Shown here piece after piece: positions 1 to 64,000 of a stretch of 64,000 nucleotides of DNA (position 1 is the stretch's first letter; each line of letters starts with the position of its first letter). The position numbers and the translations under genes are program-made. Source of the DNA: Paenibacillus tianjinensis (GTDB taxonomy: Bacteria > Bacillota > Bacilli > Paenibacillales > Paenibacillaceae). The notes beneath the pieces were generated by a model. The model was not told the origin of the DNA. It searched no databases and saw nothing but the letters and a program-made list of their open reading frames with translations. The stretch lies in assembly GCF_017086365.1 (NCBI RefSeq), contig NZ_CP070969.1:5022001-5086000 (forward strand). The letters run 5' to 3'.

Positions 1-373
1 TCCATAAGAACCGCACTCCCCCAACCAAGACCAGAATCGTTTCCATCGAGCGAACTTCCACTCCAAAGGGTACTCGTGCCGGAAGGAGCAGCAGTGCTAT
101 CACATAGGAACTAATAGAACCAATGACAATCGCCTTAAGGATAGAGACGATTTCTCCAATACTGGCATATTGCCACATCCGCCGGTAAAGACCGAAGTAG
201 ATCAAGCTTCCCCCGATAACAATCGTCGAGATGATGCCAAACTGCAGCATCTGGACTACATAATCATGAGGGATACCATCATAGAACCGGAACCAATATG
301 AGGTAGCAATGCTGAACCAAATGATGGCCAGATCAATGAAGAACAACACGAACACTCTAGATTTTGCTGTCAT
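1..373 (-). CDS. Polysaccharide biosynthesis protein, CapD/EpsC-like, N-terminal part (runs off window)
   Basis: This is the first 124 codons of a gene that continues past the left edge. It starts at ATG 373-371 with a GGAGG motif at about 383-387. The translation begins MTAKSRVFVLFFIDLAI and is dominated by hydrophobic segments, with a YFRF-like stretch (YWFRFYDG) and a Y-R-R-M-W-Q-Y motif between membrane spans. This is the membrane anchor typical of CapD/EpsC/FlaA1-type nucleotide-sugar 4,6-dehydratases. The catalytic SDR domain would lie outside the window, so the enzyme activity is inferred from family architecture and from the kinase/Wzz genes just upstream. The start is 43 bp after the kinase stop, so it is probably the last gene visible of one operon. 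Confidence 0.7.
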   Translation of the reverse strand, partial: MTAKSRVFVLFFIDLAIIWFSIATSYWFRFYDGIPHDYVVQMLQFGIISTIVIGGSLIYFGLYRRMWQYASIGEIVSILKAIVIGSISSYVIALLLLPARVPFGVEVRSMETILVLVGGVRFLW

Positions 374-415
374 TTTTAGTGCCTCCAAAAATAACATTTT
401 CTCTACCGAACATTG

Positions 416-1102
416 TCAATTTCCGTAGTAGTAATAATAGTAGCCTTCGCTAGCTTTGCGCTTGACGTTATTAAGTACTACCCCCAGCATCTTCGCCCCT
501 ACACGATCAAGATTGGCCTTAGCCTTAACGGCTATATCACGTTTCACCTTGCCATAGCTGACTACCATAATCACACCATCACTCTTGGAAGCCACAATCT
601 GTGCATCCGTAACCGCTAAGAGCGGCGGAGTATCGAACATAATCACATCAAACTGTTGACGAAGCTCCTGCAGGACTGTACTCATCCGGTTCGAAGCCAT
701 CATCTCCGCTGGATTCGGAGGAATCGGACCAGAAGTCATAAGGTATAGGTTAGGAACTCCAGATTCCTGTATAACCTCGTTTAAATCCGCCTGCTGTGAC
801 AGCAAAGAAGATAACCCGTAACGGTTGCTTAAAGAAAAGGTTTTGTGTGCCGTAGGCTTCCGCAAGTCTCCATCGATCAAAAGCACTTTCTTATCTGCTT
901 GTGCATAGGCGGCCGCAAGATTCGCGGTTACTGTGGATTTACCTTCCTCAGGTCCGGAAGATGTGACCATAATGACCTGAATCTGTTCATCAATCGAAGA
1001 AAAGTCAATATTGGTCCGCAAAGCCCGAAATGCTTCCGATACAGGCGAACGCGGATTCGTTACGGTAATCAGATGGCGTTGTTTATTTGGCTGCTGTGAC
1101 AT
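416..1102 (-). CDS. Bacterial tyrosine kinase, CpsD/CapB/YwqD family
   Basis: A 228-aa BY-kinase. Visible motifs are Walker A (GPEEGKST, residues 50-57), Walker A' (VLLIDGDLRKP, about 73-83), Walker B (VIMFDTPP, 153-160) and a C-terminal cluster of six consecutive tyrosines (221-226), the autophosphorylation tail of this family. In Firmicutes the kinase is a separate cytosolic protein activated by the cytoplasmic end of a Wzz-like membrane partner. That partner is the adjacent upstream gene, which overlaps this one by 20 bp, so the two are probably translationally coupled. The opposing phosphatase lies two genes upstream. Expected role: control of exopolysaccharide or capsule polymerisation and phosphorylation of other proteins. 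The substrate cannot be read from the sequence. Confidence 0.9.
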   Translation of the reverse strand: MSQQPNKQRHLITVTNPRSPVSEAFRALRTNIDFSSIDEQIQVIMVTSSGPEEGKSTVTANLAAAYAQADKKVLLIDGDLRKPTAHKTFSLSNRYGLSSLLSQQADLNEVIQESGVPNLYLMTSGPIPPNPAEMMASNRMSTVLQELRQQFDVIMFDTPPLLAVTDAQIVASKSDGVIMVVSYGKVKRDIAVKAKANLDRVGAKMLGVVLNNVKRKASEGYYYYYYGN

Positions 1103-1862
1103 GTTCGAGATCCCCTGCCTTTCTGGATAGCTTCTGTGCTTGCGTTTCTGTAGACTTGGTCTCTTCTTGTCCGAGTCTGGTTATCATTGCTATCGTCGGC
1201 AGACCCAGGTATTTCTCAATATCCTCTTCTGTCTTCAGGGTGTCATCCATGTACTCCAGCAGGAAGGCAATCCCCAGGCCGATCATCAGTGAAACGATAA
1301 AGGCAATTGCCAGGTTCATCACTACATTAGGTTCAACCGGTCCTGGTGCAACAGTAGGATTAAGCTTGGCTTCATTCAAAATCGATACGTTCTGTACATT
1401 GAACAGGGAGGGAATTTCCTGCTTGAACACAAGTGAAATGGCATTCACGATTTCTGCTGCTCTCTGATAAGAATTATCTCGAACGACAAGTGTCATCACC
1501 TGCGTATTATTTACCGAACTCACATTAACCTTCTTCAGCAACTCTTCTGCAGTAGTGTTAAATTGCGGATAGTCCTTGGCTACAACATCCAGAATGGCTG
1601 GTGTCTTAATAATTTCCTTGTACGTGTTAATTAATTGAATATTAGTATTAATCTGATTCAAATCCAGCTGTGATGCTGCTGACTGCACTTGCTGTGTCTG
1701 ATTAACAATAATCTTCGTTGAAGCTTCATACACCGGATTCTTAATGTATAGGCTATACACACCGGCAAGAAGACAGACGACGATAACAATACTTACAATC
1801 ATCCACAGTCTCTTTCTTACAATCTGAAAATAATCGCGAAGATCCAATTCTTGTGCTGACAA
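1083..1862 (-). CDS. Wzz/CapA-type chain-length and kinase-modulator protein (YwqC-like)
   Basis: A 259-aa protein with the co-polymerase layout: a short cytosolic N-terminus, a first membrane segment at about residues 18-38, a mostly extracellular middle, and a second membrane segment at about 180-203. A proline-rich PGPVEPNVV stretch lies just before the second segment. The cytosolic tail after it (EYMDDTLKTEEDIEKYLGLP) is the part that contacts and activates BY-kinases in this family. The 3' end overlaps the start of the kinase gene by 20 bp. It sets polysaccharide chain length and modulates the kinase by family knowledge; the polymer itself is unknown. Confidence 0.88.
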   Translation of the reverse strand: MSAQELDLRDYFQIVRKRLWMIVSIVIVVCLLAGVYSLYIKNPVYEASTKIIVNQTQQVQSAASQLDLNQINTNIQLINTYKEIIKTPAILDVVAKDYPQFNTTAEELLKKVNVSSVNNTQVMTLVVRDNSYQRAAEIVNAISLVFKQEIPSLFNVQNVSILNEAKLNPTVAPGPVEPNVVMNLAIAFIVSLMIGLGIAFLLEYMDDTLKTEEDIEKYLGLPTIAMITRLGQEETKSTETQAQKLSRKAGDLEHVTAAK

Positions 1863-1906
1863 GTGAATTTCCCTCCAAGCTGTTTCTGTAATATTTCAAT
1901 TCACGC

Positions 1907-1943
1907 TAAAAAAGTGCCCCCTCTCACATGAACGAGAGGAGGC
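1907..1943 (-). terminator. Intrinsic terminator after the SLH gene
   Basis: On the minus strand an 8-bp GC-rich stem (CTCCTCTC pairing with GAGAGGGG, one wobble) with an 8-nt loop is followed by GCAC and a run of six T. It sits between the SLH gene and wzz, so wzz-kinase transcription probably needs read-through or its own start. Confidence 0.7.
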
Positions 1944-1965
1944 TCTCCACTTGCTTGTATTATTC

Positions 1966-3933
1966 TTACTTGAAGTTCATTGTACGATAGATGATTACAG
2001 CTGCTTCTGCACGGGTAGCAGTAGCGTTAGGGTTGAACTTGCCTGCATTACCGATAACCAGGTTATTGCTGGCTGCAAAGGCTACGCCGTCTTTCAGGGA
2101 AGCACTGATCTTCGCTGCATCCGAGAATTTGCTAAGTGCTGTTGCATCAGCAGTTGCAGCAGGCTTGAGTGCTTTCACCGCACGGGAGATCATTGTAGCC
2201 ATCTCAGCACGTGTGATTGTCGCATTCGGATCAAAGGTTGAAGCATTGCGTCCAGTGATAATGCCCTTCTCAGCAGCAACTGCAACGTATGGAGCATACC
2301 ATGCAGTAGAGCTTACATCGCTGAAGCTTTCTGTTGCCGTGCTGTTCTCAAGGTTGAGTGCACGGATCAGCATCTTCGCGAATTCAGCGCGGGTAACATT
2401 GCTCTTAGGAGCAAACTTGCCGGAGCCGATTCCTTCAATTGCACCCTTAGCGGCTACAACTTGAATCTGTCTTCCAGCCCAAGCTTGTACGCTTGCGGTA
2501 TCACTGAAGCTTACTTTGTTCTCTACTACAGCGTAGGAAGAGAAGGTGTCGCGCGGCTCAACGATGAAATCACCGTCAACAACGCCGCCTTGGAACTGCA
2601 GTTTGCCGTAAACAATCTTCGATACAGACAGAAGCTCTTTATCCAGTGATGCTGCACCAACCAGAGGAAGCTTGATTGTCAGTGGTTGTTTGAAGGTTGT
2701 TGTAGCTACTCCACCAACGGTCAGGTCGAAGGAATAAACTTTCGAAGCCAATTTCAGGCTAGTGATCGAAGTTACTGTAGTGTCAGCTTCTGTAGTAACC
2801 GTCAAAGTTACTGCATCACTGAATTGTCCGACTGGAATTGTAACAGTCAGGCCGTTGAAGGTAACCGCGATATTCGCAATACCTTTAGCTTTAGCAGCTT
2901 CAATGATCGCTTTGGACAGTGGAACTTCTACAGTCGTTGCGGTCACTGTACCCAAGTTCAATGTTAGTGTAAGACCAGTTTTACCTGGGTTAGCTGCCAA
3001 CAGTGCATCAAAGGCTTTAAGTACATCAGCATCTACCAGCTTCAATGTTGCTTTACCGTTAACAACACTTACCAAAGCCGATACATCATAAACGCCAGGA
3101 GTTGCACCTGGAGTAGTAACTGTTGTACCGCCTCCAGTACCACCACCAGAAACAAGCGGATTAGTACGGATGTAGGCGAGAGCAAGTGCCTGTGCAGCAG
3201 GTTTTGCGGATTTGATCTGCGTATTCACATTATCAAATGTCTGCACGAGATCATCAGCTGTGATACCCAAGTTGTATACTGCATCACTTACAGTCAGTGC
3301 ACCTACGCCAGTCTTGTGCTCAAGCACTTTGTAAACAGCATCTTTAACCAAGGTCTTCTGGGACTCCGGATTACCGATGAGGTTGATCATATCTGCAGTA
3401 GACTTACTTCCCAGCAATGCACGAAGCTCTGCCTCTACGCCGTTAGTAGCGAAGAAGAAGTCCAGAATATCGTCGAAGCTGAGGCTGTCCACTTTCGCTT
3501 TGGCTGCAATGTTGTTAAACAATTTAACGTTGTTAACATCATAACGGATGCCTTTAAGAACATCGAAATCACTTGCATATACATCATATACTACGCTGGA
3601 AACGCTCTTGAAGAGCTTCAAGGAAGTAGCCTTATCTTCACTGTTAAGTTGCAGTTTGCCGAGTACTGGTGCAAAAATATCCTCGAACTTCGCCTGATCA
3701 ATTCCGGCAACTTCTTTGGAATAGTTCTGCAAATAAGTTACTTCTGTTGCAGTCAGGTTATTGTAGATTGCCGTAATCTTGGCTTTTACTGCGTTGTGAT
3801 CGACTGCTGCTGCAGATGCTACGCCAGTCAGATGTTTAGCCAATCCTTCGCTGCTGAACGGAAACCCTGCTACGGATGCTGCTGCCATGCTTACTGCTAA
3901 TGTTGATACTGCCAGTTTCTTCTTCAAAGACAC
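1966..3933 (-). CDS. Secreted SLH-domain surface protein
   Basis: A 655-aa exported protein. The start is GTG at 3933 (translation MSLKKKLAVSTLAVSMAAAS), with AGGTGG about 8 nt upstream; a nearby ATG at 3940 is out of frame. Residues 1 to about 41 form a signal peptide. A helical N-terminal half is followed by a glycine/threonine linker near residue 270 and beta-rich repeats. Three C-terminal SLH motifs cover about 475-655, with the recurrent FxPxxxxTRAE core (FAPKSNVTRAEF, FDPNATITRAEM, FNPNATATRAEA). SLH triplets bind pyruvylated secondary wall polymer, so the protein is probably anchored to the cell wall. It lies between the PHP phosphatase and Wzz/kinase genes, which suggests linked regulation, but its own function is not recognisable. 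Confidence 0.85.
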   Translation of the reverse strand: MSLKKKLAVSTLAVSMAAASVAGFPFSSEGLAKHLTGVASAAAVDHNAVKAKITAIYNNLTATEVTYLQNYSKEVAGIDQAKFEDIFAPVLGKLQLNSEDKATSLKLFKSVSSVVYDVYASDFDVLKGIRYDVNNVKLFNNIAAKAKVDSLSFDDILDFFFATNGVEAELRALLGSKSTADMINLIGNPESQKTLVKDAVYKVLEHKTGVGALTVSDAVYNLGITADDLVQTFDNVNTQIKSAKPAAQALALAYIRTNPLVSGGGTGGGTTVTTPGATPGVYDVSALVSVVNGKATLKLVDADVLKAFDALLAANPGKTGLTLTLNLGTVTATTVEVPLSKAIIEAAKAKGIANIAVTFNGLTVTIPVGQFSDAVTLTVTTEADTTVTSITSLKLASKVYSFDLTVGGVATTTFKQPLTIKLPLVGAASLDKELLSVSKIVYGKLQFQGGVVDGDFIVEPRDTFSSYAVVENKVSFSDTASVQAWAGRQIQVVAAKGAIEGIGSGKFAPKSNVTRAEFAKMLIRALNLENSTATESFSDVSSTAWYAPYVAVAAEKGIITGRNASTFDPNATITRAEMATMISRAVKALKPAATADATALSKFSDAAKISASLKDGVAFAASNNLVIGNAGKFNPNATATRAEAAVIIYRTMNFK

Positions 3934-4072
3934 TTTTCATCCACCTCTTTGTATGTAGTTATGTTGCTTATACTGCTGCGCTATCAGAGAAGTTTCGCCC
4001 TAACTCACACTAATCTGATAAAATATAACAATAACCCAGTAATACCCATTCTACCATCAATTGAGAGGTTGG

Positions 4073-4855
4073 TCACCCTTTACGAGAAAAAAATCCGAAC
4101 ATTCTATGAAGTCTCTTGCCGGAATTAGTATAAATGACCCGGATTAGCTCCTCATTTGCGATGATTCTCTGCGAATTTTGGCGGAAATTGTCGAACGTCA
4201 CAGTCCCCAGCTCTTTCTCCACAACCTTGAAAGCTTCACTTAATCCAAACGGACGATGACTACTGTCATGTGCATCCGATGCAACAATATGTACGGCGTT
4301 TCTGCGACACAAATCAAGCGACAGCTTCTGCAGTTTACTTCCAAAGGTTCCGGCCAGACTCTGGGCGGTTACCTGACCTACGGCTCCCAGCTCTACTAAT
4401 CTTTCTAATGTGGCGGGATTAGCAGCGACCTCAGCATTGCGCTCCGGGTGGGCGATGACCGGAACGAAGCCTTGAATAACCAGCTCGTGGCAGGTCTCCT
4501 CCATTGTGCGTGGCACACGTGAAGAAGGCATTTCCAGCAGGATGTATTTCGAACCCGCCAGGGTCAGCAATTGACTCTGCTCCAAATCATTCAGCAGATC
4601 CCCGTAAAGGCGGATCTCCTGGCCGGGAAGCACAAGCAGCGGAAGACCAGCCTGCTGAATTCTCTCATTGAGCAGCTGCACAGCTTGTCCAATAGTTGGA
4701 GCGGGGTTCATATATACTCCATTAGCATGATGTGGTGTGGCAACAACAGTGGAAATGCCATCTTGTACGGCATCCTGTGCCATGGAGAGGGCCGCTTCCC
4801 AGTCAGTGGCTCCGTCATCCATAAAAGGCAAAATGTGGCTGTGAATATCTATCAT
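4073..4855 (-). CDS. CpsB/CapC (YwqE)-type PHP tyrosine-protein phosphatase
   Basis: A 260-aa member of the PHP metallophosphoesterase superfamily. The N-terminus MIDIHSHILPFMDDGA carries the HxH metal ligands. Further metal-binding motifs are VVATPHH (about residues 37-43), VIAHPERN (about 132-139) and IVASDAHD (about 190-197). In Gram-positive capsule loci this manganese-dependent enzyme removes phosphate from the tyrosine-rich tail of the cognate BY-kinase. Here it is the most upstream gene of the cluster, ahead of the SLH gene, wzz and the kinase, so the locus encodes both arms of the switch. Confidence 0.9.
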   Translation of the reverse strand: MIDIHSHILPFMDDGATDWEAALSMAQDAVQDGISTVVATPHHANGVYMNPAPTIGQAVQLLNERIQQAGLPLLVLPGQEIRLYGDLLNDLEQSQLLTLAGSKYILLEMPSSRVPRTMEETCHELVIQGFVPVIAHPERNAEVAANPATLERLVELGAVGQVTAQSLAGTFGSKLQKLSLDLCRRNAVHIVASDAHDSSHRPFGLSEAFKVVEKELGTVTFDNFRQNSQRIIANEELIRVIYTNSGKRLHRMFGFFSRKG

Positions 4856-4956
4856 ATACTTTTTATCGGTCCTTTTCCAGAAAAATTATAGAGTTTCGCA
4901 AAAAAATACAACCATTTCACTAGGAAATGATTGCCAAGTATATAGCTATTGTATCC

Positions 4957-5544
4957 TCAAGCCTCCAAAAATAGCAATCTATGAGCTATGAATGCAAGCT
5001 GGCCATCAATATCTCGTGGATCTATGGCAGACTGAAGGGAGTTGCGCTGATCCAGCAAACGATCAACCCTGCGGCGCAGTTCTTCTATCTCTCGCTCTAT
5101 AGCATCTGACTTATACAGATTCATCATCTCTGAAAGAGAATGCTTATGCTGATAGATCAGCTTGCTGCCAGCAGACGTCAATTCTGAGATCCGGCGGACA
5201 GAACCTCTCTCATAATCATAGATCATGGTAAACCCATGATAGATTCTATTCACTGTCCCCGTTCCTTTATAGGTGACGAATAGTTTGCGGACAGCATTGT
5301 TCAGATGGGGATTAACTACCCGGCAGGAAAGTGTGCACCAATGGATGTCGCCTTTACGCTCTACCGACAGGCACACCTCCTCACCCCCGGCTTCCTCGAG
5401 AACAATCATCTGTTCCCCGCCTCCAAGCACCTTCACCCGGTGACTGATATAGCAGGTATCGGCTGTGAGCAGAAACTGGTTCATCTGAAATTCCGTCAAT
5501 TGCATTGTTGCATTTACATATTCTGTAGCCAATCGCTGAGCCAT
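4957..5544 (-). CDS. Conserved hypothetical protein downstream of engB
   Basis: The chosen start is ATG 5544 (MAQRLATEYVNATMQL, 195 aa), because GAGGG lies 6 nt before it; an in-frame ATG two codons upstream sits directly on that motif. I do not recognise the family. The first ~130 residues look like a mixed alpha/beta domain with tyrosine- and cysteine-containing strands. The last ~50 (about 148-195) are strongly charged and heptad-like (IEREIEELRRRVDRLLDQ), suggesting a coiled coil. There is no signal peptide or membrane segment. It follows engB on the same strand after about 175 bp and may be co-transcribed with lonA-engB. No function can be assigned. Confidence 0.7.
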   Translation of the reverse strand: MAQRLATEYVNATMQLTEFQMNQFLLTADTCYISHRVKVLGGGEQMIVLEEAGGEEVCLSVERKGDIHWCTLSCRVVNPHLNNAVRKLFVTYKGTGTVNRIYHGFTMIYDYERGSVRRISELTSAGSKLIYQHKHSLSEMMNLYKSDAIEREIEELRRRVDRLLDQRNSLQSAIDPRDIDGQLAFIAHRLLFLEA

Positions 5545-5719
5545 AACCATCCCTCTATTCTTTGTAAGGCCTTTACAATGATTATACATCGATGAGTGTG
5601 GGTTTTCTCATGAGCGGAAACAGACTGTAAGCTGATAATTCAACCTATACCTTGAGAATAGGAGGAGAGTCAAAGGATTGCGCTCTATTGCTAACTTATA
5701 CACAGGATAAAGCCTTGTT

Positions 5720-6412
5720 TCAGGATTCCTGCTCTTCTTCAGGCACAACTTCATTTCCTGCTATCTGCTCAGCTTGATCATTTAGACCATCCGGATCAGA
5801 CATCTCATCCGTATCTTCTTCTGTAGCCTGCAGACTGTAACTTTCAATTAACGCCCACAGCTCATCCTTGCCAAGACCGATTTCCGACGAGAATGGAATG
5901 AAGTTATCTCCCGGCAGCACACCAAGCTCCTGTTTCATCACTTTGATATGCTTGGGCCAGCGCGTCTTAGGAATTTTATCGGCCTTAGTAGCCACCACGC
6001 AGAGCGGCAGGTCATAGTGCTTAAGCCAATCAAACATCATCTTGTCATTGCCGGTCGGCGGATGGCGCAGATCTACAACAAGCAGGATCAATTTCAGCGT
6101 GTCACGCTCCGCCATGTATTTTTCAACCATTTTGCCCCATGAGGCCCGCTGGGTTTTGGATACCTTGGCGTAACCATATCCGGGAAAATCGACAAAATAC
6201 ATATCTTCATTCACACGGTAATAGTTCATATGCTGGGTTTTGCCCGGTGTGGAGCTGGTACGTGCCAGGTTCTTGCGGTTAATCATACGGTTAATCAAAG
6301 AGGACTTCCCGACGTTGGAGCGCCCTGCCAGAGCAATCTCTGGCAAGGCGTCCGTTGGGTATTGATCAGGGCCTACGGCACTGATGATAAATTCGGCATT
6401 GTTAACTTTCAT
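5720..6412 (-). CDS. engB: Ribosome biogenesis GTPase EngB (YsxC/YihA)
   Basis: A 230-aa TrmE-Era-type GTPase needed for late 50S subunit assembly. G1 is GRSNVGKS (residues 30-37), the switch I region contains [11 protein letters not shown]3 is DFPGYG, and G4 is TKAD. It lies 12 bp behind lonA with its own AGGA ribosome binding site, the same lonA-ysxC order as in Bacillus subtilis, so the two are probably one operon. Oddity: family members are usually about 195-200 residues. This one has an extra ~30-residue acidic tail ([14 protein letters not shown]... ending PEEEQES) that looks disordered. Confidence 0.95.
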
Positions 6413-6424
6413 AGGACTTCCTTT

Positions 6425-8791
6425 CTAATGCACACTACTCGGCGCTTCACTGCTTATTTCTGTATGATGATGATCTACCAGCGCATGCTGCAGTACTTGA
6501 TCCATATGGGATACAGGTACGAACTCCACATCATTACGCACACTCTCCGGAATATCCTTGAGGTCGCGTTCATTGTCTTTTGGAAGAAGGATTTTTTTGT
6601 AGCCGGCCCGGTGGGCTGCCAGCGACTTCTCCTTAAGTCCGCCTATTGGCAGGACACGTCCGCGGAGTGTAATCTCTCCCGTCATTGCTACATCCTTCGA
6701 GACATACCGTTTCGTGAGTGCAGAGATCAGCGCGGTAGCAATGGTAATCCCGGCAGACGGACCATCCTTCGGTATCGCACCTTCAGGGATGTGAATGTGA
6801 ATATCGTTCTTCTCATGGAAGTCAGGCGCCAGACCCAGCTCCTCCGCTTTGGAACGGGTATAGCTGAAGGCGGCCTGTGCCGATTCCTTCATTACATCGC
6901 CCAGCTGCCCGGTCAGCGTCAGCTTGCCGGTACCCTGGACTACCGTCACTTCGATCAGCAGCGTGTCGCCGCCAACCTCGGTCCAGGCCAGACCGGTAAC
7001 CGTACCGATCTGATCCTCCAGCTCCGCCATTCCATAGCGGTACTTCGAAACACCAAGATAATCCTTGATCTCTCCCGGAAGAATAATGACTTCTTCCTTC
7101 TCTCCGGATACAATCTGCTTCGCGGCCTTCCGGCACAGCGCAGCAATCTGCTGCTCCAGATTACGCACCCCGGATTCCCGTGTGTATTCACGGACGATCT
7201 TCAGCAGCGAGTCATCTTCAATCGTCAGCTGTGTATCCTCAAGCCCGTGGTTCTTACGCTGCTTCGGCAGCAGGTAACGGCTGGCTATCTGCAGCTTCTC
7301 AAGCTCCGTATAGCCGGGGATAAACAGCATCTCCATCCGGTCGAGCAGCGGACGCGGAATGTTGTGCACAGCATTCGCCGTTGTCACGAACATTACGTTC
7401 GACAGATCGAACGGCAGCTCCACAAAATGGTCGCTGAAGGTATTGTTCTGTTCCGGGTCCAGCACTTCAAGCAAGGCTGCCGACGGGTCCCCGCGGAAGT
7501 CAGCCGCCATCTTATCAATTTCGTCAAGCAGGAAGACCGGATTAATGCTTCCGGCTGTCTTCATCCCTTGGATAATCCGGCCTGGCATAGCACCGACATA
7601 GGTGCGGCGGTGCCCGCGGATCTCAGCTTCATCACGCACGCCGCCGAGCGAAATGCGGACGAACTTACGGTTCAGGGAACGGGCGATGGAGCGCGCCAGT
7701 GAGGTTTTGCCGACGCCCGGAGGCCCTACGAGACAGAGAATCGGACCCTTCAGCTTCTTGACCAGCTTCTGCACAGCCAAGTATTCCAGCACGCGTTCCT
7801 TCGGTTTCTCAAGACCGTAATGATCAGCATCCAGCACCTGCTCCGCCTTCAGAATATCCAGATCATCTTCCGTAGATTCGCTCCAAGGCAGTCCGAGCAG
7901 CCAATCGACGTAGTTGCGGATGACACTGCCTTCGGCTGAGCTGGCAGGCATTTTTTCTAATCGGTCGATTTCCTTCTCAATCTTCTCCTGCACCCGCTCC
8001 GGCAGATTCTTCTCCTGCATTTGCGAGCGCAGCTCATCGGCTTCACCAGCCCGGCCCTCTTTCTCCCCGAGCTCTTTCTGGATCGCTTTCATCTGCTCAC
8101 GCAGGTAATATTCCTTCTGGGTCTTCTCCATCTGCTTCTTCACCCGCTGGTTGATCTTACGTTCCAGCTCGAGTACTTCGCGCTCATTATTAAGAAAGTC
8201 GAGCAGCTTCTCCAGACGTTTGCTGACGTCAATGGTCTCTAAAATCTCTTGCTTATCCTTAATCTTCAGTGCCAGGTGGCTCGTGATCACATCTGCCAGA
8301 CGGCCAGGCTCTTCAATATCGGACACGGCAGCAAGCGTCTCTGGGGTGACCTTTTTGGATAAGGTGATGTAATGCTCAAACTGGCTCAGTACCGTCCGCA
8401 TCAAAGCGTCGCTCTCCTGATCGACGTCCTCCTGCTCCGGCAGCTCGCGTGCCATAACCTCGTAATACTCCTCATTATCCGTATAATGAATAATTTCGGC
8501 CCGTTCCACTCCCTCTACCAGCACACGAATCGTGCCGTTCGGAAGCTTCAGCATCTGCCGCACATTCGCGACGGTGCCGACCCGAAAAATATCTTCTTGT
8601 CCAGGCTCCTCAATATTCACTTCTGACTGGGAGCAGAGGAGAATCAGGTTATCTTCAACCATAGCTTTTTCCAGCGCACGAACAGATTTCTCGCGCCCTA
8701 CATCAAGGTGAAGAACCATGCTAGGGTACACGAGAAGACCTCTAAGCGGCAATAAAGGAAAACGACGACCTTTGGATTTGTTTGGTATCAT
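6425..8791 (-). CDS. lon: ATP-dependent protease LonA
   Basis: The start ATG 8791 ([18 protein letters not shown], 788 aa) was chosen because GGAGGT lies 9 nt upstream; an ORF extension with ATG at 8809/8818 lacks a site. Domains in order are the N-terminal substrate-binding LON domain (about 1-205), a helical coiled-coil region (about 205-300), the AAA+ module with Walker A GPPGVGKT (356-363) and Walker [11 protein letters not shown], and the C-terminal protease with catalytic Ser679 in PKDGPSAG and a downstream Lys. It is a soluble homohexameric protease for misfolded and regulatory proteins. engB follows after 12 bp. Confidence 0.96.
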
Positions 8792-8836
8792 CGCTTTCGC
8801 ACCTCCCATGGTTCTCAAGTTATGTCATATGCATTC

Positions 8837-8866
8837 ATTCTAACAAAAGCGGCATCAAAACACCAA
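8837..8866 (-). promoter_or_regulatory. Putative sigma-A promoter of lonA
   Basis: On the minus strand TTGGTG (8866-8861) and TAGAAT (8842-8837) are separated by 18 bp, about 45 bp before the chosen lonA start. The -10 match is good and the -35 match moderate. No clear CtsR or HrcA operator was seen. Confidence 0.4.
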
Positions 8867-9044
8867 TTGGCGGCTTGCGATACAAAGGTTGTTGGTCTGT
8901 TAGAGGACATTTGAAGGGCTAAGATGCCCAAAACAGATTTTGGCACAGTCTTTAGTATTTGTGGTTCTTCTGCAGAATATGTTTTGAGCGGAATTTTTAG
9001 CCGGCAACGGTATTCTCAATATAAACACTGACATCATTACAAAG

Positions 9045-9066
9045 CAAAAACGCGCTTTACAGCGCA
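9045..9066 (-). terminator. Terminator overlapping the stop codon of the secreted-protein gene
   Basis: On the minus strand the perfect stem GCGCT-GTAA-AGCGC is followed by GTTTTTG. The TAA stop codon of the gene is part of the loop, so coding sequence and terminator overlap. Confidence 0.7.
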
Positions 9067-9872
9067 TTTTCACTGGTTATTATTATTTTATTTCCTGGGC
9101 GGTCTGCCCAAAACACATATGTACCCACTCTTTCAACGCCTTGACCAGCCCCATATGTAGGAGGTTTAATTCTTTCGATGAATTTAAAAGAATGTCCATC
9201 GAACCTGTAGTGATCTAACCCTTGGGCGTATGCCTTCCCATATTCATTCGATCCGTGAAGATTTCCATAAAGGTCATCATTCTTGAAAAAGATACCTTGA
9301 TATCCTCCCTCTCCACCGAATTGAGCAGAAAGCGGGTAAGCAGCCTGAAATCTAAATTTGCTATCAAACCGCCTGATTTCGTTCCTATCGTGGTATACCA
9401 CCCAAAAAGAGCCTTTATAAGTAGCCAGGGATTCAGCTGTCCCTTGTCCAATATCGTATTGCGCTACCTGCTTTAAATCAGGAAGCCTATATTTCACAAC
9501 CCGGCTAATGCGCTCTTTTTCCGGCGGGCCTGAATTAAAGTTATAGACCGTAGCATACAGGAATCCTTTGGCTGCAAAACAATCACCAAATGACATGAAG
9601 CGCATTTTCTTATCCGTGCCTGTGTAGGCCATTCTTTTCTCTGCTAAATATTTACCGGAAATTCCATAGACCGAAATTGTATTTGAAAGAGAAAAGTCTA
9701 CATCCCGATCGGACGTCACATATACTTTATCCTTATCTGCTGCTACTCCTTGCCATCCCCGGTAGAACTTGTTCATTTGTATGAACTTAGGGCTCACACC
9801 TTCACTATTGGCACTGGCAGAAAAAGAAAGCATAGATGCAACTATAATTTTTAAGATGAATAGTCTTTTCAA
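9057..9872 (-). CDS. Secreted beta-propeller-like protein of unknown function
   Basis: A 271-aa protein with an N-terminal signal peptide (MKRLFILKIIVASMLSFSAS, cleavage probably near residue 22). The rest shows repeated short beta segments of the type YVTSDRDVDF, SVYGISGKYL, LYATVYNF, SFWVVYHDRNEIRRFD and DLYGNLHG, spaced roughly 40 residues apart, as in NHL/YncE-like propellers. No catalytic motif is recognisable. The gene is clearly more AT-rich than its neighbours lonA and lonB, which are adjacent in B. subtilis, and it has its own terminator, so it may be a later insertion. What it binds is unknown. Confidence 0.65.
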   Translation of the reverse strand: MKRLFILKIIVASMLSFSASANSEGVSPKFIQMNKFYRGWQGVAADKDKVYVTSDRDVDFSLSNTISVYGISGKYLAEKRMAYTGTDKKMRFMSFGDCFAAKGFLYATVYNFNSGPPEKERISRVVKYRLPDLKQVAQYDIGQGTAESLATYKGSFWVVYHDRNEIRRFDSKFRFQAAYPLSAQFGGEGGYQGIFFKNDDLYGNLHGSNEYGKAYAQGLDHYRFDGHSFKFIERIKPPTYGAGQGVERVGTYVFWADRPGNKIIITSENAL

Positions 9873-9995
9873 AATACAACTCTCCCCCGATAAAAATTAT
9901 CACACTAATAAATTGTATATAATATCCATGTTTTCATCAATAATCCACGGTACTACAGACGATCTTACTGTAAAAAAGTTGCAATTTCTTCGCAT

Positions 9996-10036
9996 AAAAA
10001 ATCACTCCCTCAAATTGTTGATGAGGGAGCGATTTT
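9996..10036. terminator. Bidirectional terminator downstream of lonB
   Basis: A ~15-bp stem (AAAATC-CTCCCTCA arms) with a 9-nt loop is flanked by A and T runs on both sides. It lies 66 bp after the lonB stop and would end lonB transcripts on the minus strand. Confidence 0.75.
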
Positions 10037-10101
10037 AATATTTCCTACTTCACATTATATCCTGACAGAAGGATAGGGTTCAAAAACCTCATATGCAGCC
10101 T

Positions 10102-11811
10102 TCACCCCTGCGCACTCTCCCCCGAAGCATCCGCCTTAAGCAGCGAAGGCCCGGTTGAAAAGGTCTCGCCCGAAACCGCCGGCAGGCGCACATCGGCGGT
10201 GTCGGCGCCGAACAGGTGGCGGAATACCTCTTCAACGGTATCCACAGGAATGACCTGCAGTGGTGCAAGGTCGGCGAAGAGGGACTGCCAGTTGTCCTTG
10301 GGAATGAGCACGGTTGTCGCTCCGGCTTGGAAGGCCGCCTCGACCTTGGCGATCACGCCGCCGACCGGCTTAACCCGGCCATGAATGCCGATCTCCCCGG
10401 TGATGGCTACGGTGTTGTCCACTGGCAGGTGGCGGATTGCGGAGACAATGGCCACGGCCATGGCAACCCCGGCAGAAGGGCCGTCAATTGGCGTGCCGCC
10501 GGGGAAGTTCACGTGGATGTCATAGCGATCCGGCTCCAGGTTCATCGACCGCAGAACGGTCAGTACATTCTCAATCGATCCCTTAGCCATGCTCTTGCGG
10601 CGGATCGTCCGCGAACCGCCGCGGGTCTCCTCTTCGTCAACAACACCGGTGATATTCAACCGGCCCTGGCCGTTCTGCGCGGGTGCTGCGGATACTTCGA
10701 TTTCCAGCAAGGTGCCCATCCCCGGTCCATAGACCGCCAGGCCATTGACCAGCCCGATCTGCGGAGCTGTCGGAATTTTCCGCTCTGTACGCAGCGGCAG
10801 CTGGCTGCAGCCGGCTACCCACTCCACTTCCGCCGCACTTAAGGTATCGCGCTGTTCTGTAAGTGCGAGCCCCGCAGCCAGCTGGATCATGTTCACGGCT
10901 TCCCGGCCGTTCGTGGCATACTGCTGTACCACTGTCACGGCTTCCGGGCTGGGCTTCAGGCCAATCTTCTGAATGGCATCCCGGGCAATAACGGCAATCT
11001 CATCAGGCAGCAGCGGACGGAAATAAATCTCCATGCAGCGTGAGCGTAGTGCAGGCGATATTTCTTCCGGCGAACGCGTTGTGGCTCCAACCAGCCGAAA
11101 ATCAGCCGGCAGGCCATTTTGAAAAATATCATGGATATAAGCAGGCGTATTGCTGTCCTCGGAGTTATAGTACGCACTCTCCAGCAGCACCTTCCGGTCC
11201 TCCAGCACCTTTAGCAGCTTGTTCATCTGGATCGGGTGAAGCTCACCGATCTCATCCAGAAACAAAATCCCGCCGTGCGCCTTCGTTACCGCTCCCGGCT
11301 TAGGCTGCGGCACCCCAGCCACACCCATTGCTCCTGCTCCCTGGTATATCGGGTCATGCACAGAGCCGATCAGCGGGTCGGCAATCCCGCGTTCATCAAA
11401 GCGTGCTGTAGTTGCATCTATTTCTGTAAACTTGGCATCACTTTTAAAAGGAGAAAGTGAATTCTTCTTGGCTTCCTCCATCACAACACGGGCCGCTGCC
11501 GTCTTGCCGACCCCCGGCGGTCCGTAGATAATCACGTGCTGGGGATTCGCGCTGCACAGCGCGGCCTTTAAGGCACGCAGTCCATCCTTTTGCCCGACGA
11601 TATCGCTAATGGAGGCCGGCCGTGTCTTTTCTGATAGCGGCTTCGTTAGAGAGATCATCCGCATTTTTCGCAGCTTATCCAGCTCCTTGCGCGATTCCCG
11701 GTCCACTGCCGTCTTATTCGTCTTCTGTCCCCGCAGCAGATTCCAAAAATAAACGCCGATAACCAGCGCGAAAAAGAGCTGCACGATCATCAGCAATATT
11801 CCTAATTGCAT
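10102..11811 (-). CDS. lonB: Membrane-anchored ATP-dependent protease LonB
   Basis: A 569-aa LonB-type protease. It lacks the large N-terminal LON domain and instead begins with a membrane segment ([20 protein letters not shown]). The AAA+ module has Walker A GPPGVGKT (97-104) and a LFLDEIGEL Walker B. The C-terminal protease domain has catalytic Ser446 in PIDGPSAG and a [14 protein letters not shown] lysine-region motif. GGAGGG lies 6 nt before the ATG. In B. subtilis lonB is expressed in the forespore under sigma-F, and a matching promoter-like sequence is present upstream here. It probably acts at the membrane during sporulation. The gene is separated from lonA by an unrelated secreted-protein gene. 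Confidence 0.93.
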
Positions 11812-11869
11812 AGGTCACCCTCCTGTTTCATTCAGTCTATCTGTCCTGCCCATTTGGCTACTACTAGGT

Positions 11870-11897
11870 AGTATAGCCGTTTCGGTCATTCGTAAAC
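11870..11897 (-). promoter_or_regulatory. Putative sigma-F-type promoter of lonB
   Basis: On the minus strand GTTTA (11897-11893) is followed after 14 bp by GGCTATACT (11878-11870). This fits the sigma-F consensus GYWTA / GGnnAnAnT at every defined base. The element is about 60 bp before the lonB start. The same -10 (TATACT) could also serve sigma-A, although no good -35 is seen. Confidence 0.45.
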
Positions 11898-11994
11898 GCT
11901 CCGGGACAGGAATAATAACAGATTGGCCTAAACTTTGAATAGAAACCGGGGATCCAGTGGACTGGGCGAGAGGGATTAGTATTATGATCGACTC

Positions 11995-12666
11995 TTAATC
12001 CCAATAACTAAGAACATTACGGGCGAGCTCATACCTTACCTTTCGGATCCCCTCACCACGTTTTACCGGACTGAGCCAGCCTTTGTCACACAGCTTGTAT
12101 AATATTTGCCGCGCAGTCTTAGCATCGATTGAAAAATAATCAGAAACATCCTGTGGACGTACGGATCCGGACTGACGCATGACAAAACGCATGATTTCTC
12201 TTTCTCCGAGCAGTAATTTATCAACCGGAACAACTGCCGCCATATATCTGCTGAGCACCATGCGGAGCAAAGTTATGCACAATTCCGGACGTTGCTCCAC
12301 ATCATCATAGGCGAAGGAAATCACTTGGTAGCCCATGGCACACAGAAAAGTTTCTCGATTTAGTTCATTGCTATACCTCTGTCTATCCATATCCTTTACA
12401 TGTGCAGTGTAACCTTTGATCTCCAGCAGCAGTCTGATTGTTCCCGGCAAAAAAGCAAAGTCAGCAAAATAGGAGCGGCCGCGCCAGTCCAGAACCTCAT
12501 ACTCAGGATGAAGATCACAGAAATCACCGCGCAGCGGCCACCACACATTCTGAAGAAATAACGCTTCGGCGTGCCGATGACCTCGTTCTAGTCTCCCCTT
12601 GCGTTCTCCGGTTCTGGCATCCAGATGATACTGAATAAAGTCATCGATAATCTGTTTATGATTCAT
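11995..12666 (-). CDS. PD-(D/E)XK nuclease-like protein with C-terminal winged helix
   Basis: A 223-aa soluble protein. Residues about 45-95 contain the spacing of a PD-(D/E)XK/DUF559-like core: a conserved Asp in YFADFAFLP and the E-x-K of LLLEIKGY some 13 residues later, followed by a helix with RQRYSNELNRE and a strand VISFAYDDVE. Residues about 155-223 look like a winged helix-turn-helix (VRPQDVSDYFSIDAKTARQ). The combination suggests a DNA-acting enzyme or a regulator built on a nuclease fold. Whether it cleaves DNA is not shown. A strong terminator lies immediately upstream, so it needs its own promoter. I do not know a named homologue. Confidence 0.65.
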   Translation of the reverse strand: MNHKQIIDDFIQYHLDARTGERKGRLERGHRHAEALFLQNVWWPLRGDFCDLHPEYEVLDWRGRSYFADFAFLPGTIRLLLEIKGYTAHVKDMDRQRYSNELNRETFLCAMGYQVISFAYDDVEQRPELCITLLRMVLSRYMAAVVPVDKLLLGEREIMRFVMRQSGSVRPQDVSDYFSIDAKTARQILYKLCDKGWLSPVKRGEGIRKVRYELARNVLSYWD

Positions 12667-12691
12667 ATCTGCATATCCCCTTGGTTATAAA

Positions 12692-12740
12692 AATAAAAAA
12701 CGCCCCATTCACCGCGGATCACCCGTGGTATAATGGGACG
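12692..12740 (-). terminator. Terminator for transcripts coming from ispG
   Basis: On the minus strand the outer arms CCCATT and AATGGG enclose a second GC-rich hairpin and are followed by TTTTTTATTTTT. It lies after ispG and just before the nuclease-like gene. Confidence 0.7.
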
Positions 12741-12786
12741 TTCATCGTCACCTTGCTTCATGCTATGAAAATCGGAGCTTCTATCT

Positions 12787-12980
12787 ACAACTAAAGGGAA
12801 ATACACCCGCTATAATACCAATTAAGCATGTTTCTCAAGCAATAAAGGGAATGCTACCCTTTAATTCATTCTATATCTTCGAATCGTTCTAACTTAATTG
12901 AATTAAAGGGAGGAAATCCCGTTACATTCTTCATTTCCCTTAATCGAGCTAAATTACCGGGAGTATTCCCCGTTAGTTAC
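12787..12980. repeat. Four-dyad intergenic element, GGGA type
   Basis: Four 21-bp imperfect palindromes are centred at 12802, 12853, 12914 and 12965, so the centre spacing is 51, 61 and 51 bp. The first two read TAAAGGGAA...CCC, while the last two are closer in reverse complement (TAACGGG...CCC), making the whole element a symmetric inverted arrangement. The reverse complement of dyad 3 (AACGGGATTT..CCCTTT) closely resembles the hairpin in the 51-bp tandem array at 26.5-28.7 kb. The 447-bp gap 12667-13114 holds only this element and the terminator. Confidence 0.7.
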
Positions 12981-13114
12981 AGCACTTCAACGCAATGCCA
13001 GCAATCCAACACCACGCCAGCCCTTCAACAATTCAGCGCTCATGATCCACCCGGCGTAACTATCCTGAGGTATTATGGCTTATGCAAAAGCAGAATAATA
13101 TAGAATAAGTTCTA

Positions 13115-14254
13115 CTATTCCTCTGGATTCCCCACGGTTACAGCCGGAGCCAATCCGGCATGCTTACGGCCCGGAATCTCACCGGTCTCTTCAAAAGCGA
13201 CTACAATCGCGTCAATTTCCTTCTTAAGTTCGGACACCAGCTCCGCTTCAGGAACTTTGCGGATCATTTGACCGTAGCGGAACAGCAACCCTTCACCGCG
13301 GGCACCAGCGATACCGATATCCGCTTCACGCGCTTCCCCAGGACCGTTGACGGCACAGCCCAGCACCGAGACTTTGATCGGCACCTTCAGCTTGGAGATA
13401 TACTCTTCTACTTCATTAGCGATGGAGAAGAGGTCAATATCCAGACGTCCGCAGGTCGGGCAGGAGATCAGTGTAGGTGCGTTAGAGATTAGACCAAAGG
13501 TCTTAAGCAGCTCACGCGCCACCTTAACCTCCTCGACAGGGTCAGCACTCAAGGAAATGCGCACGGTGCTTCCGATCCCCATGGAGAGCAGTGCACCGAT
13601 CCCGGCGGAGCTCTTCACGGTTCCGGCAAACAGCGTACCGGACTCAGTAATACCGAGGTGCAGCGGATAAGGAATAACTTCGGCTGCTTTACGGTAAGCT
13701 TCGATGGCCATCGGCACATCAGAGGCTTTGAGCGATACGATAATATCATGGAAATCCAGTTCCTCAAGAATCCCGATATGATAAAGGGCGCTCTCAACCA
13801 TCGCTTCCGGTGTCGGATAACCGTATTTCTCCAGGAGATGAGACTCCAGGGAACCGGCATTTACTCCGATACGGATAGGAATTCCTTTGTCCTTGCAGGC
13901 TTTGACTACCGCTTCTACCTTGTCGCGGCGGCCGATATTGCCGGGATTAATCCGCACCTTATCGATGCCGTTCTCAATCGCCAGCAGGGCCAGTTTATAA
14001 TTAAAGTGAATGTCCGCCACCAGCGGAATGTGGATTTGCTTCTTGATTTCTTTGATCGCTGCAGCCGCCTCTTCATTGTTGACGGTAACCCGCACAATCT
14101 GGCAGCCCGCTTCTTCTAACCGCAGAATTTCAGCCACTGTAGCTTCCACGTCAGCGGTCTTGGTCGTACACATGCTTTGAATAGCAACCTCGTTGTTACC
14201 CCCGATGATCACTCCGCCGACATTGACGGGCCGGGTCTGGTGTCTCAAGAACAT
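13115..14254 (-). CDS. ispG: 4-hydroxy-3-methylbut-2-enyl diphosphate synthase IspG (GcpE)
   Basis: The start ATG 14254 ([14 protein letters not shown], 379 aa) has GGGGGAG 6 nt upstream; an in-frame ATG 5 codons earlier lies on that motif. IspG converts methylerythritol cyclodiphosphate to HMBPP in the non-mevalonate isoprenoid pathway using a [4Fe-4S] cluster. Visible are the TIM-barrel motifs [23 protein letters not shown] and [10 protein letters not shown], and the C-terminal cluster cysteines in ISCPTCGR and [12 protein letters not shown]. The soluble homodimer uses flavodoxin or ferredoxin as electron donor. It sits between clpX and lonB, where B. subtilis has no isoprenoid gene. Confidence 0.95.
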
Positions 14255-14365
14255 GGTTTTCTCCCCCATAACGATCAAAGCTCCACCCCTTCCGCCCACC
14301 TTATGAAGCGGGATCAGCGGAAACGGTGGAGACTATGACTTGTATTATTGTAAGGTCAGCGTGTC

Positions 14366-15622
14366 TTAGGCGCTTTCCTCTTTTTTCTTGTCTTTCTTAA
14401 GTCCCAGCTCAGGCAGAGCCTTCTCTTGCACAACCTGTTCTGTAATCACGCAGTCTTTAATATCATCACGCGAAGGAACCTCATACATGACATCAAGCAT
14501 AATGCTCTCAATGATGGCACGCAGACCGCGGGCACCCGTGTTGCGTTTGATCGCTTCCTTGGCAATAGCTTCAAGGGCCTGCGGTTCAAACTTCAGCGCC
14601 ACATTGTCCATTTCCAGAAGCTTGATGTACTGCTTGGTCAATGCATTCTTCGGTTCAGACAGAATGCGGACCAGTGTATTCTCATCAAGCGGCTCGAGTG
14701 TGGAGATTACCGGCAGACGGCCGACAAACTCAGGAATGAGACCGAATTTGAGCAGATCCTCAGGCAATACCATGGAGAGGTATTCTCCGGCTTTCAGATC
14801 CTTCTGGCCTTCAACTGCAGCATTGAAGCCGATGACTTTTTTGCCGATACGGCGTTTGATCATTTGCTCCAGACCGTCAAAAGCACCGCCTACGATGAAC
14901 AGAATGTTCGTTGTATCGATTTGGATGAACTCCTGATGAGGATGCTTGCGTCCGCCCTGCGGAGGTACAGAAGCAACTGTGCCTTCCAGGATCTTCAGCA
15001 GCGCCTGCTGTACACCTTCACCGGAAACGTCACGGGTAATGGACGGATTCTCGGATTTGCGTGCTACTTTATCAATTTCGTCAATATAGATAATGCCGCG
15101 TTCGGCCTTCTCGACATCATAATCAGCAGCCTGGATCAGCTTCAGCAGAATGTTCTCAACATCTTCGCCGACGTAGCCCGCTTCCGTAAGGGAGGTTGCA
15201 TCCGCAATAGCAAAAGGAACGTTGATGATCTTCGCCATCGTCTGGGCCAGCAGGGTTTTACCGGAGCCGGTTGGTCCGAGCAGCAGAATGTTGCTCTTCG
15301 TCAATTCGACATCTTCAATCTTGCTTTGGCTGTTGACGCGCTTATAGTGATTGTATACGGCAACGGAGAGCGACTTCTTCGCCTGCTCCTGGCCGATTAC
15401 GTATTGATCGAGAATATCACGGATTTCCTTCGGTTTCGGAATATCCTTCAGATCCAGCTCTTCTTCATGACCGAGCTCTTCCTCCACGATTTCCGTGCAC
15501 AGCTCGATGCATTCGTCACATATATAAACACCAGGTCCGGCTACAAGCTTACGAACCTGCTCTTGTGATTTGCCGCAAAAGGAACATTTCAGCTGCCCTT
15601 TTTCATCGTTAAATTTAAACAT
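14366..15622 (-). CDS. clpX: ATP-dependent Clp protease ATP-binding subunit ClpX
   Basis: A 418-aa full-length ClpX, the AAA+ unfoldase that feeds tagged proteins to ClpP. The N-terminal zinc-binding domain has Cys13, Cys16, Cys35 and Cys38. Walker A is GPTGSGKT (116-123), Walker B is IIYIDEIDK, the pore loop is [13 protein letters not shown], and the ClpP-docking loop (IGFNAAVE region) is present. It starts 12 bp after the clpP stop, so clpP and clpX form one transcription unit. In B. subtilis clpX stands next to tig while clpP is elsewhere; here the order is tig, clpP, clpX. Confidence 0.97.
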
Positions 15623-15634
15623 CTTACCACCCCT

Positions 15635-16225
15635 TTAAGATATGATCGGTGAAGAGAGTACCTGGTCAATAAGCCCGTATTCCTTCGCTTCTTCCGCGCT
15701 CATGAAGTTGTCGCGGTCCGTATCCCGTTCGATTTTTTCAAGGGGCTGACCCGTGCGATCCACATAAATTTGATTCAACTTCTGTCTCGTTTTGAGAATC
15801 CAGTCCGTATGAATCCAAATATCGGATGCCTGCCCCTGAACACCGCCGAGCGGTTGATGAATCATGACTTCACTGTTGGTTAGCGCATATCTTTTGCCTG
15901 GTGCTCCAGCGGTAAGCAACAGCGAACCCATACTGGCTGCCATCCCTACGCAAATCGTTGAAACATCCGGTTTAATATATTGCATCGTATCATATATACC
16001 CATGCCCGCTGTTACAGAACCACCGGGAGAGTTGATGTACAGGTGAATGTCTTTTTCTGGGTCATCTGCTGCCAGGAACAACAACTGGGCAATAATCAGA
16101 TTGGCGACATCATCGTCAATCGCATTGCTCAGGAAGATGATGCGGTCCTTAAGCAATCTGGAATAGATATCGTATGAGCGTTCTCCACGACTTGTTGATT
16201 CCACAACCATAGGTACCAAACTCAT
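15635..16225 (-). CDS. clpP: ATP-dependent Clp protease proteolytic subunit ClpP
   Basis: A 196-aa serine protease forming the double-heptamer chamber that partners ClpX. The catalytic triad is Ser98 (GMAASMGS), His123 (MIHQP) and Asp172 (DTDRDN), all at canonical positions. The length is typical of the family. The start ATG 16225 is preceded by GAGG. A good sigma-A promoter lies 50 bp upstream and no CtsR heptad repeat was seen in that region, unlike B. subtilis clpP. It is followed 12 bp later by clpX. Confidence 0.97.
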
Positions 16226-16274
16226 GCCACCAACCTCTTTTCTCTATACAGATTAGTCTTTCCGTTTCAGAAAT

Positions 16275-16303
16275 ATTTTAACACGTTCGGGGCGGGATGT
16301 CAT
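16275..16303 (-). promoter_or_regulatory. Sigma-A-type promoter of clpP-clpX
   Basis: On the minus strand ATGACA (16303-16298) and TAAAAT (16280-16275) are separated by exactly 17 bp; each hexamer matches consensus at 5 of 6 positions. It is 50 bp upstream of clpP. Confidence 0.6.
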
Positions 16304-16417
16304 TTTTTCACTGGTTCGAAAATAACGTAATACCCCGCGTGCCTGCCATTATAGCGCACTTCCAGACAGAATGCCAATCCGCTTCCGGTTATGTACACCC
16401 AAACGTGCAGCCGCCGA

Positions 16418-16457
16418 TAAAAAATAAGGCACGTAACAGAACTTACGTGCCTTATTG
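16418..16457 (-). terminator. Terminator of tig
   Basis: A perfect 14-bp stem (AATAAGGCACGTAA and its complement) with a 6-nt loop is followed on the minus strand by TTTTTTATC. It is 65 bp after the tig stop and separates tig from clpP. Confidence 0.85.
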
Positions 16458-16521
16458 ATTACTATTTATGGAGGCCGACTTGCTTGGCCGTTCTAGGTAA
16501 AATGGACTTTAGGGAACAATC

Positions 16522-17856
16522 TTACTCAGCGCTTGCTTCTTCTGCTGCTGGAGCTTCTTCTGCCGCTTCAACTTCAACACTGCTTGCAATCAGCAGGTCG
16601 ATGGTTTTGCGCAGAGAAATTTCTTCGCTCAAGCTGCTCAGGGAGCCATTGGCTGCAAGAATGCTACGGATTTCTTCAGGCGAACGTTTGAAGGATTCAG
16701 CCATAGTCGCAAGCTCTTGGTTTACTTCTTCTTCGGAAACTTCGATGTTCTCTTCCTTCGCAATCACTTCAAGCACCAGGTTGTTGCGAACGCGCTTCTC
16801 GGCATCGCTCTTCATCTGGCCTTCAAGATCTTCACGGGTTTGGCCGGAGAAGCTGAGGAACATGTCCATGTTCATGCCTTGCTGACGAAGACGGTTGTCG
16901 AAATCGCGAACCATGTTCTGAACTTCGCTGTTGATCATTGCTTCAGGAATTTCAACGTCTGCATTTGCTGCTGCTGCATCAACTACTGCAGTTTCGCGAA
17001 TGCCTTTCAGCTCATCCTGTTTGCGGGATTCCAGCTGTGCCTTCAGGTCTGCTTTGTATTCTTCCAGCGTATCGAATTCACTAACATCCTTAGCGAACTC
17101 ATCATCCAGTTCAGGAAGCTGTTTGCGTTTGATTTCATGCAGCTTCACTTTGAATACTGCTGCTTTACCGGCAAGGTTCTCTGCATGGTAAGCCTCAGGG
17201 AAAGTAACTTCAACATCCTTGAAATCTCCAGTAGCCATGCCTACAACCTGTTCTTCAAATCCAGGAATGAAAGAGTTGCTGCCAAGTTCCAGGGAATGAC
17301 GCTCAGCCGCGCCGCCTTCGAATGGCACTCCGTCAACAGATCCGTCGAAGTCGATAACAGCGATATCGCCGTTAGCTGCTGCTCCTTCTTCAACTACAAC
17401 CAGCTCAGCATGACGCTCCTGCAGACGTTTCAGTTCAGCATTCAGCTCGTCTTCGGTAACTTCTGCCTTTTGAGCCGGAACTTCAAGGCCTTTGTACTGG
17501 CCCAGTTTCACTTCAGGCTTAACAGTGATCTTCGCTTTGAAGATGAAGGCTTGGCCTTTTGCGAATTGCTCGATGTCTACTTCAGGACGGTCTACAGGGA
17601 AGATATCTGTTTGTTCAACAGCTTCACCGTATACTTCTGGAAGAAGGATGTCGATGGCATCCTGGTAGAGGCTCTCTACGCCAAAACGGGATTCAAAAAT
17701 CGGCCGCGGCACTTTACCTTTACGGAAACCAGGCACGTTTGCTTTCTTAACTACTTTGTTAAATGCTTTGTCGAGTGCTGCAGCTACGCGTTCTGCTTCT
17801 ACTTCGACTTCAAGAACGCCAAGGTTCTTCTCTATTTTTTCCCAAGTTGCTTTCAT
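16522..17856 (-). CDS. tig: Trigger factor (ribosome-associated chaperone and PPIase)
   Basis: A 444-aa protein with the N-terminal ribosome-binding domain carrying the GFRKGKVPRP signature (about residues 43-52), a central FKBP-type prolyl isomerase domain (about 150-245) and the helical C-terminal chaperone arms. It binds near the exit tunnel at L23 and shields nascent chains. The extreme C-terminus (about 15 residues, alanine/glutamate-rich, EEAPAAEEASAE) is an acidic low-complexity tail. The gene order ysoA-tig matches B. subtilis. A near-consensus promoter lies about 90-120 bp upstream, overlapping the end of the ysoA-like gene. Confidence 0.96.
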   Translation of the reverse strand: MKATWEKIEKNLGVLEVEVEAERVAAALDKAFNKVVKKANVPGFRKGKVPRPIFESRFGVESLYQDAIDILLPEVYGEAVEQTDIFPVDRPEVDIEQFAKGQAFIFKAKITVKPEVKLGQYKGLEVPAQKAEVTEDELNAELKRLQERHAELVVVEEGAAANGDIAVIDFDGSVDGVPFEGGAAERHSLELGSNSFIPGFEEQVVGMATGDFKDVEVTFPEAYHAENLAGKAAVFKVKLHEIKRKQLPELDDEFAKDVSEFDTLEEYKADLKAQLESRKQDELKGIRETAVVDAAAANADVEIPEAMINSEVQNMVRDFDNRLRQQGMNMDMFLSFSGQTREDLEGQMKSDAEKRVRNNLVLEVIAKEENIEVSEEEVNQELATMAESFKRSPEEIRSILAANGSLSSLSEEISLRKTIDLLIASSVEVEAAEEAPAAEEASAE

Positions 17857-17946
17857 AATATACTTTTCCCTCCAAAATAGGTTACATGTTTACTTCAAAT
17901 AATTACGCAAAATAATCACGCAATTCACGCACAGAATAACCATTAT

Positions 17947-17975
17947 ATTATATACAACATCGCTTTATTTATCAA
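17947..17975 (-). promoter_or_regulatory. Sigma-A promoter of tig, overlapping the 3' end of the ysoA-like gene
   Basis: On the minus strand TTGATA (17975-17970) and TATAAT (17952-17947) are separated by 17 bp. The -35 box lies inside the last codons of the upstream gene, so tig can be expressed independently of it. Confidence 0.7.
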
Positions 17976-18858
17976 GTATGGAACTCTTAACAAATCCTTT
18001 GAGAGACCGATAGGCTCCTTCAAATTGAAAGCGCATGCCGTCTGTTATCCCGTACATTACACGCGTTTCTTCCTCCTGGCGGTTCCCGTTCAGGCTCTCC
18101 GAAACCATCTGATGCAGCGCGCCCGCCCAAATATCCAGCAGGGCATCCTCACCTTCCAGCAATTTGTGATATTCAGAGGTCCCATAAATCGACATAATAA
18201 ACTGTCCCCAGAGCTCCTGCGCAAAATAATACAGGGTGGGCTCATGCACCTCTGCCTGCTCCGCCACCCGTTCCAACACCTGGCTGATCTGGGGCGGAAA
18301 CTCGTCGTTCTGCAGCGGGACAGTTTCGATCTCAATCTGCGCAACCTCATGACCGCGGCCCAGCTTCACAATTCCTTGTGCCCCGCGTTTCTTCAGCGTC
18401 TGGAGTGTACGGAACTGCAGCAGCGGATGCACCGCAGTCTTTTGCAGCCAGGCGGTCAGCTGTTCATCCACTTGGCCGCCCTCCAGATAAGAGAGCTGCT
18501 CCAGTGCCAGAATAGTCGCTTCGGACAGCGGTTCATTCATCACCTTCCGCAGCAGCTTGTCGGGATAATCCGCATCTTCTTCCAGCTTCGACTTTGCCAA
18601 AATCCGGGCCATATCCTCTTCCTTAAGATCCTGTTCAGCTCCGGAAGCGGTATGATTACTGTCTGCGTTGTCGGCTGCTTCCGGAAAGGCCGCTTCCAGC
18701 CAGCCCAGCAGCGACTGCCATTCCTCGTAGTGCCGCTCTTCCTGACCCTGGCATTGCAGCAGAAACCGCAGCAATTCCATCGCTTCCCCGTAGCGTTCAC
18801 TCTCCAGCATTACCGTAAGCTGGATCTGATAGTAATCCAGCGTTTTCGGAAACAGCAC
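17965..18858 (-). CDS. YsoA-like TPR-type protein upstream of tig
   Basis: At least 297 aa from GTG 18858; see the start-codon note. The sequence is helical and leucine-rich with repeated pairs such as YYQIQLTVMLESERYGEAMELLRFLLQ, typical of tetratricopeptide-like helical repeats. Its position directly before tig corresponds to ysoA of B. subtilis. No enzymatic motif, signal peptide or membrane segment is seen, and its function is unknown. Start choice: a strong AAGGAGGT (18907-18900 region) has no ATG, GTG or TTG in frame behind it. The codon 7 nt after GGAGG is an in-frame ATT (18894-18892), which would add 12 residues (INQFNSPAKENI). Translation may therefore begin at AUU, or at the listed GTG with a weak GAGA site. 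Confidence 0.75.
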   Translation of the reverse strand: MLFPKTLDYYQIQLTVMLESERYGEAMELLRFLLQCQGQEERHYEEWQSLLGWLEAAFPEAADNADSNHTASGAEQDLKEEDMARILAKSKLEEDADYPDKLLRKVMNEPLSEATILALEQLSYLEGGQVDEQLTAWLQKTAVHPLLQFRTLQTLKKRGAQGIVKLGRGHEVAQIEIETVPLQNDEFPPQISQVLERVAEQAEVHEPTLYYFAQELWGQFIMSIYGTSEYHKLLEGEDALLDIWAGALHQMVSESLNGNRQEEETRVMYGITDGMRFQFEGAYRSLKGFVKSSILDK

Positions 18859-18934
18859 GATATTCTCTTTGGCGGGGGAATTGAATTGATTAATGAGGGC
18901 ACCTCCTTTTTCTCCGAACCATAATTAATTGTAG

Positions 18935-18962
18935 ATTATAGCATAACCTATTAAGGTTTCAA
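18935..18962 (-). promoter_or_regulatory. Extended -10 sigma-A promoter of the ysoA-like gene
   Basis: On the minus strand TTGAAA (18962-18957), a 16-bp spacer ending in TGC, and TATAAT (18940-18935). Transcription would start near 18928, about 35 nt before the ATT codon at 18894. Confidence 0.65.
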
Positions 18963-19031
18963 AAAAACAAGTTGAAAAAGTTATTCATCTATGATAACAT
19001 AATTTTTGCTTGCTTTTCACTCTTATCTCAT

Positions 19032-19105
19032 GTCCCGGTAGCTCAGCCGGATAGAGCATGCGCCTTCTAAGCGCACGGTCGGGGGTTCGAATCCCTTCCG
19101 GGACG
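19032..19105 (+). tRNA. tRNA-Arg, anticodon TCT
   Basis: A 74-nt cloverleaf without encoded CCA. The acceptor stem is GTCCCGG/CCGGGAC, the D arm GCTC...GAGC, the anticodon stem TGCGC/GCGCA with loop CTTCTAA (anticodon TCT, reading AGA/AGG), and the T loop TTCGAAT. A second gene differing only in the D loop lies at 38296-38369 on the other strand. Confidence 0.95.
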
Positions 19106-19114
19106 TCCTACAGA

Positions 19115-19143
19115 AACAGCCTTCCTTCAGGAGGGCTGTTTTT
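19115..19143 (+). terminator. Terminator of tRNA-Arg
   Basis: The stem ACAGCCTTCC/GGAGGGCTGT is followed by TTTTT, ending 38 nt after the tRNA. A duplicate hairpin is at 19257-19284. Confidence 0.8.
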
Positions 19144-19256
19144 GCGTTCCGGGGGGATGAGAACGCCTCTTGGGGGGACGTTGGAGCATAATCTTCGGGA
19201 GGACCGCTTCGCAATCAGCCCGAATGGGCTGCATCCCTTCCGGGACGTCCTACAGA

Positions 19257-19284
19257 AACAGCCTTCCTTCGGAGGGCTGTTTTT
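19257..19284 (+). terminator. Second, duplicated tRNA-type terminator
   Basis: The same stem as 19115-19143 with a shorter loop and TTTTT. It may also help end the convergent fapA-like transcript from the minus strand, although the T run on that side is short. Confidence 0.65.
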
Positions 19285-19297
19285 ACGTTCCGGGGCT

Positions 19298-21163
19298 TTA
19301 ATTCGACTCCATCCGCAGCTTAATGGTGCGGATATTGTCGATGTTGAACACCATATTCTCCACCGGCTCCGTGATTTCTGCCGTGTAGCGGTCGATCGTG
19401 ACCCTGCCGAGATACATTTTGTGGACAGAGATGCTTTGTTTCGCCTTCAGATAAGACTGCGCACCGCTCTCTCCGCCTACATAATAGGCAGAAATGCTGC
19501 CTCCCGCCTCCAGCTTGGAGCCGCGGCACATCGAAAACGTCTTGCGAAACGAGATATTGCCGGAGGAGAACAGCTCGCTCTGCACAATACCGTCTCTGTG
19601 AATCATAATGTCGCCGTTGGATTTAAGCGTGCTGTTCTGGCATTTTCCGATATTGACCTCTACCTTAGTCTCTTGCAACCGGGCCACGCCCATGTGCAGC
19701 TCCTCCAGCATGCTAATTACTCCGCTCAGAGCAGCCTCATTCATGAAGTCGACCAGTTGGGCCGGCTTTAACAGCAGATTCAGAAAATGCAGCGTCTGCT
19801 GAAGATCCTGATGGTACGAAGCTTGGACCGTCGCGAGCACGGAGAGCAGTTCCTTGGTGAGCTGCGGGATCTTTTGAAATTTACTCTCCAGCAGCAGAAC
19901 CACCGCCTGTCCGTATTTCACGCTTTGTTTGCGGGCCTGGACCGCCTGGATGAGCAGCCGGACGGCTGTTCTCAGCAGCTGCGCTTCTTCAATCAACAGC
20001 TTGGAGCAATTGAAAATCCGGTTGTACAGCACGCCAAAATAGCCGGAATAGAGCTTGCTGTTCACCACATTTCCTTTGACGAGAATACTGCCGGTTGCTG
20101 TTATTGTGGAATTGTAAATGCTGCCGTCCACATATACATTCCCCAGCGACTCTATAATCATATTATCTTCCACGTTGCCGCGGACAATCACGTCACCGGA
20201 AAAAAGAATATTGCCGGTCTTGATACTCACATTGCCGGGAACGATATAGGTTGTAGTAATGTCAAAATATTTGACCTTGTCACCGGTTACCCGGGGACGG
20301 CCTTCACGCAGCGCCCGGATCTCATTATTGATCAGCACCACGGTGTTATTTTTGGCAATGATATTCACATCGTTCGGCAGCGGCGGATATAATATCTCCC
20401 CATATACGTCACAGCCGGGAATCCCCTCGACAAAGGGAATTTTACGGGCAATGACCTCTCCTCTGATCACTGAAGGAATGCGTAGATGGCTGCGGAAATC
20501 CACTTGCCCCTCAATTTCACTGAACTCATTCTCTATCGTTTCTGAGAAAAACAGCTCCAGCTGCGCATTCTCTCCCGGGACAGCAGCCCGTCCCTTAGCA
20601 GCGGTTATCGGCTGATAGGTGGGATTCTGCAGCTCGGCATGAATTCCGGATATATTCAGGTTCTGTATAATTCCCCGATGCTCGAAATCCGTAATAATCC
20701 GGTTAAGACCCAGCAGTTCAACCACAGTCTCCGTATCCAATGCGGCCTCTACTTCTACCATGCCGGCTGAATAGTAGTCATTCAATTTCCATTGATAGCG
20801 TTTGGGGGAATGTAAGGTAAAAAAAGCCTGCAGACGATCCTCAGATACCGTAATCGTATACAGCGGCGGCTCCATGATCTCCCACTCAATCGTATCTTGA
20901 GAGGTCACTTCAGCAGGGCCTGAAACAGGCTGGCCGTTAACAAGGATTACCACTGGAGGAGCGGCCGAAATCACCGCAGGTGTTCCGCCGGGCAGCGGGT
21001 CCTGAACAAATATTTTGCCCGCACGGACAAGAACCCGTCCGCCGAGGTCATTCTCAAAATACTCAGACTCCATAAAGGTCTGCAGGGGCTCATCGTCATT
21101 CTGCGAAAGCTCCAGCATATTAATCAGCTTGTTCAGTTCCTGTTCGGACATATGATCAGGCAT
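19298..21163 (-). CDS. FapA (DUF342) family protein
   Basis: The start ATG 21163 (MPDHMSEQELNKLINMLE, 621 aa) has AGGAGGT 8 nt upstream, better than the upstream ORF extension. The layout is an N-terminal segment, a middle region with the family motif GIPSTKGI-like turn (FVEGIPGCDVYGE), then a right-handed beta-helix of short repeats such as GDVIVRGNVEDNMIIESLGNVYVDG and GSILVKGNV. A helical stretch at about 400-520 follows, and then another beta-helix segment (NGDIMIHRDG, GGSISAYYVGG). FapA/DUF342 proteins in Firmicutes are cytosolic and linked to flagellar or envelope functions, but a precise role is not established. It is monocistronic, with the tRNA terminators convergent at its 3' end. 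Confidence 0.8.
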   Translation of the reverse strand: MPDHMSEQELNKLINMLELSQNDDEPLQTFMESEYFENDLGGRVLVRAGKIFVQDPLPGGTPAVISAAPPVVILVNGQPVSGPAEVTSQDTIEWEIMEPPLYTITVSEDRLQAFFTLHSPKRYQWKLNDYYSAGMVEVEAALDTETVVELLGLNRIITDFEHRGIIQNLNISGIHAELQNPTYQPITAAKGRAAVPGENAQLELFFSETIENEFSEIEGQVDFRSHLRIPSVIRGEVIARKIPFVEGIPGCDVYGEILYPPLPNDVNIIAKNNTVVLINNEIRALREGRPRVTGDKVKYFDITTTYIVPGNVSIKTGNILFSGDVIVRGNVEDNMIIESLGNVYVDGSIYNSTITATGSILVKGNVVNSKLYSGYFGVLYNRIFNCSKLLIEEAQLLRTAVRLLIQAVQARKQSVKYGQAVVLLLESKFQKIPQLTKELLSVLATVQASYHQDLQQTLHFLNLLLKPAQLVDFMNEAALSGVISMLEELHMGVARLQETKVEVNIGKCQNSTLKSNGDIMIHRDGIVQSELFSSGNISFRKTFSMCRGSKLEAGGSISAYYVGGESGAQSYLKAKQSISVHKMYLGRVTIDRYTAEITEPVENMVFNIDNIRTIKLRMESN

Positions 21164-21289
21164 CTCGCTGCACCTCCTGGTTAATGTACAACGGTAGAAA
21201 GGCTGCGCTCTGTACGTAACTGCTTTCATTTTATTATTAATATTAAATTTAAGCAATTACGGATCATGGAAGGATTAGAAAGTTGGAGC

Positions 21290-21420
21290 TTACCACCATC
21301 CCCCGCCTGCCGCTTCCTCCACAATCGCTGCAACACCGGTGGCTATCTGTTCCGGACGGGCACGTGAAATACTGATGCGCAGGAATTTCTGGTGACCTAT
21401 CCCAACACCAAATAAGCCGC
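21290..21420 (-). pseudogene. C-terminal remnant of a MocR/GntR-type PLP regulator or aminotransferase
   Basis: On the minus strand 39 or more in-frame codons end at TAA 21292-21290 and read VGIGHQKFLRISISRARPEQ followed by a helical ATGVAAIVEEA tail. This is the typical C-terminus of fold-type I PLP enzymes or MocR regulators (R-I-S-I-S ... I-x-x-G-V-x-x-I). There is no start codon, and the reading frame is cut at the pst terminator hairpin. The 310-bp gap between pstA and fapA is otherwise empty. I infer a deletion that fused the pst operon end to a gene fragment. Confidence 0.5.
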
Positions 21421-21438
21421 CGGATGAGCCCGGCGGCC
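21407..21438 (-). terminator. Terminator of the pst genes
   Basis: On the minus strand the stem GCCGCCGG/CCGGCGGC is followed by TTATTT. It is 36 bp after pstA, and its downstream arm coincides with the edge of the gene remnant. Confidence 0.65.
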
Positions 21439-21473
21439 TATAAATTAGTACAGCTAGCTGATTCGGTACGGCA

Positions 21474-22355
21474 TTACCGCCCCTTGCGGCGGTTTCCCAG
21501 CCACAGCGGGAACCTGAAAATGAAATTGATCAGCAGGACTACAAAAACAAGCACTGCCGCCGACTTGTCGGCAATTTGCCGCGCATCCTCAACGATCGCC
21601 TCGGATTGTACATACCACAGATGCACCGCCAGTGTCTCACCCGGCGAGAACAGATTGAAGTCCCACATTTCGCCGGAGGTACTGAGGCCTGCGGTCAGGA
21701 TAATGACCGCAGACTCCCCGAACGCGCGTCCGGCCACCAGACAGATGCCTGTGACAATGGCAGACATCGCCACGGGCAGCACCACCTTGCGGATGACGTG
21801 GAATTTGGTCATCCCCAGTGCGTAGCCGGCTTCGCGGATGTCGCCGGGAACCGCGCGCACGGCTTCTTCCGTTACGCGGGCCAGCATCGGCAGGTTCAGC
21901 AGCGCCAGGGAGACGCCGCCGCCGAGAATGGTCAGGCCGATATTGAAATATTCGGCGAAGATTGCCAGGCCCAGCATCCCGAATACAATTGAAGGGACGG
22001 AGGACAGCGACTCCACACAAATGCGCAGCGCACCGGTAAAACGGTTGTCCGGCGCGTATTCTGCCATATAAATTCCGGCCCCAACGCCGATCGGAATCGA
22101 AATCAGCAGGGAGATAAACAAAATATAGAAGGAATTGAACAACACCGGGCCAATCCCGCCTCCGGCATCAATCTCTTCCGGCTGCTTGATCAGGAAATCG
22201 GGTCTAAGCGCCGGCAGCCCTTTGCTTAGAATGGTAAAGAGCAGCCAGAAAATCAGCAGCATGACCAGCGCCCCCAGCGTATAGAAGCCGATGGTTGCAA
22301 TTTTGTTGCGCCGCTGTGCACGTGCAGTATAACGTGTTCGGGTGAAACCGCTCAT
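21474..22355 (-). CDS. pstA: Phosphate ABC transporter permease PstA
   Basis: A 293-aa inner membrane protein with about six hydrophobic segments. The permease motif for contact with the ATPase is visible as EAGYALGMTKFHVIRKVVLP (about residues 176-195). It pairs with PstC to form the phosphate channel. The start codon overlaps the pstC stop by one base (TAATG), indicating tight coupling. It is followed by a terminator, and no pstB ATPase or phoU gene follows, so the transporter must use an ATPase encoded elsewhere. Confidence 0.95.
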   Translation of the reverse strand: MSGFTRTRYTARAQRRNKIATIGFYTLGALVMLLIFWLLFTILSKGLPALRPDFLIKQPEEIDAGGGIGPVLFNSFYILFISLLISIPIGVGAGIYMAEYAPDNRFTGALRICVESLSSVPSIVFGMLGLAIFAEYFNIGLTILGGGVSLALLNLPMLARVTEEAVRAVPGDIREAGYALGMTKFHVIRKVVLPVAMSAIVTGICLVAGRAFGESAVIILTAGLSTSGEMWDFNLFSPGETLAVHLWYVQSEAIVEDARQIADKSAAVLVFVVLLINFIFRFPLWLGNRRKGR

Positions 22356-23299
22356 TATGCATCCCCCCTTTTCCGGCCCAGCACGCGGATCACAAAGATA
22401 AGTGCAAACGAAATCAGCAGCAGCAGGAAGGCCATCATATGCAGCGCGTAGTTCCAGGAGGAGTCAAACTCCACATTGGAAATCTGCATGACAATGTTGC
22501 TGGTCAATACCGAGGACGGCGTGAACAAGCTTTTGGCCAGCTGCGGCGTATTGCCGATAACCATGACAACCGCCATCGTCTCACCAACCGCACGGGTCAT
22601 GCCGAGGATAATGGCAGAGATAATTCCCCGCTTAGCCGCAGGCAGCACCACACGCATAATCACCTGCAGTCGGGTAGAACCCAGGGCGTAGGCCGCGTCA
22701 CGGTATTTGCGCGGCACGGCAATAATGGCGTCATCACTGATCCGGCAGATCGTTGGCAGTACCATTAGCGCTAGAACTAGCGCAGCCGCCAGCAGCCCGT
22801 CGCCCAGTCCTTCCCCGCTGACTCTACGCAGAAATGGAAGCAGCACAGTTAGGCCCAGATAGCCGTATACGATGGAAGGTATGCCGACGAGCAGATCAAG
22901 CACCGGACGGATAAAGCTCTTCAGCCACTTCGGAGCGATCTCCGCGCAGAGCACGGCCATCCCGACTGAGACTGGCACCGCGATCAGCAGGGTCAATGCG
23001 GTCAGAGACAATGTATTTACGATAAAGGCGGCAGCTCCAAAGGCATCCTCCTCCGGAGTCCAATTGAAGGACAGGAAGAATTCAGCCGGAGAGACGTGTG
23101 CGAACAGGAGCAGCGCCGTTTTTCCGATGAATACAATAACTAGTCCAAGCACGAAGCACAGTGCAAGGATGCTGAATAAGAAATAATAGCGGGATAATTT
23201 ATTGCCAAGCAGATGTTTGCGGTGGCGTTTGTCATTTGCAGTGCTTTGCGTAACCTTCTTTGGTGCTTTCGATGCCAGGCTTTGAACTGGTGCCCCCAT
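22355..23299 (-). CDS. pstC: Phosphate ABC transporter permease PstC
   Basis: The start ATG 23299 (MGAPVQSLASKAPKK, 314 aa) has GGAGGG 5 nt upstream, preferred over the longer ORF. A positively charged cytosolic N-terminus is followed by about six membrane segments. The ATPase-coupling loop YRDAAYALGSTRLQVIMRVV is present. It partners PstA in high-affinity phosphate import. It is separated from pstS by an 80-bp gap containing a strong stem-loop without a T run, and it overlaps pstA by one base. Confidence 0.95.
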   Translation of the reverse strand: MGAPVQSLASKAPKKVTQSTANDKRHRKHLLGNKLSRYYFLFSILALCFVLGLVIVFIGKTALLLFAHVSPAEFFLSFNWTPEEDAFGAAAFIVNTLSLTALTLLIAVPVSVGMAVLCAEIAPKWLKSFIRPVLDLLVGIPSIVYGYLGLTVLLPFLRRVSGEGLGDGLLAAALVLALMVLPTICRISDDAIIAVPRKYRDAAYALGSTRLQVIMRVVLPAAKRGIISAIILGMTRAVGETMAVVMVIGNTPQLAKSLFTPSSVLTSNIVMQISNVEFDSSWNYALHMMAFLLLLISFALIFVIRVLGRKRGDA

Positions 23300-23313
23300 A
23301 CTTTCCCTCCTGT

Positions 23314-23350
23314 AAGCGGCCACCCCCGTACATTCCGGGGCTGGCCGCTT
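23314..23350 (-). promoter_or_regulatory. Stem-loop between pstS and pstC
   Basis: AAGCGGCCA...TGGCCGCTT forms a long GC-rich stem, extended by CCCCG/CGGGG. No T tract follows; the pstC ribosome binding site comes a few bases later. Such intercistronic stems usually protect the upstream message and reduce downstream expression, which would favour the binding protein PstS over the permeases. That role is inferred. Confidence 0.6.
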
Positions 23351-23379
23351 TTACCGTTCAATATAATGAAGCTCTTGAA

Positions 23380-24243
23380 TTAGCCTTTCATTGCTGCAAT
23401 CGGAATGAACTTAAGCTTTTTCAGCGATCCGTTCTGGAATTTCTTGCTCTGTACATAGTCGATGAATTCTTTGGTTGCGCCGGTCGGCTGGCCTTTGGTC
23501 ATGTAGTAGCCGTATGCCCAAATCTTGTACGAGCCATTGATTACGTTATCTGTAGTAGCCGCCACACCGTTGAATTTAACAGCCTTGATGTCGCTGCCGG
23601 TTACATAAACAAGGTCGATATAGCCGATGGAGTTAGGTGTAGTCGCAACCGCTGTTTTCATGTCACCGCTGGAGCCGGTTTCCTTGTAGTTCTTTTCTTT
23701 CTTGACGATATCTCCGCCGCCCAGTGCCTTAGCCTGGTAGTTAACGCGAGTACCGGAACCGAATGAACGGGTAATTACAACGATGTTGGCATCCGATCCG
23801 CCGACATCCTTCCAGTTGGTGATTTTACCGGAGAAAATGCCTGCCAGCTGTTCGGTAGTCAGGTTGTCTACACCGACATTTTTGTTCACGATAGTGGCAA
23901 AAGGAATAACCGCTACCTTGTTCGCTACCTGTCCGTCAAATGCTTTGAAGCCCGGCACGTCGATGCTGGCATCCCAATCGCAGGCGCCGATATCAGCGAT
24001 GCCTTTCTTCACGGCCTGTGGTCCGGTAACCGAACCTTTGCCGGAAGCGGCGATTTTCACTTTTGGATGCAGCTTCTGGAATTCTTTGGCTGCCTGTAGC
24101 GTGAGCGGAAGCAGTGCTGTGGAGCCGTTGACCGTGATTTTACCCTTGAGGCTGTCAGCCGCTGCAGCAATCCCTGCAAAGGATGCTGTTACCGCGATGA
24201 CCGCTGTCAGTGCTGTTACTGTTAATTTTTTGAAAACCTTCAT
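23380..24243 (-). CDS. pstS: Phosphate-binding protein PstS
   Basis: A 287-aa extracellular binding protein of the PstS type. The signal peptide is MKVFKKLTVTALTAVIAVTA with cleavage near AAAADS. There is no lipobox cysteine, so it is either secreted or held by another means. The phosphate-site motifs are GSTALLPL (about residues 40-47), SGKGSVTG (about 66-73) and RSFGSGTRVNYQ (about 164-175). It delivers phosphate to PstCA. The gene lies 60 bp behind a secreted propeller-type gene and ahead of pstC. Confidence 0.93.
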   Translation of the reverse strand: MKVFKKLTVTALTAVIAVTASFAGIAAAADSLKGKITVNGSTALLPLTLQAAKEFQKLHPKVKIAASGKGSVTGPQAVKKGIADIGACDWDASIDVPGFKAFDGQVANKVAVIPFATIVNKNVGVDNLTTEQLAGIFSGKITNWKDVGGSDANIVVITRSFGSGTRVNYQAKALGGGDIVKKEKNYKETGSSGDMKTAVATTPNSIGYIDLVYVTGSDIKAVKFNGVAATTDNVINGSYKIWAYGYYMTKGQPTGATKEFIDYVQSKKFQNGSLKKLKFIPIAAMKG

Positions 24244-24302
24244 GAAATAATTCTCCTCCCGGCGTTTGCGCCGATATATTGTGTGGGTGTGGGTGGAATT
24301 GC

Positions 24303-25724
24303 TTATTTAGTGAGCTGAAGTGCCTGGCCGTTCTGGATCAGGAGCACTTTGCCGTCACTTACGATAGCCAGCTTGCTGCCGTCATGGGAAACCGCTACTT
24401 CCGAGACATCTTCGGTAGTGTGGAAGAGCGACGTTTTGCTGCCGTTTGCGTCGATCGAATAGATGGTGGTGCTTCCGTCAGCTGCTGTACCGGACACGAT
24501 AAGACCTGTGGCTACACCGGTAGACCAGGAAGGCTCTACATCAAGCGCGATGTTGGTAATAGCACCGTCCGCTCCAATGGATTTCAGGGTGTTCGCCGCA
24601 TTTCCGTCCGGATCTGCACTCAGGTAGGCTACAGCACCATTTGCCAAAATTTCCGGATACAGTTTGTTATCCAGCGCTGTAGTGAGGGCTGCCGGCTTCG
24701 CGTCTTTAGTGGAGAGGTCCAGCTTGTACAATTGTTCTCCGGCTTTGCTGAAATCTACAGTCAGTGAATCTTCCGTGCTGTCAGTATCATTCTTGGCAAC
24801 ACCGGTTACATTGACAATGTAGACAACGCTTTTCGAATCAGCAGACAGCCGAAGCTCCGATTTGTTCTCCACTTTATCTTCAAGAAGGGTTTTGACGGCT
24901 CCGGTCTCTACAGAGATTTGGCCAATCTTCTCCTGCTTGTCGCCCTGGATGAAGTAGATCGTTTTGCCGTCCTGCGACCAGACCAGATCCATCTTCACGC
25001 TCGTATCTGTACCCAGAGGGGAGATCGCGCCGCTCGACAGGCTGATTAGATTCAGCTGGCCTTTCTCATCTGTGAACGCGCCCCATTTCTGATCTGGGGA
25101 TACAGCGAAATCCAGTGCACTTTCATTGGAAGAGAAAATATCATATACGCCAGGGAAGGCGCTGAATTTGAGCAGCTGAGCGGTTTCCGAATCGCTCCGG
25201 TTCGCAATGATGCTACCATCGGCGTTCCAGTGCAGCGTATCGAACTGGCCTTCCGGACGGGCAAAGCTCAGAATCGACTGGTCTTCAGCCGTGAGCTCAC
25301 CGCCAAGGGCAGTAACCAGCTTGGTCAGCTCCACGTATACTTTTCCGTTATAGAGTACAGGGGCTACTGTGAACTGCTGCGATACTCCGTCCACCAGATA
25401 GCTTTTGGCACCCGCTTGAAGCTGTACGATATGTAATCCTTTACTGTCATTCAATTCAAAACCGTTGCTGCTGAGGATCACTTTGGCTCCTAGCTCCCCG
25501 GCAACTTCACTAAGGGAATACAGCTTGTAGCCGCTGCTGTCTATTGTGCTGAACGCAACCGGCAGGCTGTTGACTTTCCATGTCGCCTTAGCTGTTTTGA
25601 CTGCTGATGTATTGACGGCTGCGGCGGCGCTCACGTTGCTGCTAGTTGCCACAATGCTGCCTGCTCCCCCTGTTACGAGAAGTGCTGAAGCCAAAGCCGC
25701 GCCGAACCATTTACTATTTCTCAA
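24303..25724 (-). CDS. Secreted protein with copper-amine-oxidase-N-like domain and TolB-like propeller
   Basis: A 473-aa exported protein with a signal peptide at 1 to about 34. Residues about 50-155 resemble the 'copper amine oxidase N-terminal'/stalk domain common in Paenibacillus secreted proteins (VAGELGAKVILSSNGFEL ... VYVELTKLVTALGGEL). About 165-470 contain WD40/TolB-like repeats, for example AVSPDQKWGAFTDEKGQLNL, VWSQDGKTIYFIQGD and SHDGSKLAIVSDGKVLLIQ. No catalytic residues are apparent. It is 60 bp upstream of pstS on the same strand with no terminator between them, so it may be co-transcribed with the phosphate genes. Its role is unknown. Confidence 0.7.
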   Translation of the reverse strand: MRNSKWFGAALASALLVTGGAGSIVATSSNVSAAAAVNTSAVKTAKATWKVNSLPVAFSTIDSSGYKLYSLSEVAGELGAKVILSSNGFELNDSKGLHIVQLQAGAKSYLVDGVSQQFTVAPVLYNGKVYVELTKLVTALGGELTAEDQSILSFARPEGQFDTLHWNADGSIIANRSDSETAQLLKFSAFPGVYDIFSSNESALDFAVSPDQKWGAFTDEKGQLNLISLSSGAISPLGTDTSVKMDLVWSQDGKTIYFIQGDKQEKIGQISVETGAVKTLLEDKVENKSELRLSADSKSVVYIVNVTGVAKNDTDSTEDSLTVDFSKAGEQLYKLDLSTKDAKPAALTTALDNKLYPEILANGAVAYLSADPDGNAANTLKSIGADGAITNIALDVEPSWSTGVATGLIVSGTAADGSTTIYSIDANGSKTSLFHTTEDVSEVAVSHDGSKLAIVSDGKVLLIQNGQALQLTK

Positions 25725-25821
25725 TTAGATTCACCCTTTTCCTATAGGTAACTGCTAATGTTATTTTCATCTACTAGTGTGAATTCTGTTCAAGAGGAAT
25801 GTTATGGAAATATTAAGTAAC

Positions 25822-25858
25822 TAAAAAGACCGGCCCCGAAATACTTCGAGGTCGGCCT
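25822..25858 (-). terminator. Terminator of the small lipoprotein gene
   Basis: On the minus strand the stem CCTCGAA/TTTCGGGG, extended by GGCCGA/CCGGTC, is followed by TTTTTAG. It lies 56 bp after the lipoprotein stop and isolates the pst cluster. Confidence 0.7.
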
Positions 25859-25914
25859 GTAAGTAAACTCAGTGTAAAAATCGGTGCAAAATGGTTGAAA
25901 AAGTCCTGTAAATG

Positions 25915-26358
25915 TTAATTTTCAATCCAAGTGACTATAATCTCGGCTCCGCCGGGTTTCGCTGCTGAGCTGCTGCCTATAATGGAATACGAGTAGCTGC
26001 CCGGGGCTTTTCCACTAATAATCAGATTGTTCTGATCCACAATTTCCGTATTACTATCTAAATCCTTGTCTTGAATATACTTTAAATATGTAGTGCCCAG
26101 CTTAGCCATACTTTCCTCTGTCTCATAGATCAGCATGGATGATTTCTTGCCGCCGACAAGCTCCCCTTCCGTAAAAGTGATGCCCGCCCCCTCAGGGATC
26201 GGCAAATCACCGGGAAGATACTGCGGATCACGAATCTGCTCCTGAGCCAGCGTATGGAAATTCTCATCCCCTGTTTCCGTGCGGCTGCAAGCAACTAGTG
26301 AAACAGCGGCGGCTAGCAGGACCAGCGTGGAAAAAACAGGTTTCTTGGCAGACCACAT
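25915..26358 (-). CDS. Small lipoprotein of unknown function
   Basis: A 147-aa protein with a type II signal peptide: positively charged start, hydrophobic core and lipobox LVAC with the modified cysteine at about residue 24. The mature part is hydrophilic. It contains IPEGAGITFTEGELVGGKKSSMLIYETEE, then a helix with tyrosine-lysine repeats, and ends in beta strands (AEIIVTWIEN). It resembles no family I know. It is monocistronic, transcribed towards its own terminator. The region upstream (26359-26541) holds no gene; an open minus-strand frame there overlaps the repeat and poly-G and is not credible. Confidence 0.65.
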   Translation of the reverse strand: MWSAKKPVFSTLVLLAAAVSLVACSRTETGDENFHTLAQEQIRDPQYLPGDLPIPEGAGITFTEGELVGGKKSSMLIYETEESMAKLGTTYLKYIQDKDLDSNTEIVDQNNLIISGKAPGSYSYSIIGSSSAAKPGGAEIIVTWIEN

Positions 26359-26519
26359 ACAGAAACCTCCTCTATGATAAAAACACAGATATAAGCAAAG
26401 TTTGATATAAACAGAGATATAAACAGAGTTTACGGTAATTGCGGCATATACCCTTATTTAACCAGTTTGACAAGGGTGCAAACGGAATAGTGAAAATTTT
26501 AGGTTCCCACAATAAAAGT

Positions 26520-26534
26520 GGGGGGGGGGGGGGG
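26520..26534 (+). repeat. Run of 15 G residues
   Basis: A homopolymer of 15 G (then CGGTGG) lies directly at the left edge of the 51-bp repeat array. It is the longest homopolymer I noticed in the window. It could be hypervariable by slippage or could mark an uncertain base count. Confidence 0.85.
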
Positions 26535-26639
26535 CGGTGGCTGATTGGCGGAATCAACGGGATTTTTACCTTTGATTCTGCGGGGTCGCGCCGGATTGGC
26601 GGAATCAACGGGATTTTTACCTTTGATTCTGCGGTGTTG

Positions 26640-28053
26640 GATGGCGTAAAGTAAGTTGTGTACCAAGATTTGGAGCCTAGTCAGGCAACAAAAAAGTAGG
26701 GTGTTCTCGGGATTGCGAAGTCCACCAAGAAAGGAACCCTACTCGATGACTATTCTACCCGAAAACATGTTAAATAATCTATTTGAAAATCTTGTCACCC
26801 AGTTTGTAAAAGATAATCTGGAGTCCATTATGAAAGCGGAAATCCAGCAATTCATGACCAGTGATGAGTCGGGGAATCACAACAGCCGTAACGGATACTA
26901 CACCCGGGATCTGCACACGAAATACGGTAATGTTGAGGATCTGGCCGTTCCTAGGGACCGTCAGGGAGTCTTCCAAACGCAGTTGTTCGAGCCTTACCAG
27001 CGGCGGGACGGGTGGCTAGAAGAGGCCGTCATCCAGATGTACAAAAGTGGCATGGGAACGCGAGATGTGGCCCGGTTCATTGAAAGTATGTTCGGCAGCC
27101 ACTACTCACCCACCACCGTCAGCAACATTACAGCTACGGTACTTGACGACATTCATCAGTGGCAGAAACGCCCGTTAAACAAACGCTACTCCGTGATCTA
27201 CCTGGACGGCCTATATGTGAAGCTCAAGCGCAGCACCGTGAGCGGAGAAGTCGTTTATTTCGCCATGGGTATCGACGAAGACGGTCACCGCCAGATTCTT
27301 GGCTTTTACGTAGGCGGCCAGGAGAGCGCAAACGGCTGGCGTGAGGTGCTCAAAGACCTTTACAACCGTGGTGTCCAGGAAGTCTTGCTGGGCGTATTTG
27401 ATGGGCTACCGGGACTCGATGCAGCGTTTCGTGAAACTTATCCGAAGGCGGATGTGCAGCATTGTATCGTCCACAAAGTGCGTTCGACCTTTCCGAAAAT
27501 TCGAGTTCAGCACAAAACGGAAGTCATTGAAGATCTGAAGACCATCTACACGGCTGCAGACCATGATCTGGCCCGGGCTGCGTTTGACACGGTGAAGGCC
27601 AAATGGGGCAAGCTCTACCCGAAAGAAATGCGGTCCTGGGAAGAACAGTTACCGACGCTGCTGACCTTTTACAAGTATCCCGTGCTCATAAAAGAAGCCA
27701 TCTACACATCCAATCCGATTGAACGAATGAACAAAGAAATCCGAAAACGCCTGAAGCCGATGAACAGCCTCACGAATATGGATGCGGCAGAGAAAATTGT
27801 CTACCTGGACGTCATCGATTACAACGAACGTTTTAGCGAACGAGTCATTCGCGGCTTCGGCGATCTGGAAGTAAAGAAGAAACTAAATGAGATGTTTGAA
27901 GCGCGATATCCAGCGCAGGCAGAGCCAGAGAAGTAACTCAAAATCCCTTGTTCTTTGGGGCGGGTCTCCCCCGCCCCAAAGAACATCTGCACTTACCAAC
28001 GAACACCCGAGAAGTTACATTCTGCTCTCTTACACAAACTTCTTGACGCTACC
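26640..28053 (+). mobile_element. IS256-family insertion sequence, complete, about 1414 bp
   Basis: The ends are imperfect inverted repeats: the left begins GATGGCGTAAAGTAAGTTG and the right (reverse complement) GGTAGCGTCAAGAAGTTTG, with 17 of 23 positions identical and both continuing into TTGTGTA, a typical IS256 end motif. The 8-bp direct repeat CGGTGTTG flanks it (26632-26639 and 28054-28061), the expected target duplication size. One intact transposase gene fills it. The inverted repeats and target duplication place the ends at base resolution. Confidence 0.9.
26746..27936 (+). CDS. IS256-family (Mutator-type) transposase
   Basis: A 396-aa protein from ATG 26746 (MTILPENMLNNLFENL), with AAGGA about 10 nt upstream. 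The DDE catalytic residues are placed by family motifs: Asp in IYLDGLYVKLK, Asp in GVFDGLPGLDAAF and Glu in SNPIERMNKEIRKR. The zinc-like C/H motif is seen as DVQHCIVHKVR. The N-terminal region is the usual DNA-binding domain. The frame is intact, so the element may be active. It mediates cut-out/copy-out transposition through a circular intermediate by family knowledge. Confidence 0.95.
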   Translation: MTILPENMLNNLFENLVTQFVKDNLESIMKAEIQQFMTSDESGNHNSRNGYYTRDLHTKYGNVEDLAVPRDRQGVFQTQLFEPYQRRDGWLEEAVIQMYKSGMGTRDVARFIESMFGSHYSPTTVSNITATVLDDIHQWQKRPLNKRYSVIYLDGLYVKLKRSTVSGEVVYFAMGIDEDGHRQILGFYVGGQESANGWREVLKDLYNRGVQEVLLGVFDGLPGLDAAFRETYPKADVQHCIVHKVRSTFPKIRVQHKTEVIEDLKTIYTAADHDLARAAFDTVKAKWGKLYPKEMRSWEEQLPTLLTFYKYPVLIKEAIYTSNPIERMNKEIRKRLKPMNSLTNMDAAEKIVYLDVIDYNERFSERVIRGFGDLEVKKKLNEMFEARYPAQAEPEK

Positions 28054-28706
28054 CGGTGTTGCGCCGGATTGGCGAAATCAACGGGATTTTTCCCTTTGAT
28101 TCTGCGGTGTCGCGCCGGATTGGCGGAATCAACGGGATTTTTCCCTTTGATTCTGCGGTGTCGCGCCGGATTAGCGAAATCAACGGGATTTTTCCCTTTG
28201 ATTCCGCGGTGTCGCGCCAGATTGACGAAATCAACGGGATTTTTCCCTTTGATTCTGCGGTGTCGCCCCGGTTTGGCGAAATCAACGGGATTTTTCCCTT
28301 TGATTCTGTGGGGTCGCGCCGGATTGGCGGAATCAACGGGATTTTTCCCTTTGATTCTGTGGGGTCGCGCCGGATTGGCGAAATCAACGGGATTTTTACC
28401 TTTGATTCTGCGATGTCGCGCCGGATTGGCGAAATCAATGGGATTTTTACCTTTGATTCTGCGGTGTCGCGCCAGATTGGCGGAATCAACGGGATTTTTA
28501 CCTTTGATTCTGCGGTGTCGCGCCGGATTGACGAAATCAACGGGATTTTTCCCTTTGATTCTGCGGTGTCGCCCCGGTTTGGCGAAATCAACGGGATTTC
28601 TCTCTTTGATTCCGCGGTGTCGCGCCGGATTGGCGAAATCAACGGGATTTTTCCCTTTGATTCTGTGGGGTCGCGCCGGGGTGTATATCACAGCAATAAA
28701 TAACGG

Positions 28707-28758
28707 TTTACTTTTCCAAAGGAATATTCTATATTATGAGTGAGTACTCACTCATAAT
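28707..28758 (+). promoter_or_regulatory. Promoter with overlapping perfect 26-bp operator palindrome
   Basis: The promoter is TTTACT (28707-28712), a 17-bp spacer and TATATT (28730-28735). Bases 28733-28758 form a perfect palindrome with half-site ATTATGAGTGAGT, covering the -10 and the transcription start. Binding there would block initiation. The likely ligand is the TetR-type protein encoded third in the same operon. The 5' UTR leads to the ribosome binding site AGGAG before 28781. Confidence 0.75.
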
Positions 28759-28780
28759 GATGAGAATCGAGGAGATCGAC

Positions 28781-29512
28781 ATGAATCAGGACACTCCGGT
28801 TATTACAGTAACCCATGTCAACAGAGCTTTTGGCAGCAAGGAGGTGCTTCGGGATATTAATCTTCAGGTAAATAAGGCAGAAACCTTTGGCCTTCTGGGT
28901 CCATCCGGTTCCGGTAAAACTACACTGGTGAAGCTTCTTACCGGCATTGATGAGGTCAGCTCAGGCGAAGTGCAGGTTATGGGAGTAAAGATTCCCGCAC
29001 TGCCGATGCTGCAGCAAATCGGATATATGGCCCAGTCTGATGCCTTATACACGGAGCTGAGCGCGAAGGAAAATCTGGAGTTTTTCGCCGCCCTTTATGG
29101 TCTTAAAGGCGGAAACCGCACACGGCGGATAGCCGACGTCATGGAACTGGTGAACCTGCAGGAGCATCTGCGCAAACGCGTCGATCAATATTCCGGAGGC
29201 ATGAAGCGGCGCTTGTCGCTGGCCATTGCTCTTTTGCATGAGCCCCCGCTGCTCATTCTTGACGAGCCTACCGTCGGTATTGACCCGGTGCTGCGCCAGT
29301 CCATTTGGCGGGAGCTGCGGGAGCTGAACCGTCAGGGCACTACCATTGTGCTGACAACTCACGTGATGGACGAGGCCGAGAAATGCGACCGGCTGGGGAT
29401 GATCCGGGACGGTGAGCTGCTCGGTGTAGATACTCCGGCCGGGCTGATGCAGGCGAGCGGCTCCGCAACGATTGAGGAAGCTTTTCTATACTATGGAGGT
29501 GCCCGCAAATGA
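28781..29512 (+). CDS. ABC transporter ATP-binding protein (drug/antimicrobial export type)
   Basis: The start ATG 28781 (MNQDTPVITVTHVNRAFG, 243 aa) has AGGAG 6 nt upstream; the upstream in-frame ATGs lie in the operator. Motifs are Walker A GPSGSGKT, signature YSGGMKRRL, Walker B LLILDEPTVG, and the H-loop TTHVMDE. It belongs to the single-domain ATPases that pair with ABC-2 permeases. The 3' end overlaps the permease start by 4 bases (ATGA), so the two form one exporter. Together with the TetR gene it makes a small self-regulated efflux operon. The substrate is unknown. Confidence 0.92.
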   Translation: MNQDTPVITVTHVNRAFGSKEVLRDINLQVNKAETFGLLGPSGSGKTTLVKLLTGIDEVSSGEVQVMGVKIPALPMLQQIGYMAQSDALYTELSAKENLEFFAALYGLKGGNRTRRIADVMELVNLQEHLRKRVDQYSGGMKRRLSLAIALLHEPPLLILDEPTVGIDPVLRQSIWRELRELNRQGTTIVLTTHVMDEAEKCDRLGMIRDGELLGVDTPAGLMQASGSATIEEAFLYYGGARK

Positions 29513-30540
29513 GAATCCGGGCAATTACAATTCGAATTCTACGGCAGTTTATTCACGATAAACGGACAATGGCGCTGATGTTCATCGCGCCTCTGATCGT
29601 GCTCAGCTTAATGAGCCTGGTGTTCAACGGTGATGCTTATAAACCGAATATCGGCGTTACCGCAGGAGCGGCTGTCTTCACCCCTGCCCTGGAAGCGCAG
29701 GAGGCGGCTGTTACCGCATTCGCGACAGCTGAGCTGGGGAACGCTGCACTGAAGGACGGCGAGATTGATGCGCTAATCACAATGAACGGCTCCACTCCCG
29801 GGGTTATGCTGGAAGGCAGCAACCCTACGGCCAACCGAGCTGTCATGCAGGTATTGCAGGAAGCTATGCAGCGGCTGCAGCCCTCAGGTACTGGACAAGT
29901 TCACCCGGCCGTCAGTTACCTGTACGGCGCTGAGGATATGACCACAATCGACCGTTTCGGTCCGATTATGATCGGAGTCTTCATCTTCTTCTTCGTTTTC
30001 CTGATCGCGGGCGTCTCCTTCCTGCGCGAACGGACAACCGGAACACTGGAGCGCCTGCTCTCCACGCCGCTGAAGCGCTGGGAGATTGTACTCGGTTATG
30101 TCTGCGGCTTCGGCATCTTCACCGTCATTCAGGCGCTGCTAATCTCCTGGTTCTCCATCCAGGTGCTCGGCATTATGATGGCTGGCAGCTTCGGCTATGT
30201 GCTGCTGATGACGCTGCTGCTGGCGGTAACAGCACTTACGCTGGGCACGCTGCTCTCCGCATTTGCCGCGAATGAGCTGCAGATGATCCAGTTCATCCCG
30301 CTGGTCATTGTGCCGCAGATTTTCTTAAGCGGGCTGTTCCCGCTGGATACCCTTCCCCTGTGGCTGCAGCGGATCGGGCTGGCCACACCAATCTACTACG
30401 GCGCACAGGCGCTGATGGATATCATGATCCGCGGCAAAGGCTGGAGTGCTATCGCACTGGAGGTATATGTGCTGATCGGGTTCTCCCTCCTGTTCATGGC
30501 ACTGAATGTTCTTGCCCTGCGCAAGCACCGGAAGATGTAG
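29509..30540 (+). CDS. ABC-2 type transporter permease
   Basis: A 343-aa membrane protein. One N-terminal membrane segment (MALMFIAPLIVLSLMSLVF) is followed by an extracytoplasmic domain of about 130 residues and five more segments between about 150 and 335. The ABC-2 signature region RERTTGTLERLLSTPLKRWEI is present, followed by the LSGLFPLDTLPLWLQ loop typical of drug/lipid exporters. It is coupled by ATGA overlap to the ATPase gene and followed 66 bp later by the TetR regulator. It probably exports a hydrophobic or cationic compound. Confidence 0.9.
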   Translation: MRIRAITIRILRQFIHDKRTMALMFIAPLIVLSLMSLVFNGDAYKPNIGVTAGAAVFTPALEAQEAAVTAFATAELGNAALKDGEIDALITMNGSTPGVMLEGSNPTANRAVMQVLQEAMQRLQPSGTGQVHPAVSYLYGAEDMTTIDRFGPIMIGVFIFFFVFLIAGVSFLRERTTGTLERLLSTPLKRWEIVLGYVCGFGIFTVIQALLISWFSIQVLGIMMAGSFGYVLLMTLLLAVTALTLGTLLSAFAANELQMIQFIPLVIVPQIFLSGLFPLDTLPLWLQRIGLATPIYYGAQALMDIMIRGKGWSAIALEVYVLIGFSLLFMALNVLALRKHRKM

Positions 30541-30606
30541 CATGGTGTAATTTGCCCGGCGCCCGTGATACTATTAAGGGATAGCATAAATTTGGAGGGC
30601 ATTAAC

Positions 30607-31299
30607 ATGAAGAAGGACAGTGCTGAGCAGCACGAAATTGAGCAATGGATGGAGGAGCTGCTAGAAATTGGCGGAGACAAGCAAATGACGCCGAAGCAGA
30701 TATCTATTCTGGAGGCAGCGGTCGAAGTCTTCTCCGACAAAGGCTTCTCGGCAGCGTCCACCAGTGAAATTGCCCAAAAGGCCGGAGTAGCTGAAGGAAC
30801 GATTTTCCGCTATTACAAGACGAAAAAGGATCTGCTGCTGTCTATTGTAGGGCCAACCATGAGCCGTATGATTGCTCCCTTCGTGATGCGCAATTTTAAC
30901 GGTGTGCTGGATATGCCTTTTGAGAGCTATGAAGCGTTTCTGCGGGCCTTTATCCTTAACCGCCTGGAATTTGCCCGTAACAACTTTAAAATTATACGGA
31001 TTCTAATTCAAGAGATTCCCTTCCAGCCTGTATTGCGCAAGCAGTTTTCCGAGAACATCCTCAGCCAGGTGCTGGAGCGCGTAACCGCTATTACCGAGCA
31101 TTTCAAGGCTAAAGGCGAAATTATCGAGGCACCTACGCCAGCAATTATCCGTTTCACGGTCTCTTCGGTAATCGGGTATCTGGTGACACGCCTGCTGCTG
31201 ATGCCGGAGAAGGACTGGAATGATGAGGAAGAGATCAATCTGATCCTAAGCTTTATGCTCCACGGTATTGGCGGGCCGGGACACCAAGCAGAACAGTAA
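30607..31299 (+). CDS. TetR/AcrR family transcriptional regulator
   Basis: The start ATG 30607 (MKKDSAEQHEIEQWMEE, 230 aa) has GGAGGG 7 nt upstream. The N-terminal helix-turn-helix is at about residues 35-80 (ILEAAVEVFSDKGFSAAS, then TSEIAQKAGVAEGTIFRYYK), the standard TetR pattern. The remainder is a helical ligand-binding and dimerisation domain. It is the third gene of the exporter operon, so its most likely target is the 26-bp palindrome on the operon's own promoter. An intrinsic terminator follows. Confidence 0.92.
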   Translation: MKKDSAEQHEIEQWMEELLEIGGDKQMTPKQISILEAAVEVFSDKGFSAASTSEIAQKAGVAEGTIFRYYKTKKDLLLSIVGPTMSRMIAPFVMRNFNGVLDMPFESYEAFLRAFILNRLEFARNNFKIIRILIQEIPFQPVLRKQFSENILSQVLERVTAITEHFKAKGEIIEAPTPAIIRFTVSSVIGYLVTRLLLMPEKDWNDEEEINLILSFMLHGIGGPGHQAEQ

Positions 31300-31362
31300 A
31301 AAACGTTCGGGCGGCGGGGAATGCAGCTACCGCGGCGGAGTGAGCGTATGATAGACCTTGGG

Positions 31363-31399
31363 GCAGCCCGGAAGTGAATTCTTCGGGTTGCTTTTTTTG
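31363..31399 (+). terminator. Terminator of the exporter-TetR operon
   Basis: GCAGCCCGGAAG pairs with TTCTTCGGGTTGC around a short loop and is followed by seven T. It lies 64 bp after the tetR stop. Confidence 0.85.
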
Positions 31400-31527
31400 T
31401 GCAGACTGCCACGCTGTTCGGGGGGGATTCCCCGCTGATTCACTCCACACTTTGAGGCGTACGCTTGTTCTGCTATGATAAAAGAAACGAACGGCGGCAT
31501 TAAAGCGATTAAGGATGTGAGGTAAGC

Positions 31528-34500
31528 ATGGGATTTTATGTGCCGGAACGGGTGATCAAGCTGCTGTGCGGCAGCGCATCCCTGGACAAAGGAATAGCCT
31601 ACCACGAATCAGACAGGGTCCGGTTAACTTATATAGAGAATGACGACACGCTTGAATATTCTAAGTACCGGGCTGAGGTTCAGGGTCTGGAAAATTATGA
31701 CGTAGCGCTTACGGTCGATAGCGATGGTGATGTGAATGCGGAATGCTCCTGTCCTGCTTATTATCCCGGCGGAGCATTCTGCCAGCATATTGCAGCTGCG
31801 CTGGTGAGCATTCTCCGTCTTGAAGAGGGCCGGGGCCCCGGCGGACGGACGGCCGCTTCCAGTCTTCAGACCCGGGGAGAATTTCCGGAAGCGGCCGGCG
31901 TGATTCCCCCCCGCTATCCGGGCTCAGGCTCGGCGGAGCGCTCCGGTGACCGGCAGCTTGTGAACAGCATGCTGGGCGTGTTCGAGAGCAGCAGCCGTCC
32001 GCGCCCAAGCGGTACGGGAACCTATATCGATCTTAGAACACCGCTGCAGGTAGAGTTCATCTGCAAGCCGGTTTCACTCAGCTATGGCGCACCCATGCTC
32101 GGAATCGAACTCAGGATCGGGCCGAAGCGTCTCTATATTGTGCAAAAAATCAGAATGTTCCTGGACCGTCTACAACGCGGTGAGCCGTTTGAGTTCTCCA
32201 GACATTTCATCTATGATCCCGCTTTGCACTCCTTTCATAAAGAAGACAATACAGTCCTGCAGAAGCTGATTGAGATTTTTCAGAATGAACAGATCTACCG
32301 TGCCGCTGTTAACCCCTATGCAGCGCTCTCCGGGGGAATCGGCGGGGAAAGGCTGCTGGCGGTCCCGCCTTTTTTCTGGGAGTCTGTGCTTCCGGCTCTG
32401 ACCGCTGCCCCCTCCGTCTATTTACAGCAGGGCAACCTGTCCATGGAGAGACTTCAGATCTCCACAGAGGCGCCGCCGCTAAGCTTCCAGTTCGACCAGG
32501 CGTCAGAGGATGGCTACCGGCTGGATATTCAGGGGATGGCGCAGATTATGGTGCTTGAGGATTACGGGCTGGTGCTGTCCGAAGGCAGGCTGCTGAAGCT
32601 CCCGGCCGAGGAATGCCGCAGACTCGCCGAGCTGAAGCGGATGCTGGCGGCCGCCCGCAAAGACGGAATCGCGATCGCCCCGGAGCAGATGGAGCCTTTT
32701 ATGGACAAAGTCATTCCCGGGCTGAAAAAGCTGGGTCATGTGCATATTGCCGAAGCGATTGCGGACCGTATTGTCCAGACACAGCTGCAGGCCAGACTCT
32801 ATTTGGACCGGGTCAGAGACCGGCTGCTGGCCGGCCTTGAATTTCAATACGGCGGCATTGTGATTAACCCGCTTGATGAACAGAGCCGTGAGCGGGGCAG
32901 CGAGGTCATTCTGATGCGTGACGGGGAGGCCGAACGGCGGATTCTCGAGCTGATGGAGCATGAGTCTTTTGCCCGGACGGAAGGCGGTTATATCATGAAC
33001 GATGAAGAGGGGGAATATGATTTCCTCTACCACACGATTCCGCTGCTGGAGCCGCTGCTTCAGGTGTATGCCACCACTGCCGTCAAAGGAAGAATTGCTG
33101 CCGATACCTTCACACCGAAGGCTGTTTTGACCTGGAACGAGAAGACCGATTGGCTGGAATTCAAATTCGGGATGCAGGGAATACCGGAAGGTGAAATTGT
33201 ACTGGTCCTCAAAGCGCTGCAGGAAAAGCGCAGATATTACCGGCTGCCGGACGGGGCACTGCTGCCGCTGGAGAGTGCAGAATTCTTAGAAGTTATAGCG
33301 TTTATGAACGAGCTGGGGGTACATAGCGTTCCTTTCAACAAACCCCAGTTCTCCCTGCCTCTAGTCCATGGCCTGCAGCTGAATCCAGAGACAAAGCATG
33401 GAGACGCCGTGACGATCGGACGCTCCTTCCGCCGGCTGATGGCCAATATGGCAAGTCCCGAGAATCTGGACTTTCCTGTGCCGGACAGTCTGGCTCCCAT
33501 TCTCCGCGACTATCAGCAGTTCGGGTTCCAGTGGCTGAAGACCCTGGCCCACTACCGCTTCGGCGGTATTCTGGCTGATGATATGGGGCTCGGCAAAACA
33601 TTGCAAGCAATCGCCTTTCTGCTCTCAGAGCTGGCGGATATCCGCGAAGGGGGCAAGCCTGCTCTGATCGTTGCTCCAGCCTCACTGCTCTACAACTGGC
33701 AGAATGAGCTGAAGAAGTTCGCACCCGGGATCAAGGCGGCCATTGCCGACGGGAACCTGAACGAGCGGAGCAAAGCTGTGCGTAATGCCGCTGGCGCTGA
33801 CGTGATCATTACGTCTTACCCGCTGCTGCGCAGGGATATTGAGCTGTACGCCCGGCACTCCTTCCATACGCTGATTCTGGATGAAGCCCAGATGATCAAG
33901 AACCATGCTACCCAGACTGCGCAAGCGGTTAAAATATTGCAGGCACGCTACCGATTCGCCCTTACCGGAACGCCGGTGGAGAATGCGCTGGAGGATCTGT
34001 GGTCTATATTCAGCGTCGTATTCCCCGGGCTGTTCCCCGGCAAAAAGGCGTTTCATGACCTGCCCAGGGAAACCGTCGCGAAGCGGTCCCGGCCTTTTCT
34101 GCTGCGCCGCCTCAAAAGCGATGTGCTTAAGGAGCTGCCGGATAAAATCGAATCGCTGCAGGCCTCCGAGCTGCTGCCGGAGCAGAAGAAGCTGTACGTT
34201 GCTTATCTCGCGAGACTGAGGAAAGAAGCACTGAAGCATCTGGATAACGAAGGCTTCGGCCATGGCCGGATCAAGGTGCTGGCCGGGATTACAAGACTGC
34301 GCCAGCTCTGCTGCCACCCAGCACTTTTCGTTGAAGGCTATGACGGGGGTTCCGCCAAGTTTGAGCAGCTGCTCGAAATTATTGAGGAATGCCGAAGCTC
34401 CGGCAAACGGATGCTGGTCTTCTCCCAATTCACCGAGATGCTCGGAATGATCGGACGAGAGCTTGCCCTGCAGGGCATCCAGCATTTCTATCTGGACGGC

Positions 34501-34863
34501 AAGACGCCTGCTTCGCAGCGCGTGGAACTGTGCAACAGGTTTAATGAAGGTGAACGTGACCTGTTCCTGGTATCCCTCAAAGCAGGCGGAACCGGCCTGA
34601 ACCTGACTGGAGCCGACACGGTGATCCTGTATGACCTATGGTGGAATCCTGCTGTTGAGCAGCAGGCGGCTGACCGGGCCCACCGGATCGGACAGAAAAA
34701 AGTGGTCCAGGTGATCCGCCTCGTTGCCCAAGGCACGGTGGAGGACAAAATGTATGAGCTGCAGCAGAAGAAAAAGAATCTGATCGACGAAGTCATCCAG
34801 CCCGGGGAAGAAGCACTATCCACGCTGAGCGAGCAGGACATCCGTGAGATTCTCATGATCTGA
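31528..34863 (+). CDS. SNF2-family helicase with N-terminal SWIM zinc finger
   Basis: An 1111-aa protein from ATG 31528, with GAGGT 6 nt upstream. A SWIM-type zinc finger is at residues 73-87 (Cys73-x-Cys75 ... Cys85-x-His87). A large bacterial SNF2-associated middle region runs to about 640. The two-lobe ATPase follows: Walker A DDMGLGKT (684-691), DEAQ box (785-788), TGTPVEN (motif III) and the helicase C lobe with GTGLNLTGADTVILYD and QAADRAHRIGQ. It is a DNA-dependent ATPase that translocates on duplex DNA; in bacteria, roles in transcription recycling or DNA repair are suggested. It is monocistronic and intact. Confidence 0.92.
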   Translation: MGFYVPERVIKLLCGSASLDKGIAYHESDRVRLTYIENDDTLEYSKYRAEVQGLENYDVALTVDSDGDVNAECSCPAYYPGGAFCQHIAAALVSILRLEEGRGPGGRTAASSLQTRGEFPEAAGVIPPRYPGSGSAERSGDRQLVNSMLGVFESSSRPRPSGTGTYIDLRTPLQVEFICKPVSLSYGAPMLGIELRIGPKRLYIVQKIRMFLDRLQRGEPFEFSRHFIYDPALHSFHKEDNTVLQKLIEIFQNEQIYRAAVNPYAALSGGIGGERLLAVPPFFWESVLPALTAAPSVYLQQGNLSMERLQISTEAPPLSFQFDQASEDGYRLDIQGMAQIMVLEDYGLVLSEGRLLKLPAEECRRLAELKRMLAAARKDGIAIAPEQMEPFMDKVIPGLKKLGHVHIAEAIADRIVQTQLQARLYLDRVRDRLLAGLEFQYGGIVINPLDEQSRERGSEVILMRDGEAERRILELMEHESFARTEGGYIMNDEEGEYDFLYHTIPLLEPLLQVYATTAVKGRIAADTFTPKAVLTWNEKTDWLEFKFGMQGIPEGEIVLVLKALQEKRRYYRLPDGALLPLESAEFLEVIAFMNELGVHSVPFNKPQFSLPLVHGLQLNPETKHGDAVTIGRSFRRLMANMASPENLDFPVPDSLAPILRDYQQFGFQWLKTLAHYRFGGILADDMGLGKTLQAIAFLLSELADIREGGKPALIVAPASLLYNWQNELKKFAPGIKAAIADGNLNERSKAVRNAAGADVIITSYPLLRRDIELYARHSFHTLILDEAQMIKNHATQTAQAVKILQARYRFALTGTPVENALEDLWSIFSVVFPGLFPGKKAFHDLPRETVAKRSRPFLLRRLKSDVLKELPDKIESLQASELLPEQKKLYVAYLARLRKEALKHLDNEGFGHGRIKVLAGITRLRQLCCHPALFVEGYDGGSAKFEQLLEIIEECRSSGKRMLVFSQFTEMLGMIGRELALQGIQHFYLDGKTPASQRVELCNRFNEGERDLFLVSLKAGGTGLNLTGADTVILYDLWWNPAVEQQAADRAHRIGQKKVVQVIRLVAQGTVEDKMYELQQKKKNLIDEVIQPGEEALSTLSEQDIREILMI

Positions 34864-35019
34864 TAGACTGGCATAGATTCGAATGCTGTGTTGTCAGTAT
34901 GGACATCCGGCAGCTCCATTCACCGATACCTCTAAATGCGCATATGGTGTTCAAAGGAGAGCACGCTTAGGGAGTTTTGCAGCTTTCCCGATAGAATGTA
35001 AACGGAAGAAGGGAGTTCC

Positions 35020-35325
35020 ATGCCCCCTCCTGGAAAAGGAAAGAAAACGGGTGTTAAAAAACAACCGGCAAACCCCAAAGCACAAAGCCCGAAAGGGCTG
35101 GAATTTGCGGTCGCTGCGCTCCTTTTGACAGGCAAACTGAAGGTAGACTCCATTCAGATGTTTAGAGACGCATCCCTGCTTGTGAGCCTGGTCGGAAAAT
35201 ATACATCCCTGAATCCTTTGAGCGAGAGCAATGTAGATAAGCTGGTTAGCTTTCTCGATGATAACAGCAGCCTGACATTAAATGAAATTATGACCGCCTT
35301 AAAGAAAAAAGCCGATCTCTCATAA
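35020..35325 (+). CDS. Small hypothetical protein
   Basis: A 101-aa protein from ATG 35020, with GAAGAAGGGAG ahead of it. The first ~28 residues are basic and proline-rich (KGKKTGVKKQPANPKA) and probably disordered. The rest is a compact helical domain (FAVAALLLTGKLKVDSIQ, VDKLVSFLDD, LNEIMTALKKKA). There is no signal peptide. The family is not recognised. It lies between the SNF2 gene and a 41-codon membrane peptide gene, whose start follows 33 bp later, so the two are likely co-transcribed. Confidence 0.65.
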   Translation: MPPPGKGKKTGVKKQPANPKAQSPKGLEFAVAALLLTGKLKVDSIQMFRDASLLVSLVGKYTSLNPLSESNVDKLVSFLDDNSSLTLNEIMTALKKKADLS

Positions 35326-35358
35326 AAAATGATGACGATTAAGGGGGCAAAGGAGCTT

Positions 35359-35484
35359 ATGGGAAATTTGGATTTTGACGGGGAGAATTTTGCCGGTGCC
35401 CTGCTGCTGGTAATCGTAATTGCCCTGCTGATTTATGGCTCCACGGATATTAAGGATCTGACCGCTGCCCCCACCTCGGATTAA
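35359..35484 (+). CDS. 41-aa single-pass membrane peptide
   Basis: ATG 35359 to TAA 35484. The translation is MGNLDFDGENFAGALLLVIV followed by IALLIYGSTDIKDLTAAPTSD. A 17-residue hydrophobic core (AGALLLVIVIALLIYG) is flanked by acidic ends. AAAGGAG precedes the start, with short spacing. It resembles in size and layout the small membrane peptides of spore formers but has no recognised family motif. Supporting evidence is the ribosome binding site, the coding-like hydrophobic segment and the 33-bp gap to the preceding gene. Confidence 0.5.
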   Translation: MGNLDFDGENFAGALLLVIVIALLIYGSTDIKDLTAAPTSD

Positions 35485-35610
35485 GGCCTCTCTGCCCCCA
35501 GTTGGACGGAGGGGTTACAAAAGACAAGCTGTGGCATACAGCACTCACCTGCTATGTGCGTACCATAGTTAATATTTTTCAAAAAAAGGAAATAGTTAAG
35601 GCTTAGTCTC

Positions 35611-35638
35611 TTGCTTTCTCCCAAAAATTCGCTATACT
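35611..35638 (+). promoter_or_regulatory. Sigma-A promoter of the T-box-argS unit
   Basis: TTGCTT (35611-35616), a 16-bp spacer and TATACT (35633-35638). Transcription would begin near 35645 and give a leader of almost 290 nt. Confidence 0.6.
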
Positions 35639-35644
35639 GAAAAA

Positions 35645-35892
35645 AATCAATATGCAATCGATGAACGGGATAGTAGTGAGTTGGATCTAGTCCTCAGCGA
35701 GCCGGGAGAGTGGAAACCGGTACAGGCCAACCCATGAAGCGCACCCGGGAGATGGACTTCTGAACTGACAGTAGGAAGCCCCGGCTGAAGACCGTTAACT
35801 TATGAGTGGCTAAACCGGCGGTTTAGCAACGAGAGTGGTACCGCGAGCGCAATAAGCCTTCGTCTCTTTTTGGAGATGAGGGCTTTTTCTTT
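35645..35892 (+). promoter_or_regulatory. T-box riboswitch in front of argS
   Basis: The hallmark T-box sequence AACGAGAGTGGTACCGCG is at 35829-35846. It is followed by a terminator hairpin (AAGCCTTCGTCTC ... GAGATGAGGGCTT, then TTTTCTTTT, 35854-35892). Upstream lies the Stem I region with an AGTA-type purine-rich bulge and paired arms. Uncharged tRNA would stabilise the antiterminator and turn on argS. The specifier codon is probably CGC (Arg) in the stretch GAAGCGCACC at about 35737-35746, but I cannot fold the leader by hand with certainty. Confidence 0.85.
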
Positions 35893-35932
35893 TGCATATA
35901 TTACGATTCAACATTTTCAGGAGGTCATAACC

Positions 35933-37804
35933 ATGTTAAGCCAGCTTATCAAAGACAGTTTGGAAAAGAGCGTAAGTCATGTATTTACAGCCCTCGGCGC
36001 TGACGGTGCAGAACAGGTAACGATTGTGCTTGAACAGCCCGCTAATCCCGATTTCGGCGACTACTCCAGCAACATTGCCATGCAGCTGGCAAAGGTACTG
36101 CGCAAAGCCCCTATGGCCATTGCGGAGCTGATAACAACTGAGCTACGTCAGTCAGAGAGTCTTGGGGCACTATTTCAAAAAGTCGACATCGCGGCACCGG
36201 GATTCATTAATCTGTACATTGACTGGCGGGAGTGGGCCGGACGCAGGTTTGAACTGCCCACATCTGCAGGGGAAAAGGTCATCATCGAACATACCTCTGT
36301 CAATCCCAATAAATCGATGCATATAGGCCACCTGAGAAACTCGTGTATCGGGGACGCGCTGGTAAGAATTTTGCGTAGAACCGGGCACAACGTAGAGGTC
36401 CATAATTATGTGGACGATCTCGGCAATCAGCTGGCAGATACGGTGGTTGGGCTGCTGAATGTGCCGCTTGCAGGTGAACATGTGCGTTTTGGTGATTATT
36501 GCTGGGATATTTACGCCGGTGTGAACAAGGAATATGCGCTGCATCCTGAGACGCTGCACAAACGGACGGAGATTCTTCATGCTTTGGAAGAAGGGAAAGG
36601 CAATACAGCCTGGCTGGGTAAACTGGTTGCGGAGCGGATTGTCAAAGAGCATGTGGAGGAGATGAAGGGGTTCGGCATCCGCTATGATTTGCTCGTCTGG
36701 GAGAGCAGCATTGTGAAGGAAGGCTTCTGGTCATCCGCGTTCGCGCTGCTGGAACAGACGGAAGTATTTGTGCAGGAGAAGGAGGGGAAGCTTGCGGGCT
36801 GCTGGATATTGAAGCAACCTGCGGAGGATGAAGGAGAGGCAGATTCTGAAGAGCATCACAAAGATAAGGTGCTGGTGCGCTCGAACGGAATTCTGACCTA
36901 TACCGCCAAGGATATTGCCTATCATCTCTGGAAGTTTGGACTTTTGGATAAGGATTTCGCCTACAGCGAGTTTAATGCCAGACTTTGGACGACGGGATTA
37001 ACCGGGGAGCAGCTGCCTTTTGGCGGGGCAGACCGGGTGGTCAATGTGATTGACTACCGTCAGGAATATCCGCAGGCGATGGTCAAGCAGGCGCTTGAGG
37101 TGCTGGGGTTCAAGGGGCAGGCTGAGAAGCTGCATCACGTAAGCTATGGCGTTGTTTCACTCAGTCCCGCCTCCGCAGCGGAGCTTGGCATCGACACCAC
37201 GGAAGGCAAATCCTCTTACGCCATGTCCGGCCGCCAGGGTATCGGCATCAAGGTCACCGAGCTGGTGCAGCTGATGGAGCATACCATTGAAGCCACCCGG
37301 TCTGATAAAACCGGCCTCTCCAGCCGGCTCATCGCTACCGCAGCCATCCGGTATTATCTGCTGCGCTTCAATCTGGGAACGGAGATTATTTTTGATTTCA
37401 AGCAGGCTACGGAGATTTCCGGCAATACGGGAGTTTATCTGATGTACACCTACGCGCGTGCAGGCAGTGTGCTCAGCAAAGCTGTTGTTCCTGTTAATGT
37501 TGAAGAAGAGGACGCTCTACCGGAATTCCCGTCGCCGCTGGAAAAGGCAGAGCTTGCGCTGCTGAGACATCTCAGCACCTGGCAGGATACTCTCTACAGT
37601 GCAAGCGTTCTGCTGACGCCGAATGTCATCTGCAACTATGCGCATACTCTGGCTTCGCTGTTTAACAACTTTTACTCAGCCTGCCCGATCCTGAAAGGTG
37701 AAGCCGCCCGGGTCTCCTTCCGCCTCTGGCTAACGTACAAATTCCAGGAGACGCTGGGGGATGTGCTGGACGTGCTGGGACTGCCGAAACCGGAACGGAT
37801 GTAA
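35933..37804 (+). CDS. argS: Arginyl-tRNA synthetase, divergent type
   Basis: The start ATG 35933 (MLSQLIKDSLEKSVSHV, 623 aa) follows AGGAGGT. Class I synthetase charging tRNA-Arg. Present are the N-terminal additional domain (about 1-110, with NPDFGDYSSNIAMQLAK), the HIGH box (HIGH at 130-133, in NPNKSMHIGHLRNS), a degenerate KMSK region (MSGRQGIGIK) and the helical DALR anticodon-binding domain at the C-terminus. It is longer than the usual ~556-residue bacterial enzyme, and the HIGH-box context (NPNKSMHIGHLRNS instead of NPTGPLHVGHAR) points to the archaeal/eukaryotic-like group. It may be a second ArgRS, induced by arginine-tRNA starvation through the T-box. Confidence 0.9.
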   Translation: MLSQLIKDSLEKSVSHVFTALGADGAEQVTIVLEQPANPDFGDYSSNIAMQLAKVLRKAPMAIAELITTELRQSESLGALFQKVDIAAPGFINLYIDWREWAGRRFELPTSAGEKVIIEHTSVNPNKSMHIGHLRNSCIGDALVRILRRTGHNVEVHNYVDDLGNQLADTVVGLLNVPLAGEHVRFGDYCWDIYAGVNKEYALHPETLHKRTEILHALEEGKGNTAWLGKLVAERIVKEHVEEMKGFGIRYDLLVWESSIVKEGFWSSAFALLEQTEVFVQEKEGKLAGCWILKQPAEDEGEADSEEHHKDKVLVRSNGILTYTAKDIAYHLWKFGLLDKDFAYSEFNARLWTTGLTGEQLPFGGADRVVNVIDYRQEYPQAMVKQALEVLGFKGQAEKLHHVSYGVVSLSPASAAELGIDTTEGKSSYAMSGRQGIGIKVTELVQLMEHTIEATRSDKTGLSSRLIATAAIRYYLLRFNLGTEIIFDFKQATEISGNTGVYLMYTYARAGSVLSKAVVPVNVEEEDALPEFPSPLEKAELALLRHLSTWQDTLYSASVLLTPNVICNYAHTLASLFNNFYSACPILKGEAARVSFRLWLTYKFQETLGDVLDVLGLPKPERM

Positions 37805-37888
37805 CTGCCGAGGCGGCTCCTTTGATACGAGTGACAGCTGATTTGGCGACGGGCCTATCGATTATTGGATCTTCCGTGGCATAACATA

Positions 37889-38080
37889 GTTTAACTGTAC
37901 TTCGTACAACTATAACCCGTGAGAATGAGCATTTAATGAGAATAAATGCATTTCGTACAACTATAATCGGTGAAATCGACCCACATTGGCAATTCCGGGC
38001 AAAATAGATGTACAAAGTGCACCTAAACTAATTTGCCGGATAACACAGTATTTTTAATTGCACAGAGTACACTTATTATA
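37889..38080. repeat. Four-dyad intergenic element, TGTAC type (copy 1)
   Basis: Four cores start at 37896 (TGTACTTCGTACAAC), 37947 (TGCATTTCGTACAAC), 38009 (TGTACAAAGTGCACC) and 38059 (TGCACAGAGTACACT), with intervals of 51, 62 and 50 bp. Cores 3 and 4 match cores 1 and 2 better in reverse complement, so the element is symmetric around about 37985. It fills the gap downstream of argS; nothing else is seen in 37805-38120. Confidence 0.8.
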
Positions 38081-38123
38081 CCCGCGGGTGGTAAACAGTC
38101 TTCTTCTCATCCTCCGGACGCAC

Positions 38124-38296
38124 AAACAGCCTTCCCGGAGGAAGGCTGTTACAGTGACGTCCCGGAAGGGATGCAGCCCTTTCGGGCTGATTGCGATGTA
38201 ATCCTAACGATGCTTATGCTTCAACGTCCCCCCCTTTCGGGGTTCTCATCCCCCCGAACGCAAACAGCCTTCCCGGAGGAAGGCTGTTACAGTGAC
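38124..38296 (-). repeat. Duplicated tRNA-Arg 3' end and hairpins (second locus)
   Basis: Downstream of the minus-strand tRNA, the hairpin AACAGCCTTCC/GGAAGGCTGTT occurs twice (38262-38288 and 38124-38150). Next to the second hairpin a copy of the tRNA tail (CCCTTCCGGGACGTC) recurs about 138 bp from the original. The order and spacing are the same as at 19091-19284. Here the hairpins are followed by TTTG rather than a long T run. Confidence 0.75.
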
Positions 38297-38369
38297 GTCC
38301 CGGAAGGGATTCGAACCCCCGACCGTGCGCTTAGAAGGCGCATGCTCTATCCAACTGAGCTACCGGGAC
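38296..38369 (-). tRNA. tRNA-Arg, anticodon TCT (second copy)
   Basis: A 74-nt cloverleaf identical to 19032-19105 except in the D loop (AGTTGGATA instead of AGCCGGATA). The acceptor is GTCCCGG/CCGGGAC and the anticodon TCT. It lies on the opposite strand to the first copy, so the two copies bracket 19 kb as an inverted repeat. No gene is seen in 38370-38567. Confidence 0.95.
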
Positions 38370-38567
38370 ATGTCGATGACAGGACTGATTATTAACACTA
38401 TGTATTAACGCAACGTTATTTATTATACCTCATTGAGATAATTTTTCAAGGCTGGAGACGAAGAAAAACAATTTCTGCCCCCGGCAGCGGATGAAGCGGC
38501 GCATAGCGCCGCTCACTTTCCGTCTTCCGCCGCCGGAGCAGAGGCAGCAGCATCTCTGCTGCAGCCC

Positions 38568-38936
38568 TTAATGCCGTCCTGGTGTAACTTGCCGGAAGTG
38601 CTCCTCCAGCTGTTTTTTCAGATGGCCGAAAATGAGCAGCTCCCGCTGGAACTTGGACCGTTCATCCTCCGGACTCATGACAATACTGCCGGTAAACGCG
38701 CTGACTGTCACATCCTGAAAGGCATCATGCATATTGTTATCAAACCAATCGGTTTCGGTGTCCGCATCATTCGTCAGAATGCGCACAATTTCGTACCCTT
38801 CCTCACGCTGGTCTTCAACAATGTACACCAAAAGCGCGGAATCGCCTACAGCTCCCGGCAATACCCCTACTTCGGCACAAGGCGCACCGTCATATTCGGT
38901 CATTCTGCGGATTTTGGCGTCTTTAATGTAATACAC
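38568..38936 (-). CDS. Small conserved-type hypothetical protein
   Basis: A 122-aa protein starting at GTG 38936 (translation MYYIKDAKIRRMTEYDGAPC), with AGGAGGG 10 nt upstream; the ATGs between are out of frame and stop quickly. A beta-rich first half (EVGVLPGAVGDSALLVYIVED) is followed by an acidic DADTETDWFDNN stretch and a helical, basic C-terminus (ELLIFGHLKKQLEEHFRQ). It is cytosolic by sequence. It is divergent from asnB with 241 bp between them; that gap (38937-39177) shows only the two ribosome binding sites and no clear operator. Its function is unknown. Confidence 0.65.
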   Translation of the reverse strand: MYYIKDAKIRRMTEYDGAPCAEVGVLPGAVGDSALLVYIVEDQREEGYEIVRILTNDADTETDWFDNNMHDAFQDVTVSAFTGSIVMSPEDERSKFQRELLIFGHLKKQLEEHFRQVTPGRH

Positions 38937-39177
38937 TTGTCATCATCCCTCCTGGCAAATTTCCCTCTCCCTAGTGTTCGGATAAGGACATACATTTTAT
39001 CCCTTCAATCGGCATATATCTGTATTACTTGGCAAAAAAGAAACAAGTGGAACCGGCTGCGCCGTCTCCTAAGGACCACAACCGTTTCAGCGAGAATATA
39101 AGGATCATTTTTTTGCGTAAAGCATATCCATTCTTATATTTGGACAACAATCGCACAAAAAGAGAGGATGAAACGAC

Positions 39178-41022
39178 ATGTGCGGAATAACCGGATTTAT
39201 CCAGTGGCGCGGCGACCTAACACAGCACTCGCAGCTGCTCGTAAAAATGACTGAAACCTTATCCAACCGCGGACCGGATGCGGCCGGAACGTGGATATCA
39301 GGGCCTTGTGCCCTTGGACACCGCAGACTTAGCGTGATTGACCCCGAGAACGGCGCACAGCCGATGATCGCCCGCCATGACGAACAGGTCTATGCCCTTG
39401 TGTATAACGGCGAATTGTATAATGCGGGCGAGCTCAAGGGTGAGCTCAAACAGCGCGGGCACCGCTTCCTGACCCAGTGTGACACCGAGGTTCTGCTCCA
39501 CGCCTACATGGAATGGGGACCTGACTGCACTGAGAAGCTGAACGGAATCTTTGCCTTTGCGGTCTGGGACAGCGTACGCGAGCATCTGTTTCTGGCACGT
39601 GACCGGCTTGGCGTGAAACCCTTGTTCTATAGCCAGGTGGATGATGTGTTTGTCTTCGGCTCTGAGCCCAAAGCGCTGCTGCAGCATCCCAAGGTTCAGC
39701 CGAAGGTCGGACCGGAAGGTCTGGCAGAAATCTTCATCATCGGTCCGGCCCGCACACCGGGACAGGGTGTATACAAAGATATATTCGAGCTTCGCCCGGG
39801 TCATGCCATGATTTATAACCGGAATGGAATCCGTAAGTATGCTTACTGGGAACTGGAGAGCTACAATCACACCGATAATGTCGATGAAACAGCCGCCAAG
39901 GTACGCGAACTGCTGCAGGATACGCTGGAGCGCCAGCTCGTCTCCGACGTTCCGGTCTGCTCCCTGCTGTCCGGCGGCCTTGATTCCAGCGCCCTCACCG
40001 CGCTCGCCGTTGATTATTACAACCGCAGCGGCCAAGGACAGGTTGACACTTATTCCGTCGATTATGTTGATAACGATAAGCATTTCAAAAGCCATACCTT
40101 CCAGCCCGGAGCAGACGGGCCGTGGATTAAGCGGATGGTCGATGAGCTGAATACCAATCATCACTATGTGACTTTTGATACCCCGGAGCTGGTGTCGGCG
40201 CTGGATAATGCCCTCTACTCGCGCGATTTGCCGGGGATGACCGATGTGGATTCGTCGCTGTATTTATTTTGCCGGGAAATTAAAAAGAATGCGACTGTAG
40301 CCATTTCGGGCGAAGCGGCTGACGAAATTTTTGGCGGATATCCCTGGTTCCACCGGGAAGAGATGCTGTCCTCCGGGACGTTCCCCTGGTCTGTGGCCCC
40401 CAAAATGCGCGCAGAACTATTGTCGCCCGAAGTCAGGGAATGGATACGTCCGCTGGAATATTTAGGCGACCGTTACAGCGATGCCGTGGCTGAGGTTCCT
40501 AAGCTTGACGGGGAGACCGGCAAACAGGCGCAAATGCGCGTGATGTCCTACCTCAATATTACCCGGTTCATGCCTACGCTGCTGGACCGCAAGGACCGGA
40601 TGAGCATGGGTGTAGGGCTTGAAGTCCGTGTCCCTTACTGCGATCACCGGCTGGTGCAATATGTGTTCAACATTCCCTGGGAAATTAAAACCGTCGGCAA
40701 CCGTGAAAAAGGCATTCTGCGCAAAGCGCTGGAGGGCGTACTGCCGGATGATGTGCTCTACCGTAAAAAAAGCCCTTATCCCAAAACCCATAATCCCGCT
40801 TATTTAAACGCCGTACGTTCACAGATGCTGAGTATTCTCGATGATTCCTCCTCTCCGATCCTGCCGCTCATCGATCCGGCCAAAATCCGCGAAATCGCGG
40901 CATCGCCGGAATCATCCAGCAACCTGCCCTGGTTCGGCCAGCTGATGTCCGGTCCGCAGCTGTTCGCTTATCTGGCCCAGGTAAATCTCTGGCTGAAAAC
41001 ATACAACGTTTCGATTGGATAA
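39178..41022 (+). CDS. asnB: Asparagine synthetase (glutamine-hydrolysing)
   Basis: A 614-aa class II amidotransferase. Cys2 after the initiator Met (MCGITGF) is the glutaminase nucleophile. The N-terminal Ntn domain runs to about residue 200 and contains NRGPDAAG and VYNGELYN. The synthetase domain carries the ATP pyrophosphatase loop SGGLDSS (265-271) and the GEAADEIFGGYPW aspartate-binding motif. It makes asparagine from aspartate, glutamine and ATP. The start ATG 39178 follows GAGAGGA. The gene is monocistronic with no T-box in front of it. Confidence 0.95.
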   Translation: MCGITGFIQWRGDLTQHSQLLVKMTETLSNRGPDAAGTWISGPCALGHRRLSVIDPENGAQPMIARHDEQVYALVYNGELYNAGELKGELKQRGHRFLTQCDTEVLLHAYMEWGPDCTEKLNGIFAFAVWDSVREHLFLARDRLGVKPLFYSQVDDVFVFGSEPKALLQHPKVQPKVGPEGLAEIFIIGPARTPGQGVYKDIFELRPGHAMIYNRNGIRKYAYWELESYNHTDNVDETAAKVRELLQDTLERQLVSDVPVCSLLSGGLDSSALTALAVDYYNRSGQGQVDTYSVDYVDNDKHFKSHTFQPGADGPWIKRMVDELNTNHHYVTFDTPELVSALDNALYSRDLPGMTDVDSSLYLFCREIKKNATVAISGEAADEIFGGYPWFHREEMLSSGTFPWSVAPKMRAELLSPEVREWIRPLEYLGDRYSDAVAEVPKLDGETGKQAQMRVMSYLNITRFMPTLLDRKDRMSMGVGLEVRVPYCDHRLVQYVFNIPWEIKTVGNREKGILRKALEGVLPDDVLYRKKSPYPKTHNPAYLNAVRSQMLSILDDSSSPILPLIDPAKIREIAASPESSSNLPWFGQLMSGPQLFAYLAQVNLWLKTYNVSIG

Positions 41023-41116
41023 ATGCAGAGGTTCGTGATTATTAATACAGCCGGATAGGATAAAAACCTCTACAACTATAGGTAAACATATCTTCGTTAA
41101 AGGGGTATTGTCCTTG

Positions 41117-41944
41117 ATGCCAACCTCTGTAAAACCTGCTGCTTCGCCCACAAAAAAACTGCTTCCATTCATAATTGTCGCCTTTGGATTCACCTGGCTG
41201 TGCTGGCTGCCGCTCCTGCTCAATAAGCAGTTCGAAGCTGGTATGCCGGTGCTGCCCGGTCAATTCTATCTAGGCTCCTTCGGGCCGCTGCTCGGCACAC
41301 TGGTCAGCCTCCGGCTGCCCGGTGAAGGAGGGATTACCACCTGGAGCAAAACCGCATTTTCTCTTGCTTTCTCCAAAAAGTGGCTGGCCATTGCCGCAGG
41401 TCTGCCGCTCGCTTACGGGGCGGTCGCTGTATTGGCCCACACGCTGATCACGGGGAGTATGCCGGATATGCACAAGTTCGGCCTCACCTCTGACCTGCCG
41501 CCGCGGTTTAACATCTGGATGACCTCAGGGGTATGGATGCTGACCTTCGGTATCGGGGAGGAGAGCGGCTGGCGCGGTTATTTGCTGCCTGCACTGCACA
41601 AGCGCTACTCCCTGTTCACCTCTGCTCTGCTGGTGGCACTGATCTGGATGGCCTGGCATTTACCTGCCTTCTGGTTCAATGAAAGCTATCTTGGAATGGG
41701 CTTTGGCATCATTGGCTGGGCGATCAGCCTGACCTACGGTTCAGTCGTGCTGGCCTGGATCTGTGAAGGCAGCCGCTGGAGCATCCTTCCTGTCATCGTA
41801 TGGCACGGCATTTTTGATCTGCTGACCGCCAGCGACCAGGCTGCTGAGGTAATGGCGATGGTCTGCAGTATGCTGGTCATTCTCCATGGCATCCTGCTGA
41901 TGCGGATCCTCGGCAGACGCCGCAGCCAACCGCCCAGGCTGTAA
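41117..41944 (+). CDS. CPBP-family intramembrane glutamic protease
   Basis: From ATG 41117 (MPTSVKPAASPTKKLLPF, 275 aa); the frame is open a few codons further (TTG 41108), but AAAGGGG fits this region only loosely. About seven hydrophobic segments are seen. The CPBP/Abi catalytic motifs are present: EESGWRGYLLPAL (EExxxR) at about 155-167, an FxxxH-like AWHLPAFWF and a third-motif HGIFDLL near the C-terminus. Family members process prenylated or membrane proteins and often act in self-immunity; the substrate here is unknown. It ends 56 bp before a bidirectional terminator. Confidence 0.85.
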   Translation: MPTSVKPAASPTKKLLPFIIVAFGFTWLCWLPLLLNKQFEAGMPVLPGQFYLGSFGPLLGTLVSLRLPGEGGITTWSKTAFSLAFSKKWLAIAAGLPLAYGAVAVLAHTLITGSMPDMHKFGLTSDLPPRFNIWMTSGVWMLTFGIGEESGWRGYLLPALHKRYSLFTSALLVALIWMAWHLPAFWFNESYLGMGFGIIGWAISLTYGSVVLAWICEGSRWSILPVIVWHGIFDLLTASDQAAEVMAMVCSMLVILHGILLMRILGRRRSQPPRL

Positions 41945-42000
41945 ACGGCAAAGGGAGAGGATTCAACCAGTTGCTCCACTTATCCGAGCAAGACAAAATA

Positions 42001-42035
42001 AAGAGCAAGTCACATTCCTGTGACTTGCTCTTTTG
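42001..42035. terminator. Bidirectional terminator between CPBP and aldo/keto reductase genes
   Basis: A perfect 14-bp stem (AAGAGCAAGTCACA...) with a 6-nt loop has T runs on both strands, between two convergent genes. Confidence 0.85.
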
Positions 42036-42072
42036 TCTTTTATTACAGCCTACAGCCGCGATTTTATCCGGT

Positions 42073-42909
42073 TTAGAAATTAAAGTTATCCGGATCGGGA
42101 CCGAACCGGTGATTCTGGTTCAAATCCTCAATCGCCTTGACGTCTTCGTCACTCAGGGTGAAGTCAAAGAATCCGGCATTTTCGACGATCCGCTCGGCAT
42201 GCACCGATTTCGGAATCGTGATCACACCCTGCTGTAAATCCCAGCGCAGCACAATTTGTGCGACAGTTTTGCCGTATCTTTCAGCCAATTCTTTCAGCAG
42301 CGGCACATCCAGATTGCCTTGCATGAGGGGACTCCAGGCCTCAACCTGAATGTCATGCGCCTTCGCAAATTTCAGCACCTCACGCTGGGTCAGCAGCGGA
42401 TGGAATTCAATCTGGTCGACAACAGGCACCACTCCGGTGTCATCAATAATATCCTGCAGATGATGAGTCTGAAAGTTGCTGACGCCGATCGATTTGACCA
42501 GCCCCTCCTTCTGCAGATGGATCAGTGCTTTCCACGTATCCCGGTATTTGCCGGCCACCGGCCAGTGGATCAGATACAGATCAATCACATCCAGCCCCAG
42601 CTTCTTCCGGCTCACCTCGAAGGCCTTCAGCGTGGATTCGTAGCCCTGATCGGGATTGCGCACCTTGGTTGTGATGAACAGCTCTTCCCGGGGCACCCCG
42701 CATTCCCGGATTGCTTGTCCGACACCTTCTTCATTATTATATCCGGCCGCTGTATCAATACTGCGGTAGCCTGTTTCAATAGCCGTCTTCACCGCATGGA
42801 TAACTTCTTCGCCGTCTTTGGTCTGCCATACCCCTAGACCCAGCCATGGCATCGTTACTCCGTCATTCAATGTAGGCCCACCTGTAAACGGTCCGTTCAT
42901 TTCGCTCAT
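42073..42909 (-). CDS. Aldo/keto reductase
   Basis: A 278-aa NADPH-dependent oxidoreductase with a TIM-barrel fold. The catalytic tetrad is visible: Asp in SIDTAAGYNNE, Tyr in the same motif, Lys in FITTKVRNPD and His in LYLIHWPVAGK. The cofactor loop near the end (IPKSVHAERIVENAGFFDF) is typical of AKR family 5 (YvgN/YtbE-like), which reduces methylglyoxal and other aldehydes. The preferred substrate cannot be read. It is monocistronic, with a GGAGGG site before the ATG. Confidence 0.93.
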   Translation of the reverse strand: MSEMNGPFTGGPTLNDGVTMPWLGLGVWQTKDGEEVIHAVKTAIETGYRSIDTAAGYNNEEGVGQAIRECGVPREELFITTKVRNPDQGYESTLKAFEVSRKKLGLDVIDLYLIHWPVAGKYRDTWKALIHLQKEGLVKSIGVSNFQTHHLQDIIDDTGVVPVVDQIEFHPLLTQREVLKFAKAHDIQVEAWSPLMQGNLDVPLLKELAERYGKTVAQIVLRWDLQQGVITIPKSVHAERIVENAGFFDFTLSDEDVKAIEDLNQNHRFGPDPDNFNF

Positions 42910-43038
42910 GGTTCACCCTCCAAGCTTGAATAGTTTGATCAAACTTCCTTAACCTTTATAGAGACTGTGTAATCAGCCGGATGCAAACAACAGTATAACA
43001 GATTGCTGCGGTGCCACCAAAAGCGCGGATCGCCCCTC

Positions 43039-43075
43039 TAAAAAAAGAGCGCCACTGTAATCACAGTAGACGCTC
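43039..43075 (-). terminator. Terminator of the cupin gene
   Basis: On the minus strand GGAGCGTCTACTGTG pairs with CACAGTGGCGCTC (with bulges) and is followed by TTTTTTTAG. It starts 12 bp after the stop. Confidence 0.8.
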
Positions 43076-43086
43076 CCCCCACTTAT

Positions 43087-43542
43087 TTACTTTTCGATCA
43101 GCTTGAAATCATCGAAATGAAACTCCGGCGATACGATGCAGGAAACCAGCACCGGCTCATCGCCAAGCGGCCGTGCCGCCTGCCAGACGCCTGCCGGAAT
43201 GACCACCTGCGGCTGCTGGCCGGCTGCGACATCAATGCCGAGAACGACCTCGGTAACGTTCTCCGGCTGTTCGCCGCTGCCGCCGAGGCTCAGCACAATC
43301 GGGCTGCCGGAATGCCACAGCCAGATTTCGTCGGAGAGCACAGTGTGCCATTCCGAAGCTTCGCCCGGGTGAAGCAGGAAGTAAATGGACGACGCTGAGG
43401 CTCTTGGCCCCGAGTAGCTGCTGCCAAGGGTTTCGTGCGGGATTTCAAAGGAAGAATTCCAAAGTCTTTTGTACCATCCGCCTTCAACGTGAGGCTGCAG
43501 CCCCAGCGCTTCCACCAGCGGAGAAATTTCTTTTTGCGTCAC
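43087..43542 (-). CDS. Cupin-fold protein of the DUF985 family
   Basis: A 151-aa protein. The N-terminal motif LGLQPHVEGGWYKRLW is characteristic of DUF985 (YML079w-like) cupins, followed by SSIYFLLHPGEASEWHTV, which provides the jelly-roll metal-site residues (E, H), and by PAGVWQAARP in the second cupin motif. Members bind small ligands or sugars but most lack a proven reaction. It is a stand-alone gene with its own terminator. Confidence 0.85.
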   Translation of the reverse strand: MTQKEISPLVEALGLQPHVEGGWYKRLWNSSFEIPHETLGSSYSGPRASASSIYFLLHPGEASEWHTVLSDEIWLWHSGSPIVLSLGGSGEQPENVTEVVLGIDVAAGQQPQVVIPAGVWQAARPLGDEPVLVSCIVSPEFHFDDFKLIEK

Positions 43543-43640
43543 AGTATCTTCTCCTTAAAGTTGTGCTGCATAAGCATCCACAGTTAATTTAGGTTTGCTT
43601 TTACTTTAACGGAATGTACCGCGATTGTAAAACCTCCCGC

Positions 43641-44576
43641 TTATTTGCTCTCCTTGCTGGCCTTGAACACCTCAGCGATGGCACCGAGTGTACCCAGCGT
43701 TTCCACAGCACTGCTTGGCAGGAACACTTTATTGGCTGCACCCTTGGAGATTTCAGTTAATGCATCAAAGGATTGATAGGCCAGCACCCGCTCATCCAGT
43801 CCGGCGCTGCTGATCAGCTGGATACGCGATTTCTCGGCTTCCGCCACTGCCTGAATCGCCTTGGCCTGACCGAGCGCTTCCAGCTCCTGCGCCTGGCGCA
43901 TGCCTTCCGCCTGACGGATACGCGCTTCCTTGTCACCTTCAGCCTTCAGGATCTTACTCTGCTTGTCGCCTTCTGCGCGCAGGATCATATCCTGCTTGGC
44001 GGCTTCCGCCTCAAGGACAATCGCACGTTTGCTGCGTTCTGCCTTCATCTGCTTATCCATCGCTTCCTGGATATCAAGCGGCGGCTTAATATCAATGACC
44101 TCCACGCGTTCGATCCGTACGCCCCACTTTTCCGTCGCTTCATCCAGGGCGAGCCGGATATCCGAGGAGATTTTTTCCCGGCCGGACAGGGTTTCATCCA
44201 GCTCCAGCTTCCCGATAATCTGCCGCATGGTTGCCGTGGAGATGTTGCGTACCCCGTATACATAATCGGAGATCCCATAAGTCGCTTCTTCCGGGCCTAC
44301 CACCTGATAAAAGATGATCGTATCAATCTGCACCTGCACGTTGTCCTTCGTAATGACCGTTTGCGGCGGCACATTGGCCTGCTGAATCCGCAAATCATGA
44401 TAGGTTCGTACCTGGTCGATAACCGGAATAAGGATGTTAAGACCCGGTGTAAGCAGGCGGTTAAATTTCCCGAGCCGTTCGACTACGCCTACCCTTTGCT
44501 GCGGAACGATTTTGATCGTCAGTGCGATAAATACTACGACAACAACAACGATAATTCCTAAAATGGCTAATTGCAT
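43641..44576 (-). CDS. SPFH/stomatin-like membrane protein (QmcA/HflC type)
   Basis: The start ATG 44576 (MQLAILGIIVVVVVVFIAL, 311 aa) overlaps the nfeD-like stop as TGATG. One N-terminal membrane anchor (residues 3-24) is followed by the SPFH/band-7 domain (about 28-190, with VGVVERLGKFNRLLTPGLN and IDIKPPLDIQEAMDKQMKAER) and an alanine/glutamate-rich coiled coil to about 270. Such proteins form large ring cages in functional membrane microdomains. The neighbouring NfeD-like gene is the usual partner of this family. Confidence 0.9.
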   Translation of the reverse strand: MQLAILGIIVVVVVVFIALTIKIVPQQRVGVVERLGKFNRLLTPGLNILIPVIDQVRTYHDLRIQQANVPPQTVITKDNVQVQIDTIIFYQVVGPEEATYGISDYVYGVRNISTATMRQIIGKLELDETLSGREKISSDIRLALDEATEKWGVRIERVEVIDIKPPLDIQEAMDKQMKAERSKRAIVLEAEAAKQDMILRAEGDKQSKILKAEGDKEARIRQAEGMRQAQELEALGQAKAIQAVAEAEKSRIQLISSAGLDERVLAYQSFDALTEISKGAANKVFLPSSAVETLGTLGAIAEVFKASKESK

Positions 44577-45010
44577 CAGTACGTGTCCCCCCATCGTTCT
44601 ACTTCAATAATCGTGGTACCTCTTTTAACAACGATAACCTTCTGATCTTTGCCCAGAGCTTCTGTGGACGTTGCACTCCAAGTATCACCGCCTACTTTGA
44701 CCTGCCCGTAGCGCCCAGGCACAATCGGTTCCACGACCAGCCCCTGTCTGCCGACGATCTCTGTCCCGGTATCCTTGAACCCCCGCGAGCTCCGGAGCCT
44801 GGCGGCCAGGGGTTTGGTAAATACCGTCAGACCCAAAGCAACCAATGAACCGACCACTACCTGCAGAAATATTGCGTCCGGAAACAAGATTGCAACCACA
44901 CCGCCCGCCAAAGCTCCGATACTAAGCCATAACAAATAAAATGTAAACGTAAACATTTCTACGACAAACAAGACGCCGGCAATGATTAACCACAACGCCC
45001 AGACATCCAT
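44576..45010 (-). CDS. NfeD-like membrane protein
   Basis: The start ATG 45010 (MDVWALWLIIAGVLFVVEMF, 144 aa); a longer GTG frame begins at 45025. Three to four membrane segments occupy about residues 3-75. A C-terminal OB-fold of about 65 residues follows (GTEIVGRQGLVVEPIVPGRYGQVKVGGDTW ...). It belongs to the short NfeD1b class without a protease domain. It is co-transcribed and overlapping with the stomatin-like gene, the classic NfeD-SPFH pair in membrane microdomain organisation. Confidence 0.88.
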   Translation of the reverse strand: MDVWALWLIIAGVLFVVEMFTFTFYLLWLSIGALAGGVVAILFPDAIFLQVVVGSLVALGLTVFTKPLAARLRSSRGFKDTGTEIVGRQGLVVEPIVPGRYGQVKVGGDTWSATSTEALGKDQKVIVVKRGTTIIEVERWGDTY

Positions 45011-45210
45011 AGGTAGACCCACCACCTTCCGCTATATACTACTATAACGAAATCAAAGGCACTTACGTTCCATAAATGTTAAAAACCGGGCAGCGGCATC
45101 ATCATTATATTTCAGCTTGTGGAAGCTTATGAATACAGAACCGCACTTTGGCAAAAATACCGGGCTTGGGAGCAGCGGGTGTAATGGTCACGCTATACGT
45201 GAACCACACC

Positions 45211-45252
45211 AAAAAGCCTGCAGAGAAGTTATCCTTCTCCGCAAGCTTTTTT
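45211..45252. terminator. Terminator of the chitinase gene
   Basis: AAAAAGCCTGCAGAGAAG pairs with CTTCTCCGCAAGCTTTTTT around a short loop, with T runs on both strands. It is 48 bp after the chitinase stop. Confidence 0.8.
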
Positions 45253-45299
45253 GCTGCCCAATAATAATGATATACCCAGCGGATGCGGGGGAAGCGGGA

Positions 45300-47228
45300 T
45301 TAGTTCTTTTTCCAGAGAGCCGGTGTGGTCGCCGGTTCCCAGCCCGCCAGTGAGGTGTGCGCCTGGAGGCAAGTATAAGATGCTCCATTGTAGGTAACCA
45401 CATCACCTGCTTTATAAGCGGTACCTGCCAACCATGCACCGGCTCCAGGTGTTGTCGATGCGGTTGCCGTTGGTTTCACCGTTGCAGTCGGCGTAACAGT
45501 TGGTACAGGCGTGGGGGTTGCGGAAGGGGACGGTGTCGGGGAAGCAGCGGTATTGCCGCAGGTTCCTATCACCTTCCATACCCCGTATGCACCGCTCAGA
45601 TCAGGACGGTCGCCCTGAGTCCACCACTGCGCCTCATATAATATACCGCCGTAAGAGGCCTGCTGGCCTTTCGTGTATACGGCGGTAGAGCTCCAGGCCG
45701 CTACTGTGCATTGCCCCGGTGTTGGGGTTGGTGTCACTGTGGCACTTGGCGTCGGCGTCGCTGTAACGCCAGGAGTCGCGCTTGCGGTCGGTGTTGCCGT
45801 GGCACTTGGTTTTGGCGTTGCCGTGGCTGTTGGTGTCGGCGCCACCGTTGCAGTCGGCGTTGGGGTTGGTGTAACCACAGTACCGCCTAGCTCGGTGCTC
45901 AGCTTGTTCTGAAGAGTTTTGTTGCGGTCGCCGCTCGTCTCCCAGAACATTGCCCCGGCCAGGCCTTTGGACTTCAGATAGCTGATCTTATAACCGATGG
46001 ATTCTACATCATCGTAGCTGATATAGGTTTGTGTCGAAGGATTATAGAGATAAGGCACTTTAGATGTATTATTCCAGTAACGGGTGTAGCCGTTTTTGTT
46101 AATATAGTTCGCTTCCAGGTCATTGAAATCGTAATTCCCCTTCTCCCAGGTGCCAGTAGAGGAAATACCGGACGATACCTGATACTGTCCATTGCCCGTA
46201 CTCGGCGCTCCGCCCCAGCCTCGGCCGTAGAATGGCATGCCGAGCACCAGTTTCCCTGCCGGAACCCCTGCGGAAAGATAGCTGGTAACAGCTTTGTCGA
46301 TATTATAATTCGCCGGCTCAGTAAGCCCGGAAGACGCTGCCGCAGGGTCATAATACAGCGGTGCGTTATGTCCGGTCGTGGTGTTCCAGCTTCCGTTAAA
46401 GTCATAGGTCATAATGTTGATCCAGTCCACAACCGCTGCAATGCCGCTGAGATTATTATTTTGGATATAGGCTGGACCTGCACCGGAGGCAATGGTCAGC
46501 AGATAGGTTTTGCCGTCGGCGGTGCCCGCCGCATTCAGCTTTTCACGTATTTTCTGCAGCAGCAGTACGTAATTCTGCTTGTCTTCCGCACGGTAGCTGT
46601 TGCCTGCCAGCCCCCCGCTCACCGGATATTCCCAATCGAGGTCGACCCCATCCATCTGGTATTTGCGGATGAAATCAACCGCGGAATTAGCAAATACCTC
46701 ACGGGTCGCCGCCGTAGCCGCCACATCCGAGAAGCGGTTCGACCAGGTCCAGCCGCCGACGGAGATTACAGTCTTGAGGTTCGGATTTTTTTCCTTGAGC
46801 TTCCACAGCTGCTTCAGATTGCCTTTGATCGGATCGTCCCATTTGTCATCCCCAAAGCTTTTCTGGGCATCGATCCAGGGATCACCCAGCACAATCGTAC
46901 CATTCGGTACGCTGATGGTCTGGCCCTGCTCATTCTGGCAGCTCCAGGTAACCGGGTTCGGTCCGGTCGGGTCGGGATTCCCGTGTATACCGTTCCAGCA
47001 GATGTCTGCGAAGGCATAGTTAATTACATTCATTTTCGTGGGATCAATATCCGTTACGTTAAAAGCCCGTCCATAGGCAGCCCATGATGCATAATACCCG
47101 ACCACCTTGTAATTTCCTTCCGCATTTGCAGTTTTGACACTACCGCCCAGTCCGGCGGCAAGTGTAATGATCAGAGCAGCTACAAGGCCCAGCAGCGCAG
47201 CTTTCCTCGATTTCTGTTTCTTCAGCAT
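45300..47228 (-). CDS. Secreted chitinase, GH18 with two CBM5/12 modules
   Basis: A 642-aa extracellular enzyme. Signal peptide 1 to about 36 (ends TANAEG). The GH18 catalytic domain covers about 38-440 with the DxxDxDxE motif as MDGVDLDWEYP (the Glu is the acid/base) and the SVGGW strand. A Pro/Thr/Ala linker (about 450-505), a carbohydrate-binding module with AWSSTAVYTKGQQASYGGI and AQWWTQGDRPD, a second PT-rich linker and a terminal module (AYKAGDVVTYNGASYTCLQ) follow. It should bind and hydrolyse insoluble chitin. It is monocistronic. The 590-bp region upstream (47229-47821) has no recognised regulator site. Confidence 0.93.
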   Translation of the reverse strand: MLKKQKSRKAALLGLVAALIITLAAGLGGSVKTANAEGNYKVVGYYASWAAYGRAFNVTDIDPTKMNVINYAFADICWNGIHGNPDPTGPNPVTWSCQNEQGQTISVPNGTIVLGDPWIDAQKSFGDDKWDDPIKGNLKQLWKLKEKNPNLKTVISVGGWTWSNRFSDVAATAATREVFANSAVDFIRKYQMDGVDLDWEYPVSGGLAGNSYRAEDKQNYVLLLQKIREKLNAAGTADGKTYLLTIASGAGPAYIQNNNLSGIAAVVDWINIMTYDFNGSWNTTTGHNAPLYYDPAAASSGLTEPANYNIDKAVTSYLSAGVPAGKLVLGMPFYGRGWGGAPSTGNGQYQVSSGISSTGTWEKGNYDFNDLEANYINKNGYTRYWNNTSKVPYLYNPSTQTYISYDDVESIGYKISYLKSKGLAGAMFWETSGDRNKTLQNKLSTELGGTVVTPTPTPTATVAPTPTATATPKPSATATPTASATPGVTATPTPSATVTPTPTPGQCTVAAWSSTAVYTKGQQASYGGILYEAQWWTQGDRPDLSGAYGVWKVIGTCGNTAASPTPSPSATPTPVPTVTPTATVKPTATASTTPGAGAWLAGTAYKAGDVVTYNGASYTCLQAHTSLAGWEPATTPALWKKN

Positions 47229-47569
47229 TGAAGTGGTTACCTCCTCGGTTGAATGCGTAGCACAATTCTGTTCAGGTACAAGAAACGGCGACAGCGTTCG
47301 GACTAGAATGGTAATGCTTATGCCTGCATGCTCAGAAAAGAAAACTCATCGCTCACCCCCAGGAATTGGATTCACCCTCACTTGCCTTTCTATTAAATTA
47401 GCGGCAGCTAAATAGAAGATAGCATGCTAAAAAAACGCATGAAGCTTCTCCGCTGCCTGTGGTGAAGGAGTCTTTTGACTCCTTAGATTGAACTCGCCAA
47501 AAAAAAGGTGCTGTCAGGTGTGTGAACGGGTTGCAAGGATGGAGTGAATGCTAGTGGAGGATTTATTAC

Positions 47570-47668
47570 ATGAAAAGGTGTGAAGGCACTTCTAATTTTC
47601 AAGCATTGCTGCTCAAAGGGCTAGGGGGAAATTTCCGTTTTGGAGGGATAAGATCATCTTATGCTTAA
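47570..47668 (+). CDS. Candidate small ORF of 32 codons
   Basis: ATG 47570 to TAA 47668 with GGAGG 9 nt upstream, in the otherwise empty 590-bp gap between the chitinase start and rdgB. The peptide is MKRCEGTSNFQALLLKGLGG followed by NFRFGGIRSSYA, basic and without a clear membrane segment. The only support is the good ribosome binding site and open frame. The same gap also holds a perfect 8-bp-stem hairpin at 47465-47484 with a TTTT loop and no T run. Confidence 0.25.
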   Translation: MKRCEGTSNFQALLLKGLGGNFRFGGIRSSYA

Positions 47669-47722
47669 AAAATGCCACTGCGTAATATTGCAATTTCAGT
47701 TTATTTTGTAGCTGCACAGCAC

Positions 47723-47757
47723 AAAAAGGCCCACCCGCAAAGACTGCGGATAGGCCC
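47723..47757 (-). terminator. Terminator after rdgB
   Basis: On the minus strand GGCCTATCCGCA pairs with TGCGGGTGGGCC and is followed by TTTTTG. It lies 65 bp after rdgB and closes the gerM-rph-rdgB group. Confidence 0.8.
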
Positions 47758-47821
47758 TCTAATGGTTCCAATTGAATTAGGGTGCAACACTACAGTAATT
47801 TTGCCGCAAGCCGTGACCCCG

Positions 47822-48457
47822 CTATTTCCGCTGCTTCGCGGCCAGCTTATCCGTCAGCAGCCTAAGCGCCATTCCCCGGTGGCTGATCCTCTGCTTCTCT
47901 TCCAGCGTCAGCTCGGCCATCGTCTTCTCATACTCGGGAAGGTAAAAGAGCGGATCATAGCCGAACCCTCCGCCGCCCGCCGGCTCAGAGGTAATCCAGC
48001 CCTCCACGGTGCCTTCCGCCGTCAGCTCCTGGCCGTCCGCCGGATCATAAAGCGACAAGGCACAGACGAAACGGGCGGGACTGAGCAGCGGCTGGCCGGT
48101 ATCCTCACCCTGCTTCAGCCCTTCCAGCTCGCTCAGCAGCTTGAGGTTATTGTCCTGATCCCGGGCATCCTCTCCGGCATAACGCGCCGAGTAGACCCCT
48201 GGGCGGCCGTCCAGAGCATCGACACAGAGACCGGAGTCATCGGCCAGCACAGGCAGCCCGAGGGCATCGCCGACTGCTTTGGATTTTTTGAATGCATTCT
48301 CGGCAAAGGTTGTCCCGTCTTCCACTACATCCGGCAGCTGCGGGTAGTCGAACATACTCTTCACGGTCAGTCCAAGCGGTGCAAAAGCATGCTGGAACTC
48401 ACGGACCTTGCCTTTATTTTTGGTAGCGACAATCAGAATTCCACCGCCGGCGTTCAT
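47822..48457 (-). CDS. rdgB: XTP/dITP diphosphatase (RdgB/HAM1, YsnA-like)
   Basis: A 211-aa nucleotide-pool sanitising enzyme hydrolysing dITP/XTP to monophosphates. Motifs are the N-terminal VATKNKGKVREF, FAENAFKKS, VLADDSGLCVDALDGRPGVYSARY and the C-terminal SHRGMALR. The start ATG 48457 lies 1 bp after the rph stop (48459), so it is translationally coupled. Order gerM-rph-rdgB equals gerM-rph-ysnA in B. subtilis. It is slightly longer than the usual ~198 residues. Confidence 0.93.
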   Translation of the reverse strand: MNAGGGILIVATKNKGKVREFQHAFAPLGLTVKSMFDYPQLPDVVEDGTTFAENAFKKSKAVGDALGLPVLADDSGLCVDALDGRPGVYSARYAGEDARDQDNNLKLLSELEGLKQGEDTGQPLLSPARFVCALSLYDPADGQELTAEGTVEGWITSEPAGGGGFGYDPLFYLPEYEKTMAELTLEEKQRISHRGMALRLLTDKLAAKQRK

Positions 48458-48458
48458 G

Positions 48459-49217
48459 CTACACCTCTTGGCCAGGCTGGCCGGACGGGATTTTGAGCGC
48501 GATCGGACCGAGTACTTCCTTCTGCACGGCGATCAGCTCGTAGATCCCCTTCTCCCCAAGACCGAGCAGCTGGTCAAGCTCCTGGCGGGTGAACGGCCGC
48601 TCCTCCCCGGTGCCTTGCACTTCTACAAATGCCCCGCCGCCGGTCATGACTACGTTCATATCGACTTTTGCTTTGGAATCCTCTTCATAGTTCAAATCAA
48701 GCAGCGTTTTGTCGCCGACCACACCGACGCTGATTGCGGCCAGATAATCGGTAATCGGGAATACGCTAAGTTTATGCTGCAGCGCAATTTTGTTAATGGC
48801 AAACGCCATCGCTACAAAAGCGCCTGTAATCGAAGCCGTCCGTGTGCCGCCGTCCGCCTGGATGACGTCACAGTCCAGTGTAATGCTGCGCTCGCCGAGC
48901 GCCTGCAGATTGACTACGGAACGAAGCGCCCGTCCGATCAGCCGCTGGATCTCCATCGTCCGTCCGGTCAGCTTGCCGCGTGCCGCCTCACGCTGGTTGC
49001 GCGTCTGGGTCGCCCGGGGAAGCATGGAATATTCAGCAGTCACCCAGCCTTTGCCTTGTCCTTTCAGAAACGGCGGGACCTTCTCATCCACCGTCGCGGT
49101 GACGATGACCTTCGTGTCTCCCATTTCAATCAGAACTGAACCCTCAGCATATTTATTCGTTTGGGTGGTTATTGTCAGCGGCCGGAGCTGGTCGTCGTTA
49201 CGTCCGTTTGATCTCAT
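48459..49217 (-). CDS. rph: Ribonuclease PH
   Basis: The start ATG 49217 ([16 protein letters not shown], 252 aa) has GGAGG 8 nt upstream. It is a phosphorolytic 3'-5' exoribonuclease that matures tRNA 3' ends. Conserved features are the [12 protein letters not shown] strand, [21 protein letters not shown] with substrate-contacting arginines, [20 protein letters not shown], and [11 protein letters not shown] with the phosphate-site arginine. A hexameric ring is the family form. It sits between gerM and rdgB, a conserved Firmicute grouping. Confidence 0.95.
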
Positions 49218-49301
49218 GTTTTCTTCCTCCTGCATCTTGAATAGCTAAAGTTGTGATAAAAGTTCCCGCCAAGCGGGATGTCTATTCTCTACTTTGCGCG
49301 A

Positions 49302-49340
49302 GAAACGGATAACATCCAGGGAAGGACATTATCCGTTTTT
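49302..49340. repeat. Strong inverted repeat downstream of gerM
   Basis: AAACGGATAACATCC pairs with GGACATTATCCGTTT around AGGGAA. A T run follows on the plus strand only (TTTTT). On the minus strand, the direction of gerM, the stem is followed by CTCGCG, so it may slow but not fully stop transcription into rph. Confidence 0.6.
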
Positions 49341-49406
49341 CGCTTAGCAAACTTTATTCTATCAAAGAGCAGGCACAAAAGCATCTTTTAGCCCTGAGAA
49401 AATCTT

Positions 49407-50528
49407 TTATAACGGCAGTGCGTTCACATATTCCGGAGCAGAGACCGGCTTGCCATAGTCCACGTTGTTGGTTCCGGTGACCGTTTCAAGTCCGTTCAGA
49501 CGGATTTGGACCGGAGCATCCTCGGCATTTTGCGCTACCGTCAGCACCACGGATTCCAGCATTTCCTCCGGCACATTCTTACCGTCTGTGAACATATCGT
49601 CAGTCAGGGATACGGTAACTACCCCATTTTGCCCGGCTTCTACGGAATCTAACACCGTTCCCCCGGTCATTGCCGTCTCCAGGCCGTTAGCAGACTCCGG
49701 TCCGGCGATCAGCTCTCCCAGTGCCGCTTTCACCTTGTCCTCTCCGGCGGGTACAAAGCGTGTGACCGGAACATAATACTGGTGGGTACCGTCAGGCGTA
49801 GCTGCGGAAAAATATACCGTAACCGCGCTCTGGTTCATCTGCATCGGGCCATTCTTCTGCAGGTTGATCCCGAAGGCGCGTGACAGCGGATGATCCAGCG
49901 GGGTGCCCTGAAGCGGCATTTCTGTAAGCTTTTTACCGTCTACCCAAAGCTGCACACCCTGAATGCCTTCCTGGCCGGTCAATGTCCAGGTAACTGCTTC
50001 AAGGATTTTACGCTCATCGGCAGGCTTGTAGTCATTAAATGCGGAGTTAAATTCCACTACTGCCAGTTTGTCTTTGTCTACCGAGACACTCTTCACTTCC
50101 GTTCCTGCAGGGAGCACACCCTGGAAGCCTTCCGGTACAGCCGAGGCATAGGCCCCTTTACTAACCAGTGCCGTAAGCGAATCCTTCAGCATTACAGTAC
50201 TGTCGCCTTTGGGAAGGCTGAGGGATACCGGAGCCAGCAGACCATTAGCGTCCTTGAGAAACACGGTGGTCCGTTCCCCGGGGGCAGCAGCTTCCGCCTT
50301 ATCTGTAGTGCTGCCTTCCGCTGCAGTTCCTTCTTCCGCAACAGGCCCAAATACCCCGGTGTCGAGCGTGGTGTTGTCACTGACTTCCAGCATTTGCGCC
50401 TCAATCTCTTCCGGCGGCGGATCAACCGATGCCGATTCCGAGCCGAACAGGCCGCAGCCGGACAAAAGAATGGGAACCGTGAGCAGACAAGCCGCAGACA
50501 GACCGCGGACTGTGTTCATATGCTTCAT
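49407..50528 (-). CDS. gerM: Spore germination lipoprotein GerM
   Basis: A 373-aa lipoprotein. The signal peptide ends in the lipobox LLSGC with the lipidated Cys at about residue 25. After an acidic linker come two GerMN domains (about 90-220 and 235-365), each with the pattern strand-loop-FNSAFNDY or SLTDDMF and AVTWTLT or SVVLTVAQ. In B. subtilis GerM is needed for normal engulfment and germination, is located in the septal/engulfing membrane and links to the SpoIIQ-SpoIIIAH channel. It starts with AAAGGGG. rph and rdgB follow on the same strand. Confidence 0.88.
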   Translation of the reverse strand: MKHMNTVRGLSAACLLTVPILLSGCGLFGSESASVDPPPEEIEAQMLEVSDNTTLDTGVFGPVAEEGTAAEGSTTDKAEAAAPGERTTVFLKDANGLLAPVSLSLPKGDSTVMLKDSLTALVSKGAYASAVPEGFQGVLPAGTEVKSVSVDKDKLAVVEFNSAFNDYKPADERKILEAVTWTLTGQEGIQGVQLWVDGKKLTEMPLQGTPLDHPLSRAFGINLQKNGPMQMNQSAVTVYFSAATPDGTHQYYVPVTRFVPAGEDKVKAALGELIAGPESANGLETAMTGGTVLDSVEAGQNGVVTVSLTDDMFTDGKNVPEEMLESVVLTVAQNAEDAPVQIRLNGLETVTGTNNVDYGKPVSAPEYVNALPL

Positions 50529-50795
50529 GAATAATTACCCCTTTCAACACTAAGATCAGTTTGTACTGCTATGTATACGAGCCCCATGCCCAAAAAATAA
50601 CAACGGCTTATCCTAAATTGCTGGACAATGCAGATCTTATATTCTGGACAGGCTCCAAAAACTCCAAACACTCCAAAGACTAATGCATTGCCTGTGAAGC
50701 GCCCCCAGGGCTTCCGGCAGTTTAGACAACCGCAGCAGCAGCCGTTATAATAGTGGCAATTCAAATAATCAACTATCCTTCTGATGAGGTGACTG

Positions 50796-51398
50796 ATGAC
50801 TATGGAAGATATAAAAAATCCTTACAGTCTTAACAGCAAAGCGGTTGCAGAGGCGACCAAGTACTGGCTGCATAAGCGCGGCGTGACGTTGGAGGAGATT
50901 GCTGAGCTTGTTCTGTTTCTGCAGCAAAAATACTATCCGAATCTGACGATCGAGGAATGTGTCCATAACGTCGAAATGGTGCTGAGCAAGCGCGAGGTGC
51001 AGAATGCGGTGCTGACCGGGATTCAGCTGGATGTGCTGGCGGAGGAAGGCAAGCTGTTCACTCCGCTGCAGGATATGATCGAGAACGATGAGAGCTTATA
51101 CGGGGTAGACGAAATTCTCGCCTTCTCCATTGTGAACGTATATGGCAGCATCGGCTTCACCAACTATGGTTACGTAGACAAGCTGAAGCCCGGTGTGCTG
51201 GAGCGGCTGAACGATAAAACCACCGGGCAGATTCACACCTACCTGGACGACATCGTCGGCGCTGTGGCCGCTGCCGCCAGCAGCCGCATTGCCCACCGCA
51301 AGCAAGCGGAACGCGAGCAGGAGCTCGGCCTCCCGCATGCGCCGGAGGATACCGAAGAAGCCGCCAGAAAGCTGGCGGCTGAGGATGGGCTGGAGTAA
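50796..51398 (+). CDS. pgpA: Phosphatidylglycerophosphatase A (PgpA/YutG-like)
   Basis: A 200-aa protein from ATG 50796, with GAGGT 5 nt upstream. It has the low-molecular-weight PgpA pattern with conserved stretches REVQNAVLTGIQLDVLAEEGKL, DESLYGVDEILAFSIVNVYGSIGFTNYGY and TYLDDIVGAVAAAASSRIAHR. Unlike proteobacterial PgpA, this Firmicute form has no obvious membrane anchor. It should remove the phosphate from PGP in phosphatidylglycerol synthesis. The last ~25 codons contain a self-complementary stretch (AGCCGCCAG...CTGGCGGCT). A TGTAC-type four-dyad element and a terminator lie directly downstream. Confidence 0.85.
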   Translation: MTMEDIKNPYSLNSKAVAEATKYWLHKRGVTLEEIAELVLFLQQKYYPNLTIEECVHNVEMVLSKREVQNAVLTGIQLDVLAEEGKLFTPLQDMIENDESLYGVDEILAFSIVNVYGSIGFTNYGYVDKLKPGVLERLNDKTTGQIHTYLDDIVGAVAAAASSRIAHRKQAEREQELGLPHAPEDTEEAARKLAAEDGLE

Positions 51399-51410
51399 TC
51401 GTGCAGTTCA

Positions 51411-51600
51411 TTTAGCTGTACTTTGCGCAATTAAATTAAGCGAATAAGGCTGTAAATCAGCTTTAATTGTACTTCGTACAACTAAAAATCTGCATTTACT
51501 CCGTATGAGCCCCTTTTCCGCATAGTAATTGCACAGAATGCAGTTACATTGTTATGGGTGTAACTTTTGCTGCTTTTAATGTACTAAGTGCAGTTAAACG
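51411..51600. repeat. Four-dyad intergenic element, TGTAC type (copy 2)
   Basis: Cores start at 51417 (TGTACTTTGCGCAAT), 51468 (TGTACTTCGTACAAC), 51530 (TGCACAGAATGCAGT) and 51580 (TGTACTAAGTGCAGT), with intervals of 51, 62 and 50 bp, identical to the copy at 37889-38080. Cores 3-4 are inverted relative to 1-2. The element lies between the pgpA stop and the terminator, so it would be transcribed as a 3' UTR. Confidence 0.8.
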
Positions 51601-51618
51601 GACTGACTTGAACTAACT

Positions 51619-51680
51619 AAAAAAGCCATGGCCACATGAACCGGGTGGGATGCTCCCACTGCTCTGTGGCATGGCTTTTT
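51619..51680. terminator. Bidirectional terminator between pgpA and the MBL hydrolase gene
   Basis: AAAAAGCCATGGCCACA pairs with TGTGGCATGGCTTTTT, with an inner stem GTGGGA/TCCCAC. T runs are present on both strands, and the flanking genes are convergent. Confidence 0.8.
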
Positions 51681-51757
51681 GCTGTGCTTGTATACTTGGC
51701 GCGAGCGGCGAGGGCCAGCGAGTGGAGTGCCGCAACCGCGGCAACTGGCAGCCCGTC

Positions 51758-52798
51758 CTACCTGTCCGCAGCTGCGAACAGGACCGGCCCGCCGGGGATA
51801 GGCGCAAGCTCCGCTGCCCGCCCCCGGCGCACCAGCTCGGCCAGATGCGCCAGCGCCTCGCTCATGGCGAAGCGCATCTGATGCGCGCTGGACACGCGGC
51901 TGCGGAACAGCGCTTCACAGACCGCGAACCCGCTGAGCGGTCCGCCGGCCAGCAGCTGAGCGGCGGTATCCAGCCGCTCCTCATGGTGCCGGAGCAGGCT
52001 GTCCGCCCGCTCCGTCCACACCGTGAACGGTTCCCGGTGGCCCGGGAACGCACGGCTCACCCGGAGGCTGCGCAGCGCGCGAAGCCCCTCCAGGAACGTC
52101 TGCAGCGGCTGCGGATCGCTGCCCGGCTGCAGGCCGACATTGGGCGAGATCTGCGGCAGAATCGCATCGCCGCAGAACACAAGCCCGCTGCCGGCCTCAT
52201 ACAAAGACACGTGACCCGGCGCATGCCCGCCGGTCAGAACCGGCGTCCACTCCCGGCCGCCAATCACAACCGGCACCGCAGCGTCGATATAGCTGACCTC
52301 CGCCTGCGGGGTAACCTGGGGCAGGAAGCTCACCAGATGCTCCCTGATCCCCCGGATCCATTCCTCCGGCATCCCGTGCCGGAGGAACAGCAGCGGCAGC
52401 GCCTCATTGAGAGTCGCTGCCCCGCCCCAGGACATCCGGGCCTCGGCGTGGGCTCGCTCCGACATCCATACCCGGCTGCCGCTGCGGGACTGCAGCCAGC
52501 CCGCCAGACCGTAATGGTCAGGGTGATGATGGGTAACCACAATTTTCCGGATATGGTCCCAGGATAAATCCAGCTCGTCCAGCACGCCCTCCCAGGCCAG
52601 CTCCGCCTCCTGTGTATGGGGACCGGGGTCAATCACCGTGATGCCGCCCTGCGGCTCTGTCACAATATAACAGTTCACCTGACGCAGCGGCGGATCCATC
52701 GGCACGGATACCTGAAGGATGCCGCTCTCCCAAGCCTTTATCTGTGCCTTCCGCATGGCTCCTTCACCGCCCTCTTTGAGTCTTCTGCCTGAAACCAT
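51758..52798 (-). CDS. MBL-fold metallohydrolase
   Basis: A 346-aa protein listed from ATG 52798, immediately after the methyltransferase stop (TAG-ATG). An internal ATG at 52756 (MRKAQIKAWESG) with AAGGAG close before it is an alternative start. The dinuclear zinc site is complete: HxHxDH as THHHPDHYG, His in GGHAPGHVS, Asp in FCGDAILP and the final His in FPGHREPF. It belongs to the glyoxalase II-like group with a long helical C-terminal extension. The substrate is unknown. It is very GC-rich, which makes opposite-strand frames open. It is co-transcribed with the methyltransferase. Confidence 0.88.
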   Translation of the reverse strand: MVSGRRLKEGGEGAMRKAQIKAWESGILQVSVPMDPPLRQVNCYIVTEPQGGITVIDPGPHTQEAELAWEGVLDELDLSWDHIRKIVVTHHHPDHYGLAGWLQSRSGSRVWMSERAHAEARMSWGGAATLNEALPLLFLRHGMPEEWIRGIREHLVSFLPQVTPQAEVSYIDAAVPVVIGGREWTPVLTGGHAPGHVSLYEAGSGLVFCGDAILPQISPNVGLQPGSDPQPLQTFLEGLRALRSLRVSRAFPGHREPFTVWTERADSLLRHHEERLDTAAQLLAGGPLSGFAVCEALFRSRVSSAHQMRFAMSEALAHLAELVRRGRAAELAPIPGGPVLFAAADR

Positions 52799-53533
52799 CT
52801 AAGGACGGGCACCAACGAAGATCATCCGTTTCGAATGCTCCTCATCGTACTCCCCTTCATCGTAATCGCCATGCACATCTTCGATCTGCAGCCCGGCTGC
52901 GGCAATCAGCCTGCGGAACGTTTCCAGTGGATAGAGCTTCACACGCTCGTGATATTTGCGGGGCGTATCATCCCCTCGGGAGGTAAGGATGATATCCTTC
53001 TTCACATAACCGTCTTCGATCCGGCGGGACTCGTCAATCAGATTAACCCCGTCCTCACGTGAGGAATGCGGTACAAGATGGCGGATGACATAAGCCGGAT
53101 TCAGAAAATCTATAATAAACCTGCCGCCAGGCTTCAGCATCCGGTAAATTTCGCGCAGCACCTTCACTTGTTCCTCATCCTCTTCAAAATAGCCGAATGA
53201 AGTAAACAAATTAACTACTGCATCAAAACCGCCGGGGAGCGGCAGCCTGCGCATATCGGACTGCACCCAGGTCACCGCTCCGGCACCAGCCTGGGCACGG
53301 GCTTCACGAAGCAGGGTTTCGGACAGATCGACGCCTGTGACCTCATAACCCGCTTCGGCAAGCGCCAGCGAATGGCGGCCCATGCCGCAGCATAGATCCA
53401 GGATCTTTGCCCCCTGCGGCAGCTCCAGCCAGCCGATCATCTGCTCCACCTCATGCCGGGCTCCGCAGAAATCCCTATGCCGGTATACAATCAAATAATC
53501 TTCTCCGAAGCTTTTCTCGTACCATTCACTCAT
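52799..53533 (-). CDS. Class I SAM-dependent methyltransferase
   Basis: A 244-aa soluble enzyme. The SAM site is motif I ILDLCCGMGRHSLALA (about residues 44-59), followed by VTGVDLSE and the acidic VNLFTSFGYFEEDEEQ region, then LKPGGRFIIDFLNP (post-motif). The family covers small-molecule and protein O/N-methylation, and the acceptor is not evident. The MBL hydrolase starts directly at its stop codon, suggesting a two-gene unit with related function. Confidence 0.88.
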   Translation of the reverse strand: MSEWYEKSFGEDYLIVYRHRDFCGARHEVEQMIGWLELPQGAKILDLCCGMGRHSLALAEAGYEVTGVDLSETLLREARAQAGAGAVTWVQSDMRRLPLPGGFDAVVNLFTSFGYFEEDEEQVKVLREIYRMLKPGGRFIIDFLNPAYVIRHLVPHSSREDGVNLIDESRRIEDGYVKKDIILTSRGDDTPRKYHERVKLYPLETFRRLIAAAGLQIEDVHGDYDEGEYDEEHSKRMIFVGARP

Positions 53534-53608
53534 CTTCCTTCTCCTCCCGCACTCCTGCAGTTCTCTCTATGTATAATATGGTTACGATTGTACCCCCTTT
53601 TCCCTGTA

Positions 53609-53666
53609 AACTCAAAGAAGAGTCGCCTTTCCGCCATATTTCACACGGTAGGGTAACTCTTCTGAA
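53609..53666 (-). terminator. Probable terminator after the alpha-glucosidase gene
   Basis: On the minus strand AGAAGAGT ... ACTCTTCT form an 8-bp outer stem with additional inner pairing (CCTACCG/CGGAAAGG), followed by TTGAG. The T run is poor, so confidence is moderate. Confidence 0.4.
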
Positions 53667-53672
53667 TTGAAC

Positions 53673-55364
53673 TTATCGATGCCGCTCTAAGTACACCCTG
53701 GCTTCATAAGGCCGTAGCTTCAGCCGGGTCAGATCCTCTTCTTTGACAGAAGGGTAGTTGGAGATTAGCAGCTCCTGCTTCCCGGCCGCAAAATCCGCAG
53801 GCAGCTCGAATACCGGCTCATGCTCAAAGAAATTGAGAATGACCAGGAGGCGCTGATCCTCCAGCGTCCGGGTATAAGCATAAATCTCCGGATGATCTTC
53901 CAGCAGCAAGGCGTATTCACCGTAGACAATGACCGGATGCTTTTTCCGCAGCTGGATCAGCTTTTTATAGTAGTTGTAGATCGAATCAGGGTCTTTAACC
54001 GCACTGGCTACATTGATCTCACGGAAGTTCGAATTCACGCGGATCCACGGTACGCCTGTGGTGAAGCCGCCATCCTCGCTGGCGTCCCACTGCATCGGCG
54101 TGCGGGCGTTATCCCGGCTTTTTTTATGGATTGCCGCCATAATGTCAGCCTCAGGGACGCCTTGGGTACGCTTTTCCTCATAGTAATTGAGCGTTTCCAC
54201 ATCCCGGTAATCATCGATAGACTCGAAAGCCACATTTGTCATGCCGATTTCTTCACCCTGGTAAATATACGGTGTCCCCTCCAGCATATGAATGAAGGTC
54301 GCCAGCATCTTGGCTGAAGGAATACGGTAGTAGAGGTCATTGCCGAACCGTGATACGGAGCGCGGCTGGTCATGATTGCACAAATAATTGGCGTTCCACC
54401 CCCGGTCATGGAGAACGGTCTGCCAGTTGCTCATGATTTTTTTGAGGTCACGCAGATTCCAGGGGATGGTATCCCATCTCCCTCCGCCCGGAGCCGCACA
54501 ATCCAGATTCATATGCTCAAACTGGAACGTCATATTCAGCTCGCGGCGTCCGTCGCCGACATAATCCAGCGCCTGCTCCGGTCCGAGGCCCGATGTCTCC
54601 CCGACCGTCATAATATCGTAGAAGTACAGCACCTTGTCGTGTAAATTCTGCAGCAGCGTATGGACATGCGCGAGGTTTGAGAACATATCATAAGCGCGTA
54701 CGGTTGCCGTTCCGCCGGGGTTCAGGGCATCCGGGTAGCCCTCCGCCTTCACAATATGGGCAATCGCATCAAACCGGAAGCCGTCGACGCCTTTTTTCAG
54801 CCACCACTGCACCATTTCATGCAGCTTGTCGATTACCGCCGGGTTCTCCCAGTTCAAATCGGGCTGATATTTGGAGTACAGGTGCAGGTAATATTCATCC
54901 GTCTGCGGATCAAGCTCCCACACCGAACCGCTGAAATAGGATTCCCAGTTGTTCGGGGGACCGCCGTTTTTACCTTTCCGCCATATATAGTAATCCCGTT
55001 TGGGATTGTCCTTCGAGCTCCGCGATTCTATGAACCATGGATGCTGGTGGGAAGTGTGGTTCAGGACCAGGTCCATCATCAGCTTCATTCCCCGGGCGTG
55101 CATCTCCCGCAGCATCACGTCAAAATCCTCCATCGTCCCGAATTCCTTCATAATATCGCAGTAATCACTGATATCATAGCCGTTGTCATGGTTCGGCGAC
55201 TTGTAGATCGGGCATACCCAGATGACGTCTACACCCAGGTCCTGCAAATAATCGAGCTTCGAAATAATTCCTCTCAGATCACCGATTCCGTCACCGTTAC
55301 TGTCCATGAAGCTGATCGGATAGATTTGGTACGCTACGCTTTCTTTCCACCATTTTGGATTCAC
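53673..55364 (-). CDS. GH13 alpha-glucosidase
   Basis: A 563-aa cytosolic enzyme of the oligo-1,6-glucosidase/maltase group (GH13_31). Catalytic residues: nucleophile Asp in DGFRFDAIAH (region II), acid/base Glu in MTVGETSGL (region III) and the transition-state Asp in NHDQPRS (region IV). Region I is DLVLNHTS. The residue after the nucleophile is Ala rather than Val. In this subfamily that correlates with alpha-1,4 (maltose-type) rather than alpha-1,6 (isomaltose-type) specificity, so I prefer alpha-glucosidase. It is monocistronic, and no transporter or regulator is adjacent. Confidence 0.92.
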   Translation of the reverse strand: MNPKWWKESVAYQIYPISFMDSNGDGIGDLRGIISKLDYLQDLGVDVIWVCPIYKSPNHDNGYDISDYCDIMKEFGTMEDFDVMLREMHARGMKLMMDLVLNHTSHQHPWFIESRSSKDNPKRDYYIWRKGKNGGPPNNWESYFSGSVWELDPQTDEYYLHLYSKYQPDLNWENPAVIDKLHEMVQWWLKKGVDGFRFDAIAHIVKAEGYPDALNPGGTATVRAYDMFSNLAHVHTLLQNLHDKVLYFYDIMTVGETSGLGPEQALDYVGDGRRELNMTFQFEHMNLDCAAPGGGRWDTIPWNLRDLKKIMSNWQTVLHDRGWNANYLCNHDQPRSVSRFGNDLYYRIPSAKMLATFIHMLEGTPYIYQGEEIGMTNVAFESIDDYRDVETLNYYEEKRTQGVPEADIMAAIHKKSRDNARTPMQWDASEDGGFTTGVPWIRVNSNFREINVASAVKDPDSIYNYYKKLIQLRKKHPVIVYGEYALLLEDHPEIYAYTRTLEDQRLLVILNFFEHEPVFELPADFAAGKQELLISNYPSVKEEDLTRLKLRPYEARVYLERHR

Positions 55365-55476
55365 TAGGATTCCCTCCGCTTCTCCGGCTCCTGCCCGTGT
55401 TAGATATATTAATATATCTTAACCACACTGAAGGAAGACAATCACACGCCCCTTTCAAAAATCAGAGTTCCAGCTG

Positions 55477-55956
55477 TCAGGCTCCGTCCGCTTTTAGCTC
55501 AAGCAGTCCCGGTATTGTTTTCTCAACCTGCCGGTACAGCTCCTGGCCGATCATACCTTCATCATGGATATAAAAAACCAGCAGCGACTGTTCCTGATAA
55601 GCCTTATAGGGCACCAAGTCAGCTGTGGCTGTATGTTGTTCAAAATCAGCCCAGCCCGCTTCGCGTTCCCCGGCCGTGGCAAACTGATAAATGACCAGTT
55701 CCTTCTCGTCCAGCAGGAAAACCAGCGGTTTCCTTCCGTTCAGTTCCCCCTGAAATATATTCTCCGGGTGTACTACCACGCTATGCAATTCCAGACCCTG
55801 CCTGGCAAAATAAGCAGAAATCTCATCTGCGCTAAGCTCCCTGGCCTCAACTTTAACCGGATCAGTTCCCCGGCCGCAGCCGGTAAGCAGCATTCCAAAG
55901 CCGAGGAGCAGCAGTATTAATATCCCTGACATCCGCAGCTTCATACTCATACTCAT
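55477..55956 (-). CDS. Small lipoprotein of unknown function
   Basis: A 159-aa protein with a type II signal peptide (MSMSMKLRMSGILILLLLGF) and lipobox LLTGC, Cys at about residue 27. The mature part contains VKVEARELSADEISAYFARQG, then strands (FLLDEKELVIYQFATAGE), a tryptophan-containing helix and a final amphipathic helix. The overall size and the 'sticky' beta-alpha pattern resemble small periplasm-facing stress lipoproteins of Bacilli, but no family is recognised. It is transcribed alone, downstream of the dyad-rich gap and upstream of the alpha-glucosidase gene. Confidence 0.65.
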   Translation of the reverse strand: MSMSMKLRMSGILILLLLGFGMLLTGCGRGTDPVKVEARELSADEISAYFARQGLELHSVVVHPENIFQGELNGRKPLVFLLDEKELVIYQFATAGEREAGWADFEQHTATADLVPYKAYQEQSLLVFYIHDEGMIGQELYRQVEKTIPGLLELKADGA

Positions 55957-56042
55957 CTTTGCCAGCCCCTATTCACTTCGTTTATAAGTAATTAACGGCT
56001 CCATGGCAGAATTAGTTGCGGAACTGGCTGTCTTATCTTAAT

Positions 56043-56376
56043 CATGATTGTATTTTGTACAATGGATTATGCCGATATCACTGTAAAAGCAGCTTCTGCT
56101 GCATTTTGTGCAATAGAAAATTCTCCGGTAGCGCTAAAAGGGCTTTCTAATGCAGACTCTGCAACAGAAAGCCCTTTGTCCTTCATATAGCTGTATTTTA
56201 TACAATTAAAAACCCCGTAAGCCCGCACCTGTTCGATATAACTGTATACTGTGCAACTAAAACTGCCCAATTCGGCTAAAACTAGCTTTATATGCCTGTT
56301 TAAGTGTACAGAATACAACTAAAGGGATGACTTGAAGCTACATGGCATTTTTAGTTGTACAAAGTGCAATTAAGCC
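56043..56376. repeat. Seven-dyad intergenic element, TGTAC type (copy 3, extended)
   Basis: Cores start at 56049, 56100, 56151, 56192, 56243, 56305 and 56356. The last four reproduce the 51/62/51 spacing of the other copies. The first three add two further exact 51-bp steps, joined by a 41-bp step. Core examples are TGTATTTTGTACAAT, TGCATTTTGTGCAAT, TGTATACTGTGCAAC and TGTACAAAGTGCAAT. The 500-bp gap 55957-56456 contains this element and no credible gene; a minus-strand open frame over it is a consequence of the repeat. Confidence 0.8.
56137..56177. repeat. Perfect 12-bp stem enclosing one dyad
   Basis: AAAGGGCTTTCT (56137-56148) pairs with AGAAAGCCCTTT (56166-56177), and between them sits the dyad TGCAGACTCTGCA. 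On the minus strand the stem is followed by TTAGC, so it could act as a terminator for the HAD phosphatase gene 280 bp upstream. Confidence 0.6.
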
Positions 56377-56456
56377 AATCAGGTGTGGAAAAAGTGTGGG
56401 ATGTGGGACCGGGCAGATCCGTTGAACCTCCATTAGGCTTTTTCTGTCCCTGCCTG

Positions 56457-57227
56457 CTACAGCAGCCCCACCAGCTTCAGCCCTTCATAAATTCCGTTCT
56501 CGCTGACATGACTGGTTACATAAGAAGCGGCTGCCTTTACCTCATCCTCCGCATTGCCCATTGCAATTCCATGACCGACAAAGCTGAGCATCTCCACATC
56601 ATTGAGCCCGTCGCCAAACGCATAGACATCTTCTTTCGCCACGCCGAGCGCTTTGATCATCTGGGCGATGCCATTAGCCTTCGAGCCGTTGCCAGGCAGC
56701 ACATCCATGCACAGCGGATGCCACCGGACAAATTTAAACCCGGGATAGGCTTCAGCATACACCGCCTGGTTCTCCTGCGGACAGAAGATCATCGCCTGAT
56801 AAATCTCGTTCTGCAGGAAATACTCCGCATCATGCGTCGGAAAAGCCAGCTTCAGCGAGCCGATACTTGTGTGGATATACTCATGATCCGCCACATTCAC
56901 CTTCATATCGAGCGCGTCGATGTAGGCTACCGGGTGGTCGTTCTTTTCGGCGAACAGCGTAATTTCCTTCAGAGCTCCGGTATCCAGCGGATTAAGGTAG
57001 AGCTCCTTCCCTTCAAAAACAACATACTGCCCGTTGAGTGAGACATACGAGTCGATTCCCAGCTCTTCGCGCAGCTCCTTGAACATGTAGGAGGCTCTAC
57101 CGGTCGCAATAGCGACATTATGGCCTCGCAATTTCAGTTCGGCAATGGCTTCCTTCGTGGAAGCAGGCACTACCTTATCTTCGTCATAAATTGTACCGTC
57201 AATATCAAAAAAGATCGTCTTCTTCAT
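56457..57227 (-). CDS. HAD-superfamily Cof-type sugar-phosphate phosphatase
   Basis: The start ATG 57227 (MKKTIFFDIDGTIYDEDK, 256 aa) has GGAG 7 nt upstream; ATG 57230 directly before it is equally possible. HAD motif I is FFDIDGTIYD, motif II is VAIATGRAS, the lysine of motif III lies in the GSKANGIAQ region, and motif IV is FGDGLNDVEML. The C2-type cap lies between about 85 and 190. Cof-type enzymes hydrolyse sugar phosphates, pyridoxal phosphate or flavin intermediates; the specificity is open. It lies between the nif terminator and the dyad element and is not part of the nif operon. Confidence 0.9.
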   Translation of the reverse strand: MKKTIFFDIDGTIYDEDKVVPASTKEAIAELKLRGHNVAIATGRASYMFKELREELGIDSYVSLNGQYVVFEGKELYLNPLDTGALKEITLFAEKNDHPVAYIDALDMKVNVADHEYIHTSIGSLKLAFPTHDAEYFLQNEIYQAMIFCPQENQAVYAEAYPGFKFVRWHPLCMDVLPGNGSKANGIAQMIKALGVAKEDVYAFGDGLNDVEMLSFVGHGIAMGNAEDEVKAAASYVTSHVSENGIYEGLKLVGLL

Positions 57228-57333
57228 CATGGCTCTCCATTCTCCTTGCTGTCTCTTTGAATTCATCCTGCCAAAATTGTAGATGCTTGCTGCAAGCTAT
57301 GCAAGTTTTCAATTACAGTTACGTCAATTTTCT

Positions 57334-57381
57334 GAAAAAAAACAGCGGCGAGTCTCCATAAACGGAAACTGCCGCTGCTTT
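57334..57381 (-). terminator. Terminator of the nif operon
   Basis: On the minus strand AGCGGCAGTTTCC pairs with GGAGACTCGCCGCT around GTTTAT and is followed by eight T. It lies about 60 bp after nifV and is one of the strongest terminators in the window. Confidence 0.88.
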
Positions 57382-57439
57382 AACCTGTAAGACCTCAGCA
57401 TCCTTCTGAAGCTTCAGCCTTTAGTCATCTCCACTTCAT

Positions 57440-58582
57440 TCAGACCACATTCTGCGCCCGCTGCTGCTCTTCCATCAGCCACTGAATCAGCATGACCTCC
57501 GGAACGTTGCTTTTTCGGGCCTCCGCATATTCACGGACCTTCTCCAGCAGGCGTCCGGCCGTATCGGCGCTGACTTCCAGGCCGCGCTGCTCCAGCACAT
57601 GCGCGACACCGCCGCTGCCGGAATGCTTGCCCAGCACAAAGCGGTGTGCCCGGCCGATCTCGGCAGGATCAAACGTCTGATACGTAGCCCTCTCCTTCAT
57701 CAGCCCGTCCACATGGATGCCCGACTCATGGGTGAACGCCAGCTGTCCCACAATCGGTTTGGCATCACCGACATTGCGGCCGGAGGCGGCAATGACCTTA
57801 TCCGCCAGGCCTTTGAGCAGCTCCAGCCGCACGCCGCATTCGCCGCCGTACAAATGACGCCAGGCCATGGCGACTTCCTCCATGGCCGCATTGCCGGTCC
57901 GTTCGCCGATACCGGCTACTGTGGTGCTGGCCCAGACCGCACCGGCGGCAATCCCGCTCAGTGTGTTGGCAACGGCCAGCCCAAAATCATTATGACAGTG
58001 CACCTCCAGCTCCACATCGGCGGGAACCGCACCGAGCAGCGTATGAATCCGCTCGGCCATCTGCCCCGGATGAAGAGCGGATACCGTATCCGCATAACGG
58101 AACCTGCGGATACCCTCTTTATATAAAGCATTCACCAGCTGAACCAAGAACCCCATATCCGCCCTGGAGGAATCCTCCATGCCTACCGACACCGTCATGC
58201 CCAGCCTGAGCCCGTATTCCGCCGCATGAAGCAGCTTGTTCAGTCCTTCCAGCGGCGTTAACCCAAGCTTGCCCTGCAACTGTATTTCCGAGACCGGAAT
58301 GGACACATGGCTCCAATTCACCCCGGTGCTCCGCGCCTTGTCGATATCACCAAGAGCCGAACGGTTCCAGGTCATCAGCTTCATGGGGAGCCCCAGCTCG
58401 GCCACCGCCGCGATGTCCTCCTGCTCCCGCTTACCCATGGCAGGAATACCTACCTCTGCCTGCTCTACTCCGCACTCCGACAGCAACTTTGCGATTTCCA
58501 GCTTTTCCGCCTGCGTGAATGAAACTCCAGCCGCCTGTTCACCATCCCTAAGTGTCGTGTCACATAGCTTGAGACTTTTCAC
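57440..58582 (-). CDS. nifV: Homocitrate synthase NifV
   Basis: A 380-aa enzyme condensing acetyl-CoA and 2-oxoglutarate to homocitrate, the organic ligand of FeMo-cofactor. It has the alpha-isopropylmalate/homocitrate synthase signatures CDTTLRDGEQAAGVSF (residues 7-22), the divalent metal motif VHCHNDFGLAVAN (about 197-209), GIGERTGNAAMEEV and HESGIHVDG. No C-terminal LeuA regulatory domain is present, as expected for NifV. The start overlaps hesA by 23 bp. It is the last gene of the nif operon, followed by a strong terminator. Confidence 0.95.
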   Translation of the reverse strand: MKSLKLCDTTLRDGEQAAGVSFTQAEKLEIAKLLSECGVEQAEVGIPAMGKREQEDIAAVAELGLPMKLMTWNRSALGDIDKARSTGVNWSHVSIPVSEIQLQGKLGLTPLEGLNKLLHAAEYGLRLGMTVSVGMEDSSRADMGFLVQLVNALYKEGIRRFRYADTVSALHPGQMAERIHTLLGAVPADVELEVHCHNDFGLAVANTLSGIAAGAVWASTTVAGIGERTGNAAMEEVAMAWRHLYGGECGVRLELLKGLADKVIAASGRNVGDAKPIVGQLAFTHESGIHVDGLMKERATYQTFDPAEIGRAHRFVLGKHSGSGGVAHVLEQRGLEVSADTAGRLLEKVREYAEARKSNVPEVMLIQWLMEEQQRAQNVV

Positions 58583-59330
58583 GTTTACCTCCTTCTCCGC
58601 AGCAAGCGCAATTCGGATTACGGGTAATACGGACGCTATAACAGGCGAAGTCGAGTGAGCTGAAGCGATGCATTACGCCCGCATAAGTTGTCCCTACCCC
58701 TGTAATCCATTTTACGGCCTCCAGCGCTGCCAGACAACCCGCAATCCCGGAGGTCGCACCCAAAACTGGAAATCCGAACGGTTCCCACTGCGGCTGTACA
58801 TCTGGGTAGAGGCATTCGAGACAAGGGGTCAGGCCGGGGATCATGGTCGTAAGTGAAATTTCGAAGCCGTACATTGCCGCTTCCACCATCGGTGTAGCAG
58901 TATCCACACAGAGACGGTTCAGGGCATACCGCTCCGGAAAATCATAACGGGCATCGATCACAATATCAGCACGCTCCACCCAAGGTTTAGCAAGATCATA
59001 CTCAATTTTGGCATTGTAGCCCTCGATTTCCACATGCGGATTCAGACGCTTCAGCTGCGCTGTTGCCGTGCTGATCCGCTCCATCCCCAAAGAATCGCTA
59101 TCCATCAGAATCTGCCGGTTCAGATCAGGCGGAAGGATGATTCCTTCATGAGCCAAAATAAGCTTACCAACACCTGCCGCTGCCAGGTACAGCGCAGCCG
59201 TGCCTCCTAAGCCGCCAATGCCGGCTACCATCACCGTCGCTTCCTTCAGCGCCTGCTGTCCGCTCTCTCCGAGCAGCTTCAGCTGCCGGGCATACCGTTC
59301 AAGCTCCATTCCTCCGGCAAGCTGCTCCAT
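58560..59330 (-). CDS. hesA: HesA/ThiF-family E1-like protein of the nif operon
   Basis: A 256-aa protein with a Rossmann ATP-binding motif VAGIGGLGGTAALYLAAAGVG (about residues 35-55) as in ThiF/MoeB adenylyltransferases. Further on are the conserved DLNRQIL arginine motif, ERADIVIDARYDF and a zinc-binding cysteine pair (PCLEC ... CACC). In heterocystous cyanobacteria and Paenibacillus HesA is linked to nif clusters and is thought to help metal or cofactor handling for nitrogenase. The start has GGGGG about 8 nt upstream. It lies between the NifX-associated gene and nifV. Confidence 0.92.
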   Translation of the reverse strand: MEQLAGGMELERYARQLKLLGESGQQALKEATVMVAGIGGLGGTAALYLAAAGVGKLILAHEGIILPPDLNRQILMDSDSLGMERISTATAQLKRLNPHVEIEGYNAKIEYDLAKPWVERADIVIDARYDFPERYALNRLCVDTATPMVEAAMYGFEISLTTMIPGLTPCLECLYPDVQPQWEPFGFPVLGATSGIAGCLAALEAVKWITGVGTTYAGVMHRFSSLDFACYSVRITRNPNCACCGEGGKREKSQAM

Positions 59331-59367
59331 ACCTGTCGCCCCCTGTGACTGATTAGTTGTTTACCGC

Positions 59368-59934
59368 CTAGCCCTCCAGGCTAAGCAAGCCGTGCAGAGC
59401 GGTCACTTCCTTGTATTTAGCCAGGAAGGCCAAACCTTCCTCCACACATTCCACCCCGTACCGGATCACCTTCTCCTCCGAAGTGAACGGGAAGGGAAAA
59501 CCTGCCCGCAGGCTCTTCAGAACCAGAATGACACGCCCGCTGTAGAGCAGCCCCCGGCCGAAGCCTTCATGGTTAATCTCGGCCGTACTCTGGATCATAG
59601 TCCCGCTTCTTTCTTCCATCACACCGGCAATGGCCTGGAACAGCAGTGGAACCTGCTGGCGTACTTTCGGAGAGACGGCACAGTTGAAGTCGGACTGGCT
59701 TTTATCCTCAGAGGAAGCCAGAAACTGCTGCACAATCTTCTCCTGCGGCGACAGCGCGGCATAGCGGCCAAAGAAATCTTCCGTATCAAGGAGATTGCAT
59801 AACCGGCGGACAAAAGCATCCACAGTTTCCTGATCCAGCTCCTTCCGGCCGGGACGGCTGCGGCGTTTCTGTAGCGCGCCGCCCTCAAGAGTCCACACTA
59901 CCTGGGCTGAATGCTCCTTAGCCGTGGGTTCCAT
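59368..59934 (-). CDS. NifX-associated protein (DUF269 family)
   Basis: A 188-aa protein. Its C-terminal two thirds match what I know of the NifX-associated DUF269 pattern: MEERSGTMIQSTAEINHEGFG, with the conserved E-R-x-G-x-M and HEGFGR, then a hydrophobic strand with VLVLKSLRAG-type sequence and a final helix EKVIRYGVECVEEGLAF. The N-terminal ~65 residues (VVWTLEGGALQKRRSRPG) are less typical. It starts 17 bp inside nifX and is followed by hesA. The role is accessory to FeMo-co biosynthesis by association only. Confidence 0.8.
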   Translation of the reverse strand: MEPTAKEHSAQVVWTLEGGALQKRRSRPGRKELDQETVDAFVRRLCNLLDTEDFFGRYAALSPQEKIVQQFLASSEDKSQSDFNCAVSPKVRQQVPLLFQAIAGVMEERSGTMIQSTAEINHEGFGRGLLYSGRVILVLKSLRAGFPFPFTSEEKVIRYGVECVEEGLAFLAKYKEVTALHGLLSLEG

Positions 59935-60328
59935 CTGCTTCCTCCCCTTCCCCTGTGCCTTCTTCTTCCGCCCGCAGTACCTTAGCCAGCCACATCGGCG
60001 GCTTGCCCTGCAGCATTTCGACCAGACGCTTCACCTGTTCATCGATAGGGCTTCCGAACGGAACCTTTACCGGCATAATCTTGCGCCGTGTTACCCGCGC
60101 CGCGGCCGAAGCGCCAATCTGCATAATGAAAATCAGGGTGCAGTCCCCTACGGCTTCCAGACGGCTCTCAATTTTCCCGGCTTCATCCTGGTTCAGAACC
60201 ACCGGAAGTCTGCGCAGCTCTACAAGATCGCCGCCATTTTTGGTCACATTATATACAGCAAACATCGGACTCTGCCCGAAGTGGGCATTTACACGGCTTC
60301 CATCATCTGTGGCGAACGCTACTTTCAC
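59918..60328 (-). CDS. nifX: Nitrogenase cofactor carrier NifX
   Basis: A 136-aa protein of the NifX/NifB-C-terminal/NafY fold. The N-terminus MKVAFATDDGSRVNAHFGQSP carries the family GxxHFG motif, followed by VELRRLP and a GASAAARVTRRKIMPVKV segment. The C-terminal ~15 residues are acidic. NifX binds NifB-co and the VK-cluster and passes FeMo-co precursors to NifEN. It overlaps nifN by 26 bp and the DUF269 gene by 17 bp, so all three are probably translated in concert. Confidence 0.93.
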   Translation of the reverse strand: MKVAFATDDGSRVNAHFGQSPMFAVYNVTKNGGDLVELRRLPVVLNQDEAGKIESRLEAVGDCTLIFIMQIGASAAARVTRRKIMPVKVPFGSPIDEQVKRLVEMLQGKPPMWLAKVLRAEEEGTGEGEEADGTHG

Positions 60329-61631
60329 GGTGTTTAGCCTCCCTCTGCATTAACAAATTGCCTGCCTTATTACTCCACTCCATTGCTCCTCTGTAGCCCA
60401 CTGAAACGGACATATAAGCTCCAAGCTCGTTCCAGACCGGAAATCCCGCAGGCATAAACGCGGCTCCAATCCGCTGTGCGCCGGCAATTCCGTGCGAATT
60501 GCTGATCCACAGGTCAGCGCCCCCGCCCAATACCTCCGCATCATCCATGTCGCCTATCCATACCTCCCGCTCCATACCGGCGACGACCGGTGTCTCATAA
60601 GAGGCGATCAGTGCCTTCTGCTCCACACCGAGTTCCTCCAGCCATGCTGATATGGAGTACAGATGATCCGGCTCAAGTGCAGACACTACAGACATCCCCG
60701 CAAACTGGAAGTGCGCGTCAAGCATGCTGTCGAGCAGGTTTTCCCTTTGCCAGCAGTAGCGCAGCGGTACTGGTTCACCGCTGATCTGGTGCAGGAAATG
60801 CAGCATTTCATCCGTAGCCTTAAGGCCCATCGCTCCGTTAAATACTTTGTAAGGCGTACCCAGCGCATTGTGCAGCCGTCTCGCCGGCCGCTCCATGCTG
60901 GCTCCAACGGCGATGGTCAGTCCGGACTGCAGGCTCTGCAGCATCGAATCCAGCGGCACCCCGCCCCGGGTCAGCGGGGAAAAGCCGGTAAGCAGATGTC
61001 CGGATAATGAAGTGGAGATATCGGGCACCGCAATGACCTCAAACCCGAAGGCAGAGATCATTTCCTTAAGCTCCATCACATCCGCAGGGGTCAGAAAGGA
61101 TCCCGGCAGCAGGGTGATCTGGCGGGTGTTTACCGTTCTTGAGCCCCGGTGCCCTACCTGCTGGATCATTTCGTCAATCATCGCTTCGACTGTCGCACTG
61201 AATCCTGATTCAATTGAACCGCGAAAGTCGGGCAGCACGACGGAGAAAGCTAGCCCGCCCCGCATGTTCCGCTCCCGCTTGTAGCTCTTGAGCATCGTCG
61301 CATAATCCACTCCGGCAACATCGGTCAATTCCGTGCCGATAATGCCGATAATGTCGGGCCGGTGTTTGCTCAGCACGATATTGAGCGCTTCTTCCAGATT
61401 GCGGTTTGCGTCAAAAATAACATCCATCTCCTGAAGCGCAGAGGTCTGCACGGCAATCGGCTCACGAAAGTGTCGGGTCAGCAGCGCCTTAGGAAAGGCT
61501 GAACAGCCTTGCGAGCCGTGAATCAGCGGCATGGCCCGGTAACAGCCCTGAAGGGCAAGCACGGCACCGAGTGACTGGCCGATTTTGATCGGATTCACTG
61601 ACGCCGGCTTGTTCCGTCTGTTAACGGTCAT
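60303..61631 (-). CDS. nifN: Nitrogenase cofactor scaffold subunit NifN
   Basis: The start ATG 61631 (MTVNRRNKPASVNPIKIGQS, 442 aa) has AAGGAGGT 6 nt upstream, inside the end of nifE (11-bp overlap); longer upstream frames run in the wrong frame of nifE. NifN pairs with NifE to form the scaffold on which the FeMo-cofactor precursor matures. It has the nitrogenase-component-1 pattern: the YRAMPLIHGSQGCSAFPKAL cysteine region, GIIGTELTDVAGVDYATML, a LLPGSFLTPADVMELK linker and a C-terminal Rossmann-like domain. It overlaps nifX by 26 bp. Confidence 0.95.
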   Translation of the reverse strand: MTVNRRNKPASVNPIKIGQSLGAVLALQGCYRAMPLIHGSQGCSAFPKALLTRHFREPIAVQTSALQEMDVIFDANRNLEEALNIVLSKHRPDIIGIIGTELTDVAGVDYATMLKSYKRERNMRGGLAFSVVLPDFRGSIESGFSATVEAMIDEMIQQVGHRGSRTVNTRQITLLPGSFLTPADVMELKEMISAFGFEVIAVPDISTSLSGHLLTGFSPLTRGGVPLDSMLQSLQSGLTIAVGASMERPARRLHNALGTPYKVFNGAMGLKATDEMLHFLHQISGEPVPLRYCWQRENLLDSMLDAHFQFAGMSVVSALEPDHLYSISAWLEELGVEQKALIASYETPVVAGMEREVWIGDMDDAEVLGGGADLWISNSHGIAGAQRIGAAFMPAGFPVWNELGAYMSVSVGYRGAMEWSNKAGNLLMQREAKHRESSVRHR

Positions 61632-62982
61632 AAGGCACCTCCTTATCCCAGGGAGCCGGGCTGGAAGCCAGCTTCCAGATCGGATTGGCCAGCGAATACG
61701 TAAGCTCCTTGGCCAGGCGCAGCAACCCTTCATAGCCGGCATAAGCTTTATGTCTCTCCTGATTGATATCAATGAACGGAATCTGTTCTTTCATGGCTAC
61801 ATACATATTGCGCCCGCCGGCGATCATGATGTCAGCCTTGCGCTCCCTGACGGTTTTGAGAATCCGGGTTGCCCCGCCTTCCGGGATATATTCGGTATCG
61901 TCCCCTACCCGGTCGGCAATCCGCCGTACATCATCCTCTGTGCTTTTATTTGTACCGACCCCAACCACCTGGACACCAAGCTCCTTCAGAGCGGAAATCA
62001 CGGACCAGCTCTTAACGCCACCGGTATACAGCACCGCTCTTTTCCCTTTCAGAATCTTGCGGTAGGGACGCAAATCCTGTGTCAGACGGCTCTCCTCACG
62101 TTCAGTGAGACGGTCAACCCGCCGCTCCATATCCCGGTCATTCATCAGGTATGCCATCTGGCGCAAGGAATACGTTGTCTCCTTGGCCCCATAGAAGGAA
62201 CCCTCGAAATACGGGATCCCGTATCTGGATTCCATCTCCTTGGCCAAACCCAGCAAGGCGCGGCTGCAGACGACCATATTTACCTTGGCACGGTGCGCCC
62301 AAGTGATCTCCTTATATCTGGCATCGCCTGTAATGCGTGACGTTACAGCGATGCCCGCGCTATTCATCAGCTTCTCAATATCCCACATCTCACCGGCGAT
62401 ATTGTATTCACCAATCAGATTGACACCCGGAGGTAACTCCGGCTCCGGTTCACCTGTACCGATCACATACTGCAGAAGGGCATCTCCTGCCAGCCTGTTG
62501 CCCAGATTTTTGCTGCCAACGAAGCCGGGGCTGTTGACCGGAATGACCGGTATCCCCAGCCGGTCGCCTGCTTCCTTGCATACGGCATCCATATCTTCGC
62601 CTATGAGTGCAGTTACGCAAGTTGAATATACAAATATTGCCGGAGGCGCAAAGCGCCCGGCAATGTAGTCAATGCTCTCTTTAAGTTTCTTTTCTCCACC
62701 AAAAATAATATCGGAATCGTTCAGATCCGTGGCAAAACCATATTGGGAAAGCGAGGGGCCGCTTGAAAGCGTACCTCTGCTCTCCCAGCTGTTCCCGGCA
62801 CAGGCAATCGGACCATGGACAAGATGTGCAGCATCCATAATCGGCAGCAGTGTGATTTGGGCTCCGTCGAAGGAGCAGCCTCCGGCCGCTTCACCAGGCT
62901 TAGGCCGCGGACAAGGCTTGGATTTGGGTGCCTTACTCCCGCAAGCCTCGGAATCAAACTCGTCTTTTCGAATAGGGTCCAT
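61621..62982 (-). CDS. nifE: Nitrogenase cofactor scaffold subunit NifE
   Basis: A 453-aa protein. NifE carries the cysteine motifs for the P-cluster-like [4Fe-4S] cluster (GCSFDGAQ at about 31-38, HGPIACAGNSWESRG at about 53-67, YSTCVTALIGEDM at about 119-131) and two Rossmann-like regions including KRAVLYTGGVKSWSV. With NifN it forms the alpha2beta2 scaffold. A GAAGGAG site lies before ATG 62982. Upstream, a 289-bp gap separates it from nifK, the largest gap in this operon. Confidence 0.96.
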   Translation of the reverse strand: MDPIRKDEFDSEACGSKAPKSKPCPRPKPGEAAGGCSFDGAQITLLPIMDAAHLVHGPIACAGNSWESRGTLSSGPSLSQYGFATDLNDSDIIFGGEKKLKESIDYIAGRFAPPAIFVYSTCVTALIGEDMDAVCKEAGDRLGIPVIPVNSPGFVGSKNLGNRLAGDALLQYVIGTGEPEPELPPGVNLIGEYNIAGEMWDIEKLMNSAGIAVTSRITGDARYKEITWAHRAKVNMVVCSRALLGLAKEMESRYGIPYFEGSFYGAKETTYSLRQMAYLMNDRDMERRVDRLTEREESRLTQDLRPYRKILKGKRAVLYTGGVKSWSVISALKELGVQVVGVGTNKSTEDDVRRIADRVGDDTEYIPEGGATRILKTVRERKADIMIAGGRNMYVAMKEQIPFIDINQERHKAYAGYEGLLRLAKELTYSLANPIWKLASSPAPWDKEVPYDR

Positions 62983-63271
62983 CGGCTTTCATCTCCTTCG
63001 TTAAAGGTGGATGCTAACTTTACCTACATGCTAACCTGCATCAGAAACGGCATTTACACATCACTAGCAAGAATCCCGGCCTACTCTATTTCCGCCATTC
63101 GCTTGTGAGAACTATGGGCGAAAGTACGGGTTTAGAGAACGCCGGGCTTGATATTACTTTTTACATTTATTCAAATTGATGTATGTTAAGCATAAAATAT
63201 GATTACAGAAAGTTTCAGTAATTTCCATCACTTAACCATGTAGTCAATCTGTAAAAATCCAAGTATTCTGC
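62983..63271. other. nifK-nifE intergenic gap
   Basis: 289 bp with no credible gene and no strong hairpin or T-run terminator. On the minus strand it contains the AT-rich stretch TTATGCTTAACATACATCAA and a TTGACT with no good -10. I saw no convincing GlnR-type TGTNAN7TNACA site. An internal promoter or an RNA processing element for nifEN is possible but unproven. Confidence 0.5.
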
Positions 63272-64000
63272 TTACCGCACCAGATCATAGTTGAAGCCGG
63301 AATTGTTGCGGTCCAGTTCATCCAGAACGGTATTTACGATCTGACTGAGCAGATTTAGCGCGCCCTGGTATCCAAGGATCGGATAACGGTGCATATGATG
63401 ACGGTCAAAGATCGGGAATCCTACACGGATCAGCGGAACATTCGCATCCTTGGCCGCGAATTTCAGATGCGAGCTGCCGATCGCCAGATCAACCGGATCT
63501 GTCAGCAGCAGCGAGCGCATATGCCACAGGTCATTTCCGACATATACCGTAGCTTCTGAGCCGTAAGGACTCGAAGCCAGCAGCGCTTCGGCCTCTTCCT
63601 TGAATTTCACCTCATTGAAATCCACATCACCGTTCGAGCAGACGATATGCACAGGCTCCATGCCTACTTCCATACAGAATCCGATAAGTCCGATCAGCAG
63701 ATCCGGATCGCCTACCAGTGCCACACGCTTACCGTGGAGATACGGATGGCTGTCGGTAAGTGCATCCACTACCCGGCCGCGCTCTTCCAGGAGCGAAGCT
63801 GGAATCGGCAGGCCGGTCAGTTCACTAATCGCTTCCAGCAGCTTGTCGGTTCCGGCAATACCGAGTGGTGTGGACAATGCGGAGACCTGCTGCTTCCAGG
63901 TTTCACTGATGAAATCCTGAGTTTTCTTCAGTGTGTACTTCTGGAGTGACAGCGTACCAAGCGCATTGGCAGCCAGCGGGACATCCGCCAGCTTCGTTCC
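63272..64000 (-). CDS. nifK: Nitrogenase MoFe protein beta chain NifK, C-terminal part
   Basis: The last 242 codons; the reading frame is open to the right edge, so the gene starts outside the window (an internal TTG at 63877 is not its start). Motifs fit NifK downstream of the P-cluster region: VPLAANALGTLSLQKYTLKKTQ, GRVVDALTDSHPYLHGKRVALVGDPDL, HIVCSNGDVDFNEVKFKEE, LAIGSSHLKFAAKDANVPLIRVGFPIFDRH and the C-terminal YQGALNLLSQIVNTVLDELDR. NifK forms the alpha2beta2 MoFe protein with NifD, which is expected further to the right together with nifH and nifB. Confidence 0.95.
   Translation of the reverse strand, partial: GTKLADVPLAANALGTLSLQKYTLKKTQDFISETWKQQVSALSTPLGIAGTDKLLEAISELTGLPIPASLLEERGRVVDALTDSHPYLHGKRVALVGDPDLLIGLIGFCMEVGMEPVHIVCSNGDVDFNEVKFKEEAEALLASSPYGSEATVYVGNDLWHMRSLLLTDPVDLAIGSSHLKFAAKDANVPLIRVGFPIFDRHHMHRYPILGYQGALNLLSQIVNTVLDELDRNNSGFNYDLVR

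Follow-up and report, generated by a model that had tools for sequence, protein, structure and literature searches.

The arrays described here belong to a real and widespread family: four dyads are set at helically phased spacing in DNA of nucleosome-like composition, and the dyad classes are tied to members of a nuclease–winged-helix (nuclease-wHTH) protein family. We analyzed them in a 64-kb window of the Paenibacillus tianjinensis genome (the window being the whole stretch of DNA under study) and in related genomes. According to our best reading, to which we give a probability of roughly 0.7, phased four-dyad arrays and cognate nuclease-wHTH dimers would form a site-specific chromosomal assembly that coils the DNA. 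Neither such arrays nor an array-protein pairing were found described in the open-licence PMC literature, as judged by titles and the beginnings of abstracts.

Phased four-dyad arrays in the window

A sequence-only reading of the window had reported a symmetric block of four dyads at three intergenic loci. These blocks are listed here together with further elements of the same or a related type.

37892–38075, unstranded: four-dyad array, class A (TARYTGYAYTTYRTRCARYTA), with dyads at 37892 and 37943 (+) and at 38005 and 38055 (−)
51413–51596, unstranded: four-dyad array, class A, with a convergent PgpA-type gene on one side and a metallo-beta-lactamase-fold gene on the other
56188–56372, unstranded: four-dyad array, class A, alignable with genome G009
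56045–56116, + strand: partial CT-flanked (class B) array, dyads 1–2, shortly 5' of the 56188 array
12792–12975, unstranded: four-dyad array, class D (TARNGGGAnnnnnTCCCNYTA), spacing 51/61/51, score 89 against a null maximum of 63
28054–28679, unstranded: tandem array of a 51-bp unit with the dyad AATCAACGGGATTTTTCCCTTTGATT, 12.3 copies, 92% matches; a candidate family member, with the 51-bp period in common

The dyad starts agree with the positions and intervals reported for the three blocks, namely 37892/37943/38005/38055 and 51413/51464/51526/51576 (both 51, 62 and 50 bp) and 56188/56239/56301/56352 (51, 62 and 51 bp), and the cores quoted for them are present in the window sequence. The proposed symmetry also holds, dyads 3–4 running in reverse orientation to dyads 1–2 (>> <<) at all three sites. 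With up to three mismatches, a single core matched six times in the window, compared with 0.76 expected matches, and none of 100 shuffles reached six. A class-blind scan, which looks for four similar 21-mers at spacings of about 50–51/61–63/50–52 in >> << order and ignores the core sequence, gave scores of 95 (37892), 89 (51413) and 92 (56188), while the maximum over five 64-kb shuffles was 63. The G009 counterpart of the 56188 array is missing bases from dyad 3 and from one spacer. The partial array at 56045–56116 is longer in G009, where a segment of about 62 bp that is absent from P. tianjinensis holds the third dyad.

The 51-bp tandem array lies between a Mutator-type transposase gene (26656–27936) and an ABC transporter ATPase gene (28736–29512). 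This transposase copy has a Pfam Transposase_mut match and is 97% identical to the gene at L037:2643–3923, and each of the two lies within about 120 bp of dyad repeats.

Copy number and spacing across genomes

The count of three loci proved far too low. A sequence model built from 14 copies (R1) gave 94 rows at E ≤ 1 on both strands of the 6.27-Mb P. tianjinensis genome, and dyad scoring in the fetched loci resolved 33 clusters (dyads scoring at least 12 with a neighbour in register), 27 of them with at least four dyads; moreover, class A is one class among many with the same geometry. Among 60 genomes searched, P. tianjinensis included, 32 had a match at E ≤ 0.001 and 22 had at least 19 class A rows; these row counts cover both strands and are lower bounds, at most about 40 candidates having been scored per genome.

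Spacing held in the further copies found by this search of the whole genome and of related genomes, a result against the first refutation that the sequence-only reading had named. The 103 distinct class A/B arrays were spaced 50–52/61–63/49–52, where ranges of 47–55 and 57–66 had been permitted. The two outer intervals were 51 bp in 173 of 206 cases, 50 bp in 23, 52 bp in nine and 49 bp in one; the central interval was 62 bp in 90 of the 103 arrays, 61 bp in eight and 63 bp in five. Since most copies were found via a model that contains the spacing, the plain dyad list and the dyad scan provide the less biased support. For the first 100 of 280 forward matches in the plain list, neighbours within 200 bp were located at 50, 51, 61, 62 or 113 bp, except for one at 22 bp and one at 153 bp.

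Most P. tianjinensis arrays are located downstream of at least one gene. By gene orientation, 14 of the 33 clusters lie in convergent, 18 in tandem and one in divergent gaps, compared with eight convergent, 66 tandem and 18 divergent among the gaps of 200 bp or more across 464 kb; the gene calls behind these counts come from a simple heuristic, and two gaps hold two clusters each. The region from 2.0 to 4.3 Mb contains five of the 33 clusters, with 12.1 expected (nominal p 0.01 for a region picked after seeing the data).

Composition rhythm of the spacers

The in-register identity of the spacers among 26 P. tianjinensis arrays averaged 0.30–0.33. This bears out the statement that spacing is more conserved than sequence, and it speaks against the copies being recent duplicates of one sequence. 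Local spacer alignment scores averaged 7.8, compared with 7.3 after shuffling, and we put this slight excess down to the shared AT rhythm. A MITE was rejected as well, there being no clear homology outside the dyads and hence no set of copies homologous over their whole length.

Averaged over array halves, the AT content swings between about 0.25 and 0.93; counted from the first dyad, it peaks near 0, 10, 21, 32, 42, 51, 72, 83 and 92. When a sine was fitted to the spacers of the 60 arrays whose spacing is exactly 51/62/51, R2 reached 0.72 at 10.1 bp, compared with at best 0.15 (at 10.3 bp) in the flanks, and 90% of these arrays exceeded the 95th percentile of pooled flank power. The period is 10.1–10.2 bp throughout the 185-bp element, and AA/TT is commonest where GC-rich steps are rarest. 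AA/TT peaking opposite GC-rich steps is the pattern of wrapped DNA. Measured from the middle of the array, the dyad centres are 31 and 82 bp away, corresponding to 3.0 and 8.0 turns of 10.2 bp.

The nucleosome-like rhythm of about 10 bp in AT and GC over 185 bp extends to other classes. For 53 mixed-class arrays the fit gave an R2 of 0.61 at 10.2 bp, with a signal that dies away at distances above about 93 bp from the centre; the flanks of this set show an R2 of 0.45 at 11.7 bp and are thus not free of ripple. In classes D, E and F, the 10.2-bp AT power was above that of both flanks in 13 of the 14 arrays listed. The exception is the window class D array (12792–12975), which has little rhythm: its power is 0.58, compared with 0.80 and 0.06 in the two flanks.

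A nuclease–winged-helix gene beside the arrays

An all-against-all BLAST of 171 genes near P. tianjinensis arrays gave clusters of at most five genes, one an ABC ATPase, and one paralogue pair that became the lead. Its members, the window gene listed here and L076:2084–2758, each lie beside an array.

11995–12666, − strand: nuclease-wHTH gene P0001, 223 aa, its start and the class D array at 12792–12975 separated by about 125 bp

P0001 combines an N-terminal Vsr/homing-endonuclease-like PD-(D/E)XK domain with a C-terminal winged helix. The nuclease domain has an EDxHD/Vsr-like catalytic-domain fold and is structurally similar to a homing endonuclease; the predicted structure has a mean pLDDT of 80.8, with values below 50 at residues 87–93, beside the presumed active site. 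E34, D69, E82 and H89 are invariant and K84 is present in at least 90% of 48 aligned sequences, all of them close relatives at least 60% identical to the query. The catalytic motif reads ExD in class A proteins and ExQ in class F proteins. Pfam gave DUF559/MTES_1575 nuclease and winged-helix matches for the family, several of them near or below the cut-off, and elsewhere its members are mostly annotated as 'DUF559' or 'hypothetical'. The closest known proteins, going by the accessible parts of PMC3943268 and PMC12907096, are the EDxHD homing endonuclease I-Bth0305I and Vsr-like/DUF559 nucleases. In contrast to EDxHD/Vsr-like homing endonucleases, the proteins described here carry a C-terminal winged helix, their genes lie beside intact arrays with dozens more dispersed, and no homing was seen.

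The linkage between gene and array extends to the homologues. Two sets of homologue loci, about 2–4 kb each, were scanned in the G-numbered genomes: arrays were present at 23 of 30 in the first set, not counting a GC-rich match in L308 (score 75), and at 16 of 19 in the second, compared with 23 of 290 control chunks of real DNA of 3.7 kb (P. tianjinensis 2/100, G006 3/50, G035 0/25, G014 3/25, G009 15/90). For the best 80 of 279 database loci, an array was found within 800 bp of the gene in 67, on its 3' side in 56 of these, and 13 loci had none at the final threshold. By title, the 80 loci belong to Paenibacillus, Cohnella, Fontibacillus, Gordonibacillus, one Paenibacillaceae bacterium and four 'Bacillus sp. 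FJAT'. The count was 53 of 80 at 50–51 spacing and rose to 67 when a 52-bp step was allowed, the threshold now being 82 instead of 80; this widening was decided once the misses had been seen, and the control was run at the same setting (three arrays in 200 kb of G006, none in 200 kb of shuffled DNA). Array density was 0.465 per kb near the gene, 0.019 per kb further out and 0.012 per kb in a 600-kb control (seven arrays). Several array-less homologue loci do hold arrays once the 52-bp step is allowed; at loci without a four-dyad array, 51-bp tandem repetition reached 59 (L364), 58 (L332), 55 (L416), 52 (L338) and 51 (L408), with 34–40 in the control.

Across 20 genomes, nine of ten class A-rich genomes had four to seven family matches, and G017 had two. 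None was found in G004, G005, G006, G008 and G035, one in G002 and two each in G014, G033 and G052. G047 had seven matches but a single class A row, and the array beside one of its genes belongs to another class. Members of other families within the order carry relatives of the protein as well.

Conservation, turnover and mobility of the arrays

We next consider whether the arrays spread. In such a selfish homing or mobile system, the nuclease would cut or nick array-related sites and spread the arrays, or gene and array together, by recombination. The likeness of the nuclease domain to a homing endonuclease would suit this reading, as would the catalytic residues kept in the 48 sequences, the patchy presence of the family between genera and the four similar arrays that accompany the gene in G001. 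The arrays, however, persist at orthologous loci. When 69 array loci of relatives were compared with those of P. tianjinensis, about 20 showed similar sequence on both sides of the P. tianjinensis array (by reading of the matches listed), including genomes in which the protein next to the 51413 array shares 67–86% identity with that of P. tianjinensis. Orthologues of the 51413 array follow the PgpA-type gene in G009, G011, G032, G022 and G017, with 51/62/51 spacing except for 63 once in G022. Across 13 orthologous pairs (hand-picked, two sharing one array and some between relatives), substitutions amounted to 1.4% in the dyad core, 6.3% in the rest of the dyads and 12.4% in the spacers. The array beside the arginyl-tRNA synthetase gene (argS) is only 69% identical to its G009 counterpart (127/183) within surroundings that are 92–95% alike, and therefore turnover also happens.

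Movement to new sites also finds little sign in the array pairs. Among the 70 most similar pairs listed of 290 over the cut (104 arrays), a spacer identity of at least 0.79 always came with at least one homologous flank, and therefore these pairs contain no clear copy at a new site. A G009 array and the P. tianjinensis array at 1588917 are 80% identical over 96 bp, a match of a size also met between other unrelated array pairs. No pair of an empty and a filled allele was found, and the array is intact beside the gene in the 67 loci above; at 5166213, the comparison of P. tianjinensis with G009 gave no clean empty site, as similarity stops and synteny is broken there. For the nuclease-wHTH protein, there was no match in 50,697 phage records (tblastn), none in viral contigs scanned with two peptide patterns, and one in plasmid records, on a 2.7-Mb replicon. 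Altogether, we regard a mobile system as unlikely, though it is the strongest of the alternatives.

A related comparison is offered by REPIN/RAYT systems, which according to the available text of Bertels and Rainey 2011 (PMC3116915) consist of dispersed palindromic intergenic units, with several classes per genome, each tied to a distinct nearby protein gene; a unit comprises two REPs, predicted to form hairpins, and is thought to spread via transposition by a Y1 transposase. As far as that source goes, the arrays resemble them in being dispersed, palindromic and intergenic, in having several classes with a distinct protein gene, here nuclease-wHTH, beside its own class, and in spacers that are less conserved than the repeats. 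They differ in having four dyads instead of two REPs, a nuclease-wHTH protein instead of a Y1 transposase, within-dyad arms that do not covary, near-random spacers with an AT rhythm, and copies that stay at orthologous sites; spread to new sites was not seen among the 70 listed pairs. A RAYT/Y1 transposase was rejected as the partner: P. tianjinensis has one PF01797 match (3138132) and G006 none, and the array-linked genes are nuclease-wHTH genes. The PF01797 loci numbered 13.

Dyad classes follow protein relatedness

The class-blind scan revealed further dyad classes with the geometry of class A. For example, TARNGGGA..TCCCNYTA dyads occur in the window (12792), TARTTGGA..TCCAYYTA dyads at several P. 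tianjinensis loci, and there are CGGACTCAG types, GTGGAAAAAGG types and more. At 4473975–4474159, P. tianjinensis has a class E array and G022 a class A array between the same flanks; a locus may thus be able to switch class. The orthologous array in L141 (G017) has TCG/CCG..CGA/CGG-type outer bases in place of TA..TA, a further subclass. Beside the metallo-beta-lactamase-fold gene, units of the form GGTTCCC..GTATACGCGGCCTGGC recur in strings in L137, L138 and L139 (G031, G028 and G034). L137 and L139 contain arrays of another class, and L138 shows similar dyads.

As judged from the sequences, relatedness within the protein family runs parallel to dyad class. A tree was built from 47 proteins, with dyad labels set by eye and with G002_z (contig edge) and the G052 fragments left out. 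In it, the F clade goes with CGGAC dyads, the D clade with GGGA..TCCC and the A clade with TTGYA..TRCAA-like dyads (in G012 the CT-flanked form). Four G proteins go with GTGGAAAA and the CCTGC-type group is coherent; one group is mixed, combining AGAGGTA dyads with one AAGGACA and, close by, CGGGATTTATACCG. At some loci there is no array. Within the narrower set of database loci, protein and dyad distances were correlated (Mantel rho 0.404, n = 43; reached by 2 of 2000 permutations), and in 21 of 43 cases the nearest protein neighbour ranked within the top five dyad matches, with about five expected. The 43 proteins remained from 53 arrays at 50–51 spacing after near-identical proteins and incomplete arrays had been dropped.

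A class-A-clade gene (at least 59% identity, a cut set after seeing the list and applied to related genomes) was present in 16 of 60 genomes, 15 of which had at least 19 class A rows, compared with seven of the 44 genomes without it. With such a cut and such genomes, the p value of this profile cannot be read as a probability. These seven, in which no class-A-clade gene was detected, are G016, G017, G023, G025, G036, G039 and G045, two of them only 71–72% complete. Conversely, G041 has the gene and four class A rows. The P. tianjinensis class-A-clade gene (2451179–2451807, L076) is broken across two reading frames within the winged helix, either by a real frameshift or by a sequence error, and its class A arrays look intact. 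G006 has dyad arrays of 51-bp period, including a long tandem run of 51-bp units with a GTCCC..GGGAC-like dyad at L182:11800–12800, and no nuclease-wHTH relative was detected in it.

These results bear on a further alternative, in which a general DNA-wrapping regulator (an Lrp/AsnC octamer or a RemA-like ring) or gyrase binds the arrays and the nuclease gene is a neighbour for some other reason. The class A core TTGYA-N5-TRCAA resembles the Ss-LrpB site, and a convergent intergenic position would suit gyrase. Lrp-like proteins wrap DNA round several dimers or an octamer, as stated in the available portion of the Lrp/AsnC review PMC2995911, in which TTGYA was not found. PF01037 proteins, however, do not obviously track class A in the 22 genomes searched: one orthologue is shared, and its HTH is similar in the 10 of 20 rows in which it was readable (six class A-positive, four negative), and G045, with 22 class A rows, has that shared orthologue as its one PF01037 match. 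Lrp/AsnC was therefore rejected as class determinant. Moreover, a single conserved wrapper would leave unexplained why the dyad classes follow the relatedness of the nucleases, and we consider this alternative improbable.

Similarly improbable is a role of the arrays as a self mark in defence, with the array-bound nuclease inactive on the chromosome and acting on foreign DNA. Such a role would fit a nuclease fold with conserved catalytic residues and the defence-library matches, which are weak (best E 7e-4) and fall mostly on the helix-turn-helix part. Against it, none of these matches to a defence family is strong, and nothing else points there; PADLOC and NCBIfam gave only weak partial matches to the nuclease-wHTH family.

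Dyads as probable protein sites

Arm covariation was assessed in 125 class A dyads that score at least 12 and have a neighbour in register. At pairs 3–19, 4–18, 7–15 and 9–13, Watson-Crick pairing showed no excess over shuffled arms; for example, pair 7–15 was paired in 58 dyads, compared with 64.5 for shuffled arms. The only covarying pairs are the outer two, 1–21 and 2–20, because these separate the TA-flanked and CT-flanked subclasses. Within arrays, dyads 1 and 4 were slightly alike in a crude test (0.540, shuffled 0.508; reached by 6 of 500 shuffles), dyads 1 and 2 marginally so (27 of 500) and dyads 2 and 3 not (281 of 500), but this likeness says little either way because the set includes related arrays.

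The earlier suggestion of selection on helical phase or on folding therefore stands in its first part, given the AT periodicity of 10.1–10.2 bp and with a sequence-specific protein as its likely cause, and fails in its second as regards single dyads folding as hairpins, the variable core positions pairing no better than shuffled arms. A role of the dyads as hairpins in RNA or single-stranded DNA, be it as terminators, 3' UTR elements or palindromes of the REP type, is highly improbable: palindromic cores, the position of most arrays downstream of a gene and the likeness of dyads 1 and 4 could be cited for it, but there is no excess pairing in the class A cores, no Rfam family reaches its gathering score at the window arrays, and helical-phase spacing with an AT rhythm has no obvious RNA meaning. 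The dyads look like protein sites rather than hairpins.

Proposed assembly and its significance

From these data, we infer binding, dimer number, coiling and role of a phased nuclease-wHTH assembly as follows. Each array would be the chromosomal docking site of its cognate dimeric nuclease–winged-helix protein, and direct binding of this kind is very likely. Four dimers could occupy the four dyads, which share one helix face and whose centres are some 3 and 8 turns away from the middle of the array in both directions. The dimers would hold about 185 bp (18 turns of 10.2 bp) in a bent coil. Dyads 1 and 3 are 113 bp (11 turns) apart, as are dyads 2 and 4, and each of these pairs could stack on successive gyres. 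The spacers would keep an AT/GC rhythm and no sequence because only bending is required of them. Wrapping of the DNA by the array-bound protein is probable, if less so than the binding itself.

Among nucleosome-like wrappers, the accessible texts on Lrp/AsnC (PMC2995911), RemA (PMC8481266) and a tetrameric bacterial histone (PMC12701072) provide the closest analogy, the nuclease-wHTH protein being by inference a multimeric DNA-coiling protein as well. It differs from them, as they appear in these sources, in that the array-linked gene family is none of these and the class-specific dyads stand at a fixed spacing of 5/6/5 turns.

The protein family would have duplicated and diverged, with the recognition sequence of each paralogue diverging alongside, which would account for the dyad classes. 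The role we favour is that of a domesticated homing-type nuclease family which would assemble at the 3' ends of genes and in convergent gaps to serve as a boundary of topology or transcription; we propose this boundary role only tentatively. At somewhat less than even odds, a family derived from homing endonucleases may have become a DNA-coiling system with an evolving address code, forming nucleosome-sized coils at dozens of fixed sites, each from four dimers of one paralogue on a 185-bp array of its own class, and with several codes per genome. If true, bacteria would have a sequence-addressed DNA-coiling particle built by a 'DUF559'/'hypothetical' nuclease family, together with its target set, and a REPIN-like pairing of protein and repeat without a transposase. 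The natural paralogues and dyad classes would provide ready data on the joint change of DNA-binding specificity and target arrays, and the arrays a data set for the effect of phased wrapping at gene ends.

Sequence context of the argS array

The array at 37892–38075 is flanked by the arginyl-tRNA synthetase gene (35870–37804) and a tRNA-Arg gene (38294–38370). A T-box leader (35652–35870) lies directly 5' of the synthetase ORF, which starts with TTG at 35870. Downstream of the array, two identical 50-bp repeats are located at 38123–38172 and 38261–38310, the second of which runs into the tRNA-Arg gene; this suggests a partial duplication of the tRNA end.
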